From assembly GCA_947475245.1 (NCBI GenBank), contig CANJLW010000010.1, positions 1-64,000 on the forward strand: DNA of 64,000 bases, written 5' to 3'. Origin of the DNA: Acetobacteraceae bacterium. Its GTDB lineage: Bacteria; Pseudomonadota; Alphaproteobacteria; Acetobacterales; Acetobacteraceae. The translations under genes and the position numbers were made by a program. Below, one piece after another: positions 1 through 64,000 of the stretch (position 1 is its first letter; each line of letters starts with the position of its first letter). The notes beneath the pieces were generated by a model, which saw only the letters and a list, made by a program, of their open reading frames with translations, was not told the origin of the DNA and did no database searches.

Positions 1-62
1 AAATGGCTCAGAAAGACTGTCGCCTCGAATAGGCTGCCATCGTCCTCTGTCGTCGCTTCCAT
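1..62 (-). CDS. N-terminal fragment of an unidentified protein
   Basis: An ATG on the minus strand at 62 opens a frame that stays open to the left edge of the window (about 20 codons, beginning MEATTEDDGSLFEATVFLSH). It would be divergent from the small gene at 242. There is no strong Shine-Dalgarno sequence, only a G-rich stretch upstream, and too little protein to recognise a family. The call rests on the open frame and the orientation alone. Confidence 0.3.
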   Translation of the reverse strand, partial: MEATTEDDGSLFEATVFLSH

Positions 63-241
63 CGGTGCACCCCGTTATTCGAATCGAGGGACCGCATAGA
101 TTCAGCACTTTCACGGTTTGTCACGTACTTCTTCACCCGATTGCCCTGGAGCGTTGTGGCGTGGGTCTTGCGGTTCACGCGTCGGGCGATTAAGGTTCAC
201 GCGTTCTTGCGAATTATTCGCAACAAAGGAATTTTCCCATC

Positions 242-463
242 ATGGGACAGGACTTCAGCATGATAGCCCGCCGGTGCGAGCGCGCCGTCGTCACCGCCTA
301 TCGCGAACTGCGCGTAGTGGGTTCGGACGATCTGTCGGCGTTTCAGGCCTGCACCGCCCTCTACCGCATCCACCACCCCGAAGCCTCCGTCAGCGAGGCT
401 CGGCGTCTCGTCGCGGAATGGATCGATCACCACCTGTCGGAGCGAATGACCCTTAACACCTGA
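242..463 (+). CDS. small hypothetical protein (73 aa)
   Basis: This short, mostly helical-looking protein (MGQDFSMIARRCERAVVTAY...) contains no domain I recognise. Its ATG is preceded by AAAGGA about 10 nt upstream, which supports the start. The residues are balanced between charged and hydrophobic, as in a small soluble protein, with an ARRLVAEWIDHHL segment near the C-terminus that resembles an amphipathic helix. Its 3' end overlaps convergently by 37 bp with the GT9 gene on the other strand. The function is unknown. Confidence 0.55.
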   Translation: MGQDFSMIARRCERAVVTAYRELRVVGSDDLSAFQACTALYRIHHPEASVSEARRLVAEWIDHHLSERMTLNT

Positions 464-1404
464 TCGGGCAGGATATTCGCCATGCCCGTGGCCTTGTCCA
501 CGCCGGTCGGCGGAACGATGGGCACGATACGGCTGCTGTGGAAGAACGGCGGCGTCGCCCCGAACAGGCTGTAAGCCCGCGCGCCGACGGCGGCGGCCAT
601 ATTCATCACCCCGGTATCGTTGCCGACATAGTAGTCGCACAGCGCGAACAGCGCGGCGATTTCCCCCAGATTCCAGCCGATCGCGAGATCAATCGGAACC
701 GGGGCGGCCAGGGATTGAATTTCCCGCGCCAGATCGGCCTCCGCCTTGCCGCCGACGACGACGATGCGCGCCGCGCCGAGGTTTTGCGCCAGGATGGCGA
801 AATTCCGCGCGCCCCATTGCTTGTACGGCTCCGAACTGCCGATGCCGATCGCGACCAGCCCGCCGATTGGCTCGCGGAGGCGCTCACGGACGGCATCCTG
901 TTTGGCGGGGTCGACCGGCAAGGCAGGCTCGACTTCAGGCAGCGCGATGCCAAGCAGCTTTAACCAGGCAGTGGCCTGATCGAAAGGGTGCAGACGCAAA
1001 GCGCCCGGCGGCAAAAAGGGGCGACGGTTCAGCAGAAAGCGCTGCGGGCCGAAACCGTAACCGAAGCGGGCGGGAATGCCGGCGGCCATCAGTTGGGCGG
1101 CGATGGTGCGGCTGTGATGCAGCAGATAGACCGCGTCGAAACGGCGCGCGCGCAGATCGCGGATCATGCGCAGAAAGCCCCGGCTGCCGTCATGCCCGCC
1201 CACGCCGCGATCGGGGTTGCGGTCCATCCAGAACACGTCGGCGACGGTTTGTTCGGCGGCGAAGATCTGATCGGCGGCGGAGCGGGGCTTGGCGATCAAC
1301 GTAACGGGGGCACCGACATGGCGCGCAATCGCGCGGATATGCGGCAAGTGCCAGATCATGTCGCCAATGCCAGGCAGCGGCTGGACGACGGCGACCCCGC
1401 TCAC
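427..1404 (-). CDS. glycosyltransferase family 9 (heptosyltransferase-like)
   Basis: Family 9 enzymes transfer heptose or related sugars from nucleotide donors onto lipopolysaccharide core or other surface glycans at the inner membrane. The N-terminal motif LPGIGDMIWHLPHIRAI and the C-terminal DTGVMNMAAAVGA followed by LFGATPP are the family's signature blocks. I chose a GTG start at 1404, which overlaps the TGA stop of the upstream O-antigen ligase-like gene (GTGA). Longer starts would lie inside that gene and add low-complexity residues. The result is 325 aa, normal for the family. It is the last gene of a four-gene minus-strand run, so a role in surface glycan assembly is likely. The exact sugar cannot be told. 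Confidence 0.88.
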   Translation of the reverse strand: MSGVAVVQPLPGIGDMIWHLPHIRAIARHVGAPVTLIAKPRSAADQIFAAEQTVADVFWMDRNPDRGVGGHDGSRGFLRMIRDLRARRFDAVYLLHHSRTIAAQLMAAGIPARFGYGFGPQRFLLNRRPFLPPGALRLHPFDQATAWLKLLGIALPEVEPALPVDPAKQDAVRERLREPIGGLVAIGIGSSEPYKQWGARNFAILAQNLGAARIVVVGGKAEADLAREIQSLAAPVPIDLAIGWNLGEIAALFALCDYYVGNDTGVMNMAAAVGARAYSLFGATPPFFHSSRIVPIVPPTGVDKATGMANILPDQVLRVIRSDRW

Positions 1405-2687
1405 GCCTCGGGCACCCGATGTCGAAACTCCGCCAATCCCCAGCCGAGAAGCAGGAAGAACCAGCCGCCGAGGGGTAGGGTGTAGAAGCCGCTCGTGGAT
1501 TGGAAGGGGAATAGCTGCACGACGATGCTGGCGAACAAACCGACCCGGACCGGCGTGGCACCGCGCCAAAGACCGCGCGCCAAAGGCATCAGCCAGGTCA
1601 GCGCCAGGGCGCAGAACAGCGCCAGCCCGACGAACCCGCCGTCGGCGAGCGCCTGCACGTAGAAATTATGTGGATGCGCGGCGCAGATCGCCGCCCCACC
1701 GCCGTCGGCATCCTTTCCGTCGAGGCTGGCGCGGAAGTAGCGAGGTTGTTCGCAGCCATAGCGGAAGGAATCGAAGCCGCGTCCGGTCACGGGGTGTTGG
1801 ATGCCGATTTCGAGCGCGCGGGTATAAAGTTCGCCGTAGTGGCTGGATGGGAATTTCTCCAACAGCGCGGCGAACTGCACGACCAGTCGGTTATACGCGG
1901 TCGGCGCGACGACCGGGGACGCGGCAAGCAGCAACATGCCCGCAAGACCGCCCGCCAGCACGACGGGCCGCAAGGGGCGCAGCAGCAGCCCAACGATCGC
2001 CATCCCGGCAAGCGCGAGAACCAGCGGCATGCGCTGCCCGATCAACACCATGATGGCGATGGCGGACAGCATCAGCGCGTAGGCGAGCGGACTCGACCAG
2101 CGTTCCCGTCGGCCGAGCAGGGTGACCAAGGGCGTGGCGAGCGCGGGCATCAGCATGCGGGCCAGCGGCGGCCCGGCGCGGGACTTGCCGAACGGCCCGG
2201 TCAGCGTGTCGCTGCCCTGCAGCGAATGGCCATACAGGTTGCGCCCGACGACGAACTGAAACAGGCAGTTGGCCGCAATATAGAGCGCGCCGGCGGCGAC
2301 GATGTTGCGCAGCCACAGGCGAGCGCGCGGGTCGCGCAGGGCGTAATGCTCCATGGTCGCGAGAAAGAGGGGAAACCTGACCGTCATGGCAGCCTGCCCG
2401 AGCGACGGCCAACCGCCCTCCCCCAGGCCCAACGCGGGAATCGGCATCGAGCAGATGACGAGCCAGCCGGACCAGATCAGCCCCATGCGCGTCCACGGCG
2501 TGGCCAACCACCCCCATTGCCGGGTCAGCGCGGCGTGCCCGAGAAAACACAGGGACGCGACGGCCATGGACGCCTCGGCGAAGCCATGGGCGTGCAGCAG
2601 CAGCAGCGGTGTCAACAACACCGAAACGACCGCGACGCGATCGAGCGCCGGCAGGGTGCGATCGGCGGATAAAAGGGACAGGGTCAT
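1401..2687 (-). CDS. O-antigen ligase family membrane protein (Wzy_C/WaaL-like)
   Basis: The 428-aa protein has about ten hydrophobic segments. A large polar loop (roughly residues 270-340) is followed by AHPHNFYVQALADGGFVGL, matching the H-N-x-Y/F-L signature near the active loop of O-antigen ligases and Wzy-like polymerases. These proteins join or polymerise lipid-linked glycans on the periplasmic side of the inner membrane. Translation is probably coupled to the downstream GT9 gene through a GTGA overlap. Ligase and polymerase activity cannot be separated from sequence alone, so the substrate is open. Confidence 0.85.
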   Translation of the reverse strand: MTLSLLSADRTLPALDRVAVVSVLLTPLLLLHAHGFAEASMAVASLCFLGHAALTRQWGWLATPWTRMGLIWSGWLVICSMPIPALGLGEGGWPSLGQAAMTVRFPLFLATMEHYALRDPRARLWLRNIVAAGALYIAANCLFQFVVGRNLYGHSLQGSDTLTGPFGKSRAGPPLARMLMPALATPLVTLLGRRERWSSPLAYALMLSAIAIMVLIGQRMPLVLALAGMAIVGLLLRPLRPVVLAGGLAGMLLLAASPVVAPTAYNRLVVQFAALLEKFPSSHYGELYTRALEIGIQHPVTGRGFDSFRYGCEQPRYFRASLDGKDADGGGAAICAAHPHNFYVQALADGGFVGLALFCALALTWLMPLARGLWRGATPVRVGLFASIVVQLFPFQSTSGFYTLPLGGWFFLLLGWGLAEFRHRVPEA

Positions 2688-2738
2688 TTGCAGGCGGGTT
2701 CCTGCCAGTCGGGTGCGCCGCTGGCAAGGGCGGGCGCG

Positions 2739-3224
2739 TCAGGTGCGCGCGCGGATCATGGCGATGGCGTGCGCGACGGCGGCGGAGCGGACGGCGTCGC
2801 GGTCGCCGGGGAAGATATGCTGTTCGCCGACAACCGGGACGCCGCTTTGGGCGAGGCCGAAGCAAACCAGCCCGACCGGTTTATCCGCGGTGCCGCCGTT
2901 CGGGCCGGCAACGCCGGTGATCGATACGGCGATCACGGCATCGGCATTGCGCAGCGCGCCTTCCGCCATCGCGCAGGCGACATCCCGGCTGGCCGCGCCG
3001 TGCTCCGCGATCAGTTCGGACGGGACGCCGAGAAGATCGTGCTTCGCCCGGTTGGAGTAGGTGACGAAACCGCGGTCGAACACGTCCGACGCCCCGGCGC
3101 CTTCGGTCAGTGCCGCGGCGAGCAGACCGCCGGTGCAACTTTCAGCCGTGGTGATTCGGATCGATTTCGACCGGCACGCGTCGAGCAGCGCGCCGGCTTC
3201 CTGCAACAGGGCATCGGACAGCAT
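2739..3224 (-). CDS. pncC: nicotinamide-nucleotide amidohydrolase, CinA C-terminal type
   Basis: PncC hydrolyses nicotinamide mononucleotide to nicotinate mononucleotide and ammonia, recycling the pyridine nucleotide released by DNA ligase and other NAD consumers. The 161-aa protein is a stand-alone CinA C-terminal domain. It shows ITTAESCTGGLLAA near residue 25, VTYSNRAKHDLLGV in the middle and ISITGVAGPNGGT, the three conserved blocks. The N-terminal MoCF-like domain of full CinA is absent, which is common for PncC. The gene lies between the nitroreductase (17 bp upstream) and the O-antigen ligase-like gene, on the same strand. Confidence 0.92.
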   Translation of the reverse strand: MLSDALLQEAGALLDACRSKSIRITTAESCTGGLLAAALTEGAGASDVFDRGFVTYSNRAKHDLLGVPSELIAEHGAASRDVACAMAEGALRNADAVIAVSITGVAGPNGGTADKPVGLVCFGLAQSGVPVVGEQHIFPGDRDAVRSAAVAHAIAMIRART

Positions 3225-3240
3225 TGCCGCGTCGGTCCGC

Positions 3241-4083
3241 TCAGCGCAGGCCGAAGCCGAGATTGGTCAGCGCCTCTCGCATGCGGTCGCGGCCGGTGAG
3301 CGCGGCGGGGTCCTTCAGACGGTTCATCGCCTGCAGGGTCCAGTCCTGTTCCTTCATGCCTTGTTCGCGCATGTAATCGCGCGCGACGCCGTTATAGGCT
3401 TCGATCGCATCGCGCTTCAGACCTTGATCGTATTGTTCGTGATGCAGCACGATGGCTTGCGGCAGGCGAGGCTTCACGCCGGTGCTTTTGGCCGGATCGG
3501 GGTGGCCGATCGCCATGCCGAACACGGCGAACACGTTGGGCGGCAGGTTCAGTTCGGCGGCGATCTGCTCCGGCAGGTTACGCATCGCGCCGACATAGAC
3601 CGCGCCCAGGCCGATCGACTCTGCCGCGACGAAGGTGTTCTGCGCCGCCAGCGTGGCGTCAACGATGCCGAGGATGAACGCCTCGGTGAACCGTGTGCCC
3701 TCGACCGTGCCCTGCCGATCGGCGGCGATGTTGTCCAAACGGTTCAAATCCGCGAGCCAGACCAGCAACAGCGGCGCGTCGCGGATAAACTGCTGTTTGC
3801 CCGACAGATCGGCGAGGCGCGACTTGCGGTCGGGATCGCGCACCGCAACGACGCTCCAAACCTGAAGGTTGGAGGATGTGGAGGCGGACTGACCGGCGGC
3901 GATCAGCAGTTCCAGCGTGCCGTCGGGCAGCGCGTCGGGCAGGAAGCCGCGGACGGAACGATGGTTGAGCATCGTTTCCAGGGTTTCATTCCACTGCACC
4001 GGGGTCGCGGGTGCGCCGTCGCGGTTGCGTTGAGCAAGCAAGGCCTGCGCTGTAGCGTTGGTCTCAGAAGCGGCGGCGGACAT
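3241..4083 (-). CDS. nitroreductase family flavoprotein (NfsA-like)
   Basis: FMN-dependent oxidoreductases of this family reduce nitroaromatics, quinones or flavins with NAD(P)H in the cytoplasm. The protein has the N-terminal block LNHRSVRGFLPDALPDGTLE, then GQSASTSSNLQVWSVVAV and, further on, LGAVYVGAMRN and VFAVFGMAIGHP, as in the NfsA/FRP group. At 280 aa it is somewhat longer than NfsB types, again matching NfsA. It heads the pncC-ligase-GT9 run. A perfect TGTGA-N6-TCACA dyad lies about 100 bp upstream and may control it. The physiological substrate is unknown. Confidence 0.88.
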   Translation of the reverse strand: MSAAASETNATAQALLAQRNRDGAPATPVQWNETLETMLNHRSVRGFLPDALPDGTLELLIAAGQSASTSSNLQVWSVVAVRDPDRKSRLADLSGKQQFIRDAPLLLVWLADLNRLDNIAADRQGTVEGTRFTEAFILGIVDATLAAQNTFVAAESIGLGAVYVGAMRNLPEQIAAELNLPPNVFAVFGMAIGHPDPAKSTGVKPRLPQAIVLHHEQYDQGLKRDAIEAYNGVARDYMREQGMKEQDWTLQAMNRLKDPAALTGRDRMREALTNLGFGLR

Positions 4084-4181
4084 GCGGGCTCTCCGAAAGG
4101 CAGGGAATGGAATGGGCCGATCATCGCCGAGGCGGCGGCGTCGGGCAACAGGGCGAAAATTTCATCGTCCTCGGCGGAGAA

Positions 4182-4197
4182 TGTGACGGACATCACA
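4182..4197. promoter_or_regulatory. CRP/FNR-superfamily type dyad TGTGA-N6-TCACA
   Basis: The sequence TGTGACGGACATCACA matches the consensus half-sites of CRP-type regulators at all ten positions. It lies about 100 bp upstream of the nitroreductase start on one side and just before the candidate structured RNA on the other, so either could be its target. Binding is inferred from the match only. Confidence 0.5.
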
Positions 4198-4209
4198 GAT
4201 TTCACCGGC

Positions 4210-4341
4210 GGTCGTATGCACAATCCGGGCAGTTGGTTGGCGCTGCCCCAAATCCGCGCCCTCCGATCGGGTCATACGACCCAGGTCAACCCGGACCTTT
4301 CCTTGAGGCCCGACCCGCAAAGGTCGGGCCTCCTTTTATTT
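4210..4341 (+). ncRNA. candidate structured small RNA ending in an intrinsic terminator
   Basis: No protein gene occupies this plus-strand stretch, yet it carries ordered structure. GGTCGTATG (4210-4218) is perfectly complementary to CATACGACC (4273-4281), enclosing a GGGCAG/CTGCCC hairpin (4227-4232 with 4243-4248). A short AGGTC/GACCT hairpin follows (4283-4298), then a strong terminator. An alternative GGGTC/GACCC hairpin uses part of the long stem, so two structures could compete. No convincing sigma-70 promoter is visible; a weak TATGCA at 4215 would place transcription start near 4227. No known RNA family was recognised. Confidence 0.35.
4305..4341 (+). terminator. intrinsic terminator, plus-strand direction
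   Basis: GAGGCCCGACC and GGTCGGGCCTC form a perfect 11-bp stem with a six-base loop, followed by CTTTTATTT. The T-rich tail is only on the plus strand. The neighbouring genes are on the minus strand, so this terminator has no obvious protein-coding transcript to end. Confidence 0.75.
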
Positions 4342-4347
4342 CGGCGG

Positions 4348-4974
4348 CTACTTCGGCGGCACGAAGGCCTGCGAGATTTCCTGGAAAACCGGCAAAGCCT
4401 CACACCTCTCCGCATGCGCCCCCAACGCCGGCCATCGTTCGGCTTGCCACAGTGACGGATGCGCGTCGGCGGTGAAACGCAGCGCGCAGGCCAGGGCGAT
4501 GTCGGCGTGGCCGATGGACTCGCCAAACCAATACGGCGTCGCGCGTTCGGCGCGTTCGGTGTTCAGCATCGTCAGCACACCCTGAATCTGGTGTTCGCAA
4601 CGGGAACGCCAGAGATCGGATTGGTGTTCGTGCAGGGCGCGTTCGTAAAACAGCGACACGGCCTTGTCGGCCAACCCCGTGGACAGGGCACAGACGCGCA
4701 ACGCCTGTCGGCGAGCCGGACCTTCGGCGGGGATCAGGCGTTTCGACGGATCGGACAGCGAATCGATATGGTCCAGAATGGCCGAACTCTCGACCAGCGC
4801 TTTTTCGTCGTCGAGCACCAGCACCGGCACCCGGCACAGCGGGTTGTACGGCGCGATCAGTTCGGCGTCGCCGAAGGTGGACCAGGGGCGATGTTCGAAC
4901 GCAAGCCCCAGCACGCGCAGTGCGATGCCGACGCGACGCACGAAGGGGGAGTCGAACTGTCCGATCAATATCAT
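4348..4974 (-). CDS. glutathione S-transferase family protein
   Basis: The N-terminal thioredoxin-like domain begins MILIGQFDSPFVRRVGIALR and carries the glutathione-binding RVPVLVLDD and ALVESSAILDHID blocks (E-S motif). An all-helical C-terminal domain follows. I start at 4974 rather than an upstream in-frame ATG at 5025, because GGAGCC lies at the right distance and the fold begins immediately. At 208 aa it is a full-length cytosolic GST. The S-P-F-V at the active-site position suggests a serine-type enzyme (zeta/theta-like). The substrate is unknown. Confidence 0.88.
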   Translation of the reverse strand: MILIGQFDSPFVRRVGIALRVLGLAFEHRPWSTFGDAELIAPYNPLCRVPVLVLDDEKALVESSAILDHIDSLSDPSKRLIPAEGPARRQALRVCALSTGLADKAVSLFYERALHEHQSDLWRSRCEHQIQGVLTMLNTERAERATPYWFGESIGHADIALACALRFTADAHPSLWQAERWPALGAHAERCEALPVFQEISQAFVPPK

Positions 4975-5035
4975 GAAAGGCTCCGTCGGTTCGGGTGGTT
5001 CGGCCTCGGAAACAGGCCGAACCACCGTCGATCGA

Positions 5036-5653
5036 TTACCGAATGGGGGAGAACGGCGCGGCCATGACCAGCGCGGTTTCCTGTTTCACCACGACGCCCG
5101 GCGGGTTGCGCGCGGGCCATTGACCACCGGCGGCCGCGGCGGCGCGCACGCTGAAGCGTTCGTTGGCATCCTTGTAGGCCCAGATATGGACCCATTTGTT
5201 CAGCGCGCCGAACTCCGAATACATGCCGGCGACGAGGGGGGAGTACTTTTGCCGTCCCTCGACCTTTTCCGACCAGCGTTCGATCAGACCGGGGATGGAG
5301 CCGGCGGTGAGCGTGTACTGGCGGATTTCGAACAGCGGGCCGATCTGGCGCGGGGTCAGCGGCGGAGAGAACGGCGCGGGGATGAACACCTCGCTCTGCT
5401 GATCGACGCAGAATTCGCGGATCGGCGGCGGCCAGCCGGCTTCCTTGGAGGCGGCGGCGCGCACGGCGGCGCGGTGTTCGAAGCTGTCGTAGGACCAGAG
5501 ATGGATGATCTGGTTCAGCGGGCCGATCTCGGACTGAAAGAAGGCGCCGAGCGGCGAGTGCTTTTCGCGGATTGGCAGGGCCTCGCCGAAGCGTTTGACG
5601 GCTTCGCCGATGGTGCCGGGTTGCAGCGTGTAGGTGCGCATTTCGATGATCAT
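5036..5653 (-). CDS. NIPSNAP family protein with two ferredoxin-like domains
   Basis: Two tandem NIPSNAP units are visible. The first begins MIIEMRTYTLQPGTIGEAVK and contains GPLNQIIHLWSYDSFEHR. The second begins FEIRQYTLTAGSIPGLIERW and contains GALNKWVHIWAYKDANER. Each is about 100 residues of alpha+beta dimeric-barrel type. Proteins of this family often act as small oxygenase-like or accessory proteins, but no biochemical role can be assigned here. It lies 61 bp upstream of the GST gene on the same strand and may be co-transcribed with it. Confidence 0.85.
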   Translation of the reverse strand: MIIEMRTYTLQPGTIGEAVKRFGEALPIREKHSPLGAFFQSEIGPLNQIIHLWSYDSFEHRAAVRAAASKEAGWPPPIREFCVDQQSEVFIPAPFSPPLTPRQIGPLFEIRQYTLTAGSIPGLIERWSEKVEGRQKYSPLVAGMYSEFGALNKWVHIWAYKDANERFSVRAAAAAGGQWPARNPPGVVVKQETALVMAAPFSPIR

Positions 5654-5801
5654 GGTCGTCCTCCCGTTCGGTGTGACACGGACAGGTTAGGACATGTCGC
5701 GGCGGGGCGGAATGGTGGGGGGCGGCCTTGCGGCACCAGAGGGTTGAAACGATCATCGGTCGCGACGAGAGACCATCCGATGGCGGCCTGGAGGAATTTG
5801 C

Positions 5802-6137
5802 ATGGATGACCTGACCACCGGCCAATTCGACGCCGCCACTCAACGCGGGGATCGTCGGATGCTTGCCCCCCGGGCGATCGGCGCCCACTACGACGCGGGA
5901 CGCGATCGCGTCATTGTGCGCCTGATCACGGGTGTTGAAATTGGCTTTGCGCCGCGCGACGCGGAAGGGCTGCAAAATGCCACACTCGACGACCTGAAGG
6001 CGGTCGAGGTCGAGGCCTTCGGCCTGGGCATTCATTTCCCGACCATCGACGCCGATCTTTACGTTCCCGCTTTGTTGGACGGCATTCTGGGTTCGGCGCG
6101 CTGGATGGAAACACGGTCGAAGGCTAACGGATCCTAG
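5802..6137 (+). CDS. DUF2442 domain protein
   Basis: The protein (111 aa) has the DUF2442 pattern. A beta-rich stretch VIVRLITGVEIGFAPRDAEGL is followed by a short connector and then EVEAFGLGIHFPTIDADLYVPALLDGILG. The ATG has a strong GGAGG seven bases upstream. DUF2442 proteins are often found beside DUF4160 partners in toxin-antitoxin-like pairs, but no such partner is adjacent here, so it stands alone. Its stop codon overlaps the convergent flavin reductase stop in a shared CTAG. The function is unknown. Confidence 0.75.
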   Translation: MDDLTTGQFDAATQRGDRRMLAPRAIGAHYDAGRDRVIVRLITGVEIGFAPRDAEGLQNATLDDLKAVEVEAFGLGIHFPTIDADLYVPALLDGILGSARWMETRSKANGS

Positions 6138-6820
6138 CTCGACAACGTTCGTCCTTCGGCCAACCGCGCCCGATCGATATCCGGCCCGCGATACAAGGCC
6201 TCCGGCACGGTGCCGAGGGTCGAGGGATGGACTTTTTCCCCCAGCCCGTAAAACTCCTGAAAACTCAGGATCAGCGGCCGCCACTTGTCGGGGTCGATGC
6301 GATCGGTCTCATTGTCTTTCAGAATGGATCGATCGATGTGGACGCGTTGGATACGCACCTCCAACGTTAGGAGCCGCCCGCGCAGCGCAGGGTCGTTGTC
6401 GGCGATGCCGTGCGTCGCTTCGATGACGGCCTCCAACTCAACCTTGCATTCGCGCACACGGGGGCTGGCGACCGTCTCCGACGGCATCGCGGTGAAGCCC
6501 GACAGGCCGAACTTGTCGGCGTGGTGGCGATAGCCGCGCCGTTGTTTCGATTCCGGCACAGGATCGGTTCCCGTCGTCAACGCCAACCGATCGACCATGG
6601 CGGCCAGATCGACCGACGGCAGATTCAACACGCAATGGCCGGTGCGGATCATGTTTTGCGGCGTCAGAGAGTTCGCCGCGAATCCCAGAACGCAACGCCA
6701 GCCGAGCCAAAAAGCGGACGACATGGGGGCGAGGTTGAACGAACCGTTTGGGTTCACCGTCGAGATCAGAACAACCGGCGTTCCGAAATACAAAATTCCC
6801 GGCTCAATCGTGACGTGCAT
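6134..6820 (-). CDS. flavin reductase family protein (FMN-binding split barrel)
   Basis: The N-terminus GTPVVLISTVNPNGSFNLAPMSSAFWLG is the FMN-binding entry of the DIM6/NTAB flavin reductase-like family. It is followed by ECKVELEAVIEATHG in the second half. At 228 aa it is of normal length. Members either supply reduced flavin to two-component monooxygenases or act alone on other acceptors. No monooxygenase is adjacent, the upstream gene being an alpha/beta hydrolase. A 9-bp-arm hairpin immediately upstream would pair with its AAGGGA ribosome binding site. The extended C-terminal part (after residue 165) is less typical. Confidence 0.82.
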   Translation of the reverse strand: MHVTIEPGILYFGTPVVLISTVNPNGSFNLAPMSSAFWLGWRCVLGFAANSLTPQNMIRTGHCVLNLPSVDLAAMVDRLALTTGTDPVPESKQRRGYRHHADKFGLSGFTAMPSETVASPRVRECKVELEAVIEATHGIADNDPALRGRLLTLEVRIQRVHIDRSILKDNETDRIDPDKWRPLILSFQEFYGLGEKVHPSTLGTVPEALYRGPDIDRARLAEGRTLSS

Positions 6821-6829
6821 TGGTTATGG

Positions 6830-6869
6830 TCCCTTCATCCGCGTCGCTGTGCGCGACCGAATGAAGGGA
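6830..6869 (-). promoter_or_regulatory. hairpin that sequesters the flavin reductase ribosome binding site
   Basis: TCCCTTCAT (6830-6838) and ATGAAGGGA (6861-6869) are perfect inverted repeats. Inside them is a second GTCGC/GCGAC pair (6843-6847 with 6853-6857). On the minus-strand mRNA the arm nearer the gene contains AAGGGA, nine bases before the ATG at 6820. The folded form would therefore hide the ribosome binding site. Confidence 0.5.
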
Positions 6870-6904
6870 ATGGACCGTGCGGGACAGTCCGCTTCTTGCC
6901 GCGG

Positions 6905-8935
6905 CTATTCCAGCCGTGTCGCATGCCGCGGCCGTCCCCAATCCGCCGCGGCGTCGGCGCAGCGGGCAACGTCTTCCTCCAGCATCAGCCCCTCCGCGAC
7001 CAAAGCGCGCGCGGCGGCAACGATCGCGGCGCGATAGGCGGCCTTGTCGGGATAGCGTTCCAGTACCGAGGGGCGCGGATCGCCGGTCGCGGCGCGCTCC
7101 GAGGCCGTTTCGGCGAAGGGGATGTAGCTGCCCTCGAACCGCCACTGGATACCGTGGCCGAAGCCTCGGGCGCGGGGGTTCCAGCCGGTATAGGTGCCCA
7201 GCGGCGCCTGCACCATCGGCGCCCTTACGCCGGGGATGTCGTTGCCGTCGGCATCGACGGCGGGCACCGACACGGTATAGCGCAAGCCCGGCGCGCCGTC
7301 GGGGTCGTTCTTGCCATGCACAATTTCCGGCGGTTCGCGCAGGATGCCCTTGTCGGCGTCGGGGCCGAAATCCAACAGGGTCAGCACATTCGGTTCCACC
7401 AATGGCGCGACGCCGGGAATGGCGGGGAACTGCTCCCGCCAGGTCGCATAATCCACCAGCGTGCCGTCGGCGCGGGTCGGCATGCGGCTCGCCGGCGGCG
7501 GCGTGCCGTCGGTGGCCCAGCGATCCAACGATACCAGCATGGCGCGGAAGAACATCGAGGTCGCGACGTTATTGGAATAATTCTGCCCGATGCCGCTCGC
7601 CGGTCCTTTCAACAACGGATCGGCACCATGCTGCGAACTGGACCACAGATAAACGCGCACATTCTCCGGCTGCGGCAGATCGTTGCCCAGCGTGTCGGTA
7701 TGCGCCAGCGATCCGCGCCGAACCCAATATTCGGTCGAACTCTGGCTGTGGAACACCAGCGGATCGGTCTCCGGCCGTTTCAGGATTGCATCCTGCTTGC
7801 CGGTCAGATGATCGGTGGACCAGGCGTAGGAGAACGGGAATGAGTCCGCGATATTGAAATGATCTTCGTATTGCTGCCCGCCCGATACGATCGGGGTGGC
7901 GAAACGGTGGTTCATCCATTTGCGCCCTGCCCCGGCCACATGCGGGATGGCACCGTCGAACACGCGGCGGCCGGCGGCGTCGGCGTTATAGCCGCGATAG
8001 ATGAAGTCGCGCAGGCAACGCCCGGTCTGGGATCGACCCCAGCCAAAGGCCTTCTCGATCCCCGGCAAGGGGTTGGCGTCGGTCCGGTCGTATTTCAGAA
8101 AACCGACACTGTCCCGCACGGCGACATGGCCCAGACCCATGACCTTCGGGTCTTTCGCGGTATAGATCAGTTCGTAAATCCAACCCGGCTCAAACCCCGG
8201 CGGGTAGTGAATGAACCAGTCCGACGGCACGATCGCCCATTCCGCCTGCTTGGTTTCCGCGCCCTGGCCACTGACCTCCTGCGCGAAAGACCATTGGTCG
8301 CGCGCAATCGGTTCGGGCGCGTCGTACGGGTAACGCCGCCGGGTCAGCGAGGCCAATCGCGTATCCAGTGACACCGTAGGATAGGAATGCGCGGCGATAC
8401 GCCCGCTGAGCGGCAAGGTGCGCACGCCGGGGGCGTCCATGATGATTTCCGTCCGCACTTGCCCCGTGATCGTCTGACCGTTTTCGGTCGCGGTCGGCAC
8501 CCGCAGCGCAAGCCTGTGATCCCCCGGCAGCATGTCGCCTTCCCAGGCAACCCAGACGACGGAATACCCGTGGCGCATGAAAAACCCGTTGCCGGCATGG
8601 GCAAGGCTGAGTGGATCGTTACTGTGCGGCGCATCGTTGAAAAATTGCAGAGCGCGCTTATGGCCTCGGTTGCCGTAATCGTAGAACAGCCGCCGATTGC
8701 CCCGCGCCATGTCGACGGGCTTAAGGATCATGAAATCGGCGGAAAATTCGACCAGCCCCGCGGCATTGCGCGGCGCATTTTCGATATCGACGACGCCCTG
8801 CTGCGCCGGTGCCAGCGGATCGACGGCGAAAAGCGCCTGTCCCGATAACCGTTCATAGGCGCCGACCGCGCCGAATTCATGCCCGTCGGCAAAAAGGCGG
8901 CGATCGTCGATCCGAAATTCGATCTGGTTGGTCAT
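6905..8935 (-). CDS. large alpha/beta hydrolase-domain protein
   Basis: The 676-aa protein begins MTNQIEFRIDDRRLFADG and resembles the large bacterial family annotated as alpha/beta hydrolase domain-containing (Abhydrolase_10 type). Visible elements are an N-terminal beta-rich region with ADFMILKPVDMARGN, a probable nucleophile elbow GWGRSQTGRCLRDF near residue 360, and FDGAIPHVAGAGRKW soon after. The start at 8935 was chosen because the fold and sequence character begin there; the upstream extension to 9157 overlaps the anti-sigma gene. No signal peptide is seen. Esterase or amidase activity is the family expectation. The substrate is unknown. Confidence 0.8.
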   Translation of the reverse strand: MTNQIEFRIDDRRLFADGHEFGAVGAYERLSGQALFAVDPLAPAQQGVVDIENAPRNAAGLVEFSADFMILKPVDMARGNRRLFYDYGNRGHKRALQFFNDAPHSNDPLSLAHAGNGFFMRHGYSVVWVAWEGDMLPGDHRLALRVPTATENGQTITGQVRTEIIMDAPGVRTLPLSGRIAAHSYPTVSLDTRLASLTRRRYPYDAPEPIARDQWSFAQEVSGQGAETKQAEWAIVPSDWFIHYPPGFEPGWIYELIYTAKDPKVMGLGHVAVRDSVGFLKYDRTDANPLPGIEKAFGWGRSQTGRCLRDFIYRGYNADAAGRRVFDGAIPHVAGAGRKWMNHRFATPIVSGGQQYEDHFNIADSFPFSYAWSTDHLTGKQDAILKRPETDPLVFHSQSSTEYWVRRGSLAHTDTLGNDLPQPENVRVYLWSSSQHGADPLLKGPASGIGQNYSNNVATSMFFRAMLVSLDRWATDGTPPPASRMPTRADGTLVDYATWREQFPAIPGVAPLVEPNVLTLLDFGPDADKGILREPPEIVHGKNDPDGAPGLRYTVSVPAVDADGNDIPGVRAPMVQAPLGTYTGWNPRARGFGHGIQWRFEGSYIPFAETASERAATGDPRPSVLERYPDKAAYRAAIVAAARALVAEGLMLEEDVARCADAAADWGRPRHATRLE

Positions 8936-9005
8936 GGCGCGCTCCCGCATGGTCTGCGGGAGTGTGTTCGGCCAACGATCCGGCGGCAAGAGTGCCCCCC
9001 AAGGA

Positions 9006-9800
9006 TCAGGCGCGCGGTTCCACCAACCGCTGCACTTCCTCCGCCACCTTCTGCAATTCATCGCTCGGCACGGCGGCGACGACCGAATAGCCGATACCTT
9101 TCGACACCCAGCCGAACCCATCCAACACGCCGGAACCCACATGCTCGATCGGCGCATTGCCGTCGATGCCGACCGGGCGCACGAAGATTGTCAGGCGGAT
9201 GTTATGCTCGTTCTGGTACATGAACATGCCCGCCGGGCCGCTGTTGGTCGCGGCCAGACGTCCGCCGAGGTACTTATAGCCGGCGCTGGACAAATCCGGC
9301 GGGGCGACCTGACGGTTCATCCGGTTCGATACCCAGCGCGCAAGATCGTCGCGCTGGTCGGGGCCCAGTTCGGTCGGGCGGCGGCGATCGGCGGTATAGA
9401 CGATGTGGTTGGCAACCGCTTCCTGCAACAGCATGGCCATGCTGCTGGGTTTCGGCGTGATAGAGGCGCGCAGATACCATCCGCCTCCGCCGCCAAGCCC
9501 AAAAGCCAGAACAACAGCCGCCGCCGCGCTCCATATTGTCCGGCGGGAGCGGATTTGATGCGCGATCACATGCGGGTTTAAGCGAGACGGTATCGGACCG
9601 TCGACCTGTTCGGCCAAGGCCGCGCGCAGCGCGCCGCGCAGGGCGATATAGGACGACACGCGGGCGCTGTCGTCAGGATGCTCACGCAGATGCCTGACGA
9701 CATGCTCCCGCCGTTCGGCCGTCAGCTGATCGTCGACGAAGGCGTGCAGATCGTCTTCGGAGATCGGGTCCATCGGCCCTTGTCCGGCGGGTATCGTCAC
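9006..9800 (-). CDS. membrane-anchored anti-sigma factor
   Basis: An N-terminal cytoplasmic domain (EDDLHAFVDDQLTAERREHVVRHL) with the helical pattern of anti-sigma factors is followed by one membrane segment around residues 87-108. A periplasmic domain of about 150 residues follows. The H-x3-C-x2-C zinc motif of ZAS anti-sigma factors is absent, so redox sensing through zinc is unlikely. A GTG start at 9800 overlaps the sigma gene's TGA (GTGA), while an in-frame ATG at 9773 with AAGGG before it is an alternative. It should hold the adjacent ECF sigma factor inactive until an envelope signal arrives. Confidence 0.85.
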   Translation of the reverse strand: MTIPAGQGPMDPISEDDLHAFVDDQLTAERREHVVRHLREHPDDSARVSSYIALRGALRAALAEQVDGPIPSRLNPHVIAHQIRSRRTIWSAAAAVVLAFGLGGGGGWYLRASITPKPSSMAMLLQEAVANHIVYTADRRRPTELGPDQRDDLARWVSNRMNRQVAPPDLSSAGYKYLGGRLAATNSGPAGMFMYQNEHNIRLTIFVRPVGIDGNAPIEHVGSGVLDGFGWVSKGIGYSVVAAVPSDELQKVAEEVQRLVEPRA

Positions 9801-10312
9801 TTCACCCTCCGCAACTGGGGACGGACATCACTGTCGGTAAATTGTCGCAGGCGTTCGCGACCACGCGCCAGACGCGACATCACGGTACCGATGGGAACGC
9901 CGAGCACGGATGCGGTTTCGGCGTAGGAGAGGTCTTCGACGGAGACGAGAAGGACGACGGTGCGCTGTTCTTCCGGCAGGCGTTCCAGTGCTCGCAGCAT
10001 ATCGCGCCAATGCAAGCGGTCTTCCTGACTGGGCTCGGAACGCGCGGCGTGGTCATGGGTGTCGTCCAAAAGTTCGGTTTCGGGTCGCGCCTTACGGCGG
10101 CGATGTTGGCTGATGAAGAGGTTATGCATGATGGTAAAAAGCCATGCCCGCATGTCGGCGTCTTCGCGTCGCGTATGGAGTTTATCCAAGGCGCGGGCGA
10201 CGCAGTCATGCACAAGGTCATCGGCGTCGTATCGGTTTCGCATCAAAGCCCAGGCATAACGCCGAAGCGCGGGCAGGTAGGTTTCAATCTCGTTTACGAC
10301 GACGTCGCTCAT
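9797..10312 (-). CDS. ECF (group 4) RNA polymerase sigma factor
   Basis: Region 2 is visible as NRYDADDLVHDCVARALDK and DADMRAWLFTIMHNLFI. Region 4 is LERLPEEQRTVVLLVSVED with the helix-turn-helix YAETASVLGVPIGTVMSRL. At 171 aa it is a minimal ECF factor. I start at 10312 (MSDVVVNEIETYLPALRRYA); the upstream in-frame extension is not sigma-like. It overlaps its anti-sigma gene by four bases, so the two are made together. A 10-bp-arm palindrome sits 13-34 bases before the start and may control expression. Confidence 0.92.
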   Translation of the reverse strand: MSDVVVNEIETYLPALRRYAWALMRNRYDADDLVHDCVARALDKLHTRREDADMRAWLFTIMHNLFISQHRRRKARPETELLDDTHDHAARSEPSQEDRLHWRDMLRALERLPEEQRTVVLLVSVEDLSYAETASVLGVPIGTVMSRLARGRERLRQFTDSDVRPQLRRVK

Positions 10313-10324
10313 GCGCCGCCAAAC

Positions 10325-10346
10325 ACCGGAACAGCCCTGTTCCGGT
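10325..10346. promoter_or_regulatory. perfect 10-bp-arm palindrome upstream of the ECF sigma gene
   Basis: ACCGGAACAG (10325-10334) and CTGTTCCGGT (10337-10346) are exact inverted repeats separated by CC. The element is 13-34 bases before the sigma factor ATG, so it could be an operator or an RNA hairpin in the leader. There is no T-run that would make it an intrinsic terminator for the upstream gene. Confidence 0.5.
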
Positions 10347-10445
10347 ATGCCGGGACCACCCAAGGGCGGCCCAATCGCACAGTTTGCATCCCCGTATTCG
10401 CGATCGCGTCGCACTCCTGCTGACTAAGACGCCGAGGTGGCCATG

Positions 10446-11825
10446 TTATTCCCACTGGCAATCGAAATTCTTCTCTTTGTCGTCGTCGGCGAAAAAACCG
10501 TTCCTCCATGCCGTCGCGGCGCACAGCAGGACCATCAGCGTCGGCAGCCACGCAACCCGCCCCTGGTAGCGGCCGACGACGTCGGACACCACGCCGGTCA
10601 GGGCGGCGTTCACCACCAGTGCCACCGTCGTCATCGCGATAAGAAGCAACATCCACCGGCGGCGACGGTGCCAAAGCCAGGGTGTCGCGGCCAGCATTAA
10701 CGCGATGGAGCCGAGATAGATCGGACGGTGCACTTTGTTGAATCGCGCCATGCGCCCAGACGTGGCAAGCCCATGCGCCTGCCAGGACGCCGCGAAACCG
10801 GCGGCGGCATAGGGGTTCCAGACCGCCACCAACTCGCGCGACGGCCCCATGACCAGTTCTGAATCGATGGTCACGAACTGGCGTTGAAACGCGTCCCAGG
10901 CGTTGGACAGCACCTGTCCGGGAAACATCAGGATCGTGCCGCGCACGATCGCGTCGGCTTCTTCCATCACTTCCGCCCGGAAACCGGCATGGGTACGCAG
11001 CGGACTGTTCGGGTCCCACAGCACCTGCCAGGTCTCACGCGGGAAGTTGTCGACCTCGCGGCATAATTCGTAGCGCGCACCCTTGGCGCAGGACTCCCGC
11101 AGGTAGTTCAACCCAGGACCGTCGGCGATCAACCGCCCCAGGAAATAGGGCGCGCCGTCGGGGGTCAGGCGCGCCTGATCGAACAGCGCGATCGATCCGG
11201 CCATCGACAGCGCGAACCCGATCGCGGGCGCGGCGGTCAGGATGGCGGCGGACATGGCAGCGGGGCGCGACGGGCGGACACACCACAGCAGCCAGGCCAA
11301 GGCGCCGAGCACGGCGGCAATCGCCAAATGCGTGGGATGGAGCATGATCGACAGCACGATCAGGATCGGGAACCAGACCCGCTCCGCCCGCGTCAGACGA
11401 TCTCGGCAGAACGCGGTCAGAAACAGCGCCGGCACCAGAATACCGGCGAAGATGTCGGGCATGATCTGCGACACGTACCACGAAACCGACGTCAGCCCCG
11501 ACAGGATCGCGACAAGGCCAAGCCAGGGCAGCACGCCGGACGGAAGATCCAGGCAGCGCAACAGCACGCGCAACAGATGCGCCAGGATCAGCGCCTGCGC
11601 GACGACCACCGGCCAGAGCGACAGTTCCAGGTGAAAGGGCCAGATCGCCAGCCCGTAATAGATGGCGCGGTCGACGATCGGCACCGCCAACCGCACCAAT
11701 CGGTCGCCGTAATGCAGATAGGCGACGCTGTCGGGATAGAACAACGGAAAGCGGTTGTACGCGGCGGCGGGCAACAGCAGTACCACCGCGCACGGAAAAG
11801 CCAACCAGATGCCGAAGCGCGCCAT
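10446..11825 (-). CDS. polytopic membrane protein, possibly GT-C fold
   Basis: This 459-aa protein has about ten hydrophobic segments and a periplasmic-sized loop near residues 225-330. After the first segment comes AAYNRFPLFYPDSVAYLHYG. The position of the acidic D-S-V-A-Y motif just after the first membrane span recalls the first luminal loop of GT-C glycosyltransferases (ArnT/PMT-like), but I do not recognise a named family. It ends 15 bp before the CaiB-type gene begins reading the same way. No function is claimed beyond membrane location. Confidence 0.7.
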   Translation of the reverse strand: MARFGIWLAFPCAVVLLLPAAAYNRFPLFYPDSVAYLHYGDRLVRLAVPIVDRAIYYGLAIWPFHLELSLWPVVVAQALILAHLLRVLLRCLDLPSGVLPWLGLVAILSGLTSVSWYVSQIMPDIFAGILVPALFLTAFCRDRLTRAERVWFPILIVLSIMLHPTHLAIAAVLGALAWLLWCVRPSRPAAMSAAILTAAPAIGFALSMAGSIALFDQARLTPDGAPYFLGRLIADGPGLNYLRESCAKGARYELCREVDNFPRETWQVLWDPNSPLRTHAGFRAEVMEEADAIVRGTILMFPGQVLSNAWDAFQRQFVTIDSELVMGPSRELVAVWNPYAAAGFAASWQAHGLATSGRMARFNKVHRPIYLGSIALMLAATPWLWHRRRRWMLLLIAMTTVALVVNAALTGVVSDVVGRYQGRVAWLPTLMVLLCAATAWRNGFFADDDKEKNFDCQWE

Positions 11826-11839
11826 CGGCGGTGTTCGGA

Positions 11840-12961
11840 TCAGCCGACGATTGCGTCCATCTCCGCCGAACCAAGGCCCCAGGCCGACAATGCCTCCCGC
11901 GCCGAGACGCTGCCGGGCGGACGCGGCGCTTCCAGAACCGTGCCGCTGAAACGCGGCGCGGGCGCGGGCTGGGTGATGCCGCCGACCTCGATGAACGCCT
12001 TACGCGCGACGTTGTGCGGATGGGTATGCGCCTCATCCATCGACATCACCGGCGCGAAGCAGCAATCCGTGCCTTCCAGGCGCGCGGTCCATTCGGCGCG
12101 GGTGCGGGTCAGGAAGATCGCGGCGAGGCGATCCTTCACCGCCGGCCAATTGTCCTTGTCCCACTGGGCGGGAATGCTGCTTGGGTCAATCTCCAGCCGT
12201 TGCATCAGTTCGGCGTGGAACTTCGCCTCGATCGGCGCGATGGAGATGTATTCACCGTCGGCGCATTCATAGACTTCGTAGAAGTACGAGCCGGAATCGA
12301 GTTGGTTTTCACCACGCGGGGCAGACAGACGACCGCCCGCCTTCATCGCGTAGATCGGCGTCATCAACGACAGCGCGCCGTCGACCATGGCCGCGTCGAT
12401 CACCTGCCCCTGCCCGGTCGCGCGCGCCGAGATGATCGCGGCCAGCAGGCCGGTGACCAGGTACAACGCGCCGCCGCCGTAATCGCCGACAAGGTTCAGC
12501 GGCGGCGTCGGCTTTTGTCCCTTGCGCCCGATCGCGTGCAGCGCGCCGGTCAGGGCGATGTAATTCAGATCGTGACCCGCCGCATGCGCGATCGGACCGT
12601 CCTGTCCCCAACCCGTCACACGCCCATAGGCAAGGCGCGGGTTGAGCTTCAGACACACATCCGGGCCCAGGCCGAGACGTTCCATGACTCCTGGACGAAA
12701 CCCCTCGATCAACGCGTCGGACCCGGCGATCAGCTTCAGCGCCAGCGCGACGGATTCAGGCTTTTTCAGATCGATGCCGATCGCGCCTCGGCTGCGCTTG
12801 GTGAAGTCGTGCTGCTGCGCGACGGGCACGCCGAGGTCCGACGGTTCGGCGCGATCGATCCGCAGCACGGTCGCGCCCATGTCGGCCAGCATCATCGCCG
12901 CCATCGGCGCCGGGCCGATACCGGCAAATTCCACGATTTTTACGCCTGCCAGGGGTCCCAT
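11840..12961 (-). CDS. CaiB/BaiF CoA-transferase family, alpha-methylacyl-CoA racemase type
   Basis: The sequence AHAAGHDLNYIALTGAL carries the catalytic His (about residue 130), and LVGDYGGGALYLVTGLLAA carries the catalytic Asp (about 160), matching the His/Asp pair of alpha-methylacyl-CoA racemases. A Glu in SIAPIEAKFHAEL corresponds to the third residue. I start at 12961 because GGGAG lies seven bases upstream; the ATG at 12976 would place that site inside the gene. At 373 aa it is a complete single-domain family III enzyme. Racemisation of 2-methyl-branched acyl-CoA is the likeliest activity. A CoA transferase is the alternative. Confidence 0.88.
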   Translation of the reverse strand: MGPLAGVKIVEFAGIGPAPMAAMMLADMGATVLRIDRAEPSDLGVPVAQQHDFTKRSRGAIGIDLKKPESVALALKLIAGSDALIEGFRPGVMERLGLGPDVCLKLNPRLAYGRVTGWGQDGPIAHAAGHDLNYIALTGALHAIGRKGQKPTPPLNLVGDYGGGALYLVTGLLAAIISARATGQGQVIDAAMVDGALSLMTPIYAMKAGGRLSAPRGENQLDSGSYFYEVYECADGEYISIAPIEAKFHAELMQRLEIDPSSIPAQWDKDNWPAVKDRLAAIFLTRTRAEWTARLEGTDCCFAPVMSMDEAHTHPHNVARKAFIEVGGITQPAPAPRFSGTVLEAPRPPGSVSAREALSAWGLGSAEMDAIVG

Positions 12962-13033
12962 CGACGTCTCCCACATTCGGTTGGATTTGGAGGCGAATAA
13001 GGGCCGATGCGGGCGCGATACGCAAGTCGCGTG

Positions 13034-13705
13034 CTATTGCGACGCAACCCGACGACGGCGGGCGAGGCTCAGCCCGCCCAGGCCGACCGACAGGACGGCG
13101 ATCGTCATCGGCTCGGGAATTGGCGAGCCCGACAGGGTGGCGGTGAAATAGGTCGTGTCGAACTGGTTGGAACCGTTGCTGCCCATGCCGGCGACGAAAT
13201 CGATTGTATCGCCCGCCTGCACCGCGAAAGAGGCCTGGAATACCTGTGTCGGCGTGGTGCCGTCGATCGGCGCGTCGAACAGGCTGACGCCGTTCAACAG
13301 CACATGCACGTCGGTCGTCGTCGCGTCGCCGCTCGCGAAGGCGGTGTCCAGATAGGCCGTGAACGCGGATTGCGCGGTATAGCGGGCATCGGCGTAAACG
13401 CCGGTGGCACCGGGATGCAGGATGCCGGACGAAGCGGACGCCGCCGGGATCAACACCCCGACCAGCGGCGTGCTGGGACCGGTGTTCCAGTCATAGCGGA
13501 AATCGCCGGCGCCGGATCGGTCAAGCATGTTGGTAAACAGCGACAACGATCCGCCGAGGGAGGTCGTGTACCCGTAGCTCCACGCGCCGCTTGGGTTCGA
13601 GGTGGACGAGAAGTCGGTAACGAAATCCGCGACGACGGCGGCGCGGGCAACGCCGCTCAGGCACATCAACAACGCGGCGATCGAAGCTGGGCGAAGACGA
13701 ATCAT
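13034..13705 (-). CDS. PEP-CTERM sorting-signal protein
   Basis: An N-terminal signal peptide (MIRLRPASIAALLMCLSGVARA) precedes a beta-rich extracellular domain of about 170 residues. The C-terminus is IPEPMTIAVLSVGLGGLS followed by LARRRR, the tripartite PEP-CTERM signal (PEP motif, membrane helix, basic tail) recognised by exosortase. The protein is therefore exported, and the tail is probably removed by exosortase, which is not in this window. I start at 13705; the 79 residues added by the longer frame are arginine-rich and upstream of the signal peptide. The middle domain is not recognised. Confidence 0.85.
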   Translation of the reverse strand: MIRLRPASIAALLMCLSGVARAAVVADFVTDFSSTSNPSGAWSYGYTTSLGGSLSLFTNMLDRSGAGDFRYDWNTGPSTPLVGVLIPAASASSGILHPGATGVYADARYTAQSAFTAYLDTAFASGDATTTDVHVLLNGVSLFDAPIDGTTPTQVFQASFAVQAGDTIDFVAGMGSNGSNQFDTTYFTATLSGSPIPEPMTIAVLSVGLGGLSLARRRRVASQ

Positions 13706-13832
13706 TAGCGGGACCCTGGTTGTCTTCCGTCCGCTTAAGCACCTCCGCAAAGCTTGCGCAATCGTGAAACGTTTGGACCGACCTCGGTTTCGCGCTTGCC
13801 GCCGTCGCCGCGATGCGGCATCGCTGGGTGCG

Positions 13833-14753
13833 ATGCTTTCGCGATTTCGCCTTCCAACCCCCGGGACAACGCTGCAGGGCATGGCCTGGATGGTGGCGGC
13901 GGGAGTCGTGTTTTCCATCCTGAACACCGCGCTGCGGGTCATCTCGCTGGAAATGAACCCGCTGGTCGTGCAGTTCCTGCGCTATTTCTGCGGCCTGATC
14001 GTCATGCTGCCCTTCATCATGCGCGTGGGCCTGCGCGCCTATTCCCCCAAGGGCCTGGTCGGGCAGTTGTGGCGCGGGGCGATCCATACCGCGGGGATGG
14101 TGCTGTGGTATCTCGCGCTGCCGCATCTGACGCTGGCCGATACCACCGCCATCGGCTTCACCGGGCCGATCTTCGTCATGATCGGCGCCGTCCTCGTCTT
14201 CAAGGAACCGATGATGTGGGAGCGTTGGGTCTCCGCGCTGATCGGTTTCGCCGGGGTCATCATCGTGGTCGGGCCGAAGATGTCGGCCTCCGGCGGGTTT
14301 TACGACATGATCATGCTCGGTTCGGCACCGCTGTTCGCGATATCCGCCCTGATCACCAAGGCCCTGACCAAGCGCGACCGGCCCGAGGTGATCGTCGTCT
14401 GGCAGTGCATCACCATCGGCCTGTTCTCGTTGCCGCTCGCCATTCCCTTCTGGCAGTGGCCGACCTTCAATCAATGGCTATTCTTTCTCGCCAGCGGCGT
14501 GCTCGGCAGCGCCGGGCATTATTGCGTGACGCAGGCGCTGCGCGTCGCCGACGCCACCGCAAGCCAGTCGGTCAAGTTCCTGGAGTTGATCTGGATGACC
14601 GCGCTGGGCTTTCTGGTCTTCGCCGACATCCCGACATCGTCCACTTTGATCGGCGGATCGGTCATCGTCGGCGCCACCACCTGGATCGCGCGCCGGGAAG
14701 CGCGCGGGCGCAAGCCGGCGGTCAGCCCAGCCGCAGGGCGCGGAGACGGGTGA
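13833..14753 (+). CDS. EamA/DMT-family transporter
   Basis: Ten predicted membrane segments are organised as two EamA repeats, with the hallmark HTAGMVLWYLALPHLTLADT and IGFTGPIFVMIGAVLVFKE at the end of the first repeat and FLELIWMTALGFLVFADIP in the second. DMT exporters of this kind move small metabolites (amino acids, nucleosides, riboflavin precursors) across the inner membrane. The start at 13833 removes a 77-residue arginine-rich extension. Its 3' end overlaps the convergent lipoprotein gene by 32 bp. The substrate is unknown. Confidence 0.88.
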   Translation: MLSRFRLPTPGTTLQGMAWMVAAGVVFSILNTALRVISLEMNPLVVQFLRYFCGLIVMLPFIMRVGLRAYSPKGLVGQLWRGAIHTAGMVLWYLALPHLTLADTTAIGFTGPIFVMIGAVLVFKEPMMWERWVSALIGFAGVIIVVGPKMSASGGFYDMIMLGSAPLFAISALITKALTKRDRPEVIVVWQCITIGLFSLPLAIPFWQWPTFNQWLFFLASGVLGSAGHYCVTQALRVADATASQSVKFLELIWMTALGFLVFADIPTSSTLIGGSVIVGATTWIARREARGRKPAVSPAAGRGDG

Positions 14754-15252
14754 GGAATTCGGTAATGTTGTTGCGGATCGAACCCTCGTTCGCGCGGGCC
14801 AGACGGATCACGGCGACCAAGTGTTCCGACATTTCCGCCGTATAGGGCGCGGAGATCGTTTCCAATAAAACCGGCTCGCTCGCTGAACCCAACAGCTTGT
14901 AGTTGACATGGGTGGTCACGGTGAAAGCGAGGCCGAACACCGGTTGCGACAGACCCAGCAGATTGACGTCCAACTGAAAGCGACAGCCCTCGGGCCGAGC
15001 CAAAAGGCCGCGCTCACGCAATGAGTCGGCGAGCGCCGTCTTGAACTCGGCATTGTCGACCTTGGCGACCCAAAGCGGGTTCGTCGGCTCCCCGCCCGTC
15101 ACCGAGCGCACGCAGATCGCCGAGGACAACGCGGCGGGAAACGGTGCCTCCGACGGCAAAATCGTCACCGTCATGCGCTTCGGATCGGCCGGCTGGGCAC
15201 AGCCTGTGACAAACGTAAGGAAAAGCAGGCCGACGGCCGTCAGGATGCGCAT
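14722..15252 (-). CDS. putative lipoprotein (176 aa)
   Basis: The N-terminus MRILTAVGLLFLTFVTGCAQ is a lipoprotein signal with lipobox V-T-G-C, so the mature protein is probably anchored in the outer or inner membrane through Cys19. The mature part has paired blocks such as FQLDVNLLGLSQPVFG and TTHVNYKLLGSASEPVLLE that recall proteins checking or delivering small ligands, but no domain is recognised. The start at 15252 lies 13 bp inside the upstream lipoprotein gene, suggesting translational coupling. The two lipoproteins may act together. Confidence 0.75.
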   Translation of the reverse strand: MRILTAVGLLFLTFVTGCAQPADPKRMTVTILPSEAPFPAALSSAICVRSVTGGEPTNPLWVAKVDNAEFKTALADSLRERGLLARPEGCRFQLDVNLLGLSQPVFGLAFTVTTHVNYKLLGSASEPVLLETISAPYTAEMSEHLVAVIRLARANEGSIRNNITEFLTRLRALRLG

Positions 15253-15599
15253 GCATTTCGCCTTTTCAAATATTCCAGACGCTCCGCCCGATCCAGGGCG
15301 GAGCGGTGCTTGATCTGCTCTTCGCGGGACAGATCGATCAGCATCGGCGGGCCGACGATCGCGATGACAGTGTTGCGCGTCATCAGGGATTGATCCCGCT
15401 CCGCCCAGTGCCCCGCGTCCGCCCGAGCCTCGGCGATCTGTTCGTCGAGTTGCGCGCAAGTCAGCGTATTGTCGCCGGGTTGGGACATGCCGATGGGTTG
15501 CACCGATCGCGCCTCGCACCCCGCGAGCAGAAGCGTTGCCAACAGAACAGGGTATCGCCAAACGGTCGATCGGCGGCGTGGCATCGCGATTTGTCCCAT
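15240..15599 (-). CDS. small putative lipoprotein (about 119 aa)
   Basis: The lipoprotein signal is WRYPVLLATLLLAGC, with lipobox L-A-G-C. The short mature domain contains two Cys residues (LTCAQLDEQIAEA near the middle and RRNACAS at the C-terminus) and a central hydrophobic stretch NTVIAIVGPPMLIDL. Possible starts are ATG at 15599 and ATG at 15584; the second has GGGA nine bases upstream and gives a more usual short n-region. The gene overlaps the next lipoprotein gene by 13 bp. No function is known. Confidence 0.65.
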   Translation of the reverse strand: MGQIAMPRRRSTVWRYPVLLATLLLAGCEARSVQPIGMSQPGDNTLTCAQLDEQIAEARADAGHWAERDQSLMTRNTVIAIVGPPMLIDLSREEQIKHRSALDRAERLEYLKRRNACAS

Positions 15600-15789
15600 G
15601 GTCGCTTCGTTGTTGTTGTTAGCCGCAGGCGGTTCGATCATGCGTCGTTACGCGCGACCGTCAACCCCGCGCCTATGGCCTGCACCAATCGGTTCAGAGC
15701 GTGTGGGAAATCGCACAGACGCCCGCGAAACCCGCGCGGTAAGTCCGTCGCCAGCCCGGCAATGACGCCGATGGGGTTCGGAGGGAACA

Positions 15790-16557
15790 ATGTTTCATCT
15801 TAGTCTTGCACTGACGGCGAGGCCCGCGACAACGACCGGACTCGCCGCGGGGATTGCCGCAGTCGCGCTGCTGCTGGCTGGGCCTGCGCATGCCGCCCTG
15901 ATCGACGTTCAGTTCCAAAGCCCCGGCGGCGGCGGTTCAAGCGGCACGACGGGCGTGGCCTACACCGGCGGGGCCGTCGTTGGAGGGGCGGGCGATAGCT
16001 GGAACCACATTCAGACGTCGTCCGGGTCGATGGCCGTCAATACCAGCACCGGCGCCGTGAGCGGAATTACGTTCACCTGGTCCACCTCGGGAATTTATGG
16101 CCTTTCGCCGGGATCTTCGACGTTCGCCGCCACGTCCTATGTCAACCTGATGCAAAGCTTCGCCGTTACCCACTCCGGCAATCCCGCGATGTCGCTCGGG
16201 TATCACGGCCTGACGCCGGGACAGGCGTTCAGCCTGTACATCTACGGCCAGAGCGACGGCGGAAGTCCCAATTACGGCTCAACGATCACCGTCAACGGTT
16301 CGACGCAAACGGCCTTGCAGACCGTAACGTCGTCGTTCGTCCTCGGCAGCAACTATCTTCTGTTCAACGGCGTCGCCGACGCTTCCGGTAACATCTCTGT
16401 TTCCGCGCTGACCGCACCGGGAAAATCCGAAGCCGATATCAACGGCATGCAACTGGTCACGCAGGTACCCGAACCTGCATCCGCCCTGCTGCTCGGCGCC
16501 GGCGTCATCGGCCTTGCCACCGCGCAGGGACGGCGGCGGCAAGGTCGCCAATGCTGA
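15790..16557 (+). CDS. PEP-CTERM sorting-signal protein
   Basis: An N-terminal signal peptide (about residues 1-36, ending PAHAA) leads a beta-sandwich-like secreted domain rich in Gly, Ser and Thr. The C-terminus VPEPASALLLGAGVIGLATA then RRRQGRQ is a clear PEP-CTERM exosortase signal. The start is backed by GGAGGGAACA directly before the ATG. The central domain, with LGYHGLTPGQAFSLYIYGQS and a NGSTQTALQ segment, resembles carbohydrate-facing surface domains of other PEP-CTERM proteins but carries no catalytic motif that I can name. It abuts the convergent DoxX gene with no spacer. Confidence 0.85.
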   Translation: MFHLSLALTARPATTTGLAAGIAAVALLLAGPAHAALIDVQFQSPGGGGSSGTTGVAYTGGAVVGGAGDSWNHIQTSSGSMAVNTSTGAVSGITFTWSTSGIYGLSPGSSTFAATSYVNLMQSFAVTHSGNPAMSLGYHGLTPGQAFSLYIYGQSDGGSPNYGSTITVNGSTQTALQTVTSSFVLGSNYLLFNGVADASGNISVSALTAPGKSEADINGMQLVTQVPEPASALLLGAGVIGLATAQGRRRQGRQC

Positions 16558-16998
16558 TCAAACCAAACGAAACTGACCGTTCAATGCTCCGCGCGCGAGG
16601 CCGATGGCGTCGTCGCGGCGCACGATCAGAATGAACAGCGCCGACAGCCAGACGGTGCAGGCTTCCTTGAACAGCGCGCCGCCGTCGTTATACGGGTCGA
16701 TGCCCAGCGGGCTAACGACGTGGAAGAAGATCGCGCCCGACATGATGCCCAACGCAAAGGCCGCGCCGAAAACGCGCGTGGCGGGGATCAACACCAGAAT
16801 GGACGCCACGATTTCCATGGCGGCAACGAAAAGACGGAACGGCTTTTCATAGCCGTGGATAAACAGCCAGTCCGACAGGATGGTGAACAGATAGACCGAA
16901 CCTTCGTTGCCGGTCAGCTTGTATTGTTCGTACCAGAGCAATGTTCCGGCGATGTAAAAAGCGGCCGGCCATGTCAACAGGCGCAGGATACGGTCCAT
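16558..16998 (-). CDS. DoxX-like membrane protein
   Basis: Four membrane segments are visible in 146 aa, with the usual short loops: LTWPAAFYIAGTLLWYEQYK at the start, then LFVAAMEIVASILVLIPATR, FGAAFALGIMSGAIFFHVV and WLSALFILIVRR. This is the DoxX/DUF417-type arrangement. Members have been linked to redox balance and quinone-related reactions in the inner membrane, but roles differ. It lies 120 bp downstream of the indolepyruvate oxidoreductase gene on the same strand, separated by a long perfect hairpin. Confidence 0.75.
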   Translation of the reverse strand: MDRILRLLTWPAAFYIAGTLLWYEQYKLTGNEGSVYLFTILSDWLFIHGYEKPFRLFVAAMEIVASILVLIPATRVFGAAFALGIMSGAIFFHVVSPLGIDPYNDGGALFKEACTVWLSALFILIVRRDDAIGLARGALNGQFRLV

Positions 16999-17032
16999 GA
17001 TGAAGTCCCCCGAGTTTGCGATGCCGGCAGTC

Positions 17033-17064
17033 GGCGCTTGCCAATAAAAGACTCGGCAAGCGCC
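17033..17064. repeat. perfect 10-bp inverted repeat between ior and doxX
   Basis: GGCGCTTGCC (17033-17042) and GGCAAGCGCC (17055-17064) are exact inverted repeats around a 12-base AT-richer loop. It is downstream of the oxidoreductase stop and upstream of the DoxX start on the minus strand. With no T-run beyond it, it looks more like an mRNA-stabilising or regulatory hairpin than a standard terminator. Confidence 0.5.
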
Positions 17065-17117
17065 CCGGCATAACAGCCCGGAAGGGATTTCTTTCGCGAC
17101 CGACGCGACGGTGCCGC

Positions 17118-20100
17118 TTACTCCGCCGCCAGCGCCGCCACCGGTGCCGGGGCGGTCAAGCCATGGAGCAGGGTTGCCCGAGTCACCTCCGCCTTGGCGC
17201 GATTGGCGTCCTTAACGGGGCCAAAACCACGGATCGTGTCGGGCAGAGAGGCCAATGCCACAGCGGTGGACAGGGTGTCGGCACGCAGCTTTGCCGCGAT
17301 CAGGCGCAGATCGCCGATATACTGCTCGATCAACGCACGCTCCGCCTTGCGTTCGGCCTGACCGCCGAAGACATCCCAGGCCGAACCGCGCAGCGCCTTG
17401 CCATGACGCAACAGTCGGAAGAGCGGCATCGCCAATCCGCCGGGAATCGCAATTTTGCGACGCCGACCGGTGGCGGGGTCCATCCGCGCGATGACCGGCG
17501 GAGACATATGGAACACGGCCCCCGGCCCATACTCGGTCGCCGCGTGCAGACGGGCGACTTCGTATTCGTCCTTATATGCCATGACCCGATGCAGGTTTTC
17601 GGCGGCCGAGCGAGACAGGCTGCCCGCGGTACCGAAGACCCGCGTCTCGGCATCGACGACTTCTTGCACCATGGCGCGATAGCGCGCCGCATAGGCCGGG
17701 GACTGATAGTCGACCAACCCAGCGGCGCGGGCGGCGATCAACGCGTCCAGCGTCAGAGCCTCCGGCTTCGGACCGCCCAGCACCTCGGTCATCAAAGCGG
17801 GCTTTTCCGCGAGGATGCGGCCCCACAGGAAGGCCCGCTTGTTCATGCCGACGGCGGCGCCGTTGAGTTCGATGGCACGCAGAATCGCGGCCTCTCCCAC
17901 CGGTACCAGGCCGCGCTGCCAGGCGAGACCCAGCAACAGCGTGTTCATGGCCTGGGTGTTGCCGAACAGGCGTTCGGCGAGCGCAACGCCGTGCAGCCAG
18001 ACGGCCCTGGCCGCATCCGTCGCCTTTTCCAGCGTGCGCTTGTGCAGCACGGCATCGATCGACAACAGGCCGTCACGCTTGAAATCGGCGGTCGCGGCCA
18101 GATCGAGGTTGCCGATGACGACACCGGTCTTGGCATTGCGTTCCAGCACGCCGGGCTGGCATCCAACCGCCAGATCGGCCGCCAGCATCAGGTCCGCGCC
18201 GCCAACCGGGATGCGCACCACGTCGAGTTCGGCTTCATCGGCGGCAATCTGCACATGCGCGACCACCGCGCCATTCTTCTGCGCCATCCCCGTGAAATCC
18301 AGCGTCTTCACCGCTCGGCCTTCCAGATGCGCGGCCATGGCGAGAATGGCCCCGGCGGTGACGATGCCGCCTCCACCGATACCCGCGAACAACCCGCGCC
18401 AGACGCCGAGCATGGGTAGGGTGGGGGTTGGGAGTCCTTGGGATAGTTGGCCCTCTCGCGCCTGCCAGCTTGCGTCGGCCGTCGGCGCGCTGGGGGCGCC
18501 GTCAAGCGTAACGAAGCTCGGGCAGAAGCCCTTGAGGCACGACAGATCGACGTTGCAACTGCTGGGATTGATCCGGCGCTTACGGCCAAGGTCGGTCTCA
18601 ATCGGCTCGATCGCGATACAGCCGGACTGGGTGGAACAATCGCCGCAGTTCTCGCAGACGGATTCGTTGATGACGACGTGGCGCGTGGCGTTGGTCATCG
18701 AACCGCGCTTGCGCCGACGGCGCTTTTCCGTGGCGCAGACCTGATCGTAAATCAGGACGGAGGTGCCGTCATATTCGCGCAATTCGCGTTGAACGGCATC
18801 GAGTTCCTCCCGCGTGTGGCGGGTGGTGCCTTTCGGCAGATCGCCGATGGCGGGCAGTCGATCGACCTCATCCGCGACGACGGCGATGCGCTTCACGCCT
18901 TCCGCCGCGACCTGGGCGGCGAGCATCGGCACGGTGAACCCGCCCTCCGACGGTTGCCCGCCGGTCATGGCGACGGCGTCGTTATACAGCAGCTTGTAGG
19001 TAATCCGGGTTTTGGCGGTCACGGCCTGACGGATCGCCATGATGCCGGAGTGGGTATAGGTGCCGTCGCCGATATTGGCGAACATGTGCTTCATGCTGGT
19101 GAAGTGCGACAGGCCGGAGAACGGCACGCCCTCTCCGCCCATATGGGTAAAGGTGCGGGTGCGCGCGTCGCCGTCCTTGTCCACGTCGTCCAGCGCCATG
19201 AAATGACAGCCGATGCCGGCACTGGCGAAGCTGCCGTCGGGCAATTTCGTCGATGTGGCATGCGGGCATCCCGCGCAAAAGGCGGGCACGCGGCGCAGCA
19301 GGCCGGCGGGCCGATCGGCGGTTTGCGGCGCGGGCGGGGCCGGCAGGTTCATCCCGGCGGCGCCCAGAAACGTCGTCAGCCCGCCGGCGACGCTTTCCGG
19401 CGACAATTCCATCAGCGCCGACAGCAAAGGCGCGCCGTTCGGCATGGTCTTGCCGCTGACCTCCGGCCGTTCGTCGGTCGGCAGATGGTACAACGCGTCG
19501 CGGATTTGCGTTTCGACGAAGCCGCGCTTTTCTTCCACCACCAGCAAGGCGCGCTTGCCGCGGGCGAAGGCCTTCAACCCCTCCGTCTCCAACGGCCAGG
19601 TCATACCGACCTTGTACACGGCGAGGTTGGGATGCCGGTCGAGGCCCATGCGACGCAGCGCGTGCATCAGATCCTCGTGCGCCTTGCCGACAGTGATCAC
19701 CCCGATCGTCGCCGCCGCGCCGCCGGACACCAGCCGGTCGATCGGATTGGCGCGCAGCCAGGCCATCAAAGCCGGCATGCGTTCGTCCATCAGGCGGCGT
19801 TCGAGTTCGGCGCGTTCGGCGGGGAACTTCAGCGAATGGTCGATGCTGAGTCCGTGCGGCGGCAGGGCGAAATCGGGGGTGACGAACACGCGCGTCGACG
19901 GGATGACGGCGGTGGCCGCCTGCTCCATCGTTTCCGCCGTGGTCTTCATCGCGACCCAAAGGCCGGAGTAGCGCGACATGGCCCAACCGGCGAGGCCGAA
20001 ATCCAGCACATCCTGCACCGAGGACGGGTTGAGGATCGGCATGAAGCAGTTCTGAAAGACGTATTCGGTCTGGTGCGGATAGGTGGACGAATGCGCGCCG

Positions 20101-20555
20101 TGATCGTCACCCGATACCGCCAACACGCCGCCGAATTTATGCGTGCCGGCCATATTGGCGCAGTGGAACGCATCGCCCGTGCGATCGACGCCCGGGCCTT
20201 TGCCGTACCACATGCCGAACACGCCATCGACGGTCTTGCCCGGAAAGGCATCGAGTTCCTGCGTGCCCATCAGCATGGTGGCCGCAAGGTCCTCGTTCAC
20301 GCCGGGTTCGAAGGTGATGTCGTGCGCCGCCATCAGCTTCTTCTGAACCCAGAGTTCTCGATCGAGACTGCCGAGAGGCGAGCCGCGATAGCCGGAGACG
20401 AAACCGGCGGTGCGCAGGTTGGCGACGCGGTCCAGGCGGTGCTGCTCGATCAACAGGCGCAGCAGCGCCTGGATGCCGGTCAACAGAACCGGATGATCGA
20501 GATCGGCGAAGCGCGATTCCAGCGTGGCGGCGCCATGGCCGATGCCTACGTCCAT
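17118..20555 (-). CDS. indolepyruvate ferredoxin oxidoreductase, single-chain (IorA-IorB fusion)
   Basis: This 1145-aa enzyme oxidatively decarboxylates aryl or branched 2-oxo acids to acyl-CoA with ferredoxin as acceptor. The N-terminal part has GFVSGYRGSPLGSLDRELW and VDGVFGMWYGKGPGVDRTGD (pyruvate-oxidoreductase domains). FCAGCPHATSTKLP and NIGDGTYTHSGIMAIRQAV form the thiamine diphosphate domain. Around residues 635-670 lie iron-sulfur cysteines (CENCGDCSTQSGC, then CNVDLSCLKGFCPSF). The C-terminal third is the gamma-type domain (IorB). The full-length fusion is common in alphaproteobacteria. It is probably involved in breakdown of aromatic amino acids. Confidence 0.93.
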   Translation of the reverse strand: MDVGIGHGAATLESRFADLDHPVLLTGIQALLRLLIEQHRLDRVANLRTAGFVSGYRGSPLGSLDRELWVQKKLMAAHDITFEPGVNEDLAATMLMGTQELDAFPGKTVDGVFGMWYGKGPGVDRTGDAFHCANMAGTHKFGGVLAVSGDDHGAHSSTYPHQTEYVFQNCFMPILNPSSVQDVLDFGLAGWAMSRYSGLWVAMKTTAETMEQAATAVIPSTRVFVTPDFALPPHGLSIDHSLKFPAERAELERRLMDERMPALMAWLRANPIDRLVSGGAAATIGVITVGKAHEDLMHALRRMGLDRHPNLAVYKVGMTWPLETEGLKAFARGKRALLVVEEKRGFVETQIRDALYHLPTDERPEVSGKTMPNGAPLLSALMELSPESVAGGLTTFLGAAGMNLPAPPAPQTADRPAGLLRRVPAFCAGCPHATSTKLPDGSFASAGIGCHFMALDDVDKDGDARTRTFTHMGGEGVPFSGLSHFTSMKHMFANIGDGTYTHSGIMAIRQAVTAKTRITYKLLYNDAVAMTGGQPSEGGFTVPMLAAQVAAEGVKRIAVVADEVDRLPAIGDLPKGTTRHTREELDAVQRELREYDGTSVLIYDQVCATEKRRRRKRGSMTNATRHVVINESVCENCGDCSTQSGCIAIEPIETDLGRKRRINPSSCNVDLSCLKGFCPSFVTLDGAPSAPTADASWQAREGQLSQGLPTPTLPMLGVWRGLFAGIGGGGIVTAGAILAMAAHLEGRAVKTLDFTGMAQKNGAVVAHVQIAADEAELDVVRIPVGGADLMLAADLAVGCQPGVLERNAKTGVVIGNLDLAATADFKRDGLLSIDAVLHKRTLEKATDAARAVWLHGVALAERLFGNTQAMNTLLLGLAWQRGLVPVGEAAILRAIELNGAAVGMNKRAFLWGRILAEKPALMTEVLGGPKPEALTLDALIAARAAGLVDYQSPAYAARYRAMVQEVVDAETRVFGTAGSLSRSAAENLHRVMAYKDEYEVARLHAATEYGPGAVFHMSPPVIARMDPATGRRRKIAIPGGLAMPLFRLLRHGKALRGSAWDVFGGQAERKAERALIEQYIGDLRLIAAKLRADTLSTAVALASLPDTIRGFGPVKDANRAKAEVTRATLLHGLTAPAPVAALAAE

Positions 20556-20766
20556 CCTGGTGGTCTCCTGTGTTCAGCGTGGCAGTGTAGGTATGTCAGC
20601 GCGGAAAATCTTGCCATACTGGCGGCTGGGGGGAAGGAATTTTGCCGCTGATGGTCGAAGATTCGTGGTGTTTTGGCCGATTGGTGTCGGATTTCAGGAC
20701 CGAACGCGGTCTTCCCTCGCCCGCCGCCGTTCCGCGCCCCCCGCTTGGTGAAGAGTCGCCCTCGCC

Positions 20767-21495
20767 GTGATGACGTTGCTGATCGCGGTCATCGGGGTGA
20801 TGACGGCCTCGTTCCTGCGCGGCTTTACCGGTTTCGGCTTCGGGTTGGCGGCGGTGCCGTTGCTGAGCCTGGCGTTGCCGCCGGCCAAGGTGGTGCCGTT
20901 TGTGGTGGTGTTGCAGGCGATTGTCGGCATCGCCGGGGTGCGCGGTGCCTGGAAGCTGTGTGACTGGCAGGCGGTGCGACGGCTGACGCCGGGACTGATC
21001 ATCGGCATCCCCATCGGGCTGACGGTATTGACCGCCCTGCCCGCCAATCCAGTGCGGTTGGCGATCGGGCTGGTGATCGCGGCATCGGTCGTCATGCTGT
21101 GGCGCGGGGCGCGCCTGCCGCCCAATCCGTCGATGCCGCTGACCCTGTCCGTTGGGCTGCTGTCGGGGGTGATCAGCGGTCTGGCGTCGATGGGTGGACC
21201 GCCGATCGTCGTCTATCTGCTCGCCCTCGGCCACGGCGCGGCGGTCGTGCGGGCATCCTCCATCGTCTATTTCATGCTGTCGTCGTTCGTCTCGCTCGTG
21301 CCGATGACATTCAAGGGGTTGATCGACCAGGAAATTCTGATCTGGGCCGCGGCATCCGTGCCGGTGCTTTACGCGGGGTCGTGGATCGGCACCTGGGGGT
21401 TCCATCGCGCCAAGCCGCACCACCACCGCAACACCGCGCTGATCGTGTTCACTGTCCTGTCCGTGACGCTGATCCTGCGATCGCTGATTACCTGA
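20767..21495 (+). CDS. TauE/SafE family anion exporter
   Basis: Eight hydrophobic segments appear in two homologous halves. The family signatures are FLRGFTGFGFGLAAVPLLSL in the first helix pair and SGLASMGGPPIVVYLLAL in the second. TauE/SafE proteins move sulfite, sulfoacetate and related organic anions out of the cell. The start is ambiguous between GTG at 20767 and ATG at 20770, which differ by one residue. It is divergent from the oxidoreductase gene and convergent with the cytochrome c gene. The substrate is not determined. Confidence 0.87.
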   Translation: MMTLLIAVIGVMTASFLRGFTGFGFGLAAVPLLSLALPPAKVVPFVVVLQAIVGIAGVRGAWKLCDWQAVRRLTPGLIIGIPIGLTVLTALPANPVRLAIGLVIAASVVMLWRGARLPPNPSMPLTLSVGLLSGVISGLASMGGPPIVVYLLALGHGAAVVRASSIVYFMLSSFVSLVPMTFKGLIDQEILIWAAASVPVLYAGSWIGTWGFHRAKPHHHRNTALIVFTVLSVTLILRSLIT

Positions 21496-21503
21496 GCCCC
21501 GCC

Positions 21504-21872
21504 TTATTTAAGCGTCGTCAGATACGCGATCAGATCGGACCGCTGCCCGTCGATCTTCAACCCGCCATAGGCCATCGTCGTGCCCGGCACGACCGCGCGC
21601 GGATTGGTCAGATAGGGATCGAGCTTCTCGGCATCCCAGACAAGGTCGCTGGCCTGATTGGCGGCGGAGTATTTGAACCCGGCCACGGTGCCGGCCTTGC
21701 GACCGATCAGACCGAACAGCGACGGCCCCATCATGTTCTTCCCGTCGAGCGGGGAATGACAGACGGCGCATTGACGCTTGAACACCAATTCGCCCGCCGT
21801 CGCGTCGCCACCTTCGGCATGGGCCGGAAGCGCCGCGGCCAGCAGAGCAAGAGCGGCAAACAGAGCTTTCAT
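21504..21872 (-). CDS. soluble class I cytochrome c
   Basis: A cleavable signal peptide (MKALFAALALLAAALPAHA) directs the protein to the periplasm. The haem-binding motif is CAVCH, and the distal Met ligand is in PGTTMAYGG. The length (122 aa) and the blocks GPSLFGLIGRKAGTVAGFKYS match the mono-haem cytochrome c family of alphaproteobacteria (cytochrome c2/c550 type). The start at 21872 is preferred over 21878, because GGGAG lies seven bases before it and only one base before the other. That ribosome site is inside the end of arfB, so the two may be co-translated. Confidence 0.92.
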   Translation of the reverse strand: MKALFAALALLAAALPAHAEGGDATAGELVFKRQCAVCHSPLDGKNMMGPSLFGLIGRKAGTVAGFKYSAANQASDLVWDAEKLDPYLTNPRAVVPGTTMAYGGLKIDGQRSDLIAYLTTLK

Positions 21873-21874
21873 CG

Positions 21875-22303
21875 TCATTCTCCCGTGGGTTTGCCGCGCA
21901 GCGTTTTGGTAACGCTGCGTATCATCTTCCCCTCCAACCGGCGTTCCTTCGATCCCTTGGTCGGGCGGGTCGGACGACGGATCGGGGGCGGGGGCGTTGC
22001 CGCCTCGCGGATCAAGGCCAGCAGGCGTTCCTGAGCGTCAACGCGATTGCGTTCGCGGGTACGGTGTTGCTGGGCGGCGATCACGATCACGCCGTCCTTG
22101 GTCAGGCGGCGCCCGGCCAGACGTTCCAAGCGCGCGCGCACATTGTCCGGCAGGTTGGGGGAGTTGCGGGCGTCAAAGCGCAGTTGCACGGCGGTTTCGA
22201 CTTTCTGCACGTTTTGCCCGCCCGCGCCGGAGGAGCGCAGGAAATCTTCGTGCAATTCGCTTTCGTCGAGCGAAATGGAGCGGGTTACCGGTATCAGGGC
22301 CAT
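21875..22303 (-). CDS. arfB: alternative ribosome-rescue factor, peptidyl-tRNA hydrolase ArfB
   Basis: ArfB releases stalled ribosomes by hydrolysing peptidyl-tRNA on mRNAs that have run out of codons. The catalytic GGQ motif is in FLRSSGAGGQNVQKVETAV near the N-terminus. The C-terminal tail is basic (RRPTRPTKGSKERRLEGK and onward), the part that enters the empty mRNA channel. The length (142 aa) is normal, and no domain 1 of a class I release factor is present. It overlaps the upstream amidohydrolase gene by 10 bp and the cytochrome c start region at its end. Confidence 0.93.
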   Translation of the reverse strand: MALIPVTRSISLDESELHEDFLRSSGAGGQNVQKVETAVQLRFDARNSPNLPDNVRARLERLAGRRLTKDGVIVIAAQQHRTRERNRVDAQERLLALIREAATPPPPIRRPTRPTKGSKERRLEGKMIRSVTKTLRGKPTGE

Positions 22304-23115
22304 GCCAGATCATAGAACAACGCGGCGGTGCGGCCCAGGATTGCATCGCGGTCATGATCGCCGAACAGATCGTCGGCGGTTTGTCGCCAGCGAGCGTAGC
22401 CGCCGGCGAGATCGACAACCGGCCAATCGCTGCCCCACATCAGACGCTCCGCCCCGAAGCAGGCGATCAGGTGATCGACGTATGGCCGCAGATCGTCGAT
22501 CCGCCAGTCGGCGGCGGCTTCGGTGACCAGGCCGGAGAGTTTGCAGCAAACCGAGGTTTCGGCGGCAAGACAAGCGATGCCGTCCGCCCAGGGCGACAAC
22601 GCCCCGCTTGCAATGGCAGGCTTGGCGCCATGATCGACCACGATCCGCAAATCCGGGTGACGCGCGCAGAGTTCGGCGACCACCGACAGATGGCGCGGTT
22701 GCACCAGCGCATCAAACCGCAAACCGGCTTGCACCATCGCGCGCAGGGCGGGTTCGACGTCCGGACGAAGAATCCAGCGGGGATCGACGATGTCCTGCAA
22801 CATCGGGCGCAGGCCCTTCAGCAGTGGATCGCGGGCCAGATCCGCGATGCGCGTTGCCGCGTCGGGGGCGGTGAAATCCGTCCACCCGACCACGCCGCGC
22901 ACCAGACCGCCCGAGGCGCGCGCGACCGTCAGCATAAAGGCGGTTTCCGCCTCGGTCGGCGCGGCCTGCACCAGCACGGTCGCGCCGATATCGCCCAGCA
23001 AGGGGCGCAGATCGTCCAGCGAATAGTCACGATAAATCGGCAGATCGGGGGTCAGCCAGCCGTAGTCACCGCGGCTGACGGTCCAGATGTGATGGTGCGA
23101 ATCGATACGCGTCAT
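22294..23115 (-). CDS. amidohydrolase-2 family TIM-barrel hydrolase (lactonase-like)
   Basis: The N-terminal metal site IDSHHHIW and the late WGSDWPVVDLAGGY motif identify the amidohydrolase-2 family, whose members include L-fuconolactonase and 2-pyrone-4,6-dicarboxylate lactonase. The 273-aa protein has the LVQAAPTEAETAFML strand and KGLRPMLQD typical of the lactonase group. It sits between fucU and arfB and shares the strand with fucU (11 bp apart), so sugar lactone hydrolysis is the best guess from context. The exact lactone is not known. Confidence 0.83.
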   Translation of the reverse strand: MTRIDSHHHIWTVSRGDYGWLTPDLPIYRDYSLDDLRPLLGDIGATVLVQAAPTEAETAFMLTVARASGGLVRGVVGWTDFTAPDAATRIADLARDPLLKGLRPMLQDIVDPRWILRPDVEPALRAMVQAGLRFDALVQPRHLSVVAELCARHPDLRIVVDHGAKPAIASGALSPWADGIACLAAETSVCCKLSGLVTEAAADWRIDDLRPYVDHLIACFGAERLMWGSDWPVVDLAGGYARWRQTADDLFGDHDRDAILGRTAALFYDLAWP

Positions 23116-23125
23116 CGGTTCAGCG

Positions 23126-23554
23126 TCACTCCGGCGCGATCACGCCCTTGGTGAGCAGGATATTGCCATAGAACCTGCGCTCTCCGGTTTGCACGACAAC
23201 GAAGGCCTCCGCCGCCGCCGCGTAGAAGGCATGCCGTTCCAGCGAAACCGGCGCATCCAGTTCATACCAGGCCAGGACCTGGGTGAACTCCTTCACCGGG
23301 TCCGGGATCGCGTCGGGCTCGTCCACGACCTGCATGACCGTCACGGGTTCCGGTTCGAAATCGTCGACCGGCAGGACCGAAAGAATGGCGTCGAGCACCG
23401 CCGGCGCGTCGTTGCCGGGCAGCAGCACCAGTCGACGAGCGACTCGGGCGGCGGGGAAATTGGCGTCGACCAAGGCGATAACGTCGCCGTGACCCGCGCT
23501 CGCCAAGGCGTGCAGCAGATCGGGCGTCAGCAGGGGATTGAGACCTTTGAGCAT
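23126..23554 (-). CDS. fucU: RbsD/FucU-type sugar mutarotase
   Basis: FucU interconverts alpha and beta anomers of L-fucose and similar sugars before catabolism. The N-terminal block MLKGLNPLLTPDLLHALASAGHGD, containing the catalytic His in AGHGD, and the C-terminal YGNILLTKGVI are the family signatures. At 142 aa the protein is of standard length. It lies 66 bp from a divergent aldolase-like gene and 10 bp from the lactonase-like gene, so the three probably process one sugar or its acid. RbsD-like ribose specificity is possible. Confidence 0.87.
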   Translation of the reverse strand: MLKGLNPLLTPDLLHALASAGHGDVIALVDANFPAARVARRLVLLPGNDAPAVLDAILSVLPVDDFEPEPVTVMQVVDEPDAIPDPVKEFTQVLAWYELDAPVSLERHAFYAAAAEAFVVVQTGERRFYGNILLTKGVIAPE

Positions 23555-23620
23555 GAGCGGAAGCTAGGCATCGCGAGGCGCAGCGGCAATACTGGCCGTC
23601 CACTCTCAGGGAAGAGTTTT

Positions 23621-24508
23621 ATGACTCAGGCGATAACCGGCCTCTGGGCCGCCGCGACGACTCCGCTCTCCGCAACCGGTGCCATCGACCATGCCGGCTT
23701 CGCGCGCCATGCTTGTCGGCTGCTGGATTGGGGCTGCGACGGCATGGTGCTGTTCGGCAGTTGCGGCGAAGGACCGTCGTTTTCAATCGCCACCAAGCTG
23801 GCGGCGATCGAAGCGGTGCTGCGCGCCGGCATCGCGCCCGATCGGCTGGCCGTCGGCACCGGCTGTCCGGCGATCGAGGATTCGGTCGCGCTGACGAAAG
23901 GCGTGCTGTCGCTGGGTATCGCGAACGCCATGATCCTGCCGCCGTACTATTTCGCCGGCGTGTCCGCGCAGGGGATCGAGGATTCGTTCGAAGCGATCCT
24001 GCAAGGCGTCGCCGACGATCGGCTGAGCGCGTGCCTGTACCACATCCCGCAGGTCTGCGGCGTCGGCGTCCCGCCGGAGGTGCTGGGCCGCATGGCGGCG
24101 CGCCATCCGAAGACGGTGACCGGGGTCAAGGACAGCAGCGGCGACTGGGACAGCTTCGTCGCGTTCCGTCGAGAAGCGCCGACGGTGTCCGCCCTGGTCG
24201 GCGCGGAAGTGCTGATCGCGCGGGCCATGGCGATCGGCGGTGCCGGCACGATTTGCGGCATGGCCAATCTGACCCCGGCTTTGGTGCGTCGGCAACTGAC
24301 CGATGCCTCCGCCCAGGACGACATGATCGCGGCATGCGCGTTGATCGATGGCATTCCGATGATCAAGGCGGTGCAGGCGGAACTGGTGAACGAGCCGATG
24401 TGGCGCGCGATGCACCCGCCGTTGGTCACGGCCGACGCGGCGGCGGCCAAGCGGATCGCGGCGGAACTCACGCGGCTGAACGGCGGGATGCAGCGCGCAG
24501 CGGAATAA
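23621..24508 (+). CDS. dihydrodipicolinate synthase family aldolase/lyase
   Basis: This TIM-barrel Schiff-base aldolase family acts on 2-oxo acids. It contains GMVLFGSCGEGPSFS (the G-T/S-G-E block near the N-terminus), ACLYHIPQVCGVG with the catalytic Tyr, and VTGVKDSSGDWD with the Schiff-base Lys. The ATG at 23621 is backed by AGGGAAGAG. The GSCGE in place of GTTGE, and the setting beside fucU and a lactonase-like gene, suggest a sugar-acid aldolase (2-keto-3-deoxy type) rather than lysine biosynthesis. It is 295 aa and complete. Confidence 0.88.
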   Translation: MTQAITGLWAAATTPLSATGAIDHAGFARHACRLLDWGCDGMVLFGSCGEGPSFSIATKLAAIEAVLRAGIAPDRLAVGTGCPAIEDSVALTKGVLSLGIANAMILPPYYFAGVSAQGIEDSFEAILQGVADDRLSACLYHIPQVCGVGVPPEVLGRMAARHPKTVTGVKDSSGDWDSFVAFRREAPTVSALVGAEVLIARAMAIGGAGTICGMANLTPALVRRQLTDASAQDDMIAACALIDGIPMIKAVQAELVNEPMWRAMHPPLVTADAAAAKRIAAELTRLNGGMQRAAE

Positions 24509-24528
24509 TCGGCCCGGCGGCGGGTGGG

Positions 24529-25227
24529 TTACGCCCCGCCCGCCGGCTTCAGGCCAGAGGCAATGAGTACCGCTTCGGCGTCGCTTCCGGCCAGAAAGCG
24601 CAGGAAGTCGCGCGCCGCGTCCTGCATCGCCGAAGCCCGCAGCACGCCGCCCGAGAAAGTCGCGACGGTCTGGATGTCGGCGGGCAAGGGTCCGGCGATT
24701 TCGATCCCCGGCACGACCAGTAACTCACTGATTTGCTGGACGGCGAGTTCCGCCTGACCGTTGGCGACGCGTTCGGCGGTGAAGCCGGTCGGCACGATTT
24801 GCGTTTTCACCTGATCGGCGATGCCCATGCGTTCCAGCAGCCCCGCGAAATAGATGCCGCTGGCGCCGATTTTCGAATAGGCCACCGACTCAGCGGCCAG
24901 CATGGTCGCGCGAAACGCGGCGACGGTGGAAAGATCGGGCTTCGGCGCGCCGGCCTTCACTGCGACTCCGACGAAAGACAACGCGACATCGACCCGGCTG
25001 GCCAGCAGCACGGGACCTTCGACCATCATGTCGTCGATGCCCTGGGCGGTCAGGATGACGACGTCGCCGGCCTCTCCGGCGCGGAGCTTCTCCAGCAAGG
25101 CCACGGTCGGTGCGAATTCGGCGTTGATGGCGATGCCGGTGCGGGCGCGATAGGCTTCCGCCAGATCCTTCATCGCCCCCATGACGGCGAGGGTCGAAAG
25201 CAGTTTCAGGCCGGGTCGCTTGGTCAT
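24529..25227 (-). CDS. ModA-like substrate-binding protein without a signal peptide
   Basis: The fold is that of a periplasmic type 2 binding protein of the molybdate ModA group. LLSTLAVMGAMKDLAEAYRA is the first strand and helix, GDVVILTAQGIDDMM follows, and VANGQAELAVQQISELLVVPG closes the second lobe. At 232 aa it starts directly at the mature fold, so the protein should stay in the cytoplasm. The upstream in-frame extension to 25596 shows no signal sequence. No permease or ATPase gene is nearby, so a sensor or orphan role is possible. Confidence 0.8.
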   Translation of the reverse strand: MTKRPGLKLLSTLAVMGAMKDLAEAYRARTGIAINAEFAPTVALLEKLRAGEAGDVVILTAQGIDDMMVEGPVLLASRVDVALSFVGVAVKAGAPKPDLSTVAAFRATMLAAESVAYSKIGASGIYFAGLLERMGIADQVKTQIVPTGFTAERVANGQAELAVQQISELLVVPGIEIAGPLPADIQTVATFSGGVLRASAMQDAARDFLRFLAGSDAEAVLIASGLKPAGGA

Positions 25228-25268
25228 GGTTGGGAATCCCCTGGAAACTCGATTGGTTTGAACGACGC

Positions 25269-26084
25269 TCAGGCCGTGAGAAAGGCGACGACGTCGTCTT
25301 CCAGGATGGCGCAGGTCAGCTTGTCGCCCATGCCCGCGCCGGTATCGATACCGATCTGATTGGCGGTTCTGAACGGCAGCGGTGCGGTCGAATGGCCGTG
25401 CACGACGATTGCCCCAAGGTCCTGCTCGGTAAACAGGAACGGCTGACGGATCGTGGTGAGATCGTCGAGCGTTTGGTGCACCAGGGGCACGCCGGGGCGG
25501 ATGCCGGCGTGGACAAATAAATAATTGCCCTCGCGATGGCTGCTGACCAGGCCGCGCAGGAAGCCGACCTGATCGGGCGGCAGAGCGGTTTCCCATTCCT
25601 CTCGCGGCAAATCAGGCGACAGACCCCAGCTGGCGAGCGAGTCGCGTCCGCCGGCCCACAGCCAGTCGGTGGCGGCGGCGCGATCGCCGTTCAGCGCGTC
25701 CACCAGCATGCGTTCGTGATCGCCGAGAAGATTGACCATGGCGACCTTCGGCAGCGGGGATCCCTTGGCGAGCAGCGCCAATACCCCGGCGCTGTCCGGT
25801 CCCTGATCGATATAATCGCCGAGATGCACCAACAACGGCGAGATTGTGGGGCGCGTCGCCAGATCGCGGGCGATTGCCCGATGCAGGGCGGTCAGCTTAC
25901 CGAGATGGCCGTGAATGTCGCCGATCGCGTAAACGCGTCGGCCCCGCGGCAGCAGGCCCGGTGCCTGCAAAAAACGCGGCGCCTCCGACGACTCGACGGA
26001 CACGCTCTGCCCCGACCAGGTCGGGATGGCGGCCGCGTCCAGCGCGGAGCGCACATGGGACCGTCGGCGGACCGGCGCTCTCAT
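25269..26084 (-). CDS. PPP-family metallophosphoesterase (serine/threonine phosphatase-like)
   Basis: The metal-binding signatures of the PPP family are visible: GDIHGHLGKL, LVHLGDYIDQGPDS, and LLGDHERML in place of the usual GNHE. A late FVHAGIRPGVP and VVHGHST complete the set. The protein is 271 aa, with a preceding arginine-rich N-terminus of about 45 residues. Such enzymes dephosphorylate proteins or hydrolyse dinucleoside polyphosphates (ApaH-like); which of these applies is not clear. It is divergent from the MaoC gene pair. Confidence 0.87.
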   Translation of the reverse strand: MRAPVRRRSHVRSALDAAAIPTWSGQSVSVESSEAPRFLQAPGLLPRGRRVYAIGDIHGHLGKLTALHRAIARDLATRPTISPLLVHLGDYIDQGPDSAGVLALLAKGSPLPKVAMVNLLGDHERMLVDALNGDRAAATDWLWAGGRDSLASWGLSPDLPREEWETALPPDQVGFLRGLVSSHREGNYLFVHAGIRPGVPLVHQTLDDLTTIRQPFLFTEQDLGAIVVHGHSTAPLPFRTANQIGIDTGAGMGDKLTCAILEDDVVAFLTA

Positions 26085-26156
26085 GCGCTTGTCCCCCTGT
26101 TCCGTTTTAGTCCGGTCCTGCTAGGGTGGTCCGGTAACACGAACCGGAGGAAACCG

Positions 26157-26639
26157 TTGGCCAAGATCACATTCCCCGTCGAAGCGACGCACATCATGAT
26201 GTTCGCACGCGCAATCGGCGACACCAACCCTGTCTACCACGATGCCGAGGCTGCTAAAAATACCGAGGCCGGTGGAATCATCGCGCCGCCGAGCTTCGCG
26301 CAAGCCGTGGCGCAGTTCGACCCTGAGTATCACCTGCGTCCGAAGCCCGGCCAGAAATGGTTCGGTTCCGGCGCGACGCCGAGCGGCGTCGACGGCAAGC
26401 CCGCGTCGTCGGGCGGACTGCATGCCGAACAGCATTACGAATACGTTCGCCCGCTGCGTCCGGGCGACGTGCTGACCTGCGAAACCAAGCCGGGCAAGAC
26501 CTGGGAGCGTGAGAGCAAGCGCGCCGGCAAGCTGACTTTCCGGGAGCGGGTGACCGAATACCGCGACCAGAACGGCGAACTGGTGATGATCGCGCGCGGC
26601 GTCGGCGTGACGACCGAGCGTCCCGTGGACGCGGGCTGA
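26157..26639 (+). CDS. MaoC-like dehydratase N-domain protein (HadA/FAS1-like subunit), TTG start
   Basis: This 160-aa hot-dog-fold protein carries FARAIGDTNPVYHDAEAA, the pattern of MaoC_dehydrat_N, and ends ARGVGVTTERPVDAG. A TTG start is chosen because GGAGG lies immediately before it at normal spacing (GGAGGAAACCG-TTG); no ATG is near the fold's beginning except one inside the domain. With the second MaoC gene 12 bp downstream, it probably forms a heterodimeric (3R)-hydroxyacyl hydratase/dehydratase like HadAB. The acyl chain is unknown. Confidence 0.87.
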   Translation: MAKITFPVEATHIMMFARAIGDTNPVYHDAEAAKNTEAGGIIAPPSFAQAVAQFDPEYHLRPKPGQKWFGSGATPSGVDGKPASSGGLHAEQHYEYVRPLRPGDVLTCETKPGKTWERESKRAGKLTFRERVTEYRDQNGELVMIARGVGVTTERPVDAG

Positions 26640-26651
26640 GGAGGACGAACA

Positions 26652-27074
26652 ATGGCACTGAAAGCATCCGCCCTGAAGGTCGGCGACACCCACAAGGAAC
26701 GCGTGGTCGAAAATCTGTCGCGCACGCAGATTGTTCAGTATGCAGGCGTATCGGGCGACTATAACCCGCTGCATACGGACGAAGTCTACACGACGCAGGC
26801 TGCCGGGTACAAGAGCGTGTTCGCGCACGGCATGCTGACGATGGGCCTGACCAGCAAAATGCTGACGAACTATGTCGGCGACGGTCGGCTGACGAAGTTC
26901 GGCGTGCGGTTCACCAATCAGGTGTGGCCGGGCGATACGCTGGACAGCACAGCGACGGTCGAGGCGGTTCGCAACGAAGGCGGACAGAACTACGTCGATC
27001 TGAAATTGTCGACGACGAACCAGGACGGCAAGGAAGTCGTTGCCGGTTCGGCTACCGCTCGGATCGATCCGTAG
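26652..27074 (+). CDS. MaoC family (R)-hydratase/dehydratase subunit
   Basis: The hydratase-2 motif YAGVSGDYNPLHTDEVY contains the catalytic Asp and His. The C-terminal half (FTNQVWPGDTLDSTATVE) completes the hot-dog fold. A strong GGAGG six bases before the ATG supports the start. At 140 aa it is the catalytic partner of the 26157 subunit. The pair is followed by an intrinsic terminator. Likely substrates are (R)-3-hydroxyacyl thioesters. Confidence 0.9.
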   Translation: MALKASALKVGDTHKERVVENLSRTQIVQYAGVSGDYNPLHTDEVYTTQAAGYKSVFAHGMLTMGLTSKMLTNYVGDGRLTKFGVRFTNQVWPGDTLDSTATVEAVRNEGGQNYVDLKLSTTNQDGKEVVAGSATARIDP

Positions 27075-27084
27075 TCGGACCATG

Positions 27085-27120
27085 AACCTCTCCCTCCCCG
27101 GTTCGGGAGGGGGAGGTTTT
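27085..27120 (+). terminator. intrinsic terminator after the MaoC pair
   Basis: AACCTCTCCCTCCC and GGGAGGGGGAGGTT form a 14-bp stem with one T-G wobble, followed by a T-run. It begins ten bases after the MaoC stop codon and separates that pair from the LLM oxidoreductase gene. Confidence 0.85.
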
Positions 27121-27135
27121 CCGCTTTCTCGGCGG

Positions 27136-27149
27136 TTGATCCAGATCAA
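27136..27149. promoter_or_regulatory. FNR/FixK-type box TTGAT-N4-ATCAA
   Basis: TTGATCCAGATCAA is an exact match to the FNR-family consensus TTGAT-N4-ATCAA. It is about 100 bp upstream of the LLM oxidoreductase ATG. If transcription begins near 27184 the box would be centred at about -41, the usual class II position, with GATACC near -10. This suggests oxygen- or nitric-oxide-linked control. Confidence 0.6.
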
Positions 27150-27201
27150 CGCTCGCTGCCGAAGTGGCTGATACCAGCTTTCTACGCACCAGTTGCTATT
27201 T

Positions 27202-27215
27202 ATACCCACGGGTAT
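27202..27215. promoter_or_regulatory. palindrome ATACCC-AC-GGGTAT
   Basis: Six-base arms around a two-base centre lie 34-47 bases before the LLM oxidoreductase ATG. The ATACCC/GGGTAT arms resemble operators of CsoR/FrmR-type repressors, which is inference only. Confidence 0.4.
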
Positions 27216-27248
27216 GGCGTTCAATTGGGCGATATGGAGGTCTGACGC

Positions 27249-28550
27249 ATGTCCGCTTTGAAGCCGATGTCCATCATCTATCCGGTTATGCCGGCCAAGG
27301 ATGAAGCCGAACGCGCCGCGCTGCGCCCGATCGGTCGCAATCGCGATCTGTATCAATCCGTTATCCATGGCGCGACGCAAATCGTGCAGGCCGCCGATGC
27401 GATGGGCATCTGGGGCATCGGCACCATCGAGCATCATTTCTGGTCGGAAGGTTACGAGGTCGCGCCCGCGCCCGGCGCGCTGCAGGCCTATTGGGCCGCG
27501 CTGACCAAAAACATCAACGTCGGCGTCCTCGGCTACGTGATGGCGACGCATAATCCAATTCGGGTGGCGGAAGAAACCGCCGTCATCAATCACCTGGCCA
27601 AGGGACGGAGCTTCGTCGGGCTGGCGCGCGGGTATCAGTCACGCTGGACCAACGTGCTGGGTCAGCATTTCGGCATGCGCGCGACGAAGTCACCCTCCGC
27701 GGCCATCTATAACCCGGCAACCCAGGGCGCGGGTTATTCCACCGCCACGACGGTGGCCAACGACCTGGACGACGACAAGCGCAACCGGGAAATCTTCGAG
27801 GATCACGTCGAAATCCTGCTGAAATCCTGGACACAGGAAAGCTTCGACCACAACAGCGCGCGCTGGCAAATCCCGTTTCCCTACGACACCGGGGTGACCG
27901 ACTGGCCGTTGGCGAAGGCCGGAGTGACGCAGCGCTTCGGCGCGCCCGGAGAAATTGACGCCAACGGCAATACGCGGCGCGTGACGGTCGCCCCCTCCCC
28001 CTACACCCGCCCGCATCCGCCGGTATTCCTGTCGGGCTCCGGCAGCCCCGAGACCATCGCCTTTGCCGGCAAGCACGGGTTCGTGCCGACCTATTTCACC
28101 AATATCCAATCCGCCGGCCCACTGGCGGAGATCTATCGCAAGGCATCCGCCCAGCACGGGCGGGTGTTCGGGCCGGGACAAAATCAGTGCATGGTGCGCT
28201 GGATCGAGATCGGTAAGACCAAGGAAGACGCGCTGCGCCGGATCAAGGAATACGACCTGGATATCTGGAAGAATTTCTATTCCGCTATGGGTCGAAGCAA
28301 GGTCGAGAACGACGATTATCTCGGCTCTCTCGTCAATTCCGGTCTGTTCCTGTTCGGCACGGTGGAGGAAGTGCGCGCCGAACTCATCAAGCAGTGGACG
28401 GTCTTCCCGGCGGAATACATCACGCTGATCAACCACTATGCCCAAACCCCGGCGGAGGTGGTGATCGAGACGCTGGATACGTTCCAGCGCGAGATCAAAC
28501 CGGCCTTGGATCAGGTGCTGTTCGACGCCAACCGGCAGGCGGCGGAGTAG
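27249..28550 (+). CDS. LLM-class flavin-dependent oxidoreductase
   Basis: The luciferase-like TIM barrel of this 433-aa protein is seen from MGIWGIGTIEHHFWSEGYEV and NVGVLGYVMATHNPIRVAEE to GRSFVGLARGYQSRW. Later come PPVFLSGSGSPETIAFAG and FGTVEEVRAELIKQW, near the C-terminus. Such enzymes use reduced FMN or F420 to attack aldehydes, alkanes, sulfonates or nitrogen compounds. GGAGG eight bases before the ATG supports the start. The FNR-type box upstream hints at oxygen-linked control. The substrate is unknown. Confidence 0.9.
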   Translation: MSALKPMSIIYPVMPAKDEAERAALRPIGRNRDLYQSVIHGATQIVQAADAMGIWGIGTIEHHFWSEGYEVAPAPGALQAYWAALTKNINVGVLGYVMATHNPIRVAEETAVINHLAKGRSFVGLARGYQSRWTNVLGQHFGMRATKSPSAAIYNPATQGAGYSTATTVANDLDDDKRNREIFEDHVEILLKSWTQESFDHNSARWQIPFPYDTGVTDWPLAKAGVTQRFGAPGEIDANGNTRRVTVAPSPYTRPHPPVFLSGSGSPETIAFAGKHGFVPTYFTNIQSAGPLAEIYRKASAQHGRVFGPGQNQCMVRWIEIGKTKEDALRRIKEYDLDIWKNFYSAMGRSKVENDDYLGSLVNSGLFLFGTVEEVRAELIKQWTVFPAEYITLINHYAQTPAEVVIETLDTFQREIKPALDQVLFDANRQAAE

Positions 28551-28557
28551 CCACGGG

Positions 28558-30555
28558 TCAGAAATCGCGGCGCATGAACCGCGCCGCGAGACCGCCCAGG
28601 ATGGCACGCGCGGTCACGGAATTGTCCGGTTCGGCGGACTCCGGCACAAGGAAAACACGGCGGATCAGGGCATGGCGCAGAGTCTGTTCGACCTCGGCAA
28701 ACGCAATGCCCACGCGTATTGGATTGCGGCGGAGACGAACGATCCGGCCGCCGAGTGTGCCGACATTGGTGACCGCGAGCGTGATTTCGTCACCGAGGCG
28801 GACATTTTCGAGATCGTCCGAACGGAGCGATGCGCCGGTGACCGACAGGTCGTCCAACACGACCTGCATTGTGGACCCGTCCGGCAACGACAGGCTCGCC
28901 GGTTCGTTGGTGTCGATCCGCTCTTCCCGCCGCCGGTAAGGCAGTTCGAAGCAGGCGAGCAGCGCGATGCCGCAGACCAGTAGATTATACAATGTCCAGG
29001 CCAAAGCACCCGCGCGCTCCATCGGGTCGCGCAACAGGCCCGGATTGACGAAAGCCGCTAACAGCAGCGCGATCACGGTTACCAGGACAACGGCGAGCAG
29101 AACCGTGGCGGTCGGCCAATCGATCGGGCGCCGTTCGGCGCTGTCCCCCTTGGCGGTAACAAGGTTGATGCGGATCAGCGGCTTGCCAAACGGCTTGATG
29201 ATCGAGCTGATCGCGGTGGGCAGCATCTCCACCGCCATATAGAGCTGCCAGGCTTGTTCGAGGACGGGAACCCAGGTGCGTTGCCCCAGCCAGCCAAGCG
29301 CGCTCCAGATTCCCACCAGCAGCATAACGGGCATCAGCACGATTTCCGCCGCCGGCATATGCGGATACAGGCGCGCGCCGGTCAGCCAGATCGCGGCGGG
29401 CAGGCAGGCGTAGAACAGCGGCAGGATCGCGCCCAGCAGCCAATAGGTTTGCAGGAAGAACAGGCGTTGCGACAACGAAAAGCCGGGGCCGAACGGGCCG
29501 TAACGCGTGAACAGGATTTGCAGACTGCCCCGGCACCACCGATTGCGCTGATCGTGCAGCGCGGCGACGCTTTCCGGTGCCAGCCCGCAACTGATCCGTT
29601 CGCTGAGAAAATGGGTTTCCCAGCCATGCGACCACAGCTTCAGGCTGGTGATCTGGTCCTCGATATCCGATTCCGGGGCGAAGCCGCCCACGTCTTCCAA
29701 CGCCTTGCGGCGCAATAACGCGCCGGTGCCGCAGTAAAAAGCCGCGCGCCAGGCATCGCGAGACGGCTGCATCGCCTTGTAGAAGAACGCGAGGTCTTCC
29801 GGGATCGCGCGGTGCATCATCAGGTTATTGCGCAGCGGGCCGGCGTTGTAGAACGTCTGCGGCGATTGGACGATGCCGACGACGGGATCGTCCATCAGCC
29901 CGATCATGCGATAAATCGCCTGCGGGAACGGGATGAAATCGGCGTCCAGGGACAGAATAAACGGCGCGTTCGTGTGGGCCAGGGCGTTGTTGTGGTTACC
30001 GGCCTTTTTGCCGATGTTGTTCGGTCGCGTGACGTGGTTCAGCCCCAGCGCCAGGCATTTCTCGCGCAGCCAGTCGCGCCGCCCGTCGTCCAGCACATGG
30101 ATGGCAATGCGGTCCTTGGGCCAATCCAGCGCCAACGCCCCGACGATGGTCTTTTCCAGGATCTCCCAGTCTTCGTTGTATGTGGCGATCCAGACATCGA
30201 CGTGCGGCAATTGATCGGGCGGCAAGGCACGGAACCGCGCCTCCCCTTGATCGGCCTCGGGCACACGATCCCGATAGCGGCTCATCATCACGACGAATTG
30301 CAGAAAATCCAGCAGGCCGACGACCTCGATCGCCGTGCAGGCCCAGATCCAGGCGGTGGCATCGCCGGGTGCGGTGGCGAGCGCCGCGCCGTGCAGGCGC
30401 CAGACTATATAGGTCAGCGCCATGAATCCTGCGACCAGACAGGTCGTGGCCCTGCCGGGTTGGCGCGTGGCGTCGCGGGCGGAGGTCAGCAGCAACAGCA
30501 CGATCAACGCGATCAGCATGATCGGCACGAACACGTCGGTGGGCTGAAGCCCCAT
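28558..30555 (-). CDS. BcsA-like exopolysaccharide synthase with C-terminal PilZ domain
   Basis: This is a processive family 2 glycosyltransferase in the inner membrane. Two N-terminal helices precede the catalytic domain, with VWIATYNEDWEILEKTI, VLDDGRRDW (about residue 152), LDADF (about 203), an IED in place of TED (about 297) and QRNRW (about 333). Several further helices follow, then a PilZ domain starting near residue 538 (YRRREER then LDDLSVTGASL), which binds cyclic di-GMP. At 665 aa it is shorter than cellulose synthase. It follows an HlyD-like gene and a PEP-CTERM gene in one operon. The polymer could be cellulose-like or another beta-glycan. Confidence 0.9.
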   Translation of the reverse strand: MGLQPTDVFVPIMLIALIVLLLLTSARDATRQPGRATTCLVAGFMALTYIVWRLHGAALATAPGDATAWIWACTAIEVVGLLDFLQFVVMMSRYRDRVPEADQGEARFRALPPDQLPHVDVWIATYNEDWEILEKTIVGALALDWPKDRIAIHVLDDGRRDWLREKCLALGLNHVTRPNNIGKKAGNHNNALAHTNAPFILSLDADFIPFPQAIYRMIGLMDDPVVGIVQSPQTFYNAGPLRNNLMMHRAIPEDLAFFYKAMQPSRDAWRAAFYCGTGALLRRKALEDVGGFAPESDIEDQITSLKLWSHGWETHFLSERISCGLAPESVAALHDQRNRWCRGSLQILFTRYGPFGPGFSLSQRLFFLQTYWLLGAILPLFYACLPAAIWLTGARLYPHMPAAEIVLMPVMLLVGIWSALGWLGQRTWVPVLEQAWQLYMAVEMLPTAISSIIKPFGKPLIRINLVTAKGDSAERRPIDWPTATVLLAVVLVTVIALLLAAFVNPGLLRDPMERAGALAWTLYNLLVCGIALLACFELPYRRREERIDTNEPASLSLPDGSTMQVVLDDLSVTGASLRSDDLENVRLGDEITLAVTNVGTLGGRIVRLRRNPIRVGIAFAEVEQTLRHALIRRVFLVPESAEPDNSVTARAILGGLAARFMRRDF

Positions 30556-30567
30556 CGGGTCGACCGG

Positions 30568-31803
30568 TTAGTTGAACAGGACGGTCGCGGGTCGACCGAC
30601 CGGACAACGGCCGCCACCGATGCCTCGCCGAGCGGAAGGCTCGAAATCGACGATGAGGGTGAGAGACTGGCGGTTTTGCTGTTCGGCGATCGGGATGGTG
30701 CGCGACGGGTCGAGCGCCATGCCGGAATCGCGCAAGGTGCGGATATGTCCCATCAACTCCGCCTGTTCGCCGTAGACCCGGACCCGGACCGGGTCGCCGG
30801 GACGCGGGCGGGCAAACCATCCGGCGGAGACGTTTGCTTCCACATACAGCGCCGAACAATCGAGCATGTCGGCCAGGGGGTTACCGCGCAGAACCTCCGT
30901 CCCCGGCGCGACATAGACCGATGTCACATGGCCTTCGGTGCGCGGCAGAACGGACACATCGCGCAATTCGGCGACCCGATCTTCCTCTGCCGCCAATGCC
31001 AGACGCAGACTGCCGATTTCGGACATCGCCTGCGCGTGCTGATAACGAATTTCCGCCATTCGAACCTGAATCTCATCGGACTTCTGCTGCACGTAGGAGG
31101 TACCGGCAAAGCCGGCCTGCAGGAAGACATTGCGTCCGATCGCGCTGAGTTGGGCGTTCAGCGTGTCGACATCGGCCTGGGCGCGATCGAAGGCAGCCTG
31201 CGCGCCGACCCGCGTGGCGATTGCGTCGTCAAGCCGTGTCTGCGGCGCGGCGCCGGTATCGCGCAGGGCACGGGCGCGATCTTCCTGCGCTCGGGCCAAG
31301 GCGAGCGCGCCCGCGGCACCGATGACGTTTGCGTGTTGCGCGCGCAAGGCGGCGGTAATGCGGGCTTCCTCGGACTCCGACAGGGCAACGGCGCGTTGGC
31401 GCAGATCGGCCGTCACGGTCGCGAGTTCGGCGGACAGGCGGTCAAGATGGGACGCGCGCTGTTCGGCGTCGCTCAGGCGAACCCGCAGGTCGCTTTCGCG
31501 GCGGCGGTCGACCCGGCGATCCACCAGTTGAAACATCGGCACATCGGTGCCCCCAACCTCCCCAGCCCGGGCGGTGGACAGGGTCACGACTCCGTCGATG
31601 GGCGCGCGCAGGGTAATCAGCGGGGCGTTCACCACGCCTTCCAGACTAGCCGGGGTGACAATCCGATTCCAGGAATAGAGCGCGGCGGCAATCAGGCTGA
31701 GCAGCAGAATGGCGATGCGCAGCGCCCAGGACCACGACCAGCGCCCGCCGATCCTGATCCGCCCGCGATCGGCACTGATGCGATAGTCCACCGTCTCCGA
31801 CAT
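30568..31803 (-). CDS. HlyD-family membrane fusion protein (Alg44-like)
   Basis: One N-terminal membrane helix (residues 27-45) is followed by a barrel-sandwich half (VVNAPLITLRAPIDGVVTL), a long coiled-coil hairpin of about 170 residues, and a second half beginning LPRTEGHVTSVYVAPGTEVLRG. The C-terminal part (ILADML-type segment and DPVRVRVYGEQAELMG) is a beta-barrel. The length is 411 aa. It is 12 bp upstream of the synthase gene, and its ATG overlaps the PEP-CTERM stop by one base. It probably links the synthase to export across the periplasm. Confidence 0.86.
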   Translation of the reverse strand: MSETVDYRISADRGRIRIGGRWSWSWALRIAILLLSLIAAALYSWNRIVTPASLEGVVNAPLITLRAPIDGVVTLSTARAGEVGGTDVPMFQLVDRRVDRRRESDLRVRLSDAEQRASHLDRLSAELATVTADLRQRAVALSESEEARITAALRAQHANVIGAAGALALARAQEDRARALRDTGAAPQTRLDDAIATRVGAQAAFDRAQADVDTLNAQLSAIGRNVFLQAGFAGTSYVQQKSDEIQVRMAEIRYQHAQAMSEIGSLRLALAAEEDRVAELRDVSVLPRTEGHVTSVYVAPGTEVLRGNPLADMLDCSALYVEANVSAGWFARPRPGDPVRVRVYGEQAELMGHIRTLRDSGMALDPSRTIPIAEQQNRQSLTLIVDFEPSARRGIGGGRCPVGRPATVLFN

Positions 31804-33059
31804 TAATTGTCGCCGCGCCGACGGCGCAGTTTTGCCAGGGCCAGCAGACCTACACCCAAGACCGCGAAGGAGGCGGGTTCGGGAACAGCGGCAGGCTCGT
31901 TATTCTGGCTGAGCGGGGCGATCCGGATCACGATATTGTCGATCAGCGGGCCATACTGCGGATTGGCGGTGTTGCTGTCGGAGGTGAGAGTCAGCCGAGC
32001 GTCGGTCTGATTCTGGACCGGGGTGTAGTTGAAGGTGCGGCGGGAGAACGGGCTGCCCGCGTCGGCGGAGAACGCGACGTCGCCGCTGTCGCCTAATGCG
32101 ACATGCAGGCCGTAGATGTCGTGATTGCCGTCGTCGACACTGCCGGCCATGTCGAAGCCGATCTGGTAGGTGACGCCGGCCAACAGGGTGAAGACCTGGT
32201 CGGTTATGATCGCGCCGGGGCCGGAGCCGTTGAGATCGAGGCAGTTATTGGACCCGACCGCGCCAAAGGGGCAGGTGAAAAAGCCGGAACCCAGATTGGG
32301 CAGATCGCCGATGATATCGACGGTGCCAAGGGTCGTCGTAAAGCCCGTCGCGGAGACCGCGCCGGAGTAGTTCGGAGCCGGCGTTGCGTCGGAAAAATCC
32401 TGCGAAAACAGAATATCCGACCCACTGATCGCAACTCCCGGTGCCGAAGGCGCGTCGGACAGCACGATATTGTCGATCAGCGGCCCATATTCCGGGGATA
32501 CATGCGCCGTCGTCGACGTGAACACGAGCGACGCGGCGCTTTGATCGGTGGTCGGGGTATAACGAATTTGCTCCGTGCCGAAATTCCCACCGGCCGGAAC
32601 GGAAAACCGATATGCAGCGCTATCGCCCAGCGTTACCTGCATGGTGAACGGCGCGCCGCCGGGATCGGCGACACTGCCGGCAAGATCGAAACGCAGTGTA
32701 TAGGTCGTGCCGGCGCGCAGATCGAAGCGGCTGGACGACGTGATGGATCCAGGGCCGTTGCCGTTCAAATCCAGGCAGTTATTGGCCGAACCGATGGAGC
32801 CCGGGCAGTCATAGAACGTCGATCGCGCGCCATTGGCGATTGACCCGATGATATCCGCCGTTCCCGACGTAACAGCGAACGCGCTGCCGCCGATCGACCC
32901 CGCATAGGCGCTGCCGGGTTGGGTGCCGTTGAAGCTTTCGGTCAGCAAGGACGCCGCCCGCGCGGCCCCATGCGCGGAAACGGCCAACGCCGCGGTCGCG
33001 ACGAGCGCGACAGCGGGGCGGCGCACAGAGCGCAAAATGGAGACCAGACAGCGGGACAT
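31803..33059 (-). CDS. PEP-CTERM protein with an internal tandem duplication
   Basis: A signal peptide of about 36 residues is followed by two similar units of about 180 residues. Each carries an N-terminal SFNG/DFSD segment, a DIIG stretch, a Cys pair around NNCLDLNG and a YGPLIDNIV tail. The C-terminus VPEPASFAVLGVGLLALAKL then RRRRGDN is the exosortase signal. The protein is exported and probably cell-surface or matrix associated. It heads the operon with the fusion protein and synthase, so it may be displayed with, or act on, the polymer. Confidence 0.85.
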   Translation of the reverse strand: MSRCLVSILRSVRRPAVALVATAALAVSAHGAARAASLLTESFNGTQPGSAYAGSIGGSAFAVTSGTADIIGSIANGARSTFYDCPGSIGSANNCLDLNGNGPGSITSSSRFDLRAGTTYTLRFDLAGSVADPGGAPFTMQVTLGDSAAYRFSVPAGGNFGTEQIRYTPTTDQSAASLVFTSTTAHVSPEYGPLIDNIVLSDAPSAPGVAISGSDILFSQDFSDATPAPNYSGAVSATGFTTTLGTVDIIGDLPNLGSGFFTCPFGAVGSNNCLDLNGSGPGAIITDQVFTLLAGVTYQIGFDMAGSVDDGNHDIYGLHVALGDSGDVAFSADAGSPFSRRTFNYTPVQNQTDARLTLTSDSNTANPQYGPLIDNIVIRIAPLSQNNEPAAVPEPASFAVLGVGLLALAKLRRRRGDN

Positions 33060-33220
33060 GGCACACTTTACAAAAAACGAAGCTTCAACCAGGTTACCGA
33101 TCCGCGCTGAAACCTTCTGTCGAAGATCGCCGCCAAACCGTTAATCTGCCGTTAACACACTCCGTTTACCGTGTTAGCGCTCCCATGTTAAGTGTTTTTT
33201 ATCAAATTAAATCTCTATTT

Positions 33221-34294
33221 TTATTCATTAGGCGCCAACCGAGCGTTGCGCTCACGCTCCAGCAACAGGCGCTTGCGCGGTATTCCCCACCGATACCCCG
33301 TCAAATCGCCATCCCCGGCGACGACGCGATGGCACGGCACGGCCAATGACACAGGGTTCGTCGCGCAAGATCGCGCAACCGCGCGCACCGCCTTGGTATT
33401 GCCGACCATCCCCGCCAACTGACCGTAAGTACGCGTCTCCCCGGCGGGTATCCGACACAGAGTCTCCCAAACGCGCTGCTGAAACGCCGTGCCGCGCAAA
33501 TCCAACGGCAGACTCAGCGCCTGCTTCGGCTCCTCCAAAAATGCCAGCACCGCGCGAATGGTGTCACCCAGACCGACAGGATCGTCCAACAGCGTCGCTC
33601 GTGGAAAACGCCGACGCAGATCGCCCAACAACGCGTCGTCCGGCTCCGCGAAACCCAAAAAGCAGACGCCCTTATCCGTCGCGCCCACCAACAAGCGACC
33701 AAACAGACAATCGGCGAAGGCGATGCGGATCGACTCGCCCGCCCCGCCCCGCCGCACCGCGCCGGGAGTCATCCCCAGCAGCGAGTCGGCTTTCTCGTAA
33801 ACCCGGCTTTCCGACCCATAGCCGGCATCGGCGATCGCATCCGCGACCCGCGCGCCGGATGACAGCGCAGCCTGCAAGCGCCGAGCACGCACACCCTCGG
33901 CATAGCTGCGCGGGGTGACGCCGGTATGATCCTTGAACATCCGCAGAAAGTGAAAGCGCGAGTAGCCGGAGCGTTGGGCCAGCGTATCCAGCGCGGGCAT
34001 CGACTCCGCCGTCTGGATAAAGGCGCAGGCGTCGTTGATCGCCGCGCGGGCAATCGCCGCGCGCTCCCCCTTCGGATCGCAGCGCTTGCAGGCGCGGAAA
34101 CCGGCGGCTTCCGCGTCCGGGACGGTATCGAAAAACCGCACATTGCGGCGCAGCGGGCGCGGCGACGGGCAGCCGGGTCGGCAGTAAATGCCCATCGTCG
34201 TCACGGCGTAAAGGAAATCGCCCGCGCGGCGGTCGAGGACCTGTTGCCAGAGAGAGTCGTCTGACACGAGGTCGGTGCTGATCTGATCGTTCAT
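33221..34294 (-). CDS. ada: Ada, O6-methylguanine/phosphotriester methyltransferase and AraC-type activator
   Basis: Ada repairs alkylated DNA and activates its own regulon. The N-terminal zinc domain holds Cys38 in YCRPGCPSPRP and the CKRC pair. An AraC helix-turn-helix region (YSRFHFLRMFKDHTGVTPRS) follows. The C-terminal transferase domain ends in PCHRVVAGDGDL, with Cys321 as methyl acceptor. Both active-site cysteine numbers equal those of the E. coli protein. I start at 34294 (MNDQISTDL); the longer frame adds 12 residues. It is followed by an AT-rich gap and lies downstream of an ompA-like gene on the same strand. Confidence 0.95.
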   Translation of the reverse strand: MNDQISTDLVSDDSLWQQVLDRRAGDFLYAVTTMGIYCRPGCPSPRPLRRNVRFFDTVPDAEAAGFRACKRCDPKGERAAIARAAINDACAFIQTAESMPALDTLAQRSGYSRFHFLRMFKDHTGVTPRSYAEGVRARRLQAALSSGARVADAIADAGYGSESRVYEKADSLLGMTPGAVRRGGAGESIRIAFADCLFGRLLVGATDKGVCFLGFAEPDDALLGDLRRRFPRATLLDDPVGLGDTIRAVLAFLEEPKQALSLPLDLRGTAFQQRVWETLCRIPAGETRTYGQLAGMVGNTKAVRAVARSCATNPVSLAVPCHRVVAGDGDLTGYRWGIPRKRLLLERERNARLAPNE

Positions 34295-34346
34295 GGCGTC
34301 AGAGTGCCGCGATTGGCACTCCGCCGCCATCCGAAGCGTGCGCCGA

Positions 34347-35423
34347 CTACTTCAGAACGATTTCCACGCGACGGTTCTGCGGTTCCCGCACGCCCGGGGC
34401 GGTCGGAACCAACGGCTTGGTCTGGCCATAGCCCTGGATCACGATGGCGCTCTTCGGCACCCCATCCTTCACCAATTCCATCGCCACCGCCTCTGCTCGG
34501 CGCATCGACAGGCCTTGGTTGTACTGCGCGGTGCCGGATGCATCGGTATAGCCGCTGACCTCGATACGGGTCGTACGCGCGCGGGTCGATGCCTCCGCCG
34601 CTTCCTTGACGATGGCGCGCGCGCGATCCGTCAGCGCGGCTTTGTCCCAGTCGAAAAACACGAGGAACGAGCGCGCGGCCGCAACCACCGGGGCCGGAGT
34701 CGCGGCGGGGGCAGAGGCGACGACGGCCGGCGGGGTCACGCCGAAAGCATAGCGCACGCCCAGCAGAAAGCTGTGATTGTACTGGTTTTGCAGGCGCAGG
34801 CTGCTGGTGGTCGGGCCGGGCGTCACGGTGGATTGAAAGCTTTCCTGCCCCAGCGCGCCGAAGAACCGATACTCCGACGTTACCGACAGGCCGGGCACGC
34901 CGGGCATCGGAAAGGACAAGCCGGCGATGGCCTGCACGGCGGGACGGCCTTGCGTGCCCGTGCTGGTTGAACCCGCCGCCGCCGTACCCAGAACGACCGA
35001 ATTCGCATTGGTCCAGGCATAGCCGGCGCCGACGCCGACATAGGGGTAGATCCAGGGCGATCCGACATCCATGTCGAACAGCGCGTTACCCATGACGCCA
35101 TAGGTGCGCAGCGTGCCGCTGCCGGCGGATTTGGCGATGCCGGTGTTGCGGATATTGCCTTCCAGCTCCAACCGCAGGCCATTGCCGAAGCCGTAGCCGA
35201 CGCTGCCGAGACCGACGATACCGCCTTCGGTCCCCAGATGCGCGCGCGGAGAGGTCGCGGCGGTGGAGCGAAGACCGATATCCTCCGGCAGGTTATAGCC
35301 GACTCCGCCGCCGATATAGGGACCCTGGAACGGCTGTGCCCAGGCATCGCCGCATGCGGCCGAAGCCACGGAAACCAACGCGGCGCCCATCAGCGCCGAA
35401 ACATGCCTTGCGTTCATTGCCAT
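34347..35423 (-). CDS. OmpA-family outer-membrane protein (copy 1)
   Basis: A signal peptide ending at about residue 29 precedes an eight-strand beta-barrel domain (GPYIGGGVGYNLPEDIG, YPYVGVGAGYAW, FLLGVRYAFG). A short Ala/Pro linker leads to the OmpA_C peptidoglycan-binding domain (VFFDWDKAALTDRAR, EVSGYTDASGTAQYN, SMRRAEAV, GVREPQNRRVEIVLK). The 358-aa architecture is standard. It is paralogous to the gene at 35556, with similar blocks throughout. ATGs at 35423 and 35417 are both possible. It should anchor the envelope to peptidoglycan. Confidence 0.92.
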   Translation of the reverse strand: MAMNARHVSALMGAALVSVASAACGDAWAQPFQGPYIGGGVGYNLPEDIGLRSTAATSPRAHLGTEGGIVGLGSVGYGFGNGLRLELEGNIRNTGIAKSAGSGTLRTYGVMGNALFDMDVGSPWIYPYVGVGAGYAWTNANSVVLGTAAAGSTSTGTQGRPAVQAIAGLSFPMPGVPGLSVTSEYRFFGALGQESFQSTVTPGPTTSSLRLQNQYNHSFLLGVRYAFGVTPPAVVASAPAATPAPVVAAARSFLVFFDWDKAALTDRARAIVKEAAEASTRARTTRIEVSGYTDASGTAQYNQGLSMRRAEAVAMELVKDGVPKSAIVIQGYGQTKPLVPTAPGVREPQNRRVEIVLK

Positions 35424-35498
35424 CCGCCTTCTCTGCCTGCGCCATAGTGTGATGAACGATCATGCGGCGCTTGTCACGTCCGCGGTAGAGTGGACATG

Positions 35499-35521
35499 AA
35501 AAAGGGCGCCTTTCGGCGCCC
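35499..35521 (-). terminator. intrinsic terminator after ompA copy 2
   Basis: On the minus strand GGGCGCC-GAAA-GGCGCCC is followed by a run of T. It lies 34 bases after the stop of the 35556 gene and before the next ompA-like gene, so the two paralogues are probably separate transcripts. Confidence 0.85.
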
Positions 35522-35555
35522 TGATCCATATTCGGCCGGTTTCGATCACCCAAAC

Positions 35556-36629
35556 TTACTTGAGGATGATTTCCACGCGGCGGTTCTGCGGTTCCCGCAC
35601 GCCCGGGCCGGTCGCGACGAGCTGACGGGTCTGGCCATAGCCCTGGATGCTGATCGCGTTCTTTGCGACGCCCTTGGCGACCAGTTCGGCGGCGACGGCT
35701 TGCGCGCGGCGCATCGAGAGGCCCTGGTTGTACGGGGCGGTGCCGGAGCTGTCGGTGTAGCCGTTCACTTCGATCCGGGTAACCTGGACCTTCGTGGAGG
35801 CGGCGGCGGCTTCGGAGATGATCTGACGAGCGCGATCCGTCAGGGTCGCCTTATCCCAGTCGAAGAACACGAGGTAGGAGCGGGCCGGAACCTGCGCCGC
35901 GACCGGAACGGCCGGAGCAGCGGAGACCGGAGCCGGGGCCACGCCGAAGGCATAACGCATGCCGACCAGCACGGAGTGGTTGTAGTTGTCGTCAAGCTTG
36001 ACGGTGGTGCGGGCGCTCGCGGCGCCGGCGGTAACGGTCGCGCTGTAGTTGCGATCGCCCATCATGCCCATGAAACGGTATTCAGCGGTCAGCGACAGTC
36101 CGGGAGCGCCGGTGATCGGCAGAGCCGCGCCGAGGATCGCCTGATACGCGAAGGCACCCTTGGTCTGGTCGATGGCGATCGACGTGCCGCCGCCCGCGCC
36201 GTGGTTGTTCTGCAGCATCGCCCACTGATAGCCGGCGCCGACGCCGACATACGGGGTAACGCCGGGAACCGCGCCGACGAAGTCATAGAACACGTTGGCC
36301 ATGGCGCCGAACTTCTGTTCGTTGCCGCCGAAAGAGGTGATGCCGCCGCCGTTGTTCAGGCCGTTGCCGCCGTTGTAGCGGAACGAACCTTCGAGTTCAG
36401 CGCGCAGGCCGTTGCCGAAGCCCCAACCGCCGCTGAGCACGACGACCGGTCCGATGTTGTGCTTGATGGCCGCGGAGGTGGAAACGCCACCCAGGGACTT
36501 GATGTCTTCGTCATGCATGAAATTCACGCCGGCACCGCCGGCAATGTACGGACCATTGACCGCTTGTGCATTCGCAACCAGCGGCAACGCCATCATGGTT
36601 GCGGCGGCCAATAAACTGCGGAACTTCAT
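35556..36629 (-). CDS. OmpA-family outer-membrane protein (copy 2)
   Basis: The protein has a signal peptide (MKFRSLLAAATMMALPLVANA), a beta-barrel of about 200 residues (GPYIAGGAGVNFMHDED, YVGVGAGYQWAML, VLVGMRYAFG) and an OmpA_C domain (FFDWDKATLTDRAR, EVNGYTDSSGTAPYN, GVREPQNRRVEIILK). The start at 36629 is backed by AGGAG eight bases upstream. The barrel differs from copy 1 by a glycine/asparagine-rich loop after residue 85, while the C-terminal domain is nearly the same. The pair looks like a recent tandem duplication. Confidence 0.92.
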   Translation of the reverse strand: MKFRSLLAAATMMALPLVANAQAVNGPYIAGGAGVNFMHDEDIKSLGGVSTSAAIKHNIGPVVVLSGGWGFGNGLRAELEGSFRYNGGNGLNNGGGITSFGGNEQKFGAMANVFYDFVGAVPGVTPYVGVGAGYQWAMLQNNHGAGGGTSIAIDQTKGAFAYQAILGAALPITGAPGLSLTAEYRFMGMMGDRNYSATVTAGAASARTTVKLDDNYNHSVLVGMRYAFGVAPAPVSAAPAVPVAAQVPARSYLVFFDWDKATLTDRARQIISEAAAASTKVQVTRIEVNGYTDSSGTAPYNQGLSMRRAQAVAAELVAKGVAKNAISIQGYGQTRQLVATGPGVREPQNRRVEIILK

Positions 36630-36823
36630 CCTGTTTCTCCTGTTTTGCCGGCGCGGCGAAGCGTCGTACCCGCCAGCATTGCCATAACAACTACTTAACC
36701 CGATCCGGGCACGAATGCGAGAGGGTGCGGTACGTTTAGCGGCATGTGTTGCGCTACGGCCACAGAGTACACGATAGCCACACCGAAGCCGATACCTACC
36801 TATATCGCCCAATACTGACCTTT

Positions 36824-36919
36824 TGGCGGAAGAGAGCAGGAGTCGAACCTACCCGGGACCGCTTGGCAGCCCCAACCGGGTTTGAAGTCCGGCCGACCCA
36901 CCGGGGCCGCTTCTCCTCC
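36824..36919 (-). tRNA. selC: tRNA-Sec (anticodon TCA), selC
   Basis: The gene is 96 bases including an encoded CCA. It has the 8-bp acceptor stem GGAGGAGA/TCTCTTCC, one more pair than other tRNAs, and a long extra arm TGGGGCTGCCAAGCGGTCCC that differs from any serine tRNA. The anticodon loop CTTCAAA reads UGA. A single A-C mismatch closes the anticodon stem. The T arm GGTTCGACTCC is standard. It starts one base after the selA stop codon on the same strand. Confidence 0.93.
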
Positions 36920-36920
36920 G

Positions 36921-38303
36921 TCAAACAGTATCCGCCGCTCCGCCCGACTTGGGAAGCTGGGCAAGAAAAATTCCTTCCTCCGCCGGCTCCAGACAGCGGC
37001 AATCCAGCCATAACCGCCCCTGCGCCAACCGTCCGATCACCGGACGCCGCAAACCGCGCAACATCGCGGCCAGCGAATCCAGCCCCGAACCGCCGATCGT
37101 CACCGCCGCGGAAGGCAGCAGATCGACCGGCATGGCGCCCGATCCGATCTGACTGCGGCACATCTCGATACCTATCGGACGATCCGGCCAAAGCCTGGCC
37201 AGTCCGGCGGCCATGCGTTCGGCGGTGGCCTGAATGTCGGCCTGCGCACGCGTCAGCAGGCGCAACGCCGGCAGGCATTCGGCCAACCGATCGGGATCGC
37301 GATACAGACGCAACACCGACTCCAGCGCCGCCAGTCGCCCCTTGTCCAAACGCAGAGCGCGCTTCAGCGGGTTCGCGTTGATTTGCTTCAGCAGATCGGC
37401 CCGCCCGACGATCAAACCGGCCTGCGGACCGCCCAACAGCTTATCGCCGGAAAACGTCACGATGTCCGCGCCCGCCGCCAAAGCCTCTCGCGGGGTGGTT
37501 TCGTGCGGCAAACCCCAACGGTCGAGGTCGATCAGGCTGCCGCTGCCCAGATCGTCGAACAGCGGCAGACCGGCGCCATGCGCGATCGTCGCCAATTGAT
37601 CGGTCGGAACAGCGGCTGTGAAGCCGGTAATCGCGTAATTCGCCTGATGCACCCGCATCAGGGCCGCCATGTCCGGACCGATCGCGCCGATATAGTCCTT
37701 GGGATGCGTGCGATTCGTCGTGCCGACTTCGCGCAGGATCGCGCCGGAACGCGCCATGATGTCGGGCACCCGAAACGCCCCGCCGATCTCGATCAACTCC
37801 CCCCGCGACACCGCCACCTGCTTGCCCAGCGCAAGGGTATTCAGGACCAGCATGACGGCGGCGGCGTTGTTGTTGACGACGGTCGCCGCTTCCGCCCCCG
37901 TCAGTTCGCGCAACAACGGCCCGATATGGTCGTCGCGCTCCCCCCTCCGGCCCGTGTTCAGGTCGAATTCCAACGAGGTCGCCCCCCGCATCGCCGCCGC
38001 CGCAGCGTCCGCCGCTTCGGGCGGCATTGGCGCGCGCCCAAGGTTCGTGTGCAGGACGGTGCCCGTCAGATTGAACACCACCCGCTGCGACGGTTCGGCG
38101 GCGCGCGCCAGACGATCCCCGGCTTCGTCCAACAGGTCCCTGGGCGGTGCGTGAAACAGCCGCTCCGCCCGTCGATCGGCCAGGACCAGGCGCAGGGCGG
38201 CGGCGGTGGCGGTTCGGCCAAACCGCGCGAGCAGAACGGCTGCCTCCGGCATGCGCAGCAGCGCGTCGAGCGAAGGAAGCGGGGGGCTGGAAGGATGGGT
38301 CAT
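36921..38303 (-). CDS. selA: L-seryl-tRNA(Sec) selenium transferase
   Basis: SelA converts seryl-tRNA(Sec) to selenocysteyl-tRNA with selenophosphate and pyridoxal phosphate. Blocks seen include [48 protein letters not shown] and the PLP lysine in [19 protein letters not shown]. At 460 aa it is full length. The TGA stop is followed after one base by tRNA-Sec, so the enzyme and its substrate tRNA share a transcript. SelB and selenophosphate synthetase genes are not in the window. Confidence 0.96.
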
Positions 38304-38344
38304 GTCGGTCGCATGGTAGCGGCGGAACCGAAAGCGACAAGCCG

Positions 38345-38860
38345 ATGACCGTCATTGCCATTCCAGCGCTCGAAACCCAACGGCTGCGCCTGCGCGCGTT
38401 TCGGGCGGAGGATTGGCACGCCTTCGCCGCGATGGAGGCAAGGCCGGAGATGCGTCGCTATCGCGGCGGGAGCCCGTTGACGCCGGAATTGGCCTGGACG
38501 TCGATGCAGACGATCCTGGGCCAATGGGCGCTGCGCGGTTATGGGGCGTTCGCGCTGGAAACCAAGGCGGAGGGGCGGTTCGCGGGGTTCGCCGGCATTC
38601 TGCATCCGGCAGACTGGCCGGAACCCGAGCTGGCCTATTCCATCGACACGCCGCTTTGGGGCGCGGGGCTGGCGGTCGAGGCCGCGACCGCCGCGCGTGA
38701 CTGGGGCTTTGCCGCCTTCGGGTTCGAACGGTTGGTCAGCTACATAATGTCGGACAATCTGCCATCGCGTCGGGTGGCCGCGAAGTTGGGCGCGACGCAG
38801 CAGGGCACGCAGCCCTTACGTGGGATCATGGCGGAGCGCTGGGTTCACCCTCGGCGATAG
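38345..38860 (+). CDS. GNAT-family N-acetyltransferase (RimJ/RimL-like)
   Basis: The protein begins [20 protein letters not shown], has a central [20 protein letters not shown] with the acetyl-CoA loop region, and ends [21 protein letters not shown] then LGA. This is the pattern of the Acetyltransf_3 subfamily that includes ribosomal protein acetyltransferases. The ATG at 38345 is chosen because the domain begins there; upstream in-frame sequence lies antisense within selA. At 171 aa it is complete. It is divergent from selA by 41 bp. The substrate is unknown. Confidence 0.85.
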
Positions 38861-38937
38861 CGCCCACCCGTGCCGCCGATACCGCGGTCCGCGTAGCGAA
38901 CGGCGTTCGGGCCGATTGAGTACCGCACAACGGATAC

Positions 38938-41900
38938 CTAACCGAATATACCGCCGAACAATGGATGGTTGGGATCGCTGGGATCAACAAGACCGAGCTT
39001 CGCGGTATTCACGTCGGCATAGCCGAGCGGGCCGGAGGGTGCGGTGGGGGTGAGGCCGGTGAGGTCCTGTTTGATCAGGGCCAGCAGGTCTTTCGACACC
39101 GTAAGGCCGAGCAAATCGAGCAACGGCTTCAGGGTACCGCCGATCGAGCGTAGGGCGGCGTCGTCGTTGGCGATGATCGTCGAGGCCGTGGCGGTCCCGA
39201 TTGTCGCCCCGCCGGTCGGGTTGGACAGGGTGACGGAAAAGCTTTCGTCGGCTTCCACGGCGGTATCGCCCGCGACGCCGATCTGAATGGTCTTGATGCT
39301 CTCGCCGACGCCGAAGTTAACCGTCCCGGTCGGCAGGACATTGGCGGCAAAATCGGCCGTGGTGACATTCGCCCCGCCTACCGACCAGGACACAGCCTGA
39401 GCAGCAGCGGTCGAGCCGGTGCGTGTAACAACAAAGCCGAAGTTCGTCGTGCCGCTGTTGCCCTCGGCCTTGGTGCTCTGCAACACGGAGATCGTGAAGG
39501 CCGAGTCGTCGTTTTGAACGGTGCCGACCGCGACATTGTTCAGCACCGTGGTCCCGCCGGACACGCCGCCAATCGTAACCGCGAAGGACTCCGAACCCTC
39601 GACCACCCGGTCGCCGACAACATTGACGGTGACGGTCTTGACGGACTCCCCGGCCGCGAAAGCGACGGTGCCCGAGGGGAACGCGCCGCCGGTAAAATCC
39701 GAGGCGGAGGCGGGGGTCGTGCTGGTCGGCGCGACGGACCACGTCGCGCTTGTGTCTCCGGTAAGGCTGCCGCCGCGCGTGACCGTGAAGGTGAAGGGAG
39801 TCGCGCCGCCGGTCGAGCCTTCCGGTTTAACCGCGGAAGCCGCCGCGATCGACAGCGTGGCGACCGAAACGTCGTCATTGAGGATGGTGCCGGATGCGAC
39901 GGTCGTGGCCAGGGTCGCGGCGCCGGTGGGCGCGGACAGCGTGATGTTGAAGGCCTCATCCGCCTCCACCGCCGTATCGCCGACAACGTTGACCGTGACG
40001 GTCTTGACCGTTTCCCCGGCGGCGAAAGAGACACTGCCGGTGGGAAAAGCATTGCCGACAAAATCGGCGGCATTGGCGCTGTTGCCGGCAACGGTCCCGG
40101 AAACGGTCCAGGTCGCGCCCGCCGCGACGGCCGTGTTGCCGAAACGCGTGACGGTGAAGGTCAGCGGCGTGGCACCCGACGCGCCTTCCGCGCGGGCCGC
40201 CGACGCCGCCGCGATGGACAGGTAGGCCGGGGCGACATCGTCGTTCAGGATCGTGCCGGTAACGCTGGCGGTGCCGATCGTCATCCCTCCGGTCGCGGAG
40301 GACAGGGATACCTGGAAGGTTTCGTCCAGCTCCGCGGCGGTATCGCCGGCAACCGCGACAGAAATCACCTTGCTCGTCTCGCCCGCCGCAAAGGTGACAA
40401 CCCCGCTCGGCAGCAAGCCGCCGCTGAAATCCGCCGCGTTCGCGGGGTTGACGCCGGTTCCGGCAACCGACCAGCCCACGGTCTGCGCCGCGGCGGTATA
40501 GCCGATGCGGGTGACGGTGAAGTTGAATGCGACGGTGCCGGCATTGCCTTCGGACAGGGCGATGCCCGTTGCGCCGATCGATACGCGAGAATCGTCGTTC
40601 TGGATCGTGCCGGAGGCCGACGCCCCGACAATGCGCGTCGTCGCGTTGGGCGCGGACAGATTGACCGAGAAGGTCTCATCGCCCTCGATCGTCGAGTCGC
40701 CCGCCACGTTGACAGTGATCGTTTTGCTGGTTTCGCCCGCGGCGAAAGCGACGGTGCCGGATGACAGGACGCCGCCGGAGAAGTCGGTGATGGTGGCCGA
40801 ACCGGCAAAGACCGACCAATTGGCGCTGGCCGCGATGGCAGTGTTGCCCGCGCGCGTGACCTGGAAGGTGAACGGGGTGACCGCGCCGGCCAATCCTTCA
40901 AGCTTCACGGCCGAGGCGGCGGCGACAGACAGGGTTGCCGGTGCGATGTCGTCGTTGCGGATCAGTCCGTTCGCGGTGGCCGCCGTAATCGTCGCGCCGT
41001 TGGTCGCGCCGCTGAGCGTGACGGTAAAGGCCTCGTCCAACTCAACCGTCGTGTCGCCGGCCACGTTGACGGTGACCAGTTTAGCGGTTTCCCCGGCGGC
41101 GAAGGTCACGCTGCCGGACGGGAGAACCCCGCCCACGAAATCCGCCGCGTCGGCACTATTGGCCGATACCGACCAGTTGACGGCGGTGGTGCCCGTCAGA
41201 TTGGCCGAACGGGTGACGGTGAAGGTGAGCGCGACGGAACCGCTGTCGCCTTCAATCTTGGACGCATCGGTCGCGGCGATCGCCAGTTGCGCGGCGACGG
41301 GAACCGGCGTGCCGGGCAAGGGAAGCGTGGCGACCGCGACGACCTGGTCGTCGAATTGCAGATACTCGACGTTGCTAAGCGTATGGACGATGCCGTTGGC
41401 GCTGACGGTTGCCCCGCCGGCGGCGTTACGGAAGGCGCTGTAGCCGGCGAACGTGCCGGCCAGCACGACGGTGTCGGAACCCGCGCCGCCGTCGATGATG
41501 TCGCCATCGTCGTTCAGGATAAACCGGTCATTGCCGCTGCCGCCGATCGCGATGTCGATATGTGTGCCGAAGGCGATGCCGATGTTGTTGGCGAGACCGG
41601 CGACGCTGCTGTAGCCGCCCTGGCGCAGGTCGACGACCGATGTCGTGGAATAGCCGGACAGGTTCAGCGTGTTGTTCAGGCCGGAATTATACAGCGTTAT
41701 GACCGGCTTGGTGTCCTTGGTGAAATCGAACTGCGAGATCGTGTCGGTCGTGCCCGTGATCGTCGTATACGTGATGTTGGTGCCGAAGCCGTAAATCTGC
41801 CCGCCGGAGAACGTCGATGCGGTGGATGCGCCGTACAGGCGCTGCACCCCGGCGATATCGAGCGGCATCGGCGTATAGGGCGCACGGTAATAGCCGTCCG

Positions 41901-43206
41901 ACGTCTGTCCCCAGGCGGTGCCCGACGGTGTGTACTGGCTCAAGTATTTGGCCGTCCCGTCATCGGGCCGGATATAGGACATCGTGCTCCAGGTGCGGAC
42001 GTCATAGGGGTTTTGCTGCTGCGTCGCCGGGCTGATCGTGCCGTTGTAGCTGCCGGCATGCCCGAGCCCCATGAGGTGGCCGATCTCGTGCATGAAGGTG
42101 GAGACGCCGTAGCCGCCATAGGTGGAATAGGACGTGATGTCGCCGAAGCCGGAGGCGGGCGTGGACACCTGCAACGAGATCAGCGCGCCGGTCGCCTGCA
42201 CCTTGGTGAAGGTCGAGTCGGTGTATTTGCTGCCGGTCCATTGCTCGTAGGCGCCGGTGTTCAGGGTGCGGCCCTTGACGACGGCACCCGGTCGGTAACG
42301 CGCCAGGGCGACCTGCGCCGTATTGATGTCACTGACCAGTTGGAAGCGGATATTCGCCTCCCCGGACCAAATGGCCATGCCTTGCAGCCAGGCGTTCTGC
42401 TCGCCGACGCTCCAGTTCGAACCGGGGTCGAAGGCGAAGGTTACGGTGGCACCGGCACCCCAGGACCAGCTTACGCCGGACTTGCTGCTGCTCCAGAAGC
42501 TGGAGGAAGTTGTGCTGCCGTCGGCTTTCAGGCCGGTCATCCATTGGATGATCTGTTCCTGCCCGGCATTCGGCGCCAGCGTCGGGGTCACGGCGGAGGG
42601 CGCGGTCGCAGCGGAGGAACCACCGGTCGCAGCAGACGCGGCGGCGGAGTCCCCGGCAACGGGCGCATCGGTCGACACGCCGAACTCCGGCGCGGGCCAT
42701 TGCGCCTCGCCTTCCTCATCCAGGAGCGGAACCTGGGAGTCGTCGTTGCACGCGACGCCGCCCGTCAGCGGATCGACGCCCGGCAATGCGCGATCGGACA
42801 GGCGCGCGCCCTGCATGATGTCCGCCCCGCCGAAATTCGGGCCGGTGAAGGGCATCGCGGCGAAGTCGGAGTTGGTGGGCGCCCAGGATGTCGTGTCGGC
42901 GGCGATGAAGCGCATGCCGGACGGAAACCCGGACAGCGACCGATCGAACCCGTCCGTAACACCGACCAATGCACCGCCATGCAGCCCACCGGTCAGGTCG
43001 AACACGCCCCCATCGAACCGATCGCCGAACGGCGCGCCGCGATCCTGATCGAGCACGAGGTCGCTTCCGGCGTTCCAGGCGGTATCGACGAAGCCGATGT
43101 CGTTCCGCTCGTCGACGATGGTGACGTTCTGATCGGCGAACAGACGCGGGCGGCTGTTCAGACCGGTGCAGAATGCGCAAGTGCAGCGAGGTGTATTCGT
43201 GGCCAT
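38938..43206 (-). CDS. serralysin-like M10 metalloprotease with six Calx-beta repeats
   Basis: The 1422-aa protein has no signal peptide. It begins MATNTPRCTCAFCTG after a strong GGAGGGG site. A zinc-metalloprotease domain shows HEIGHLMGLGH (H373, H377, H383) and the Met-turn STMSYI. RTX-type glycine-rich turns (GGSGNDRFI, GGAGSDTVVL) lie near residues 553-580. About 700 residues of tandem Calx-beta domains follow (six, each ending near NDD). The arrangement suggests export by a type I secretion system, with cleavage of extracellular proteins. No type I transporter genes are in the window. Confidence 0.88.
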   Translation of the reverse strand: MATNTPRCTCAFCTGLNSRPRLFADQNVTIVDERNDIGFVDTAWNAGSDLVLDQDRGAPFGDRFDGGVFDLTGGLHGGALVGVTDGFDRSLSGFPSGMRFIAADTTSWAPTNSDFAAMPFTGPNFGGADIMQGARLSDRALPGVDPLTGGVACNDDSQVPLLDEEGEAQWPAPEFGVSTDAPVAGDSAAASAATGGSSAATAPSAVTPTLAPNAGQEQIIQWMTGLKADGSTTSSSFWSSSKSGVSWSWGAGATVTFAFDPGSNWSVGEQNAWLQGMAIWSGEANIRFQLVSDINTAQVALARYRPGAVVKGRTLNTGAYEQWTGSKYTDSTFTKVQATGALISLQVSTPASGFGDITSYSTYGGYGVSTFMHEIGHLMGLGHAGSYNGTISPATQQQNPYDVRTWSTMSYIRPDDGTAKYLSQYTPSGTAWGQTSDGYYRAPYTPMPLDIAGVQRLYGASTASTFSGGQIYGFGTNITYTTITGTTDTISQFDFTKDTKPVITLYNSGLNNTLNLSGYSTTSVVDLRQGGYSSVAGLANNIGIAFGTHIDIAIGGSGNDRFILNDDGDIIDGGAGSDTVVLAGTFAGYSAFRNAAGGATVSANGIVHTLSNVEYLQFDDQVVAVATLPLPGTPVPVAAQLAIAATDASKIEGDSGSVALTFTVTRSANLTGTTAVNWSVSANSADAADFVGGVLPSGSVTFAAGETAKLVTVNVAGDTTVELDEAFTVTLSGATNGATITAATANGLIRNDDIAPATLSVAAASAVKLEGLAGAVTPFTFQVTRAGNTAIAASANWSVFAGSATITDFSGGVLSSGTVAFAAGETSKTITVNVAGDSTIEGDETFSVNLSAPNATTRIVGASASGTIQNDDSRVSIGATGIALSEGNAGTVAFNFTVTRIGYTAAAQTVGWSVAGTGVNPANAADFSGGLLPSGVVTFAAGETSKVISVAVAGDTAAELDETFQVSLSSATGGMTIGTASVTGTILNDDVAPAYLSIAAASAARAEGASGATPLTFTVTRFGNTAVAAGATWTVSGTVAGNSANAADFVGNAFPTGSVSFAAGETVKTVTVNVVGDTAVEADEAFNITLSAPTGAATLATTVASGTILNDDVSVATLSIAAASAVKPEGSTGGATPFTFTVTRGGSLTGDTSATWSVAPTSTTPASASDFTGGAFPSGTVAFAAGESVKTVTVNVVGDRVVEGSESFAVTIGGVSGGTTVLNNVAVGTVQNDDSAFTISVLQSTKAEGNSGTTNFGFVVTRTGSTAAAQAVSWSVGGANVTTADFAANVLPTGTVNFGVGESIKTIQIGVAGDTAVEADESFSVTLSNPTGGATIGTATASTIIANDDAALRSIGGTLKPLLDLLGLTVSKDLLALIKQDLTGLTPTAPSGPLGYADVNTAKLGLVDPSDPNHPLFGGIFG
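39150..41280 (-). repeat. tandem array of six Calx-beta domain repeats
   Basis: Within the metalloprotease, six units of about 110-120 codons share a core of S-x-EG, FTVTR, FVGGVLPSGSVTFAAGET and VNVAGDT segments followed by a NDD boundary. The units are similar but not identical, so they arose by repeated duplication followed by divergence. They probably form a calcium-binding rod. Confidence 0.85.
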
Positions 43207-43349
43207 GGGTCCCCTCCGTGACCAGCGATCATCCTGGCGGGAAACATTCCCGATGGGTCGACCGCTTTCTTCGAAGGCAACGCTAAAGCACCAGAAAATT
43301 AAGGAAAGATCAATGAATGGCAGCGAAATTTGCAAAAATTAACGTCGTG

Positions 43350-43392
43350 AATACCGGGGTATTTACCGGATTAAATTCCAGGCAATACCCCG
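43350..43392. promoter_or_regulatory. CGGGGTATT inverted-repeat elements upstream of the metalloprotease
   Basis: AATACCGGGGTATT (43350-43363) is a palindrome. Its half CGGGGTATT recurs in inverted orientation as AATACCCCG at 43384-43392. Both lie in the AT-rich gap between the FHA gene and the metalloprotease start, a plausible operator region. The regulator is unknown. Confidence 0.4.
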
Positions 43393-43459
43393 ACGCATTT
43401 CGAGAATCTTTCCTGCGGATTTTCGGGAATTTCCTGCTTTGTTCGCGCGTCATACGCCC

Positions 43460-44695
43460 TTAGGCGTCAATTTCGCCGATCTCAAATACGATCGTATACG
43501 GCCCAACCCGCAACGAGCCGCCGACCGCGATCGTCTCCGGCATCTCGATGCGCCGCCCCTCGACGAACGTTCCGTTTGTCGACCGCAAATCCGTCACCCG
43601 CAGTGCCCCTTCGGTGAGTTCCACCTGACAATGGGTGCGCGACACATCCGCCGCCGGCAGCACGACGTCGCACGGCGGCACGCGGCCCAGCGTCATCTGA
43701 CCGTTCGTCAGCGCGATCGCCCGCGCCGCGTCCGGCGGTTGCACGATGCGCAGGATCGGGCGCGCGCCGCTGAGCGTGGGTTCGTCCGGCTCCGGTATCG
43801 AAGTCAATCGCAGGGTCTGTTCGACCAAAAGCTCCTCCGACCCGCGCGCGCGCACGCCGGAATCCAACTTGCCCGCGGTCTCCAGCACATCCAGCGTGAA
43901 GCCCGCCAGCATCTGGTCGAAGTGATGCGCCGCCTGCACCGCCAGGGCGACGCGCAGCACGCGCCCGCGGCGTCGCTCGAACAGCCCGAGTTCGGTCAAG
44001 GCGGAGATATGGTCACGGGTTGTCTGGATCCCTTGCCCCGTCAGTTCGAGCAGCACGGACGCCAGTTGATCGGCCATCAGCCCTTCGTCTTCCGCGCCGC
44101 TTGCCCGCGACTCGAAGCGATGCGCGATCGCGCGGTGCATCAGGGTCCAGTACGACGTGGACATCAGCCGACGCCGAGCCTCTGCCCTGCGGGCGTTGGA
44201 GAGGTTGAGCGCTTCCATCAGGCGATCGGCGGCGGTGAGCCACGCGGCGGTATAGGTATCCAGCGTGTGCAGCACGGCCGCCTGGCGTCGATCGTCCAGA
44301 CCGGCGGGGGCGGTGAACACACGACCGGGTTCGATCGCGCCGGCGGCGGCGCAGATTTCGACCGCGACGGCCTGCACATAGGCTTCGTGCTTCGCAAGCA
44401 GGGCCGGCGTGGGCGCGATGACCGTGCGCCCCGTGAGTTTTTCGCCGGGCGGGTCGGTCACGCAGAAATCCAGCTTCTGCACGCCGCCGATCCGTTCGCG
44501 GATCGTCGAGTCGTCGAGCAGAAAGACCTCTTTCGTCGCGCCATAGAGTTGGCGCGCCAACGATCCGCCCCGCCCCTTCGTGCAGAGGTAGTGCACGATC
44601 AGTTGGTGAGTCCGGCTGCGCAGGCTGGGAAAATGGGCGCGCCACACCTGTTGCTGTTTCAGCAGTAAACGGACGACCTGGGCTTCCCGCTGCAT
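43460..44695 (-). CDS. FHA-domain protein with an unrecognised helical N-terminus
   Basis: The C-terminal 100 residues are an FHA phosphothreonine-binding domain, with LTNGQMTLGRVPPCD, AADVSRTHCQVELTEG and DLRSTNGTFVEG carrying the conserved R, S-R-x-H and N-G. The first 270 residues are mainly helical. A RDHISALTELGLFERRRGR segment resembles a winged-helix wing, suggesting DNA or protein binding, but I recognise no family. At 411 aa the combination is unusual. GGAG seven bases before the ATG supports the start. A CGGCCCG/CGGGCCG hairpin lies just upstream. It precedes the metalloprotease on the same strand. Confidence 0.8.
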   Translation of the reverse strand: MQREAQVVRLLLKQQQVWRAHFPSLRSRTHQLIVHYLCTKGRGGSLARQLYGATKEVFLLDDSTIRERIGGVQKLDFCVTDPPGEKLTGRTVIAPTPALLAKHEAYVQAVAVEICAAAGAIEPGRVFTAPAGLDDRRQAAVLHTLDTYTAAWLTAADRLMEALNLSNARRAEARRRLMSTSYWTLMHRAIAHRFESRASGAEDEGLMADQLASVLLELTGQGIQTTRDHISALTELGLFERRRGRVLRVALAVQAAHHFDQMLAGFTLDVLETAGKLDSGVRARGSEELLVEQTLRLTSIPEPDEPTLSGARPILRIVQPPDAARAIALTNGQMTLGRVPPCDVVLPAADVSRTHCQVELTEGALRVTDLRSTNGTFVEGRRIEMPETIAVGGSLRVGPYTIVFEIGEIDA

Positions 44696-44709
44696 TCCCC
44701 AACTCCGAC

Positions 44710-44727
44710 CGGCCCGGAATCGGGCCG
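44710..44727. promoter_or_regulatory. 7-bp hairpin upstream of the FHA gene
   Basis: CGGCCCG (44710-44716) and CGGGCCG (44721-44727) pair around GAAT. The element is 15-32 bases before the FHA protein ATG and next to its ribosome binding site. No T-run follows on either strand, so it is not an intrinsic terminator. Confidence 0.35.
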
Positions 44728-44872
44728 CCTGTCACGGCAGTATCATGGGTTGCGCGCGCATTTGCAAAGATGCCAACGCAACGATGCCGTTCGACGCTTC
44801 AACCGCCCTTCTTGCTGGCGGCGAAAGGTTCGGCGCGGTAGATCGGTATCAACCAACATCCAGGGGCTTCCG

Positions 44873-45895
44873 ATGCTGAAATCTCTCCTTCTCGCCGCCA
44901 CGGCCATGCTTGGTATCGCGACCGCGTCCGCGCAGGCCGGCACACTCGACACCGTGCGCCAGCGCGGCACCCTGTCCTGCGGCGTCAACGTCAGCCTGGG
45001 CGGATTTTCCATGCCCGACAGCAAGGGCATCTGGCGCGGCATCGACGTCGATGCCTGCCGAGCAGTGGCGGCGGCGGTGTTCGGGGATGCGGAGAAGGTG
45101 CGGTATGTGCCGTTGACCAGCGCCAACCGCTTCACCGCGCTACAATCCGGAGAGATCGACATGCTCTCCCGGAATACGACCTTCACCTTCCTGCGCGACG
45201 CGACCGTCGGGCTGCGGATGGCGATGGTGAATTTCTACGACGGCCAGGGCTTCCTCGCCCGCAAAAGCGCCAATCTGAAGTCCATGAAAGACCTCGGCGG
45301 CGCGACGGTGTGCATGCTGCAAGGCTCCACCCACGAGTTGAACATGGTGGATTGGAGCAAGCAAAACGCCATCCCCGTGCAGATCGTGCTGCTCGACACC
45401 ACCGACGTCCTGATCAAGGCATTCCTGGCCGGGCGCTGCGACGTGGCATCGTCGGACAGTTCCAACCTGGCGTCGATCCGGGGCACGGGCGTGGAAAAGC
45501 CGGACGATTTCGTCATCCTGCCCGGACGCATCAGCAAGGAACCGTTGGGCCCGATGGTTCGCCGCGCCGACGATCAGTGGTTCGATGTGGTGCGCTGGAC
45601 GTTGATGGCGATGGTGGAAGCGGAGGAACTCGGCGTCACCTCGGCCAACGTCGACAAAATGCTCGCGGAAAGCCCCAACCCCACCGTGCACCGCCTGCTC
45701 GGCAAAAGCGGCGAGTTCGGCAAGCTGATGGGCCTGGACAACAATGCCTGGGCCTATAACGCGATCAAGCAGGTCGGCAATTACGCCGAGGTGTACGAAC
45801 GCAACGTCGGCAAGGACAGCCCGCTGAAGCTGGAACGCGGTCTGAACGCGCTGTGGACCGATGGCGGGCTGATGTACGCGATCCCGTTCCGGTAA
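44873..45895 (+). CDS. amino-acid ABC transporter periplasmic binding protein (AapJ-like)
   Basis: A signal peptide ending ASAQA precedes the mature fold LDTVRQRGTLSCGVNVSLGG. It contains GIDVDACRAVAAAVFGD, then IDMLSRNTTFTFLRD and GQGFLARKS, the pattern of general L-amino-acid binding proteins. The 340-aa length matches AapJ/BztA. AGGGG seven bases before the ATG at 44873 supports the start. No permease or ATPase gene is present nearby, so partners must be elsewhere. The convergent MFS gene lies 17 bp away. Confidence 0.88.
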   Translation: MLKSLLLAATAMLGIATASAQAGTLDTVRQRGTLSCGVNVSLGGFSMPDSKGIWRGIDVDACRAVAAAVFGDAEKVRYVPLTSANRFTALQSGEIDMLSRNTTFTFLRDATVGLRMAMVNFYDGQGFLARKSANLKSMKDLGGATVCMLQGSTHELNMVDWSKQNAIPVQIVLLDTTDVLIKAFLAGRCDVASSDSSNLASIRGTGVEKPDDFVILPGRISKEPLGPMVRRADDQWFDVVRWTLMAMVEAEELGVTSANVDKMLAESPNPTVHRLLGKSGEFGKLMGLDNNAWAYNAIKQVGNYAEVYERNVGKDSPLKLERGLNALWTDGGLMYAIPFR

Positions 45896-45911
45896 CGCGC
45901 GCGGGGGCGGA

Positions 45912-47153
45912 TCATTCGGTCCGCTCCTTCAACTCCGGCACCGTGAACCAGACCCAGATCAGGTTGACGACCAGCAGCACCGTGGTCACGGCGAACACCC
46001 AACGCAGTCCCAGACTGGCGGCGATCAGGCCGCCGGTCAGCGGTCCCAGGGAATTGCCCAGGAACGTGGCGGACGCCGTCATGCCATAGATAGTGCCGCG
46101 ATTTTCGCGCGACACACTGCGCCCGATCAGGGCGTTGGCGGTGGGCAGGATGCCGCCGATGAACAGCCCCACGGCAAAGCGTTCGACGACGAACAGCCAG
46201 TAGCTCTCGACGAAGATTTGCGGCGCGCTGGTGATGGCCGCGCCGGCCAGGGATATCAGCAGCACGCGCCGATACCCGATCACATCGCTGCGATTGCCCA
46301 GAAACGGCGCGGCGACGAGGTTGGCGAGGCCGGTGATCGAAAACGCGATCCCTGCGAGGGTCGCGATTTGCGGCGGGGAGCCGATCAGTTCCTGCACGAA
46401 CAGCGTCACCACGGGCTGCACGGTGCGCACGCTGAACTGTGCCATCAGCAGCACGAAGAACAGCGCCACCAGGCCGGTCGAGCCCGTCAGCAGCGCCAGC
46501 CCGGCGAAGTAGGAGCGCGATTTGGCGCTGGGTTTGGGCGGCACGAAATTCTCCTCCACCACCAGCCAGACCAGCACCAGGCCCGCCATCGTGATGACGG
46601 CGGTCAGATAGAACGGCACGCGATAGCTGCCGGTGATGTCTGCCAATGCGCCGCCGATGACCGGTCCGACCAACGAGCCGACCAATTGCCCCGTGCTGAG
46701 CCAGCCCAGCGCGTAGCCCAACCGTCGCTCCGGCGCCTGCGACGCGACAAGGGCGATGGCGGAGGAGGAAAACCCGGCAAAGGCACCCATAACCGCGCGG
46801 GCGCCGAAGAACCACCAGACATCGGTCGCAAGCCCCATCAGCCCGGTAAACAGGGCGATCGCGAAGCTCGACCGCAGCAGCGACAGCTTGCGACCGTGCT
46901 TGTCGGCGATACGCCCCCAGATCGGCGCCGCGAAGGCCGCCACGAAGGAGGTCGATCCGGTGATGACGCCCGACCAGATACCCACGCCCTCGATCGTGTC
47001 GACACCAAGCTGCGGCAGCATCAGCGGGATGATCGGACTGAGGAAGCTGATCGACGCGGTCATGATGAACTGAATGCACACCATCGCCCAAAGCGTGCGT
47101 TGCCAGTTCGGACTCGCCACCGGCATGGGAACTACATCGCGATCCTGCGTCAT
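45912..47153 (-). CDS. MFS-family transporter
   Basis: Twelve membrane segments are visible in two halves. The MFS loop motif GRIADKHGRKLSLLRSS lies after helix 2, and AGFSSSAIALVASQAPERR and GALADITGSYRVPFYLTAV follow. The length is 413 aa. I start at 47153 (MTQDRDVV); an upstream extension to 47246 is not membrane-like. It is divergent from the racemase-like gene and convergent with the binding protein. Drug or organic-acid efflux is possible. The substrate is unknown. Confidence 0.88.
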   Translation of the reverse strand: MTQDRDVVPMPVASPNWQRTLWAMVCIQFIMTASISFLSPIIPLMLPQLGVDTIEGVGIWSGVITGSTSFVAAFAAPIWGRIADKHGRKLSLLRSSFAIALFTGLMGLATDVWWFFGARAVMGAFAGFSSSAIALVASQAPERRLGYALGWLSTGQLVGSLVGPVIGGALADITGSYRVPFYLTAVITMAGLVLVWLVVEENFVPPKPSAKSRSYFAGLALLTGSTGLVALFFVLLMAQFSVRTVQPVVTLFVQELIGSPPQIATLAGIAFSITGLANLVAAPFLGNRSDVIGYRRVLLISLAGAAITSAPQIFVESYWLFVVERFAVGLFIGGILPTANALIGRSVSRENRGTIYGMTASATFLGNSLGPLTGGLIAASLGLRWVFAVTTVLLVVNLIWVWFTVPELKERTE

Positions 47154-47236
47154 GGCGTCATCGTAATCCAACACGCGCGGTTTGACAGAGCCGGGGTGCT
47201 TTGAAACAGTCGAGCGGCTTGCAGGAGGCAAAACCA

Positions 47237-47986
47237 ATGGCGACACGCGCGGATTTCCGACGGATCGGACTGCTGATGCCGTCCTCCAACACCACGCAGG
47301 AACCGGAATTCATCCGCATGATGCCGCCCGGCGTCACGCTGCACGTCGCGCGCCTGCCGCTGCGCAATGTCGAGCCGAACGCGACGATCCGGATCGTGGA
47401 AGATATCGAGAGCGAGGCGCGCAAGCTGGCGGACGCGGATGTGGACGCGATCGTGCTGGCCGCGACCGCTCCAAGCTCGCGGATGGGCATCGGCTACGAC
47501 CGGGAATTGATCGGACGGATCGAAAGCGCGTCGGGCAAACCCGCGACGACCGCGTCCACCGCGTCGATCCAGGCGCTGGCGACGCTGGGCGCGCGCCGAC
47601 TGACCATCGCCGCGCCATGGTCGAACGAGGTCAATGCAATCGCCGCGGCGTTCATCGAAGCCAGCGCTTACCAGGTGCTGGCGCACAAGGCGCTGGGCTA
47701 TGTGGACAATCTGGAAATCGGGTTGCTCGACGAACAGACCGCGCTCGATCTCGGACAGGAAGTGGACCGCCCCGACGCCGACGTGCTGATGCTGGCCTGC
47801 GGCAATTGGCGCACTTTGGGCATCGTCGACCGGCTGGAAGCCGCGATCGGCAAGCCGGTGCTGACCACAAATCAGGTCAGCCTGTGGTCGGTGCTGCGGC
47901 TGGCCGGCCATACCGCGCCGGTTCCCGGCTGCGGCGTGCTGATGCGCGACTTTATGAATGCTCCCCTGATCGAAAAGGCGGCCTGA
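47237..47986 (+). CDS. Asp/Glu racemase superfamily enzyme with a single active-site Cys (AMDase-like)
   Basis: The 249-aa protein has the racemase/maleate isomerase/arylmalonate decarboxylase fold (RIGLLMPSSNTTQEPEF, TTASTASIQALATLG, LACGNWRTLG). The usual first catalytic Cys region reads AATAPSS instead, with no Cys, while Cys188 is kept in LACGN. This is the arrangement of arylmalonate decarboxylase, whose only catalytic Cys is also number 188. It may therefore be a decarboxylase or single-base enzyme. GGAGG eight bases before the ATG at 47237 fixes the start. It is followed four bases later by a TauD-type dioxygenase gene. Confidence 0.82.
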   Translation: MATRADFRRIGLLMPSSNTTQEPEFIRMMPPGVTLHVARLPLRNVEPNATIRIVEDIESEARKLADADVDAIVLAATAPSSRMGIGYDRELIGRIESASGKPATTASTASIQALATLGARRLTIAAPWSNEVNAIAAAFIEASAYQVLAHKALGYVDNLEIGLLDEQTALDLGQEVDRPDADVLMLACGNWRTLGIVDRLEAAIGKPVLTTNQVSLWSVLRLAGHTAPVPGCGVLMRDFMNAPLIEKAA

Positions 47987-47990
47987 TCCC

Positions 47991-48887
47991 ATGAGCGCAA
48001 CCCTGGAACGCCCCGCGCCCCTGCCCAAGACCGGACCTCGCCCCGACGAAACCCGATCGCTGAGGGAATGCGGCGGACTGGAAATCACCGATCTGGACCT
48101 GTCGCGGCCATTGCCCTCGGACCGGCGCGAGAGCTTGCTCGCGGCGTTCCGCGCGCACCCGGTGCTGGTCTTTCGCGATCAGGCGCTGACGAAAGAGCAG
48201 CAATACGACTTCACGCTCAATTTCGGCGACATCGAATCCCAGCACGTCAACCGGCTGATCGATGCGGAGCGTTACGCGGCGGTGCACACGGTGTGCAACC
48301 TGGACGATCAGGGCAATCCGTCGGAAGTGCTGCGCGAACGCGGCAATTATTTCTGGCACTCCGACAAATCTTATCACGCTGTGCCGTCGCTGCTGACCAT
48401 GCTGCACGCCGTGGAATTGCCCCCGGTCGGCGGGGAAACGCAGTTCGCCAACATGGCCATGGGCTACGCGAGCCTGCCGGAGGCGACCAAGACCCGGATC
48501 GCCGGTCTGCGCGTGATCCATAGCTGGGAGGCCAGCAGGATCAATTGCGGCGGGCGCCCGGCGACGGAGGAGCAGAAGCGGGAACGCCCACCGGTCGAGC
48601 ATCCGCTGGTGCGGACGCATCCCGATACCGGGATGAAGACGTTGTACATGGGCAACCACGCGTCGCACATCGTCGGGATGGGGTTGGACGAAGGACGCGC
48701 ATTGCTGGCCGAACTGCGCGATCACGCCACGCAGGCCGCCTTTGTGTATTCGCATCGCTGGCGGCAGGGCGATCTGGTGCTGTGGGATAATCGCTGCCTG
48801 CTGCACCGCGCCCTGGCGCACGAAGGCATGGGCGTGCATCGGCGCGTGCTGCACCGCACCGTTGTGAAGGGCTCGGTGCCTTATTAA
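47991..48887 (+). CDS. TauD/TfdA-type 2-oxoglutarate-dependent dioxygenase
   Basis: The facial triad is visible: WHSDKSYH gives the H-x-D pair, and HRALAH supplies the second His. A basic residue in HRRVLHRTVV would bind 2-oxoglutarate. PLSDRRESLLAAFRAHPVLVF-like N-terminal sequence and NFGDIESQHVNRL fit the family. At 298 aa it is complete. Four bases separate it from the AMDase-like gene, so the two are probably co-transcribed. It may open a sulfonate, aryloxy or amino-acid side chain. The substrate is unknown. Confidence 0.88.
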   Translation: MSATLERPAPLPKTGPRPDETRSLRECGGLEITDLDLSRPLPSDRRESLLAAFRAHPVLVFRDQALTKEQQYDFTLNFGDIESQHVNRLIDAERYAAVHTVCNLDDQGNPSEVLRERGNYFWHSDKSYHAVPSLLTMLHAVELPPVGGETQFANMAMGYASLPEATKTRIAGLRVIHSWEASRINCGGRPATEEQKRERPPVEHPLVRTHPDTGMKTLYMGNHASHIVGMGLDEGRALLAELRDHATQAAFVYSHRWRQGDLVLWDNRCLLHRALAHEGMGVHRRVLHRTVVKGSVPY

Positions 48888-48951
48888 GAGGCTCCGTATC
48901 CCGACAACCCGCCGCCGAGCGGCAGCCTCTTCCGCGCGGGAGAGACGATCC

Positions 48952-48975
48952 ATGAATGTGAATGCGCCCCGATGA
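48952..48975 (+). CDS. seven-codon leader ORF overlapping the dehydrogenase start
   Basis: The ATG at 48952, preceded by GGGAGAG at normal spacing, encodes MNVNAPR. Its TGA (48973-48975) overlaps the ATG of the dehydrogenase at 48972. It follows a hairpin with AAGAGGCT/AGCCTCTT arms. The overlap could couple translation of the next gene. Whether it is translated is unproven. Confidence 0.35.
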   Translation: MNVNAPR

Positions 48976-49946
48976 ACATTGTCATTCCCGACGACTATCA
49001 GAACGCGGTGGAACGGCTGGCCTGTTTCTCCGCCCTGGAAGATCACGAAGTCACGATCTGGCGGGAACCGGCCGGCTCGTTCGAGGAACTGGTGCAGCGC
49101 CTGCACCCGGCCGAGGTGATCGTCGCCATCCGGGAACGGGTGGATTTCAGCCACGCGCTGATCGCCCGCCTGCCGAACCTGCGCCTGATCGCGCTGGTCG
49201 GACGCAACGCGACCACGATCGATTATGCCGCCTGCACGAAATACGGCGTGATGGTCTCGACCGGCAAAAGCAACTCCCCCACCTCCCCAGCCGAACTCAC
49301 GGTTGCCCTCATGATGGCCGCTCGGCGGAACATCGTGCTGGAGGCGGAGCGGATGCGCCGGGGCGAGTGGCCATGCACCCTGTCGCACCGGATGCGCGGC
49401 TCGACGCTGGGGATTTTCGGCCTGGGCAATATCGGCTCCCTCGTCGCCCAGGCCGGCGCCGGGCTGGGCATGAATGTTCTGGCCTGGGGGCAGGATACGT
49501 CACGCAAGCGGGCGGAATCCGCCGGCTATGGCTTCGCCGCGAGCAAACAGGACCTGTTCGAGCGTTCCGATGTGCTGTCGCTGCACGTCCGGCTGCGCCC
49601 GGATACCGCGGGAATCGTAACCGCCGAGGATTTGGCGCGGATGAAGCCAACCGCGCTGTTGATCAATACCTCCCGCGCCGAACTGATCGCGCCGGATGCG
49701 CTGTTGAACGGGCTGCGCGCCGGGCGGCCGGGCTATGCCGCCGTCGATGTCTACGAAAAGGAACCGATCCTGGACGGCGGTCATCCGTTCCTGTCGATGC
49801 CGAACGTCGTCTGCACCCCGCATCTGGGCTGGGCGGAGTGGGATAATTTTGAGCTGTATTTCAGCGAGGCATTCGAACAGATCGTCGCCTTCGCCGCCGG
49901 CGCACCCATGCGACTGGCCAATCCCGACGTAAAGCCCCGGGGATAG
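48972..49946 (+). CDS. D-2-hydroxyacid dehydrogenase family
   Basis: NAD-binding and catalytic domains of the D-isomer-specific 2-hydroxyacid dehydrogenases are present. GIFGLGNIGSLVAQAGAGLG is the dinucleotide fold, NTSRAELIAPDALLNGL contains the conserved Arg, VDVYEKEPI holds the Glu, and PHLGWAEWDN has the catalytic His in a PHLGW variant. At 324 aa it is complete. The preceding mini-ORF overlaps its ATG. Its place after the dioxygenase suggests oxidation or reduction of a 2-hydroxy acid in the same pathway. Confidence 0.9.
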   Translation: MNIVIPDDYQNAVERLACFSALEDHEVTIWREPAGSFEELVQRLHPAEVIVAIRERVDFSHALIARLPNLRLIALVGRNATTIDYAACTKYGVMVSTGKSNSPTSPAELTVALMMAARRNIVLEAERMRRGEWPCTLSHRMRGSTLGIFGLGNIGSLVAQAGAGLGMNVLAWGQDTSRKRAESAGYGFAASKQDLFERSDVLSLHVRLRPDTAGIVTAEDLARMKPTALLINTSRAELIAPDALLNGLRAGRPGYAAVDVYEKEPILDGGHPFLSMPNVVCTPHLGWAEWDNFELYFSEAFEQIVAFAAGAPMRLANPDVKPRG

Positions 49947-50034
49947 GATCGGGGCGGTCGGCTGGCGGCGAGGCGATCTTACGCTATAGGTGGGCCGTAC
50001 TTGCCTGCGTGGCCCAGCCGGTGAAAGCCTCGTT

Positions 50035-51849
50035 ATGAATATGCCTTTGTGTCCCTGCGGCAGCGGATTGCGCACGGTGCGGTGCTGCGGGCTGGAAATC
50101 GGGTCCGTCCCGCCCGCCGAGTCAACGCGCCACCTGGTGCCGCTGGTCGAACGCGCGGTACAGGCGCACCGGCAAGGCGCGCTGGAAACGGCGGAGCGGC
50201 TGTGCCTGGATGTGCTGGAACTCGCGCCCGATCGCCCGGGGGCGCTGATGGTCCTGTACCAAATCCGCCGAACGGAGGGGAAGCTGGCGGCGGCGGAGGC
50301 GTTGATCCGGCGTGTCGTGAACTTCGATCCCAATAACTTCCCCGCGACGAACGAACTCGCGCTGATGCTGATGGGGCGCGGCGCGCTGGCCGATGCCGAA
50401 CATCACGCGCGCAACGCGGTGCGCATCGCGCCGGAAAACCCGCAGGCCCACAATCTGATGGGCATGATCATGACGGAAGCACAGCGACCGCAGATCGGCG
50501 AATATCATTACCGCAAAGTGCTCGACCTCGCCGGCGGGCGCGATCCGATCCTGTTGGCCAATCTGGCCTGGAACCTGAAAAACCAGGGGCGGATGGAAGA
50601 AGCTCGCGCGCTCTACGAAGAATCCGCCGCCGCCGCCCCGGATGTCCGCCAGACCATGCTCGGCTGGGCGCGTCTGGAAGAAGCCGATCGCCACTTCGAC
50701 GCCGCGGCGGAAAAGCTCGATCGGATGGACGCGCAATGGCCGAACGATCCCGGCGTGCTGCTCTCGCGCGCCGTGCTGCTGGGCCGGACAAAGCACTATG
50801 ATCAGGCGCTGGCCGTGCTCGACGATCTCGCCCGGCTCAGCCCCGACGGCAAGCTGGGTCCCAACGAGTTGTCGGAACAGGGACGCCTGCTGGATCAGAT
50901 GGGCCGTTACGACGACGCCTTCGTCGCCTTCGCGGAAAGCAAGCGTCTGGCCGCCGAACTCAGCGGCAATCACTATATGGACGAGGTCGCGGAAAACCTG
51001 ATCGCCCGCGCACGGAGCTTCTTTAGCGCTGGGCGGCTGAGCACCCTGCCCCGCGCCGGCACGCGCCAGGATGTGGCGCAACCGATCTTCGTGCTGGGCT
51101 TCCCGCGCTCCGGCACCACCCTGGTCGAACAGACACTGACCGCGCATCCCAGGATCGCGGCGGGCGACGAATTGCCGCTGATCGCCGATATCACCGGTAT
51201 CATGCCCCGCATGCTGAACAGCCCACTCGGTTACCCGGAAGCATTGGCGGAGTTGTGGATGGGGGATCAGCGCGCCGGATTGGACAATCTGCGCGATTGG
51301 TATCTGCAAAAGGTCGCGCAGATGGGCTTCATCGAAGCGCGGCACGCCTGGTTCACCGACAAGATGCCGCTGAACGAAACCCACATGGGTCTGATCGCGC
51401 TGATGTTCCCGGAAGCGCCGCTGATCCATGTGATCCGCCATCCGCTGGACATCATGGTCTCGGCGATTTCCAACCACTTCACCCACGGCTTCTTCTGCGC
51501 GAACGCGCTGGAAACCGCCGCGCGGCATTACGTGCGGGTGATGGACCTGGTGCAACACTACCGCGCCGAGATGGCGCTGCGCTATCTGCCGGTGCGTTAC
51601 GAGGACATGGTCGACGATCAGGAAAACACCGTGCGCGGCATGTTCGATTTCATCGGCGAATCGTTCGATCCCGGCACGTTGAAATTCCACGAAAACCGCC
51701 GCTATGCGCGCACGGCGAGCTATGCACAGGTGACCGAGCCGCTGTACGCCAGTTCGCGGTTTCGCTACCGCCGCTATCGCGCCCACCTTGAACCGGTGAT
51801 CCCGATCCTGGCACCCGTTATCGAACGGCTGGGCTACACGGTCGATTGA
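50035..51849 (+). CDS. TPR-sulfotransferase with N-terminal SEC-C motif
   Basis: The first residues MNMPLCPCGSGLRTVRCCG form a SEC-C-type zinc motif (C-x-C-x8-C-C). A row of tetratricopeptide repeats (about residues 40-320) is followed by a sulfotransferase domain. Its PAPS-binding PIFVLGFPRSGTTLVEQTL is near residue 345, with further blocks VIRHPLDIMVSAISNHFTHG and YEDMV. The protein is 604 aa. The start at 50035 leaves the SEC-C motif at the extreme N-terminus. The stop overlaps the start of the next TPR gene by one base. It is expected to sulfate a glycan or protein. Confidence 0.9.
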   Translation: MNMPLCPCGSGLRTVRCCGLEIGSVPPAESTRHLVPLVERAVQAHRQGALETAERLCLDVLELAPDRPGALMVLYQIRRTEGKLAAAEALIRRVVNFDPNNFPATNELALMLMGRGALADAEHHARNAVRIAPENPQAHNLMGMIMTEAQRPQIGEYHYRKVLDLAGGRDPILLANLAWNLKNQGRMEEARALYEESAAAAPDVRQTMLGWARLEEADRHFDAAAEKLDRMDAQWPNDPGVLLSRAVLLGRTKHYDQALAVLDDLARLSPDGKLGPNELSEQGRLLDQMGRYDDAFVAFAESKRLAAELSGNHYMDEVAENLIARARSFFSAGRLSTLPRAGTRQDVAQPIFVLGFPRSGTTLVEQTLTAHPRIAAGDELPLIADITGIMPRMLNSPLGYPEALAELWMGDQRAGLDNLRDWYLQKVAQMGFIEARHAWFTDKMPLNETHMGLIALMFPEAPLIHVIRHPLDIMVSAISNHFTHGFFCANALETAARHYVRVMDLVQHYRAEMALRYLPVRYEDMVDDQENTVRGMFDFIGESFDPGTLKFHENRRYARTASYAQVTEPLYASSRFRYRRYRAHLEPVIPILAPVIERLGYTVD

Positions 51850-53270
51850 TGGAACCGGTCCCGCCGCCGCGCGCCTCCCTCGCGACCTCCGTTCCGGTCC
51901 CGCTGGAAGAGGTCTTCACCATCGCGGCGGATTACGAACGGTCCGGCAAGCTGGCGGAAGCCGATCGGCTGCTGGGATACATCCTGACCGTCGCGCCCTT
52001 GCAGGCCGACTCCCTGCATCTGGCCGGCATCGTCGCCTTTCGCCTCGGTCGGCACGCCGAAGCGCTGGAACGGATGGAGCTGGCGATCCGCCACGGCGTC
52101 GATACGCCGCTGTATCTGCGCAACATCTGCGAGGTCTATCGCACCTTGGGGCGCCTGGATGAGGCTTTGGCGACGGCGCGACGGGCGGTGGAGCTATCCC
52201 CGTCGGACCCGCTTTGCCTGCACAACCTGGCAATCATCCACTACGAACGGCTGGAGATCGACGAGAGCATCGCCTGCGCGGAACAGGCGCTGGCCATGAA
52301 TCCCACCCTGCCGGGCGCGCATTTCGAACTGGCGGAGGCGCTGCTGCTGAAGGGCGAAATGGCGCGCGGCTGGGACGAGTACGAATGGCGCTTCCAGATC
52401 GCCGGCGCCGCGCCGCTGATGCCGCCGACCGACAAGCCGCAATGGGACGGGACACCGTTCGACGACGCCACGTTGCTGCTGATTGCCGATCAAGGCTTCG
52501 GCGACGTGATCCAGTTTTGCCGCTACATCCCCTGGGTGGCGGAACGGTGCCCTAACCTCGCCATTGCCTGCGCGCCGGAAGTCGGCTCACTGCTGCGGCA
52601 GTTGCACCCGACCTTGCGGACCTTCGTGAAGTGGGAGGATTGCCCCCCCTATCGCGCTTTCGCCGCGCTGTCGGGCCTGCCGCGCCTGCATGGCACGCGA
52701 CTGCACAACGTCCCCGCGCCGGTGCCGTACCTGCGCGCCGATCTCGCGCGGACCAAACATTGGAAAGACCGGTTGGACCGGCTCGCGCCGCCGACCTATC
52801 GCCGGATCGGCGTCGTCTGGGCCGGGCGACCCACGCATAACAACGACCGCAGGCGATCGACGACCCTGGCGGCCTTCGCGCCGATCGCCGCCCTGCCGCG
52901 CGTCGCGTTGGTGTCGTTGCAGAAAGGCCCTTCGGCCGATCAGGCCGGCCGCTACTACGGGCGCGCGCCGTTGATCAACATCGGCGCGGAGATCAAGGAC
53001 TACGACGACACGATGGCGCTGCTGGAATGCCTCGATGTCGTCGTCACCGTCGATACCTCCGTCGGTCATCTGACGGCGGCGATGGGCAAACCGGCCTGGA
53101 TCATGCTGGCCACCGCGCCCGATTGGCGTTGGCTGCTGGATCGCGCCGACAGCCCCTGGTACCCGACCGTCCGGTTGTTCCGCCAATCCGTCGCGGGACA
53201 ATGGGGCGATGTCATGTCCTGCGTCGCCGGCGCGCTGCGGGAGCGGTTCGAGGCTCCGACAACGGAATGA
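51849..53270 (+). CDS. TPR-glycosyltransferase (GT9-like C-terminus)
   Basis: Residues 20-190 are tetratricopeptide repeats. The C-terminal half has IADQGFGDVIQFCRYIPWVA, RIGVVWAGRPTHNNDRRRS, and VTVDTSVGHLTAAMGKPAW then DWRWLLDRADSPWYPTVRLF. These are the blocks of the TPR-linked GT9/GT41-like family widespread in alphaproteobacteria. The length is 473 aa. The ATG at 51849 overlaps the stop of the sulfotransferase gene, and its own stop overlaps the ligase-like gene by ATGA. The acceptor may be a protein or surface glycan. Confidence 0.87.
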   Translation: MEPVPPPRASLATSVPVPLEEVFTIAADYERSGKLAEADRLLGYILTVAPLQADSLHLAGIVAFRLGRHAEALERMELAIRHGVDTPLYLRNICEVYRTLGRLDEALATARRAVELSPSDPLCLHNLAIIHYERLEIDESIACAEQALAMNPTLPGAHFELAEALLLKGEMARGWDEYEWRFQIAGAAPLMPPTDKPQWDGTPFDDATLLLIADQGFGDVIQFCRYIPWVAERCPNLAIACAPEVGSLLRQLHPTLRTFVKWEDCPPYRAFAALSGLPRLHGTRLHNVPAPVPYLRADLARTKHWKDRLDRLAPPTYRRIGVVWAGRPTHNNDRRRSTTLAAFAPIAALPRVALVSLQKGPSADQAGRYYGRAPLINIGAEIKDYDDTMALLECLDVVVTVDTSVGHLTAAMGKPAWIMLATAPDWRWLLDRADSPWYPTVRLFRQSVAGQWGDVMSCVAGALRERFEAPTTE

Positions 53271-54817
53271 TCGCCTTCGCCGGCCTGCTTGAACGCCTGG
53301 CGTTCACCCAGGCGGCCGACACGCGTTGCACCCTGCTGCGCCACTATCTGCAAACCCGACCGGACCCGGAACGCGGCCTGGCGCTCGCTCTGCTGGTCGG
53401 CGGTTTGACGCTGCCGGGCGTGAAACCGTCGGTGTTGCGGACATTGATCGCCGAACGGACCGACCCGGTACTCTTCGATCTGTCGCGCGAGCACGTCGGG
53501 GACCTCTCCGAAACAATCGCCTTGCTGTGGCCGACAGTCGCCGACCGGGCCGTTCCGACGCTCGTCGAAGTGGTCGAGGCAACATCTGAGGCATCCGGTG
53601 CGGCGCTGTCCGGGCTTCTGGCGGGTTGGCTGGACCGATCCCCCGATCCGACGGTGCGCCTGACGCTTCTGAAACTCCTGGGCGGCGGCCTGAAGCGGCC
53701 GGTATCGATCGCGACCGCGCAGGCCGCGCTCGCCGCGATGGGGGAGGTCGCGATCGCCGACGTCGCGGCGGTGTGGCTGCGGCAAACCCCGCCCTATACG
53801 CCCCTGTTCGATTGGCTGGATCGACGCGCACCCCGTCCGGACACAACCGACGCGCCGATCTTCCTCCCCCCGATGTCCGCCGCCCCCCTGGACGACCCGA
53901 CCGCCTTGCACCCACCGGATTGGCGGGCGGAATGGCAGTGGGACGGCGTGCGCGTGCAACTGGTCGCGACGGCAACCGATCGCCGGGTCTATGCGCGCGA
54001 CGGGGAGGACCTGACCGAGCTTTTGCCCGAAATCGTCGATGCAATGACATTCCAAGGCGTCTTGGACGGCATGCTGCTGGCGATGCGCGACGGTACTCCG
54101 GCGCCGTTCGCCGCTTTGGCGCATCGGCTTGGCCGTCCATCTGCATCGACGACGGTTCGACGCGCGCAACCCATCGGAATCCGCTTGTTCGATCTGCTGA
54201 TCGACGGGACGGAAGACCTCCGCGCCCTTACCTTCGATACAAGGCGCGTTCGGCTGGAAGCCTGGCATGCCCGCATATTGCCCGCCGGCATGGACCTGTC
54301 GCCGCTGGTCCCGTTTTCCTCCGTCGCGGCGTTGCTGGCGCTGCGCGGAGGCATCGCATCGGCAACGATCAGGGGACTGATCCTGAAGCGGGGCGACAGC
54401 CGCTACACGCCGGACGACGAAGGCGCGGCATCCTGGCTCAGTTGGCGGCGCCCGCCGAACAGCCTCGATGCGGTGCTGATGTATGTCGAGCGGGAACGCA
54501 GCCTGACATTCGGAGTCTGGTCGGGCGACGCACTGCTGCCGATCGGCAAGGTCGCGCTGACGCCCGCGTTGGCGACGTTGGACCGCTGGGCGCGCGCGCA
54601 TACCGTGGCGCGCTTCGGACCCGTGCGCGAGGTCGAAAAATCGCTTGTGCTGACGATCGCCTTCGACTCCGCGCAACGATCCGCGCGTCACAAGGCGGGC
54701 GTGACCTTACGCGGCGCGCGGATCGTCGGCGTCCGCGACGACGTCACGGCGCAATCCGCCGATCGGCTGGAAACCTTACTGTCCCTGGCAGACCAAGGCG
54801 CCCCGCCAATCGCTTAA
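53267..54817 (+). CDS. catalytically degenerate ATP-dependent DNA ligase homologue (pseudoenzyme)
   Basis: The N-terminal domain ([38 protein letters not shown]), the nucleotidyltransferase core and the OB domain ([32 protein letters not shown]) match bacterial ATP-dependent DNA ligases (LigB/C/Lhr-associated type). The active site, however, has lost key residues: motif I K is Q224 ([12 protein letters not shown]), the DGEL Glu is M269, the motif IV Glu is R369 (RGLILK) and the motif V W-K-W-K is L-S-W-R (391-394). The frame is intact at 516 aa. It is the third of three overlapping genes. It probably cannot adenylate itself and may have a structural or non-ligase role. Confidence 0.85.
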
Positions 54818-55623
54818 ACCGGAGACCCCGACGGGAACTTCGGACGCCGCTTTTCCTGGTGCGATGTCAGCCCCTCCCGCGCCTCGGGGCCGCTGAAGCC
54901 CATGAATTCCAGCGCCAGGCTGGCATCGAAGCTGGGTCCGGCCATGCGCAGCCAGTTGTTCAGCGAATATTTCGTCCAACGGATCGCGCTCTGCGCGCCT
55001 TCCGCCAGGCGAATGGCGATTTCCTCGGCCTTCGGGTCAAGTTCGGCATCCTCCACCGCGAGCGAGATCAGGCCGATGCGCTCAGCCTCCGCCCCCGACA
55101 CAGCGTCGCACAGCAGCAGATAATACTTCGCCTTCGCCATGCCGCAGAGCAGCGGCCAGACGATGGCGGCATGATCCCCCGCCGCGACGCCGAGACGCGT
55201 ATGCCCGTCGATGATGCGGGCTTCCTTCGATGCGATGGAGATATCGGCGAGCAGGCCGCACACCAGCCCGGCCCCCACCGCCGGACCGCGCATCGCGCTG
55301 ACGATCGGCTTGGAGCAGTTGATGACGTTATAGACGAGATCGCGCGCTTCCTTCCAAACCCGGGCGCGGGCGTCGAAATCGGCGATGATTTCCTCGATCA
55401 TCGAAAAATCCCCGCCGGCGGAAAACGCCTTTGGCCCGCCGGTCAGGATCGCCGCGTTCACCTCGGGATCGGCATCGATGTCGCGCCAGACATCGCCGAG
55501 TTCGCGGTGCATGACGGCATCCACCGGGTTGAGGCGACCGCCGCTTCCCATGGTGACCCGCAACACCTTCGGATGCGGCTTGTCGAAGCTCAGGCGGGTG
55601 TACTTGGCATAGCGATCGGTCAT
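54814..55623 (-). CDS. enoyl-CoA hydratase/isomerase family (crotonase fold)
   Basis: The crotonase signature [20 protein letters not shown] and the CoA/oxyanion segment [21 protein letters not shown] are present, followed by [21 protein letters not shown] and a long C-terminal helix. In typical hydratases the second catalytic Glu follows the oxyanion-hole region; here [17 protein letters not shown] has no clear Glu, so isomerase or other crotonase activity is equally possible. At 269 aa it is complete. The start at 55623 overlaps the coq9 stop. The 3' end shares TTAA with the convergent ligase-like gene. Confidence 0.85.
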
Positions 55624-56249
55624 GTCGCTCCTCCCTGCAAGGTCGGCCGCAGACGACCGACCATCGATTCCGCCCTGGCACGCAGCTTGCCGATGCGCCC
55701 GACGCCGGCCAGTCGCCGATCGATGAACGCCAACGTGGCGGATTGATTGTCGGATGAGTCGTTCAGCCAGAACAGCAGGGTCGTGCCATAGACCGCCGTC
55801 AGAATCGCCCGCTTGGTGTACCAACTGAAATCGGCCGACCGATCGCCCGCGGCGTGCCAGATCGCATCGACAGTGCGCGCCGTACAGGCGGCCGCCACGC
55901 GCCCGCGACCGGGCATCGCCAATGCCGACAGCGCGCGCCGGATCGCCTCTCGGTGGGGCTGATTCTGTTCCAGGCGCAACGCGATGACTGCGCGCACGCG
56001 GGCGGACAGTTTCGTCTCGCTCAGATCGGCGGCGGCCGCTTCCATGCGCCGGTCGGCGAGGTCGCAGAACGTCTCGATCATGTCCATGGCGCCGCCGGGA
56101 AACAGAAACTCCGCCTCGTCGGCCGGCATGCCGATATCCGCCAGTCCCTGCCGCAGGGCGCGTTTGGTCCAACCGTCGAAGGGCACATGCGCCAGCATCG
56201 CCTCGACGGCGGCGTCGCGCTCCGCGCTCCGTTCCGGGGGGGCGATCAT
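55620..56249 (-). CDS. coq9: COQ9-family protein
   Basis: COQ9 proteins bind lipids or quinones and assist ubiquinone biosynthesis. The protein has the N-terminal [20 protein letters not shown] and [20 protein letters not shown], then [20 protein letters not shown] and [21 protein letters not shown]-like helices that are the family hallmarks. At 209 aa it has the TetR-like size without a DNA-binding function. Overlaps of four bases with def upstream and with the crotonase gene downstream suggest one operon. Confidence 0.9.
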
Positions 56250-56791
56250 CCGCCCTGTCCCGGGGCTTCGGCGGCGCGGGTCAGTTCCTCGTTGAAACCG
56301 AACAGCGAAAAATCGGTCAGCCGCATGGTATAAAGTATCCCATCGAGGTGATCGTACTCGTGCTGCACCACGCGGGCGTGGAAGCCCGAGACTTCGCGCC
56401 GGATCAGATTGCCGTCGCAGTCGTACCCAGCGTAGCGAATCCGCTGCGCGCGCGGCACCGCGGCGCGCATGCCGGGGATCGACAGACAGCCTTCCCAGCC
56501 AAGCACGCGATCCTCGCCGAGGAGTTCGACGGTGGGGTTGATCATCACGGTGGTTTCGGCCTGGATGTCGTCTGGATCGCTGGCGGTGCGATCGCCGGGG
56601 ACGCGGAAGACAAACAGGCGCAGCGGCATATACACCTGCGGCGCGGCAAGCCCGACTCCGGGCGCGTCGAGCATGGTGTCGATCATGTCCGCGACCAGCC
56701 GGCGGATTTCCGGCGCGCCGGGATCGGCGACGGGGGCACAGGGCTGTGTCAGAACGGGCAGCCCCATGCGGGCGATTTTCAGGATGGCCAT
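56246..56791 (-). CDS. def: peptide deformylase
   Basis: Deformylase removes the formyl group from nascent proteins with a metal ion. The three conserved motifs are [13 protein letters not shown] and QHEYDHLDG, all present with the metal ligands Cys, His, His. At 181 aa it is a type I bacterial enzyme. The start at 56791 ([10 protein letters not shown]) removes a long low-complexity extension. It is the first gene of the def-coq9-ech operon and is divergent from rpmI. Confidence 0.95.
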
Positions 56792-56911
56792 CGGCGGGTT
56801 CCTGGAGAACTGGGTGAGTGTCGCGGCTTTGTCGCTCCGGCGCGGGTCCGGCGCAATGGCGAACCCTGAAATGGCCCGTCGAACGAGCCGGCAAAATGGG
56901 CGGCAACTGCT

Positions 56912-56940
56912 TGCGTCGCATCCCCTCGGCGCGTATATCC
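56912..56940 (+). promoter_or_regulatory. sigma-70-type promoter for rpmI-rplT-pheST
   Basis: TTGCGT (56912-56917) and TATATC (56935-56940) are separated by 17 bases, close to the TTGACA-N17-TATAAT consensus. The ATG of rpmI is about 110 bases downstream. The intervening leader contains CTCGTC/GACGAG arms (56995-57000 and 57022-57027) near the ribosome binding site, which might take part in autogenous control. Confidence 0.5.
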
Positions 56941-57049
56941 CCGCCCCTGTCAGTGAGTCCGGGCCTGAAAATGGGCATGCCCGGCCGCGACCGCTCGTCT
57001 GAAGCCCGCTTTGTGCGTGGTGACGAGTCGATATCAGAAGGAGACCAAA

Positions 57050-57253
57050 ATGCCCAAGATGAAGACCAAGTCGTCGGTCAAAAAGCGGTTCAAGATCACC
57101 TCGACCGGCAAGGTCCTCGCCGGCCCCGGTAAGAAGCGCCACTGCCTCTCCGCCCGTAGCCAAAAGGCCAAGCGGTCCAACCGCGGCAGCCAGACGCTGA
57201 CCCATGCTGACGGCCTGACCGTCAAGCAGTGGGCCCCGTACGGCATCGCGTAA
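57050..57253 (+). CDS. rpmI: ribosomal protein bL35
   Basis: The 67-aa protein [20 protein letters not shown] is typical L35, followed by [19 protein letters not shown] strong AGAAGGAGACC site fixes the start at 57050; a longer in-frame start at 57011 is not supported. It is 13 bp upstream of rplT. The leader region may respond to free L20, as in other bacteria. Confidence 0.98.
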
Positions 57254-57266
57254 GGAGAATTAAGGT

Positions 57267-57623
57267 ATGGCACGCGTCAAACGGGGTACGACCACCCACG
57301 CTCGTCACAAGAAAGTCCTTGAACAATCCAAGGGCTTCGTCGGGCGCTCCTCCACGAATTACCGCATTGCGCGGGAGCGGCTGGAAAAGTCGCTGCAATA
57401 CGCCTATCGCGACCGTCGGGTTAAGAAGCGCGAATTCCGCGGCCTGTGGATCCAACGCATCAACGCCGCCGTTCGCGAACACGGCCTGACCTACTCCGTC
57501 TTCATCGCCGGGCTCAAAAAGGCCGGCATCGAGATGGACCGCAAGGTGCTCGCCGCGATCGCCTACGACGACGCCGCAAGCTTTAAGGCGATCGTCGAGA
57601 AGGTCCAGGCCGCCCTGGCTTAA
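57267..57623 (+). CDS. rplT: ribosomal protein bL20
   Basis: The protein [20 protein letters not shown] with [20 protein letters not shown] and [19 protein letters not shown] is full-length L20 (118 aa). L20 binds 23S rRNA early in assembly and can repress its own operon. An AAGGAG site lies just before the ATG. A terminator-like hairpin separates it from pheS. Confidence 0.98.
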
Positions 57624-57660
57624 GGCCGGTTCTCCGTTCGGGAACCATAAAATAGGACCA

Positions 57661-57686
57661 GGGCCGCCTCGCAAGGGCGGCCCTTT
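57661..57686 (+). terminator. terminator-like hairpin between rplT and pheS
   Basis: GGGCCGCC (57661-57668) pairs with GGCGGCCC (57676-57683) around a short loop, followed by TTT. No leader peptide rich in phenylalanine is visible, unlike the E. coli pheST attenuator, so partial termination or read-through is the simplest view. Confidence 0.6.
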
Positions 57687-57702
57687 CCGTATGTGAGACA
57701 GC

Positions 57703-58770
57703 ATGAGCGACGATCTGGAAGCCCTGAAGACCGAGACCGACGCGGCGCTCGCCGCCGCCACCGACCTCCGCGCCTGGGACGCAATCCGCGTCGCCGTGCT
57801 CGGCCGCAACGGCACGCTGACCGGCCTGCTGCGCGATCTCGGCAAAACCCCGCCCGAGCAACGGCGTGAACGCGGTGCAGCGCTGAATCGCCTCAAAGAC
57901 GCGCTGAACGACGCCATCGAAGCCCGAAAATCGGTGCTGGAAGACGCCGCGCTCGACGCCCGCCTGGCGCATGAGCGGATCGACCCGACCCTGCCGCCGC
58001 GCCCGCGCCCGTCCGGGCTGATCCACCCGATCTCACGCACCATCGAAGAGATTTCCGCCATCTTCGGCGCCATGGGCTGCACCGTGGTCGAAGGCCCGGA
58101 TGTCGAAAGCGACTGGCACAATTTCAGCGCGCTCAATATCCCGTCGCACCACCCCGCCCGCGCCGATCAGGACACGTTCTACCTGCCCGCGCAGGGCGAC
58201 ATGCCGCCGCCGGTCCTGCGCACCCAGACGTCGCCGGTGCAGATTCGCACCATGCTGACCCAACCGCCGCCGATCCGGGTCATCGTGACCGGGCGCACCT
58301 ATCGCGCCGATCACGACGCCACCCACAGCCCGATGTTCCATCAGTGCGAGGGGCTGATTATAGACCGCGACCTCAACCTGGGTCACCTCAAGGGCTGCCT
58401 GACCGATTTCCTGCGCAGCTTTTTCGGTATCAACGATCTGCCGGTCCGCTTTCGCTCCTCCTATTTCCCCTTCACCGAGCCGTCGATGGAAGTCGATATC
58501 GGCTGGAACCGACGCACCGGCGATCTGGGACGCGGCGGCGACTGGCTGGAAATCCTGGGCAGCGGCATGGTGCATCCGCGCGTGCTGGCCAATTGCGGCA
58601 TCGACCCGCGGGAGTGGCAGGGCTTCGCCTGGGGCATGGGGGTGGAACGCGTGACCATGCTGAAGCACGGCATGACCGACCTGCGCCCGTTCTACGAATC
58701 CGACCTGCGCTGGCTGCGCCATTACGGGTTCAACCCGCTGGCGCCCACGATGCTGCACGAAGGCGTGTAA
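57703..58770 (+). CDS. pheS: phenylalanyl-tRNA synthetase alpha subunit
   Basis: The N-terminal coiled coil (residues 1-90) and the class II catalytic domain are present. HPISRTIEEISAIFGAMGCT opens the latter, and FHQCEGLIIDRDLNLGHLKG and WLEILGSGMVHPRVLANCGI contain the motif 2 and substrate-binding parts, with GFAWGMGVERVTMLKHGMTD as motif 3. At 355 aa it is standard. It is four bases from pheT. Confidence 0.98.
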   Translation: MSDDLEALKTETDAALAAATDLRAWDAIRVAVLGRNGTLTGLLRDLGKTPPEQRRERGAALNRLKDALNDAIEARKSVLEDAALDARLAHERIDPTLPPRPRPSGLIHPISRTIEEISAIFGAMGCTVVEGPDVESDWHNFSALNIPSHHPARADQDTFYLPAQGDMPPPVLRTQTSPVQIRTMLTQPPPIRVIVTGRTYRADHDATHSPMFHQCEGLIIDRDLNLGHLKGCLTDFLRSFFGINDLPVRFRSSYFPFTEPSMEVDIGWNRRTGDLGRGGDWLEILGSGMVHPRVLANCGIDPREWQGFAWGMGVERVTMLKHGMTDLRPFYESDLRWLRHYGFNPLAPTMLHEGV

Positions 58771-58773
58771 GAC

Positions 58774-61236
58774 ATGAAGTTCACTCTTTCCTGGCTGAAG
58801 ACGCATCTGGACACCGACGCCTCGCTCGACACGATCACCGACACCCTGACCGGCATCGGGTTGGAACTCGAAGGCGTCGAAAACCGCGGCGCGGCGCTGG
58901 CCCCGTTCCGCATCGCGCATGTGATCGAAGCCGTTCAGCACCCGAACGCGGATCGGCTGCGGGCGTGTAAGGTCGATGCCGGCAACGGCACTGTGTCGGT
59001 CGTCTGCGGCGCGCCCAATGCGCGCACCGGCATGAAAGCCGTCTTCGCCGCGCCCGGAGCGTTGATCCCCGGCACCGGCGTCACGCTGAAAGTCGGCGAA
59101 ATTCGCGGCGTGCAGAGCGCGGGCATGTTGCTGTCGGCCCGCGAAATGGGCCTGGGCGACGACCACGCCGGTATCGTCGATCTGCCCGCCGATGCCCCGA
59201 TCGGCGTTTCCTACGCAAGCTGGGCCGGGCTGGACGATCCCGTGATCGAAATCTCGGTCACGCCGAATCGCGGCGATTGCTTCTCGGTCCGCGGCGTGGC
59301 GCGCGATCTGGCCGCGGCCGGGCTGGGAACGTTGAAACCGTTTCAACCGGCACGCGTCCCGGCGGCCTTCGACGGCGGCCCGCGCTGGTCGATCGACTGG
59401 GCGGAAGCCTGCCCCTGGATTCTCGGGCGCACGATCCGGGGCGTAAAGAACTCCCCCAGCCCGCGCTGGTTGCAGGATCGCCTGATTTCCATCGGCCTGC
59501 GCCCGATCAACGCGCTGGTGGACGTGACGAACTTCTTCACCTTCGACCTCGGCCGCCCGCTGCACGTGTTCGACGTGGCGAAGCTGTCCGGCGACGTGCT
59601 GACCCTGTGCCGCGGCGCCGGGGAGACGATGCGCGCGCTGAACGGCAAGGACTACACGCTGACCGACGAAGACTGCGCGATCTGCGACGCCGCCGGCGTG
59701 CAGTCCATCGCCGGCGTCATCGGCGGAGAGGCAACCGGATGCGACGAGACGACCACCACCGTCTTCGTCGAATGCGCGCTGTTCGATCCCGTGCGGATTT
59801 CCGTCACCGGACGGCGGCACCAGATCGTCTCCGACGCGCGCCAGCGTTTCGAGCGTGGCCTGGATGCCGCGCTGATGCCCGATGCGATCGAAGCCGCGAC
59901 GGCGCTGATCCAGGAACTGTGCGGCGGAGAAGCCGGGACCGTCACCGAAGCCGGCGCTGAACCGAACTGGCGGCGCGACGCGACGATGCGCTTTGCGCGG
60001 ATCTCCGGTCTGGGCGGCGCGGATGTGCCGGCCGATGACGCCGTGGCCTCGCTGGAACGCCTGGGCTTCGCGGTCCGCGCGCGCGATGAAGCCGGCGTTA
60101 CCGTCGCTGTGCCGTCCTGGCGCAACGACGTGGCCGCGCCGATCCTGTTGGATCAGTCGCCCGATCTGAACCCGACCGTCGCCGCCACCGCCGCGGCGGG
60201 TTGCGCCACGATCGAACCCGAATGCGACCTGATCGAGGAAGTCTTGCGCCTGCGCGGTCTGGATTCCGTACCGCCGGTTTCGCTGCCCAGCCGCGTGCCG
60301 GTGCCGGCGGCAACACTGATGCCGCATCAGGTCAGGGCCGCGGTCGCGCGTCGCACCCTGGCGGCGCAGGGCCTCGCGGAATGCGTCACCTTCAGCTTCA
60401 TGGCAGCCGCCGACGCCGCCCCGTTCGGCGCGACGCCGGAGCAACTGCGCCTGACCAACCCGATCGCCGCCGATCTCGACCAATTGCGCCCGACCCCGGT
60501 CGCAACCCTGGCGATGGCCGCGCAACGCAATGCGACGCGCGGCTATGCCGATGTCGGCCTGTTCGAAATCGGTCCGGCTTTCGCGCTCGACGCCAAAAAC
60601 GGCCAGCGCGCGGTCGCCGCCGGTGTGCGCGCCGGATCGACACCGCGGTCCTGGGCCGAAGCCCAGCGCGGCGTCGATGCGTTGGACGCCAAGGGCGACC
60701 TGTGGGCCGCGCTGACGGCCATCGGCATGCCGCTCGACGCACTGAGCGTAACGGCCGATGCCCCCGGGTTCTATCACCCCGGTCGATCCGGCACGGTGCG
60801 CCAAGGCCCGAAAACCGTCATCGGCACATTCGGCGAACTGCACCCGCGCGTGCTGTCGAAGCTGGATCACCCCGGCCCGATGGTCGCGTTCGAACTGTTC
60901 CTCGACGCGGTGCCGGAACCCAAGCGCCGCCGAAAATCCGCGCCCGATCTGTCGGCCTTCCAACCGGTGCGGCGCGATTTCGCCTTCCTGGCCGATACCG
61001 CCGTCGCCGCCGACGCCGTGCTTCGCGCCGCCCGTGGGGCGGAGCGGACACTGATCGCGGCGGTGACGTTGTTCGACGTGTACGAGGGCGACAAACTGCC
61101 GGAGGGCAAGAAATCCCTGGGCATCGAAGTCACCTTCCAGCCGCGCGACAAATCCCTGACCGACGCCGAGATCGAAGCCGCCGGCCAGAAAGTCATCGCC
61201 GCCGTGGCCAAGGCGACGGGAGCGATGTTGCGCTGA
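58774..61236 (+). CDS. pheT: phenylalanyl-tRNA synthetase beta subunit
   Basis: The 820-aa protein has the expected order: an N-terminal tRNA-binding OB domain (VIEAVQHPNADRLRACKVDA), the B3/B4 editing domain (NALVDVTNFFTFDLGRPLHV), the B5 domain, a class II core lacking catalytic function (LRLTNPIAADLDQLRPTPVA) and a C-terminal FDX-ACB anticodon-binding domain (QPVRRDFAFLADTAVAADAV). It forms the alpha2-beta2 enzyme with PheS and edits mischarged tyrosine. The start lies three bases after the pheS stop. Confidence 0.98.
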   Translation: MKFTLSWLKTHLDTDASLDTITDTLTGIGLELEGVENRGAALAPFRIAHVIEAVQHPNADRLRACKVDAGNGTVSVVCGAPNARTGMKAVFAAPGALIPGTGVTLKVGEIRGVQSAGMLLSAREMGLGDDHAGIVDLPADAPIGVSYASWAGLDDPVIEISVTPNRGDCFSVRGVARDLAAAGLGTLKPFQPARVPAAFDGGPRWSIDWAEACPWILGRTIRGVKNSPSPRWLQDRLISIGLRPINALVDVTNFFTFDLGRPLHVFDVAKLSGDVLTLCRGAGETMRALNGKDYTLTDEDCAICDAAGVQSIAGVIGGEATGCDETTTTVFVECALFDPVRISVTGRRHQIVSDARQRFERGLDAALMPDAIEAATALIQELCGGEAGTVTEAGAEPNWRRDATMRFARISGLGGADVPADDAVASLERLGFAVRARDEAGVTVAVPSWRNDVAAPILLDQSPDLNPTVAATAAAGCATIEPECDLIEEVLRLRGLDSVPPVSLPSRVPVPAATLMPHQVRAAVARRTLAAQGLAECVTFSFMAAADAAPFGATPEQLRLTNPIAADLDQLRPTPVATLAMAAQRNATRGYADVGLFEIGPAFALDAKNGQRAVAAGVRAGSTPRSWAEAQRGVDALDAKGDLWAALTAIGMPLDALSVTADAPGFYHPGRSGTVRQGPKTVIGTFGELHPRVLSKLDHPGPMVAFELFLDAVPEPKRRRKSAPDLSAFQPVRRDFAFLADTAVAADAVLRAARGAERTLIAAVTLFDVYEGDKLPEGKKSLGIEVTFQPRDKSLTDAEIEAAGQKVIAAVAKATGAMLR

Positions 61237-61246
61237 CTTAGGCCTG

Positions 61247-61861
61247 ATGCCGCCCGTCGATACCCGCGCCTGGGTTCGTCTGCCGTCCGGTCGTCGGTTG
61301 GATCTTCTCGATCCCACGCCCTTTGACTGGACGGACGACGACCTGGCGCTGGGCCTCGCGCGCACCTATCGCTGGGGCGGACATTCGACCTGGCCGTTGC
61401 CGCTGTCGGTCGCTCAACACTCCCTGCTGGTGTTGGCGCTGCGCCGTCAGGCCAGCCCCACCGGCCTGTCCGACGCCGTCGCTCGGCGGGAATTGCTGCA
61501 CGACGCCGACGAAGGCCTGTTGGGCTTCGATCCGATCTCTCCGCTGAAGCCGTTTCTCGGCCCCGGCTACGCCGAACTTGCCCTGCGCCTGCAAGCCGCG
61601 ATCGCCCGCCGCTATGCGCTGCCGCCCTGGACCGCGCCGGACAAGACCGCGCACAAAAAGGCCGATCGCATCGCCGCGGCGTCGGAGGCAATCCATGTCG
61701 TCGGTTGGACGCGAGAGGAAGTGCGCAAGACCCTGCGCATCGCCGATCGACCGGTCGACGTCGATCCCCTGGCGGGCTGGTTGGGAACCGCCCCCTGGGA
61801 ACCCTGGCCGGCGGAGCAGGCAGCCGAACGCTTCGCCGAGACACTGCGCCGTCTGACGTAA
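61247..61861 (+). CDS. HD-domain phosphohydrolase (YfbR-like)
   Basis: HD-superfamily metal residues appear in LSVAQHSLLVLAL and RRELLHDADEGLLGFDPISP, including the H-D pair and a later Asp in KADRIAAASEA. The 204-aa size and the LLHDADEGLLGFDPISPLK block match the YfbR-like deoxynucleotidase/phosphohydrolase group. It begins 11 bp after pheT, so it may be read from the same transcript. A nucleotidase role is likely but not proven. Confidence 0.82.
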   Translation: MPPVDTRAWVRLPSGRRLDLLDPTPFDWTDDDLALGLARTYRWGGHSTWPLPLSVAQHSLLVLALRRQASPTGLSDAVARRELLHDADEGLLGFDPISPLKPFLGPGYAELALRLQAAIARRYALPPWTAPDKTAHKKADRIAAASEAIHVVGWTREEVRKTLRIADRPVDVDPLAGWLGTAPWEPWPAEQAAERFAETLRRLT

Positions 61862-61913
61862 GCCGCGTCGGCAAACCTTTGCAAAACGCGCACGAAGCCC
61901 CATTTTGATCGGC

Positions 61914-64000
61914 ATGCGGACCCTGGCGCGGAGATTCCTGAAGCTGCTGCTTGCCCTCGGCGTCCTGCTTCTGCTGTTGATGGGTGCCGCCCTGGGTGCC
62001 CTGTGGCTAACGCTGCCCAATACGCATCAGCAGGCACGCATTCCCGGGCTGGCCGCCCCGGTCGATATCGGCTTCGACGCCTACGGCATTCCCCGCATCC
62101 GCGCGGACAACGAACTGGACGCGGCGACAGCGCTGGGCTTCGTGCACGCCCGGGATCGCATGTTCCAGATGGACCTGATGCGCCGAGCGGCGTCGGGCCG
62201 CCTGTCGGAAATCGCGGGGGCGGCGACGCTGCCGATGGATCGCGGCATGCGGGTCTTCGGCCTGCGCCATCTGGCAACCGCCGATTACGCGGCGCTTCCG
62301 GACGACACACGCGCCGTGCTCGACGCCTATGCGCGCGGGGTCAATGCCTGGATCGACCTGAAAGGGCGCTTCTCCGGACTGGAATTCCTGCTGCTGGGCG
62401 CGCCCGAACCCTGGCACCCCTCCGACAGCCTGCTGTGGGCCAAGACGATGGGGCTGTGGCTGTCGATGAACTGGCGGACGGAACTGTCGCGGATGGCGCT
62501 GGCGGGCAAGGTCGAGCAGCGGCTGATCGATGAGTTATGGCCAAACGGCGGGACCGGCCCACGCGCCGCCGCCAATCCCCTGGCGCGGTTCGCCGACGCG
62601 GCGGCGGGCGTGTCGGCGCGCTTGCCGAGGTTCCCGTCGGCGTTCACGCAACCGCCATCGGCGTCGAACGAATGGGCGGTCGATGGCCGACACACGGTCA
62701 GCGGCGCGCCGCTGCTGGCGGGCGACCCGCATCTGGCCTTCGGTTACCCCGGCATCTGGTATCTGGCGCGCATCGAAACCCCCGCGCGCACCTTGGTCGG
62801 CGCGACCGGCCCGGGCGTGCCCTTCCTGGTCATCGGCCATAACGAACGCATCGCCTGGACCTTCACCACCACCGGCGCCGATGTGCAGGATATCTTTATC
62901 GAGGACCCGTCCGGCCCCTTCACCAGCCGAGAAGAACGCATCGCCGTGCGCGGTCAACCCGATGAGGTTCTGACAGTACGCTCAACCCGCCACGGCCCGG
63001 TGATCAGCGACCTGTACCCGACGAAAGACGGCGCGGTCCTGGCGGTGGCGATGGGCAATCTGCAACCGAACGACACCGCGGCGACCGGGCTTCTGGCATT
63101 GAACCGGGCGGAAACCGTGGCGACGGCGGGGCGGGCGGCGGCGGCGATATCCTCCCCCGTGCAGAACCTGTTGGTCGCGGATCGCGACCGGATCGGAGTC
63201 TTCGTGACCGGGCGCATCCCGATCCGCAAATCCGGCGATGGATCAACACCCGTGCCCGGAGACGGATCGTATGACTGGATCGGCTGGGCCGAGGCCGACG
63301 CCCTGCCCAACACCATCGCGCCGTCGTCCGGGCGCCTGGTCAACGCGAATGAGCGGATCGCCTCGGCCGCCTTCCCCGTCTTCCTCGGCCGCGACTGGTA
63401 CGGCGACTGGCGCGCTCGTCGGGTTCACGCCCTTTTGGACGCCACCCCAAAAGCCGACGTCGCGGCCTTTGCGCGGATGCAGATGGACGATCGCAGCGCG
63501 TTTGCCGAACAGGTATTGCCAGTTCTGCGAGCGCTGACGGGCACCGGCGGCCTGGCGGCCAGGGCGCAATCCCTGCTGCGCGATTGGGACGGCACGATGG
63601 CGATGGACCTGCCGCAACCCCTGATCTTCAACCGGTGGATCGAACGCTTCTATCGGATGGTTCTGGCCAAGGCCGGCATACCGGTGGAGCACGGCGGGCC
63701 CGTCGCGGATTTCGTCGCCTTCGTTCTGTCCCCCGGCGGCGCGCACTGGTGCGACGGCGATTGTTCGACCGTGCTGCGCGACTCGCTGATCGCGGCAATG
63801 ACCGATCTGGAGCAGGCGTTTGGCCCGGACCCCGCCGCATGGCGCTGGGGCACGGCGCATGTCGCGACCTTCGCGCATCCGATTCTGCGCGGCCTGCCCG
63901 TTCTGGGCGCGTGGAGCACCGCCGCGATCCCCAGTTCCGGCGACGATACGACGCTGAATCGCGGCGGCGGCAACGGGCGCGGACAATCCGTGCATGGCGC
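61914..64000 (+). CDS. penicillin acylase family protein (truncated at the window edge)
   Basis: The frame opens at 61914 (MRTLARRFLKLLLALG), with one membrane anchor of about 22 residues, and stays open to the right edge (about 695 codons). It contains GIPRIRADNELDAATALGFV and HARDRMFQMDLMRRAASGRL. The N-terminal nucleophile Ser is at about residue 251 in SNEWAVDGRHTVSGAPLLAG. Later blocks VGATGPGVPFLVIGHNERIA and SGDDTTLNRGGGNGRG fit the family. The missing end should add about 100 residues. Substrates may be beta-lactams, acyl-homoserine lactones or other amides. Confidence 0.9.
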   Translation, partial: MRTLARRFLKLLLALGVLLLLLMGAALGALWLTLPNTHQQARIPGLAAPVDIGFDAYGIPRIRADNELDAATALGFVHARDRMFQMDLMRRAASGRLSEIAGAATLPMDRGMRVFGLRHLATADYAALPDDTRAVLDAYARGVNAWIDLKGRFSGLEFLLLGAPEPWHPSDSLLWAKTMGLWLSMNWRTELSRMALAGKVEQRLIDELWPNGGTGPRAAANPLARFADAAAGVSARLPRFPSAFTQPPSASNEWAVDGRHTVSGAPLLAGDPHLAFGYPGIWYLARIETPARTLVGATGPGVPFLVIGHNERIAWTFTTTGADVQDIFIEDPSGPFTSREERIAVRGQPDEVLTVRSTRHGPVISDLYPTKDGAVLAVAMGNLQPNDTAATGLLALNRAETVATAGRAAAAISSPVQNLLVADRDRIGVFVTGRIPIRKSGDGSTPVPGDGSYDWIGWAEADALPNTIAPSSGRLVNANERIASAAFPVFLGRDWYGDWRARRVHALLDATPKADVAAFARMQMDDRSAFAEQVLPVLRALTGTGGLAARAQSLLRDWDGTMAMDLPQPLIFNRWIERFYRMVLAKAGIPVEHGGPVADFVAFVLSPGGAHWCDGDCSTVLRDSLIAAMTDLEQAFGPDPAAWRWGTAHVATFAHPILRGLPVLGAWSTAAIPSSGDDTTLNRGGGNGRGQSVHG

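Follow-up and report, generated by a model that had tools for sequence, protein, structure and literature searches.

The Lhr-Lig-Exo-Pde operon, that of a bacterial helicase-ligase-exonuclease-phosphoesterase repair module, was described by Ejaz and Shuman in 2018, as cited in PMC10140301, and the role of the module is stated as unknown in the excerpt of PMC10140301 used here. The same excerpt reports exonuclease-type modules fused to the ligase, LigB, in Opitutus terrae and in a Dry Valley metagenome (RMMBL-ligase). These fusions suggest that a single physical unit can contain both exonuclease and LigB, and make a complex of the two plausible. A second system for comparison is DNA ligase IV of eukaryotic NHEJ, whose DBD binds Artemis (PMC9956705). 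Inactive ligase IV promotes joining by a different ligase (PMC9638927, PMC3694833), and the enzyme plays a structural part in end joining (PMC10858965), all according to excerpts of these papers.

Here we describe a LigB relative encoded in the window, by which we mean the whole 64,000-nucleotide stretch of Acetobacteraceae DNA that was analysed. Genomes of the comparison set carry G numbers, G000 being the host genome of the window; C denotes a contig and L a locus. Judged from its sequence, the window protein is a LigB-type ligase (TIGR04120) of the Lhr-Lig-Exo-Pde module, with homology to LigB over its whole length, the same three-domain order and the same genome partners. Unlike LigB, it lacks the catalytic residues, its gene lies away from those of its partners, and the nucleotidyltransferase (NTase, adenylation) domain is shrunken or missing in its relatives. 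The resemblance to ligase IV-Artemis lies in the shared fold class of the ligase N-terminal domain, in a partner that is a metallo-beta-lactamase/beta-CASP nuclease, and in the catalysis-independent function that ligase IV shows when mutated; however, ligase IV is naturally active, whereas the inactivity described here is natural and repeated, and the interaction is proposed. The exonuclease-LigB fusions differ in that the separately expressed ligase module of the fusion is active in the excerpt of PMC10140301, whereas here the two proteins are separate and the ligase is dead.

Domains and catalytic positions of the window protein

The window protein scores 483 bits against the model for the "cisplatin damage response ATP-dependent DNA ligase" (TIGR04120; cut-off 400), while several relatives from the same genus fall below this cut-off. 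It also passes the Pfam model DNA_ligase_A_M (55.5 bits, cut-off 26.2), and its match to DNA_ligase_A_C is sub-threshold (14.5 bits, cut-off 27.5). The gene, its two upstream neighbours and the features of the protein are as follows, all on the forward strand.

49990..51849, +, TPR-sulfotransferase gene, preceding the TPR-glycosyltransferase gene
51846..53270, +, TPR protein, matching glycosyltransferase family 9 weakly; overlap with the start of the pseudo-ligase gene is ATGA
53267..54817, +, pseudo-ligase gene, 516 aa in an open frame; TIGR04120 relative without the catalytic residues
53267..53830, +, N-terminal helical domain, about residues 1-188; best-kept part across the pseudo-ligases, all-helical in the model
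53498..53530, +, 11-residue turn and helix, kept in nearly all pseudo-ligases (alignment)
53831..54463, +, NTase domain, about residues 189-399; fold kept in G000, shrunken or deleted in relatives
53936..53938, +, Q224, replacing the motif I lysine (alignment)
54071..54073, +, M269, replacing the motif III glutamate of DGEL (alignment)
54371..54373, +, R369, replacing the motif IV glutamate (alignment)
54437..54448, +, LSWR (L391-S-W-R394), replacing the motif V WKWK, with both lysines lost (alignment)
54464..54814, +, OB domain, about residues 400-516; core retained, with a shortened RGHGKRSSFYSD loop
54710..54742, +, motif VI remnant of 11 residues (alignment)

The names I, III, IV, V and VI are those that we take to belong to the aligned positions. 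A first-pass annotation made from the DNA alone had named Q224, M269, R369 and L391-S392-W393-R394 as the replacements, and the alignment places every one of them exactly there; the ATGA overlap with the upstream TPR-glycosyltransferase gene that it reported is likewise present. The alignment adds the loss of motif VI (RFPRxxRIRxDK) and of most of the conserved OB loop RGHGKRSSFYSD, while Asp226, Gly227 and Arg229, which follow the motif I lysine position, are retained. With the catalytic residues of motifs I, III, IV, V and VI absent, the protein is predicted to be a relative rather than a working member of TIGR04120. A gene annotated as a TIGR04120 DNA ligase by family score need not ligate, as G000 passes the cut-off.

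An AlphaFold2 model built with 16 aligned sequences reached a mean pLDDT of 86.2 and a pTM of 0.74. When this model was used as a Foldseek query, archaeal ligases ranked first (E 2e-33, query TM-score about 0.5); next came human ligase 1 bound to nicked DNA, with a TM-score of up to 0.73, and ligase IV. A search for a second, intact copy returned no other PF01068 match in the G000 genome, which is 99% complete; ligase D therefore does not account for the loss in this genome. The NAD-dependent LigA is present in the host, where the search revealed no further ATP-dependent ligase gene.

Pseudo-ligases among relatives and their origins

The 162 loci in the comparison yielded 121 distinct ligase proteins, which were scored at six positions (the motif I lysine and arginine, the motif III and IV glutamates and the two motif V lysines). 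All six were canonical in 109 of the 121, several or all were degenerate in 11, the window protein included, and one was a contig fragment. Later finds in G368 and G411 brought the pseudo-ligases to 13: that of G000, those of seven relatives from its genus, and those of G355, G338, G126, G368 and G411, which belong to other genera and families of Alphaproteobacteria. Pseudo-ligase genomes number at least five in an order sample of 250 and at least four in a class sample of 222, with G000 in both. An alignment scan that kept the best 80 of 586 relatives says nothing on prevalence, and a single-protein scan of genome contigs found no relative. As far as our searches can tell, no natural bacterial pseudo-DNA-ligase has been reported in the open-access titles and abstract openings covered, subscription literature being outside their scope; within the open-access literature searched, and to the same extent, the window gene is a new variant of a known repair module.

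The particular Q/M/R/S pattern of the window protein is not conserved in its orthologues; what recurs is the loss of the chemistry, by differing substitutions or by deletion. The G126 protein retains the lysine and has lost the WDG that follows it and motifs III, V and VI, some degenerate members of the genus retain one motif V lysine, and G368 has DGE at the place of motif III. The motif I arginine is present wherever there is an NTase domain among the 121 proteins. In G338 this domain is deleted, leaving 281 aa. The ligase relative in G411 (L255) is extremely degenerate and adjoins the helicase, exonuclease and phosphoesterase genes; its NTase region is barely alignable and could have been replaced rather than eroded.

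Within the genus, 30 of 33 genomes have a ligase match, and the match is degenerate in eight of them (G000 and seven of the 32 others). Of the remaining 22 matches, 21 have the canonical residue at all six positions, and the one in G002, truncated by a contig end, has canonical motifs. No ligase match was found in G007 (99% complete), G014 (64%) or G027 (80%). The pseudo-ligases of G001, G003, G009, G016 and G028 have 434-440 aa, about 80 fewer than that of G000, with most of the difference in the NTase domain; those of G011 and G026 have 304 aa and no NTase domain at all, the N-terminal domain being joined directly to the OB domain. The ligase and exonuclease genes of G004 (C75; L020, L168) adjoin, unlike those of the other genus members examined, and group with those of Xanthobacteraceae and their kin, which we attribute to horizontal transfer or to contamination, the genome being listed as 5% contaminated.

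Since Q or another residue replaces the lysine while the fold is predicted to be intact, a protein with a full NTase fold, such as that of the window, could still bind nucleotide and carry out a lysine-independent reaction or sensing step. Asp226 and Arg229 remain in the window protein, and its NTase domain is no more diverged from that of the intact G025 ligase (56% identity) than are the flanking domains (52% and 56%). However, motifs III-VI are gone as well, and G011, G026 and G338 delete the NTase domain and keep the rest, so we consider altered chemistry the least probable of the readings weighed here.

How often the chemistry was lost depends on the tree consulted. In the ligase tree, from which fragments were left out, all 11 pseudo-ligases then found group together (SH-aLRT 96); we discount this group as long-branch attraction, which is not proven. 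The exonuclease tree (92 rows, with proteins under 250 aa and duplicates left out) shows four pseudo-ligase lineages and four changes, of which at least two are forced by starred branches, and none of 200 bootstrap trees has just one change. The helicase tree (41 rows, after removal of partial helicases, including that of G026, and of seven duplicates or close neighbours) gives six changes, at least five of them forced. In AU tests, which were two-tree tests on short searches, a single group was rejected with the helicase for 12 rows (p 2e-96) and for nine Acetobacteraceae rows (p 0.0016); it was not rejected for the seven genus rows, where the constrained tree scored better (p 0.64), nor with the exonuclease, on a quick tree with 13 pseudo-ligase rows (p 0.34). 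A single origin is thus rejected by the helicase tree but not by the exonuclease-tree test. In the exonuclease tree G000 itself joins the pseudo-ligases of its genus, and the quick helicase tree places it next to the intact ones. Synteny points to a conversion within the genus, as G032 carries a canonical ligase in the same gene order as the window. We estimate that the conversion was recurrent, perhaps happening three to six times.

Selection on the retained domains

Selection was assessed by domain from NG86 counts, as dN/dS ratios of six pseudo-ligase pairs of the genus and seven intact pairs. The pseudo-ligase pairs gave 0.17-0.29 for the N-terminal domain, 0.17-0.36 for the OB domain and 0.16-0.34 for the NTase remnant (five pairs), against 0.09-0.19, 0.03-0.12 and 0.07-0.18 for the N-terminal, OB and NTase domains of the intact pairs. 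Third codon positions vary most in every one of these comparisons except the eight-codon NTase stub of G011/G026. By these codon comparisons, purifying selection on the genus pseudo-ligases is relaxed but real. G000 is comparable only to distant relatives, near saturation (pS about 0.6-0.7); between its NTase domain and that of G001, first, second and third positions differ at 0.36, 0.39 and 0.57, a weak signal.

These ratios, higher than those of the intact pairs, could also be read as those of a gene in decay whose catalysis has gone and whose frame is still unbroken. The ligase does evolve fast, with 53% identity between the window and G032 where the two neighbouring genes are 79-81% identical; it has been lost from G007, G027 and other genomes, and broken remnants of it occur in G120 and G528. 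The G120 remnant (C10:289003-289560, L127) is a 201-aa frame in which a piece of the ligase-associated helicase is fused to the OB end of the ligase, as if the intervening genes had been deleted. Yet the frame is open in all 13 pseudo-ligases, those of the seven degenerate genus relatives included, although divergence is deep and the in-frame deletions are large, and it is the third positions that differ most in the genus pairs, which makes decay very unlikely. A sequencing error, or a recent frameshift or decay, is ruled out, as degenerate versions occur in relatives. The proposal in the first-pass annotation that the gene is under selection for another role gains support from the same observations, since seven relatives in the genus and five outside it keep degenerate open frames and third positions change most within the genus.

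What is retained was examined at the alignment columns in which at least 97% of 107 intact ligases share one residue (excluding L141, L136 and L137, the last being intact but very divergent), with residues numbered as in G025. On average the 13 pseudo-ligases keep 70% of the 42 N-terminal columns, 44% of the 53 NTase columns and 46% of the 58 OB columns. The residues kept in at least 12 of the 13 are L7, L11, D66, L69, G78, D79, E82, T83, L86, W88, L123, D124, R131, P191, Y407, L432, P434, T458, G463, V465, R486 and G490, and thus take in the N-terminal GDxxET turn. Lost in at least 12 of the 13 are, among others, K226, D228, E271, E371, K395, the OB loop positions, F495, P496, R500 and K505, together with R17, D75, G145 and R149 in the N-terminal domain. 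The second conserved N-terminal loop (LRVGxS) is therefore eroded, G145 and R149 each being lost in 12 of the 13. The loop around G145 aligns with the archaeal ligases. Its equivalent in ligase 1 presumably contacts DNA; if so, canonical clamping of DNA would be at least weakened in the pseudo-ligases.

This erosion bears on the suggestion, made when the gene was first noticed, that it had been kept for nick or end binding. A dead ligase could act as a stand-alone DNA-binding protein that recognises nicks or ends through its N-terminal and OB domains, protecting or marking them, with no part as a partner of the exonuclease. In its favour, ligases of this fold have been solved on nicked DNA, and the cores of both domains are kept, as is the GDxxET turn. 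But the loss of G145, R149 and the OB positions in at least 12 of the 13 does not bear the suggestion out, and such a binder would leave unexplained why the exonuclease is missing where the ligase is missing, as described below. We consider it unlikely.

Module partners, candidate role and gene neighbourhood

In G000 the ligase gene lies on C10, outside the cluster of its partners on C5, where TIGR04123 (119007-119633), TIGR04121 (119723-122089) and TIGR04122 (126381-127352) all score over the cut-off and together account for the helicase, exonuclease and phosphoesterase. In Caulobacter, which served as a control, the module families were matched too. A motif-intact exonuclease and a helicase were found with all 13 pseudo-ligases and a phosphoesterase with 12. 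The exonuclease is over the cut-off in all eight pseudo-ligase genomes of the genus; the seven relatives of G000 also have the phosphoesterase over the cut-off and the helicase, which in G026 is split over two contigs. The other five genomes have the helicase and exonuclease, and four of them the phosphoesterase, which was not found within the stretch around the locus in G338. In these five (G355, G338, G126, G368 and G411) the pseudo-ligase gene directly adjoins the exonuclease gene, while in G000 and the genus pseudo-ligase members it does not.

The exonuclease is a predicted metallo-beta-lactamase/beta-CASP protein, over the cut-off for Pfam Lactamase_B_2 and below it for RMMBL, with CPSF73, RNase and DCLRE1A among its solved relatives. 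Its metal-site motifs (TH[GA]HxDHA, GD[YF]KR, SDHADW and THG) are intact by eye in all 13 cases, and the helicase matches PTGGGKT and DExH in all 12 pseudo-ligase genomes tested (G026 was left out). LigA (TIGR00575) is over the cut-off in all 14 genomes checked, namely eight of the genus, G126, G355, G338, G007, G027 and G052.

In a hand tally of 145 genomes, all nine with a pseudo-ligase and 75 of the 77 with an intact-type ligase had an exonuclease over the cut-off, the two exceptions, G002 and G023, having sub-threshold pieces. Among the 59 genomes with no ligase or a remnant, 58 were without it, and the one in which it was over the cut-off was the 64%-complete G014. Fisher's test of pseudo-ligase against no-ligase genomes gave 2e-10, a value uncorrected for kinship. 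G007 and G027 lack both ligase and exonuclease, yet retain the helicase and phosphoesterase. With the ligase remnants, no exonuclease match was found genome-wide in G120 or in the 15 kb around the remnant in G528, and in neither was there a helicase over the cut-off.

Taking ligase IV and Artemis as an analogy, we lean towards the reading that the window gene encodes a pseudo-ligase whose part beside the metallo-beta-lactamase exonuclease is structural and not catalytic, with sealing done by LigA. The ligase would have been kept after losing its adenylation and nick-sealing chemistry, the exonuclease needing its body and not its chemistry. The N-terminal and OB domains would be the docking site of the exonuclease, and perhaps of Lhr, and would position the exonuclease on DNA; once trimming is done, the NAD-dependent LigA would seal the remaining nick. 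Intact LigB ligases may carry the same scaffold role beside catalysis, so that the chemistry could be lost while the gene stayed. The loss of the catalytic residues, the purifying selection in the genus, the erosion of the NTase domain to complete deletion and the co-occurrence with a motif-intact exonuclease are in keeping with this reading; against it, the second N-terminal loop is eroded, so placement on DNA may be lost, the gene lies apart from the exonuclease gene in G000 and its genus, no phosphoesterase turned up in the G338 stretch, and the selection signal for G000 itself is weak.

More broadly, and more tentatively, LigB of the Lhr-Lig-Exo-Pde module could have a catalysis-independent architectural role as a partner needed by the exonuclease, a bacterial counterpart of ligase IV-Artemis from which Alphaproteobacteria repeatedly made a pure scaffold, down to a minimal N-terminal/OB adaptor of about 280-300 residues; we put this at just short of an even chance. 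Natural variants that retain the other module members after losing ligation chemistry suggest that the module can do without sealing by this ligase, but not without the ligase body. The proteins that lack the NTase domain, of 304 aa in G011 and G026 and of 281 aa in G338, offer minimal baits and separation-of-function constructs that already exist in nature.

The sulfotransferase and glycosyltransferase genes precede the ligase in five of the seven pseudo-ligase relatives of the genus; the pair is absent from the 10 kb contig of G011, and the G026 contig is only 3.1 kb long. Among eight widely fetched intact-ligase loci, that of G032 alone has the sulfotransferase-glycosyltransferase-ligase order. 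With a canonical ligase in this same arrangement, a functional link of the ligase to the sulfotransferase and glycosyltransferase was judged unlikely, and what the first-pass annotation had called an odd neighbourhood for DNA repair is probably incidental, the other genes of the module being on another contig. That annotation had also held that its reading would fall if canonical orthologues shared the locus and this copy were a sequencing error or a recently decaying gene: the canonical orthologue does exist, in G032, but error and recent decay are contradicted by the degenerate relatives.

TPR-glycosyltransferase paralogues adjoin the exonuclease gene in G000, G005 and G025 (L046, 10119-12005 and 12883-14310; L047; L050), so both halves of the split module have such neighbours. 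In the window, a SelA (selenocysteine synthase) gene (36924-38351, - strand) is separated from the sulfotransferase gene by about 11 kb of catabolic-type genes; a SelA homologue adjoins the pseudo-ligase in G011 and lies upstream of the sulfotransferase in several relatives. Finally, a record labelled Nitrosovibrio sp. Nv4 (MAG; L178, CALQHT020000087.1) carries an Acetobacteraceae-type sulfotransferase-glycosyltransferase-ligase locus, and its label looks wrong.
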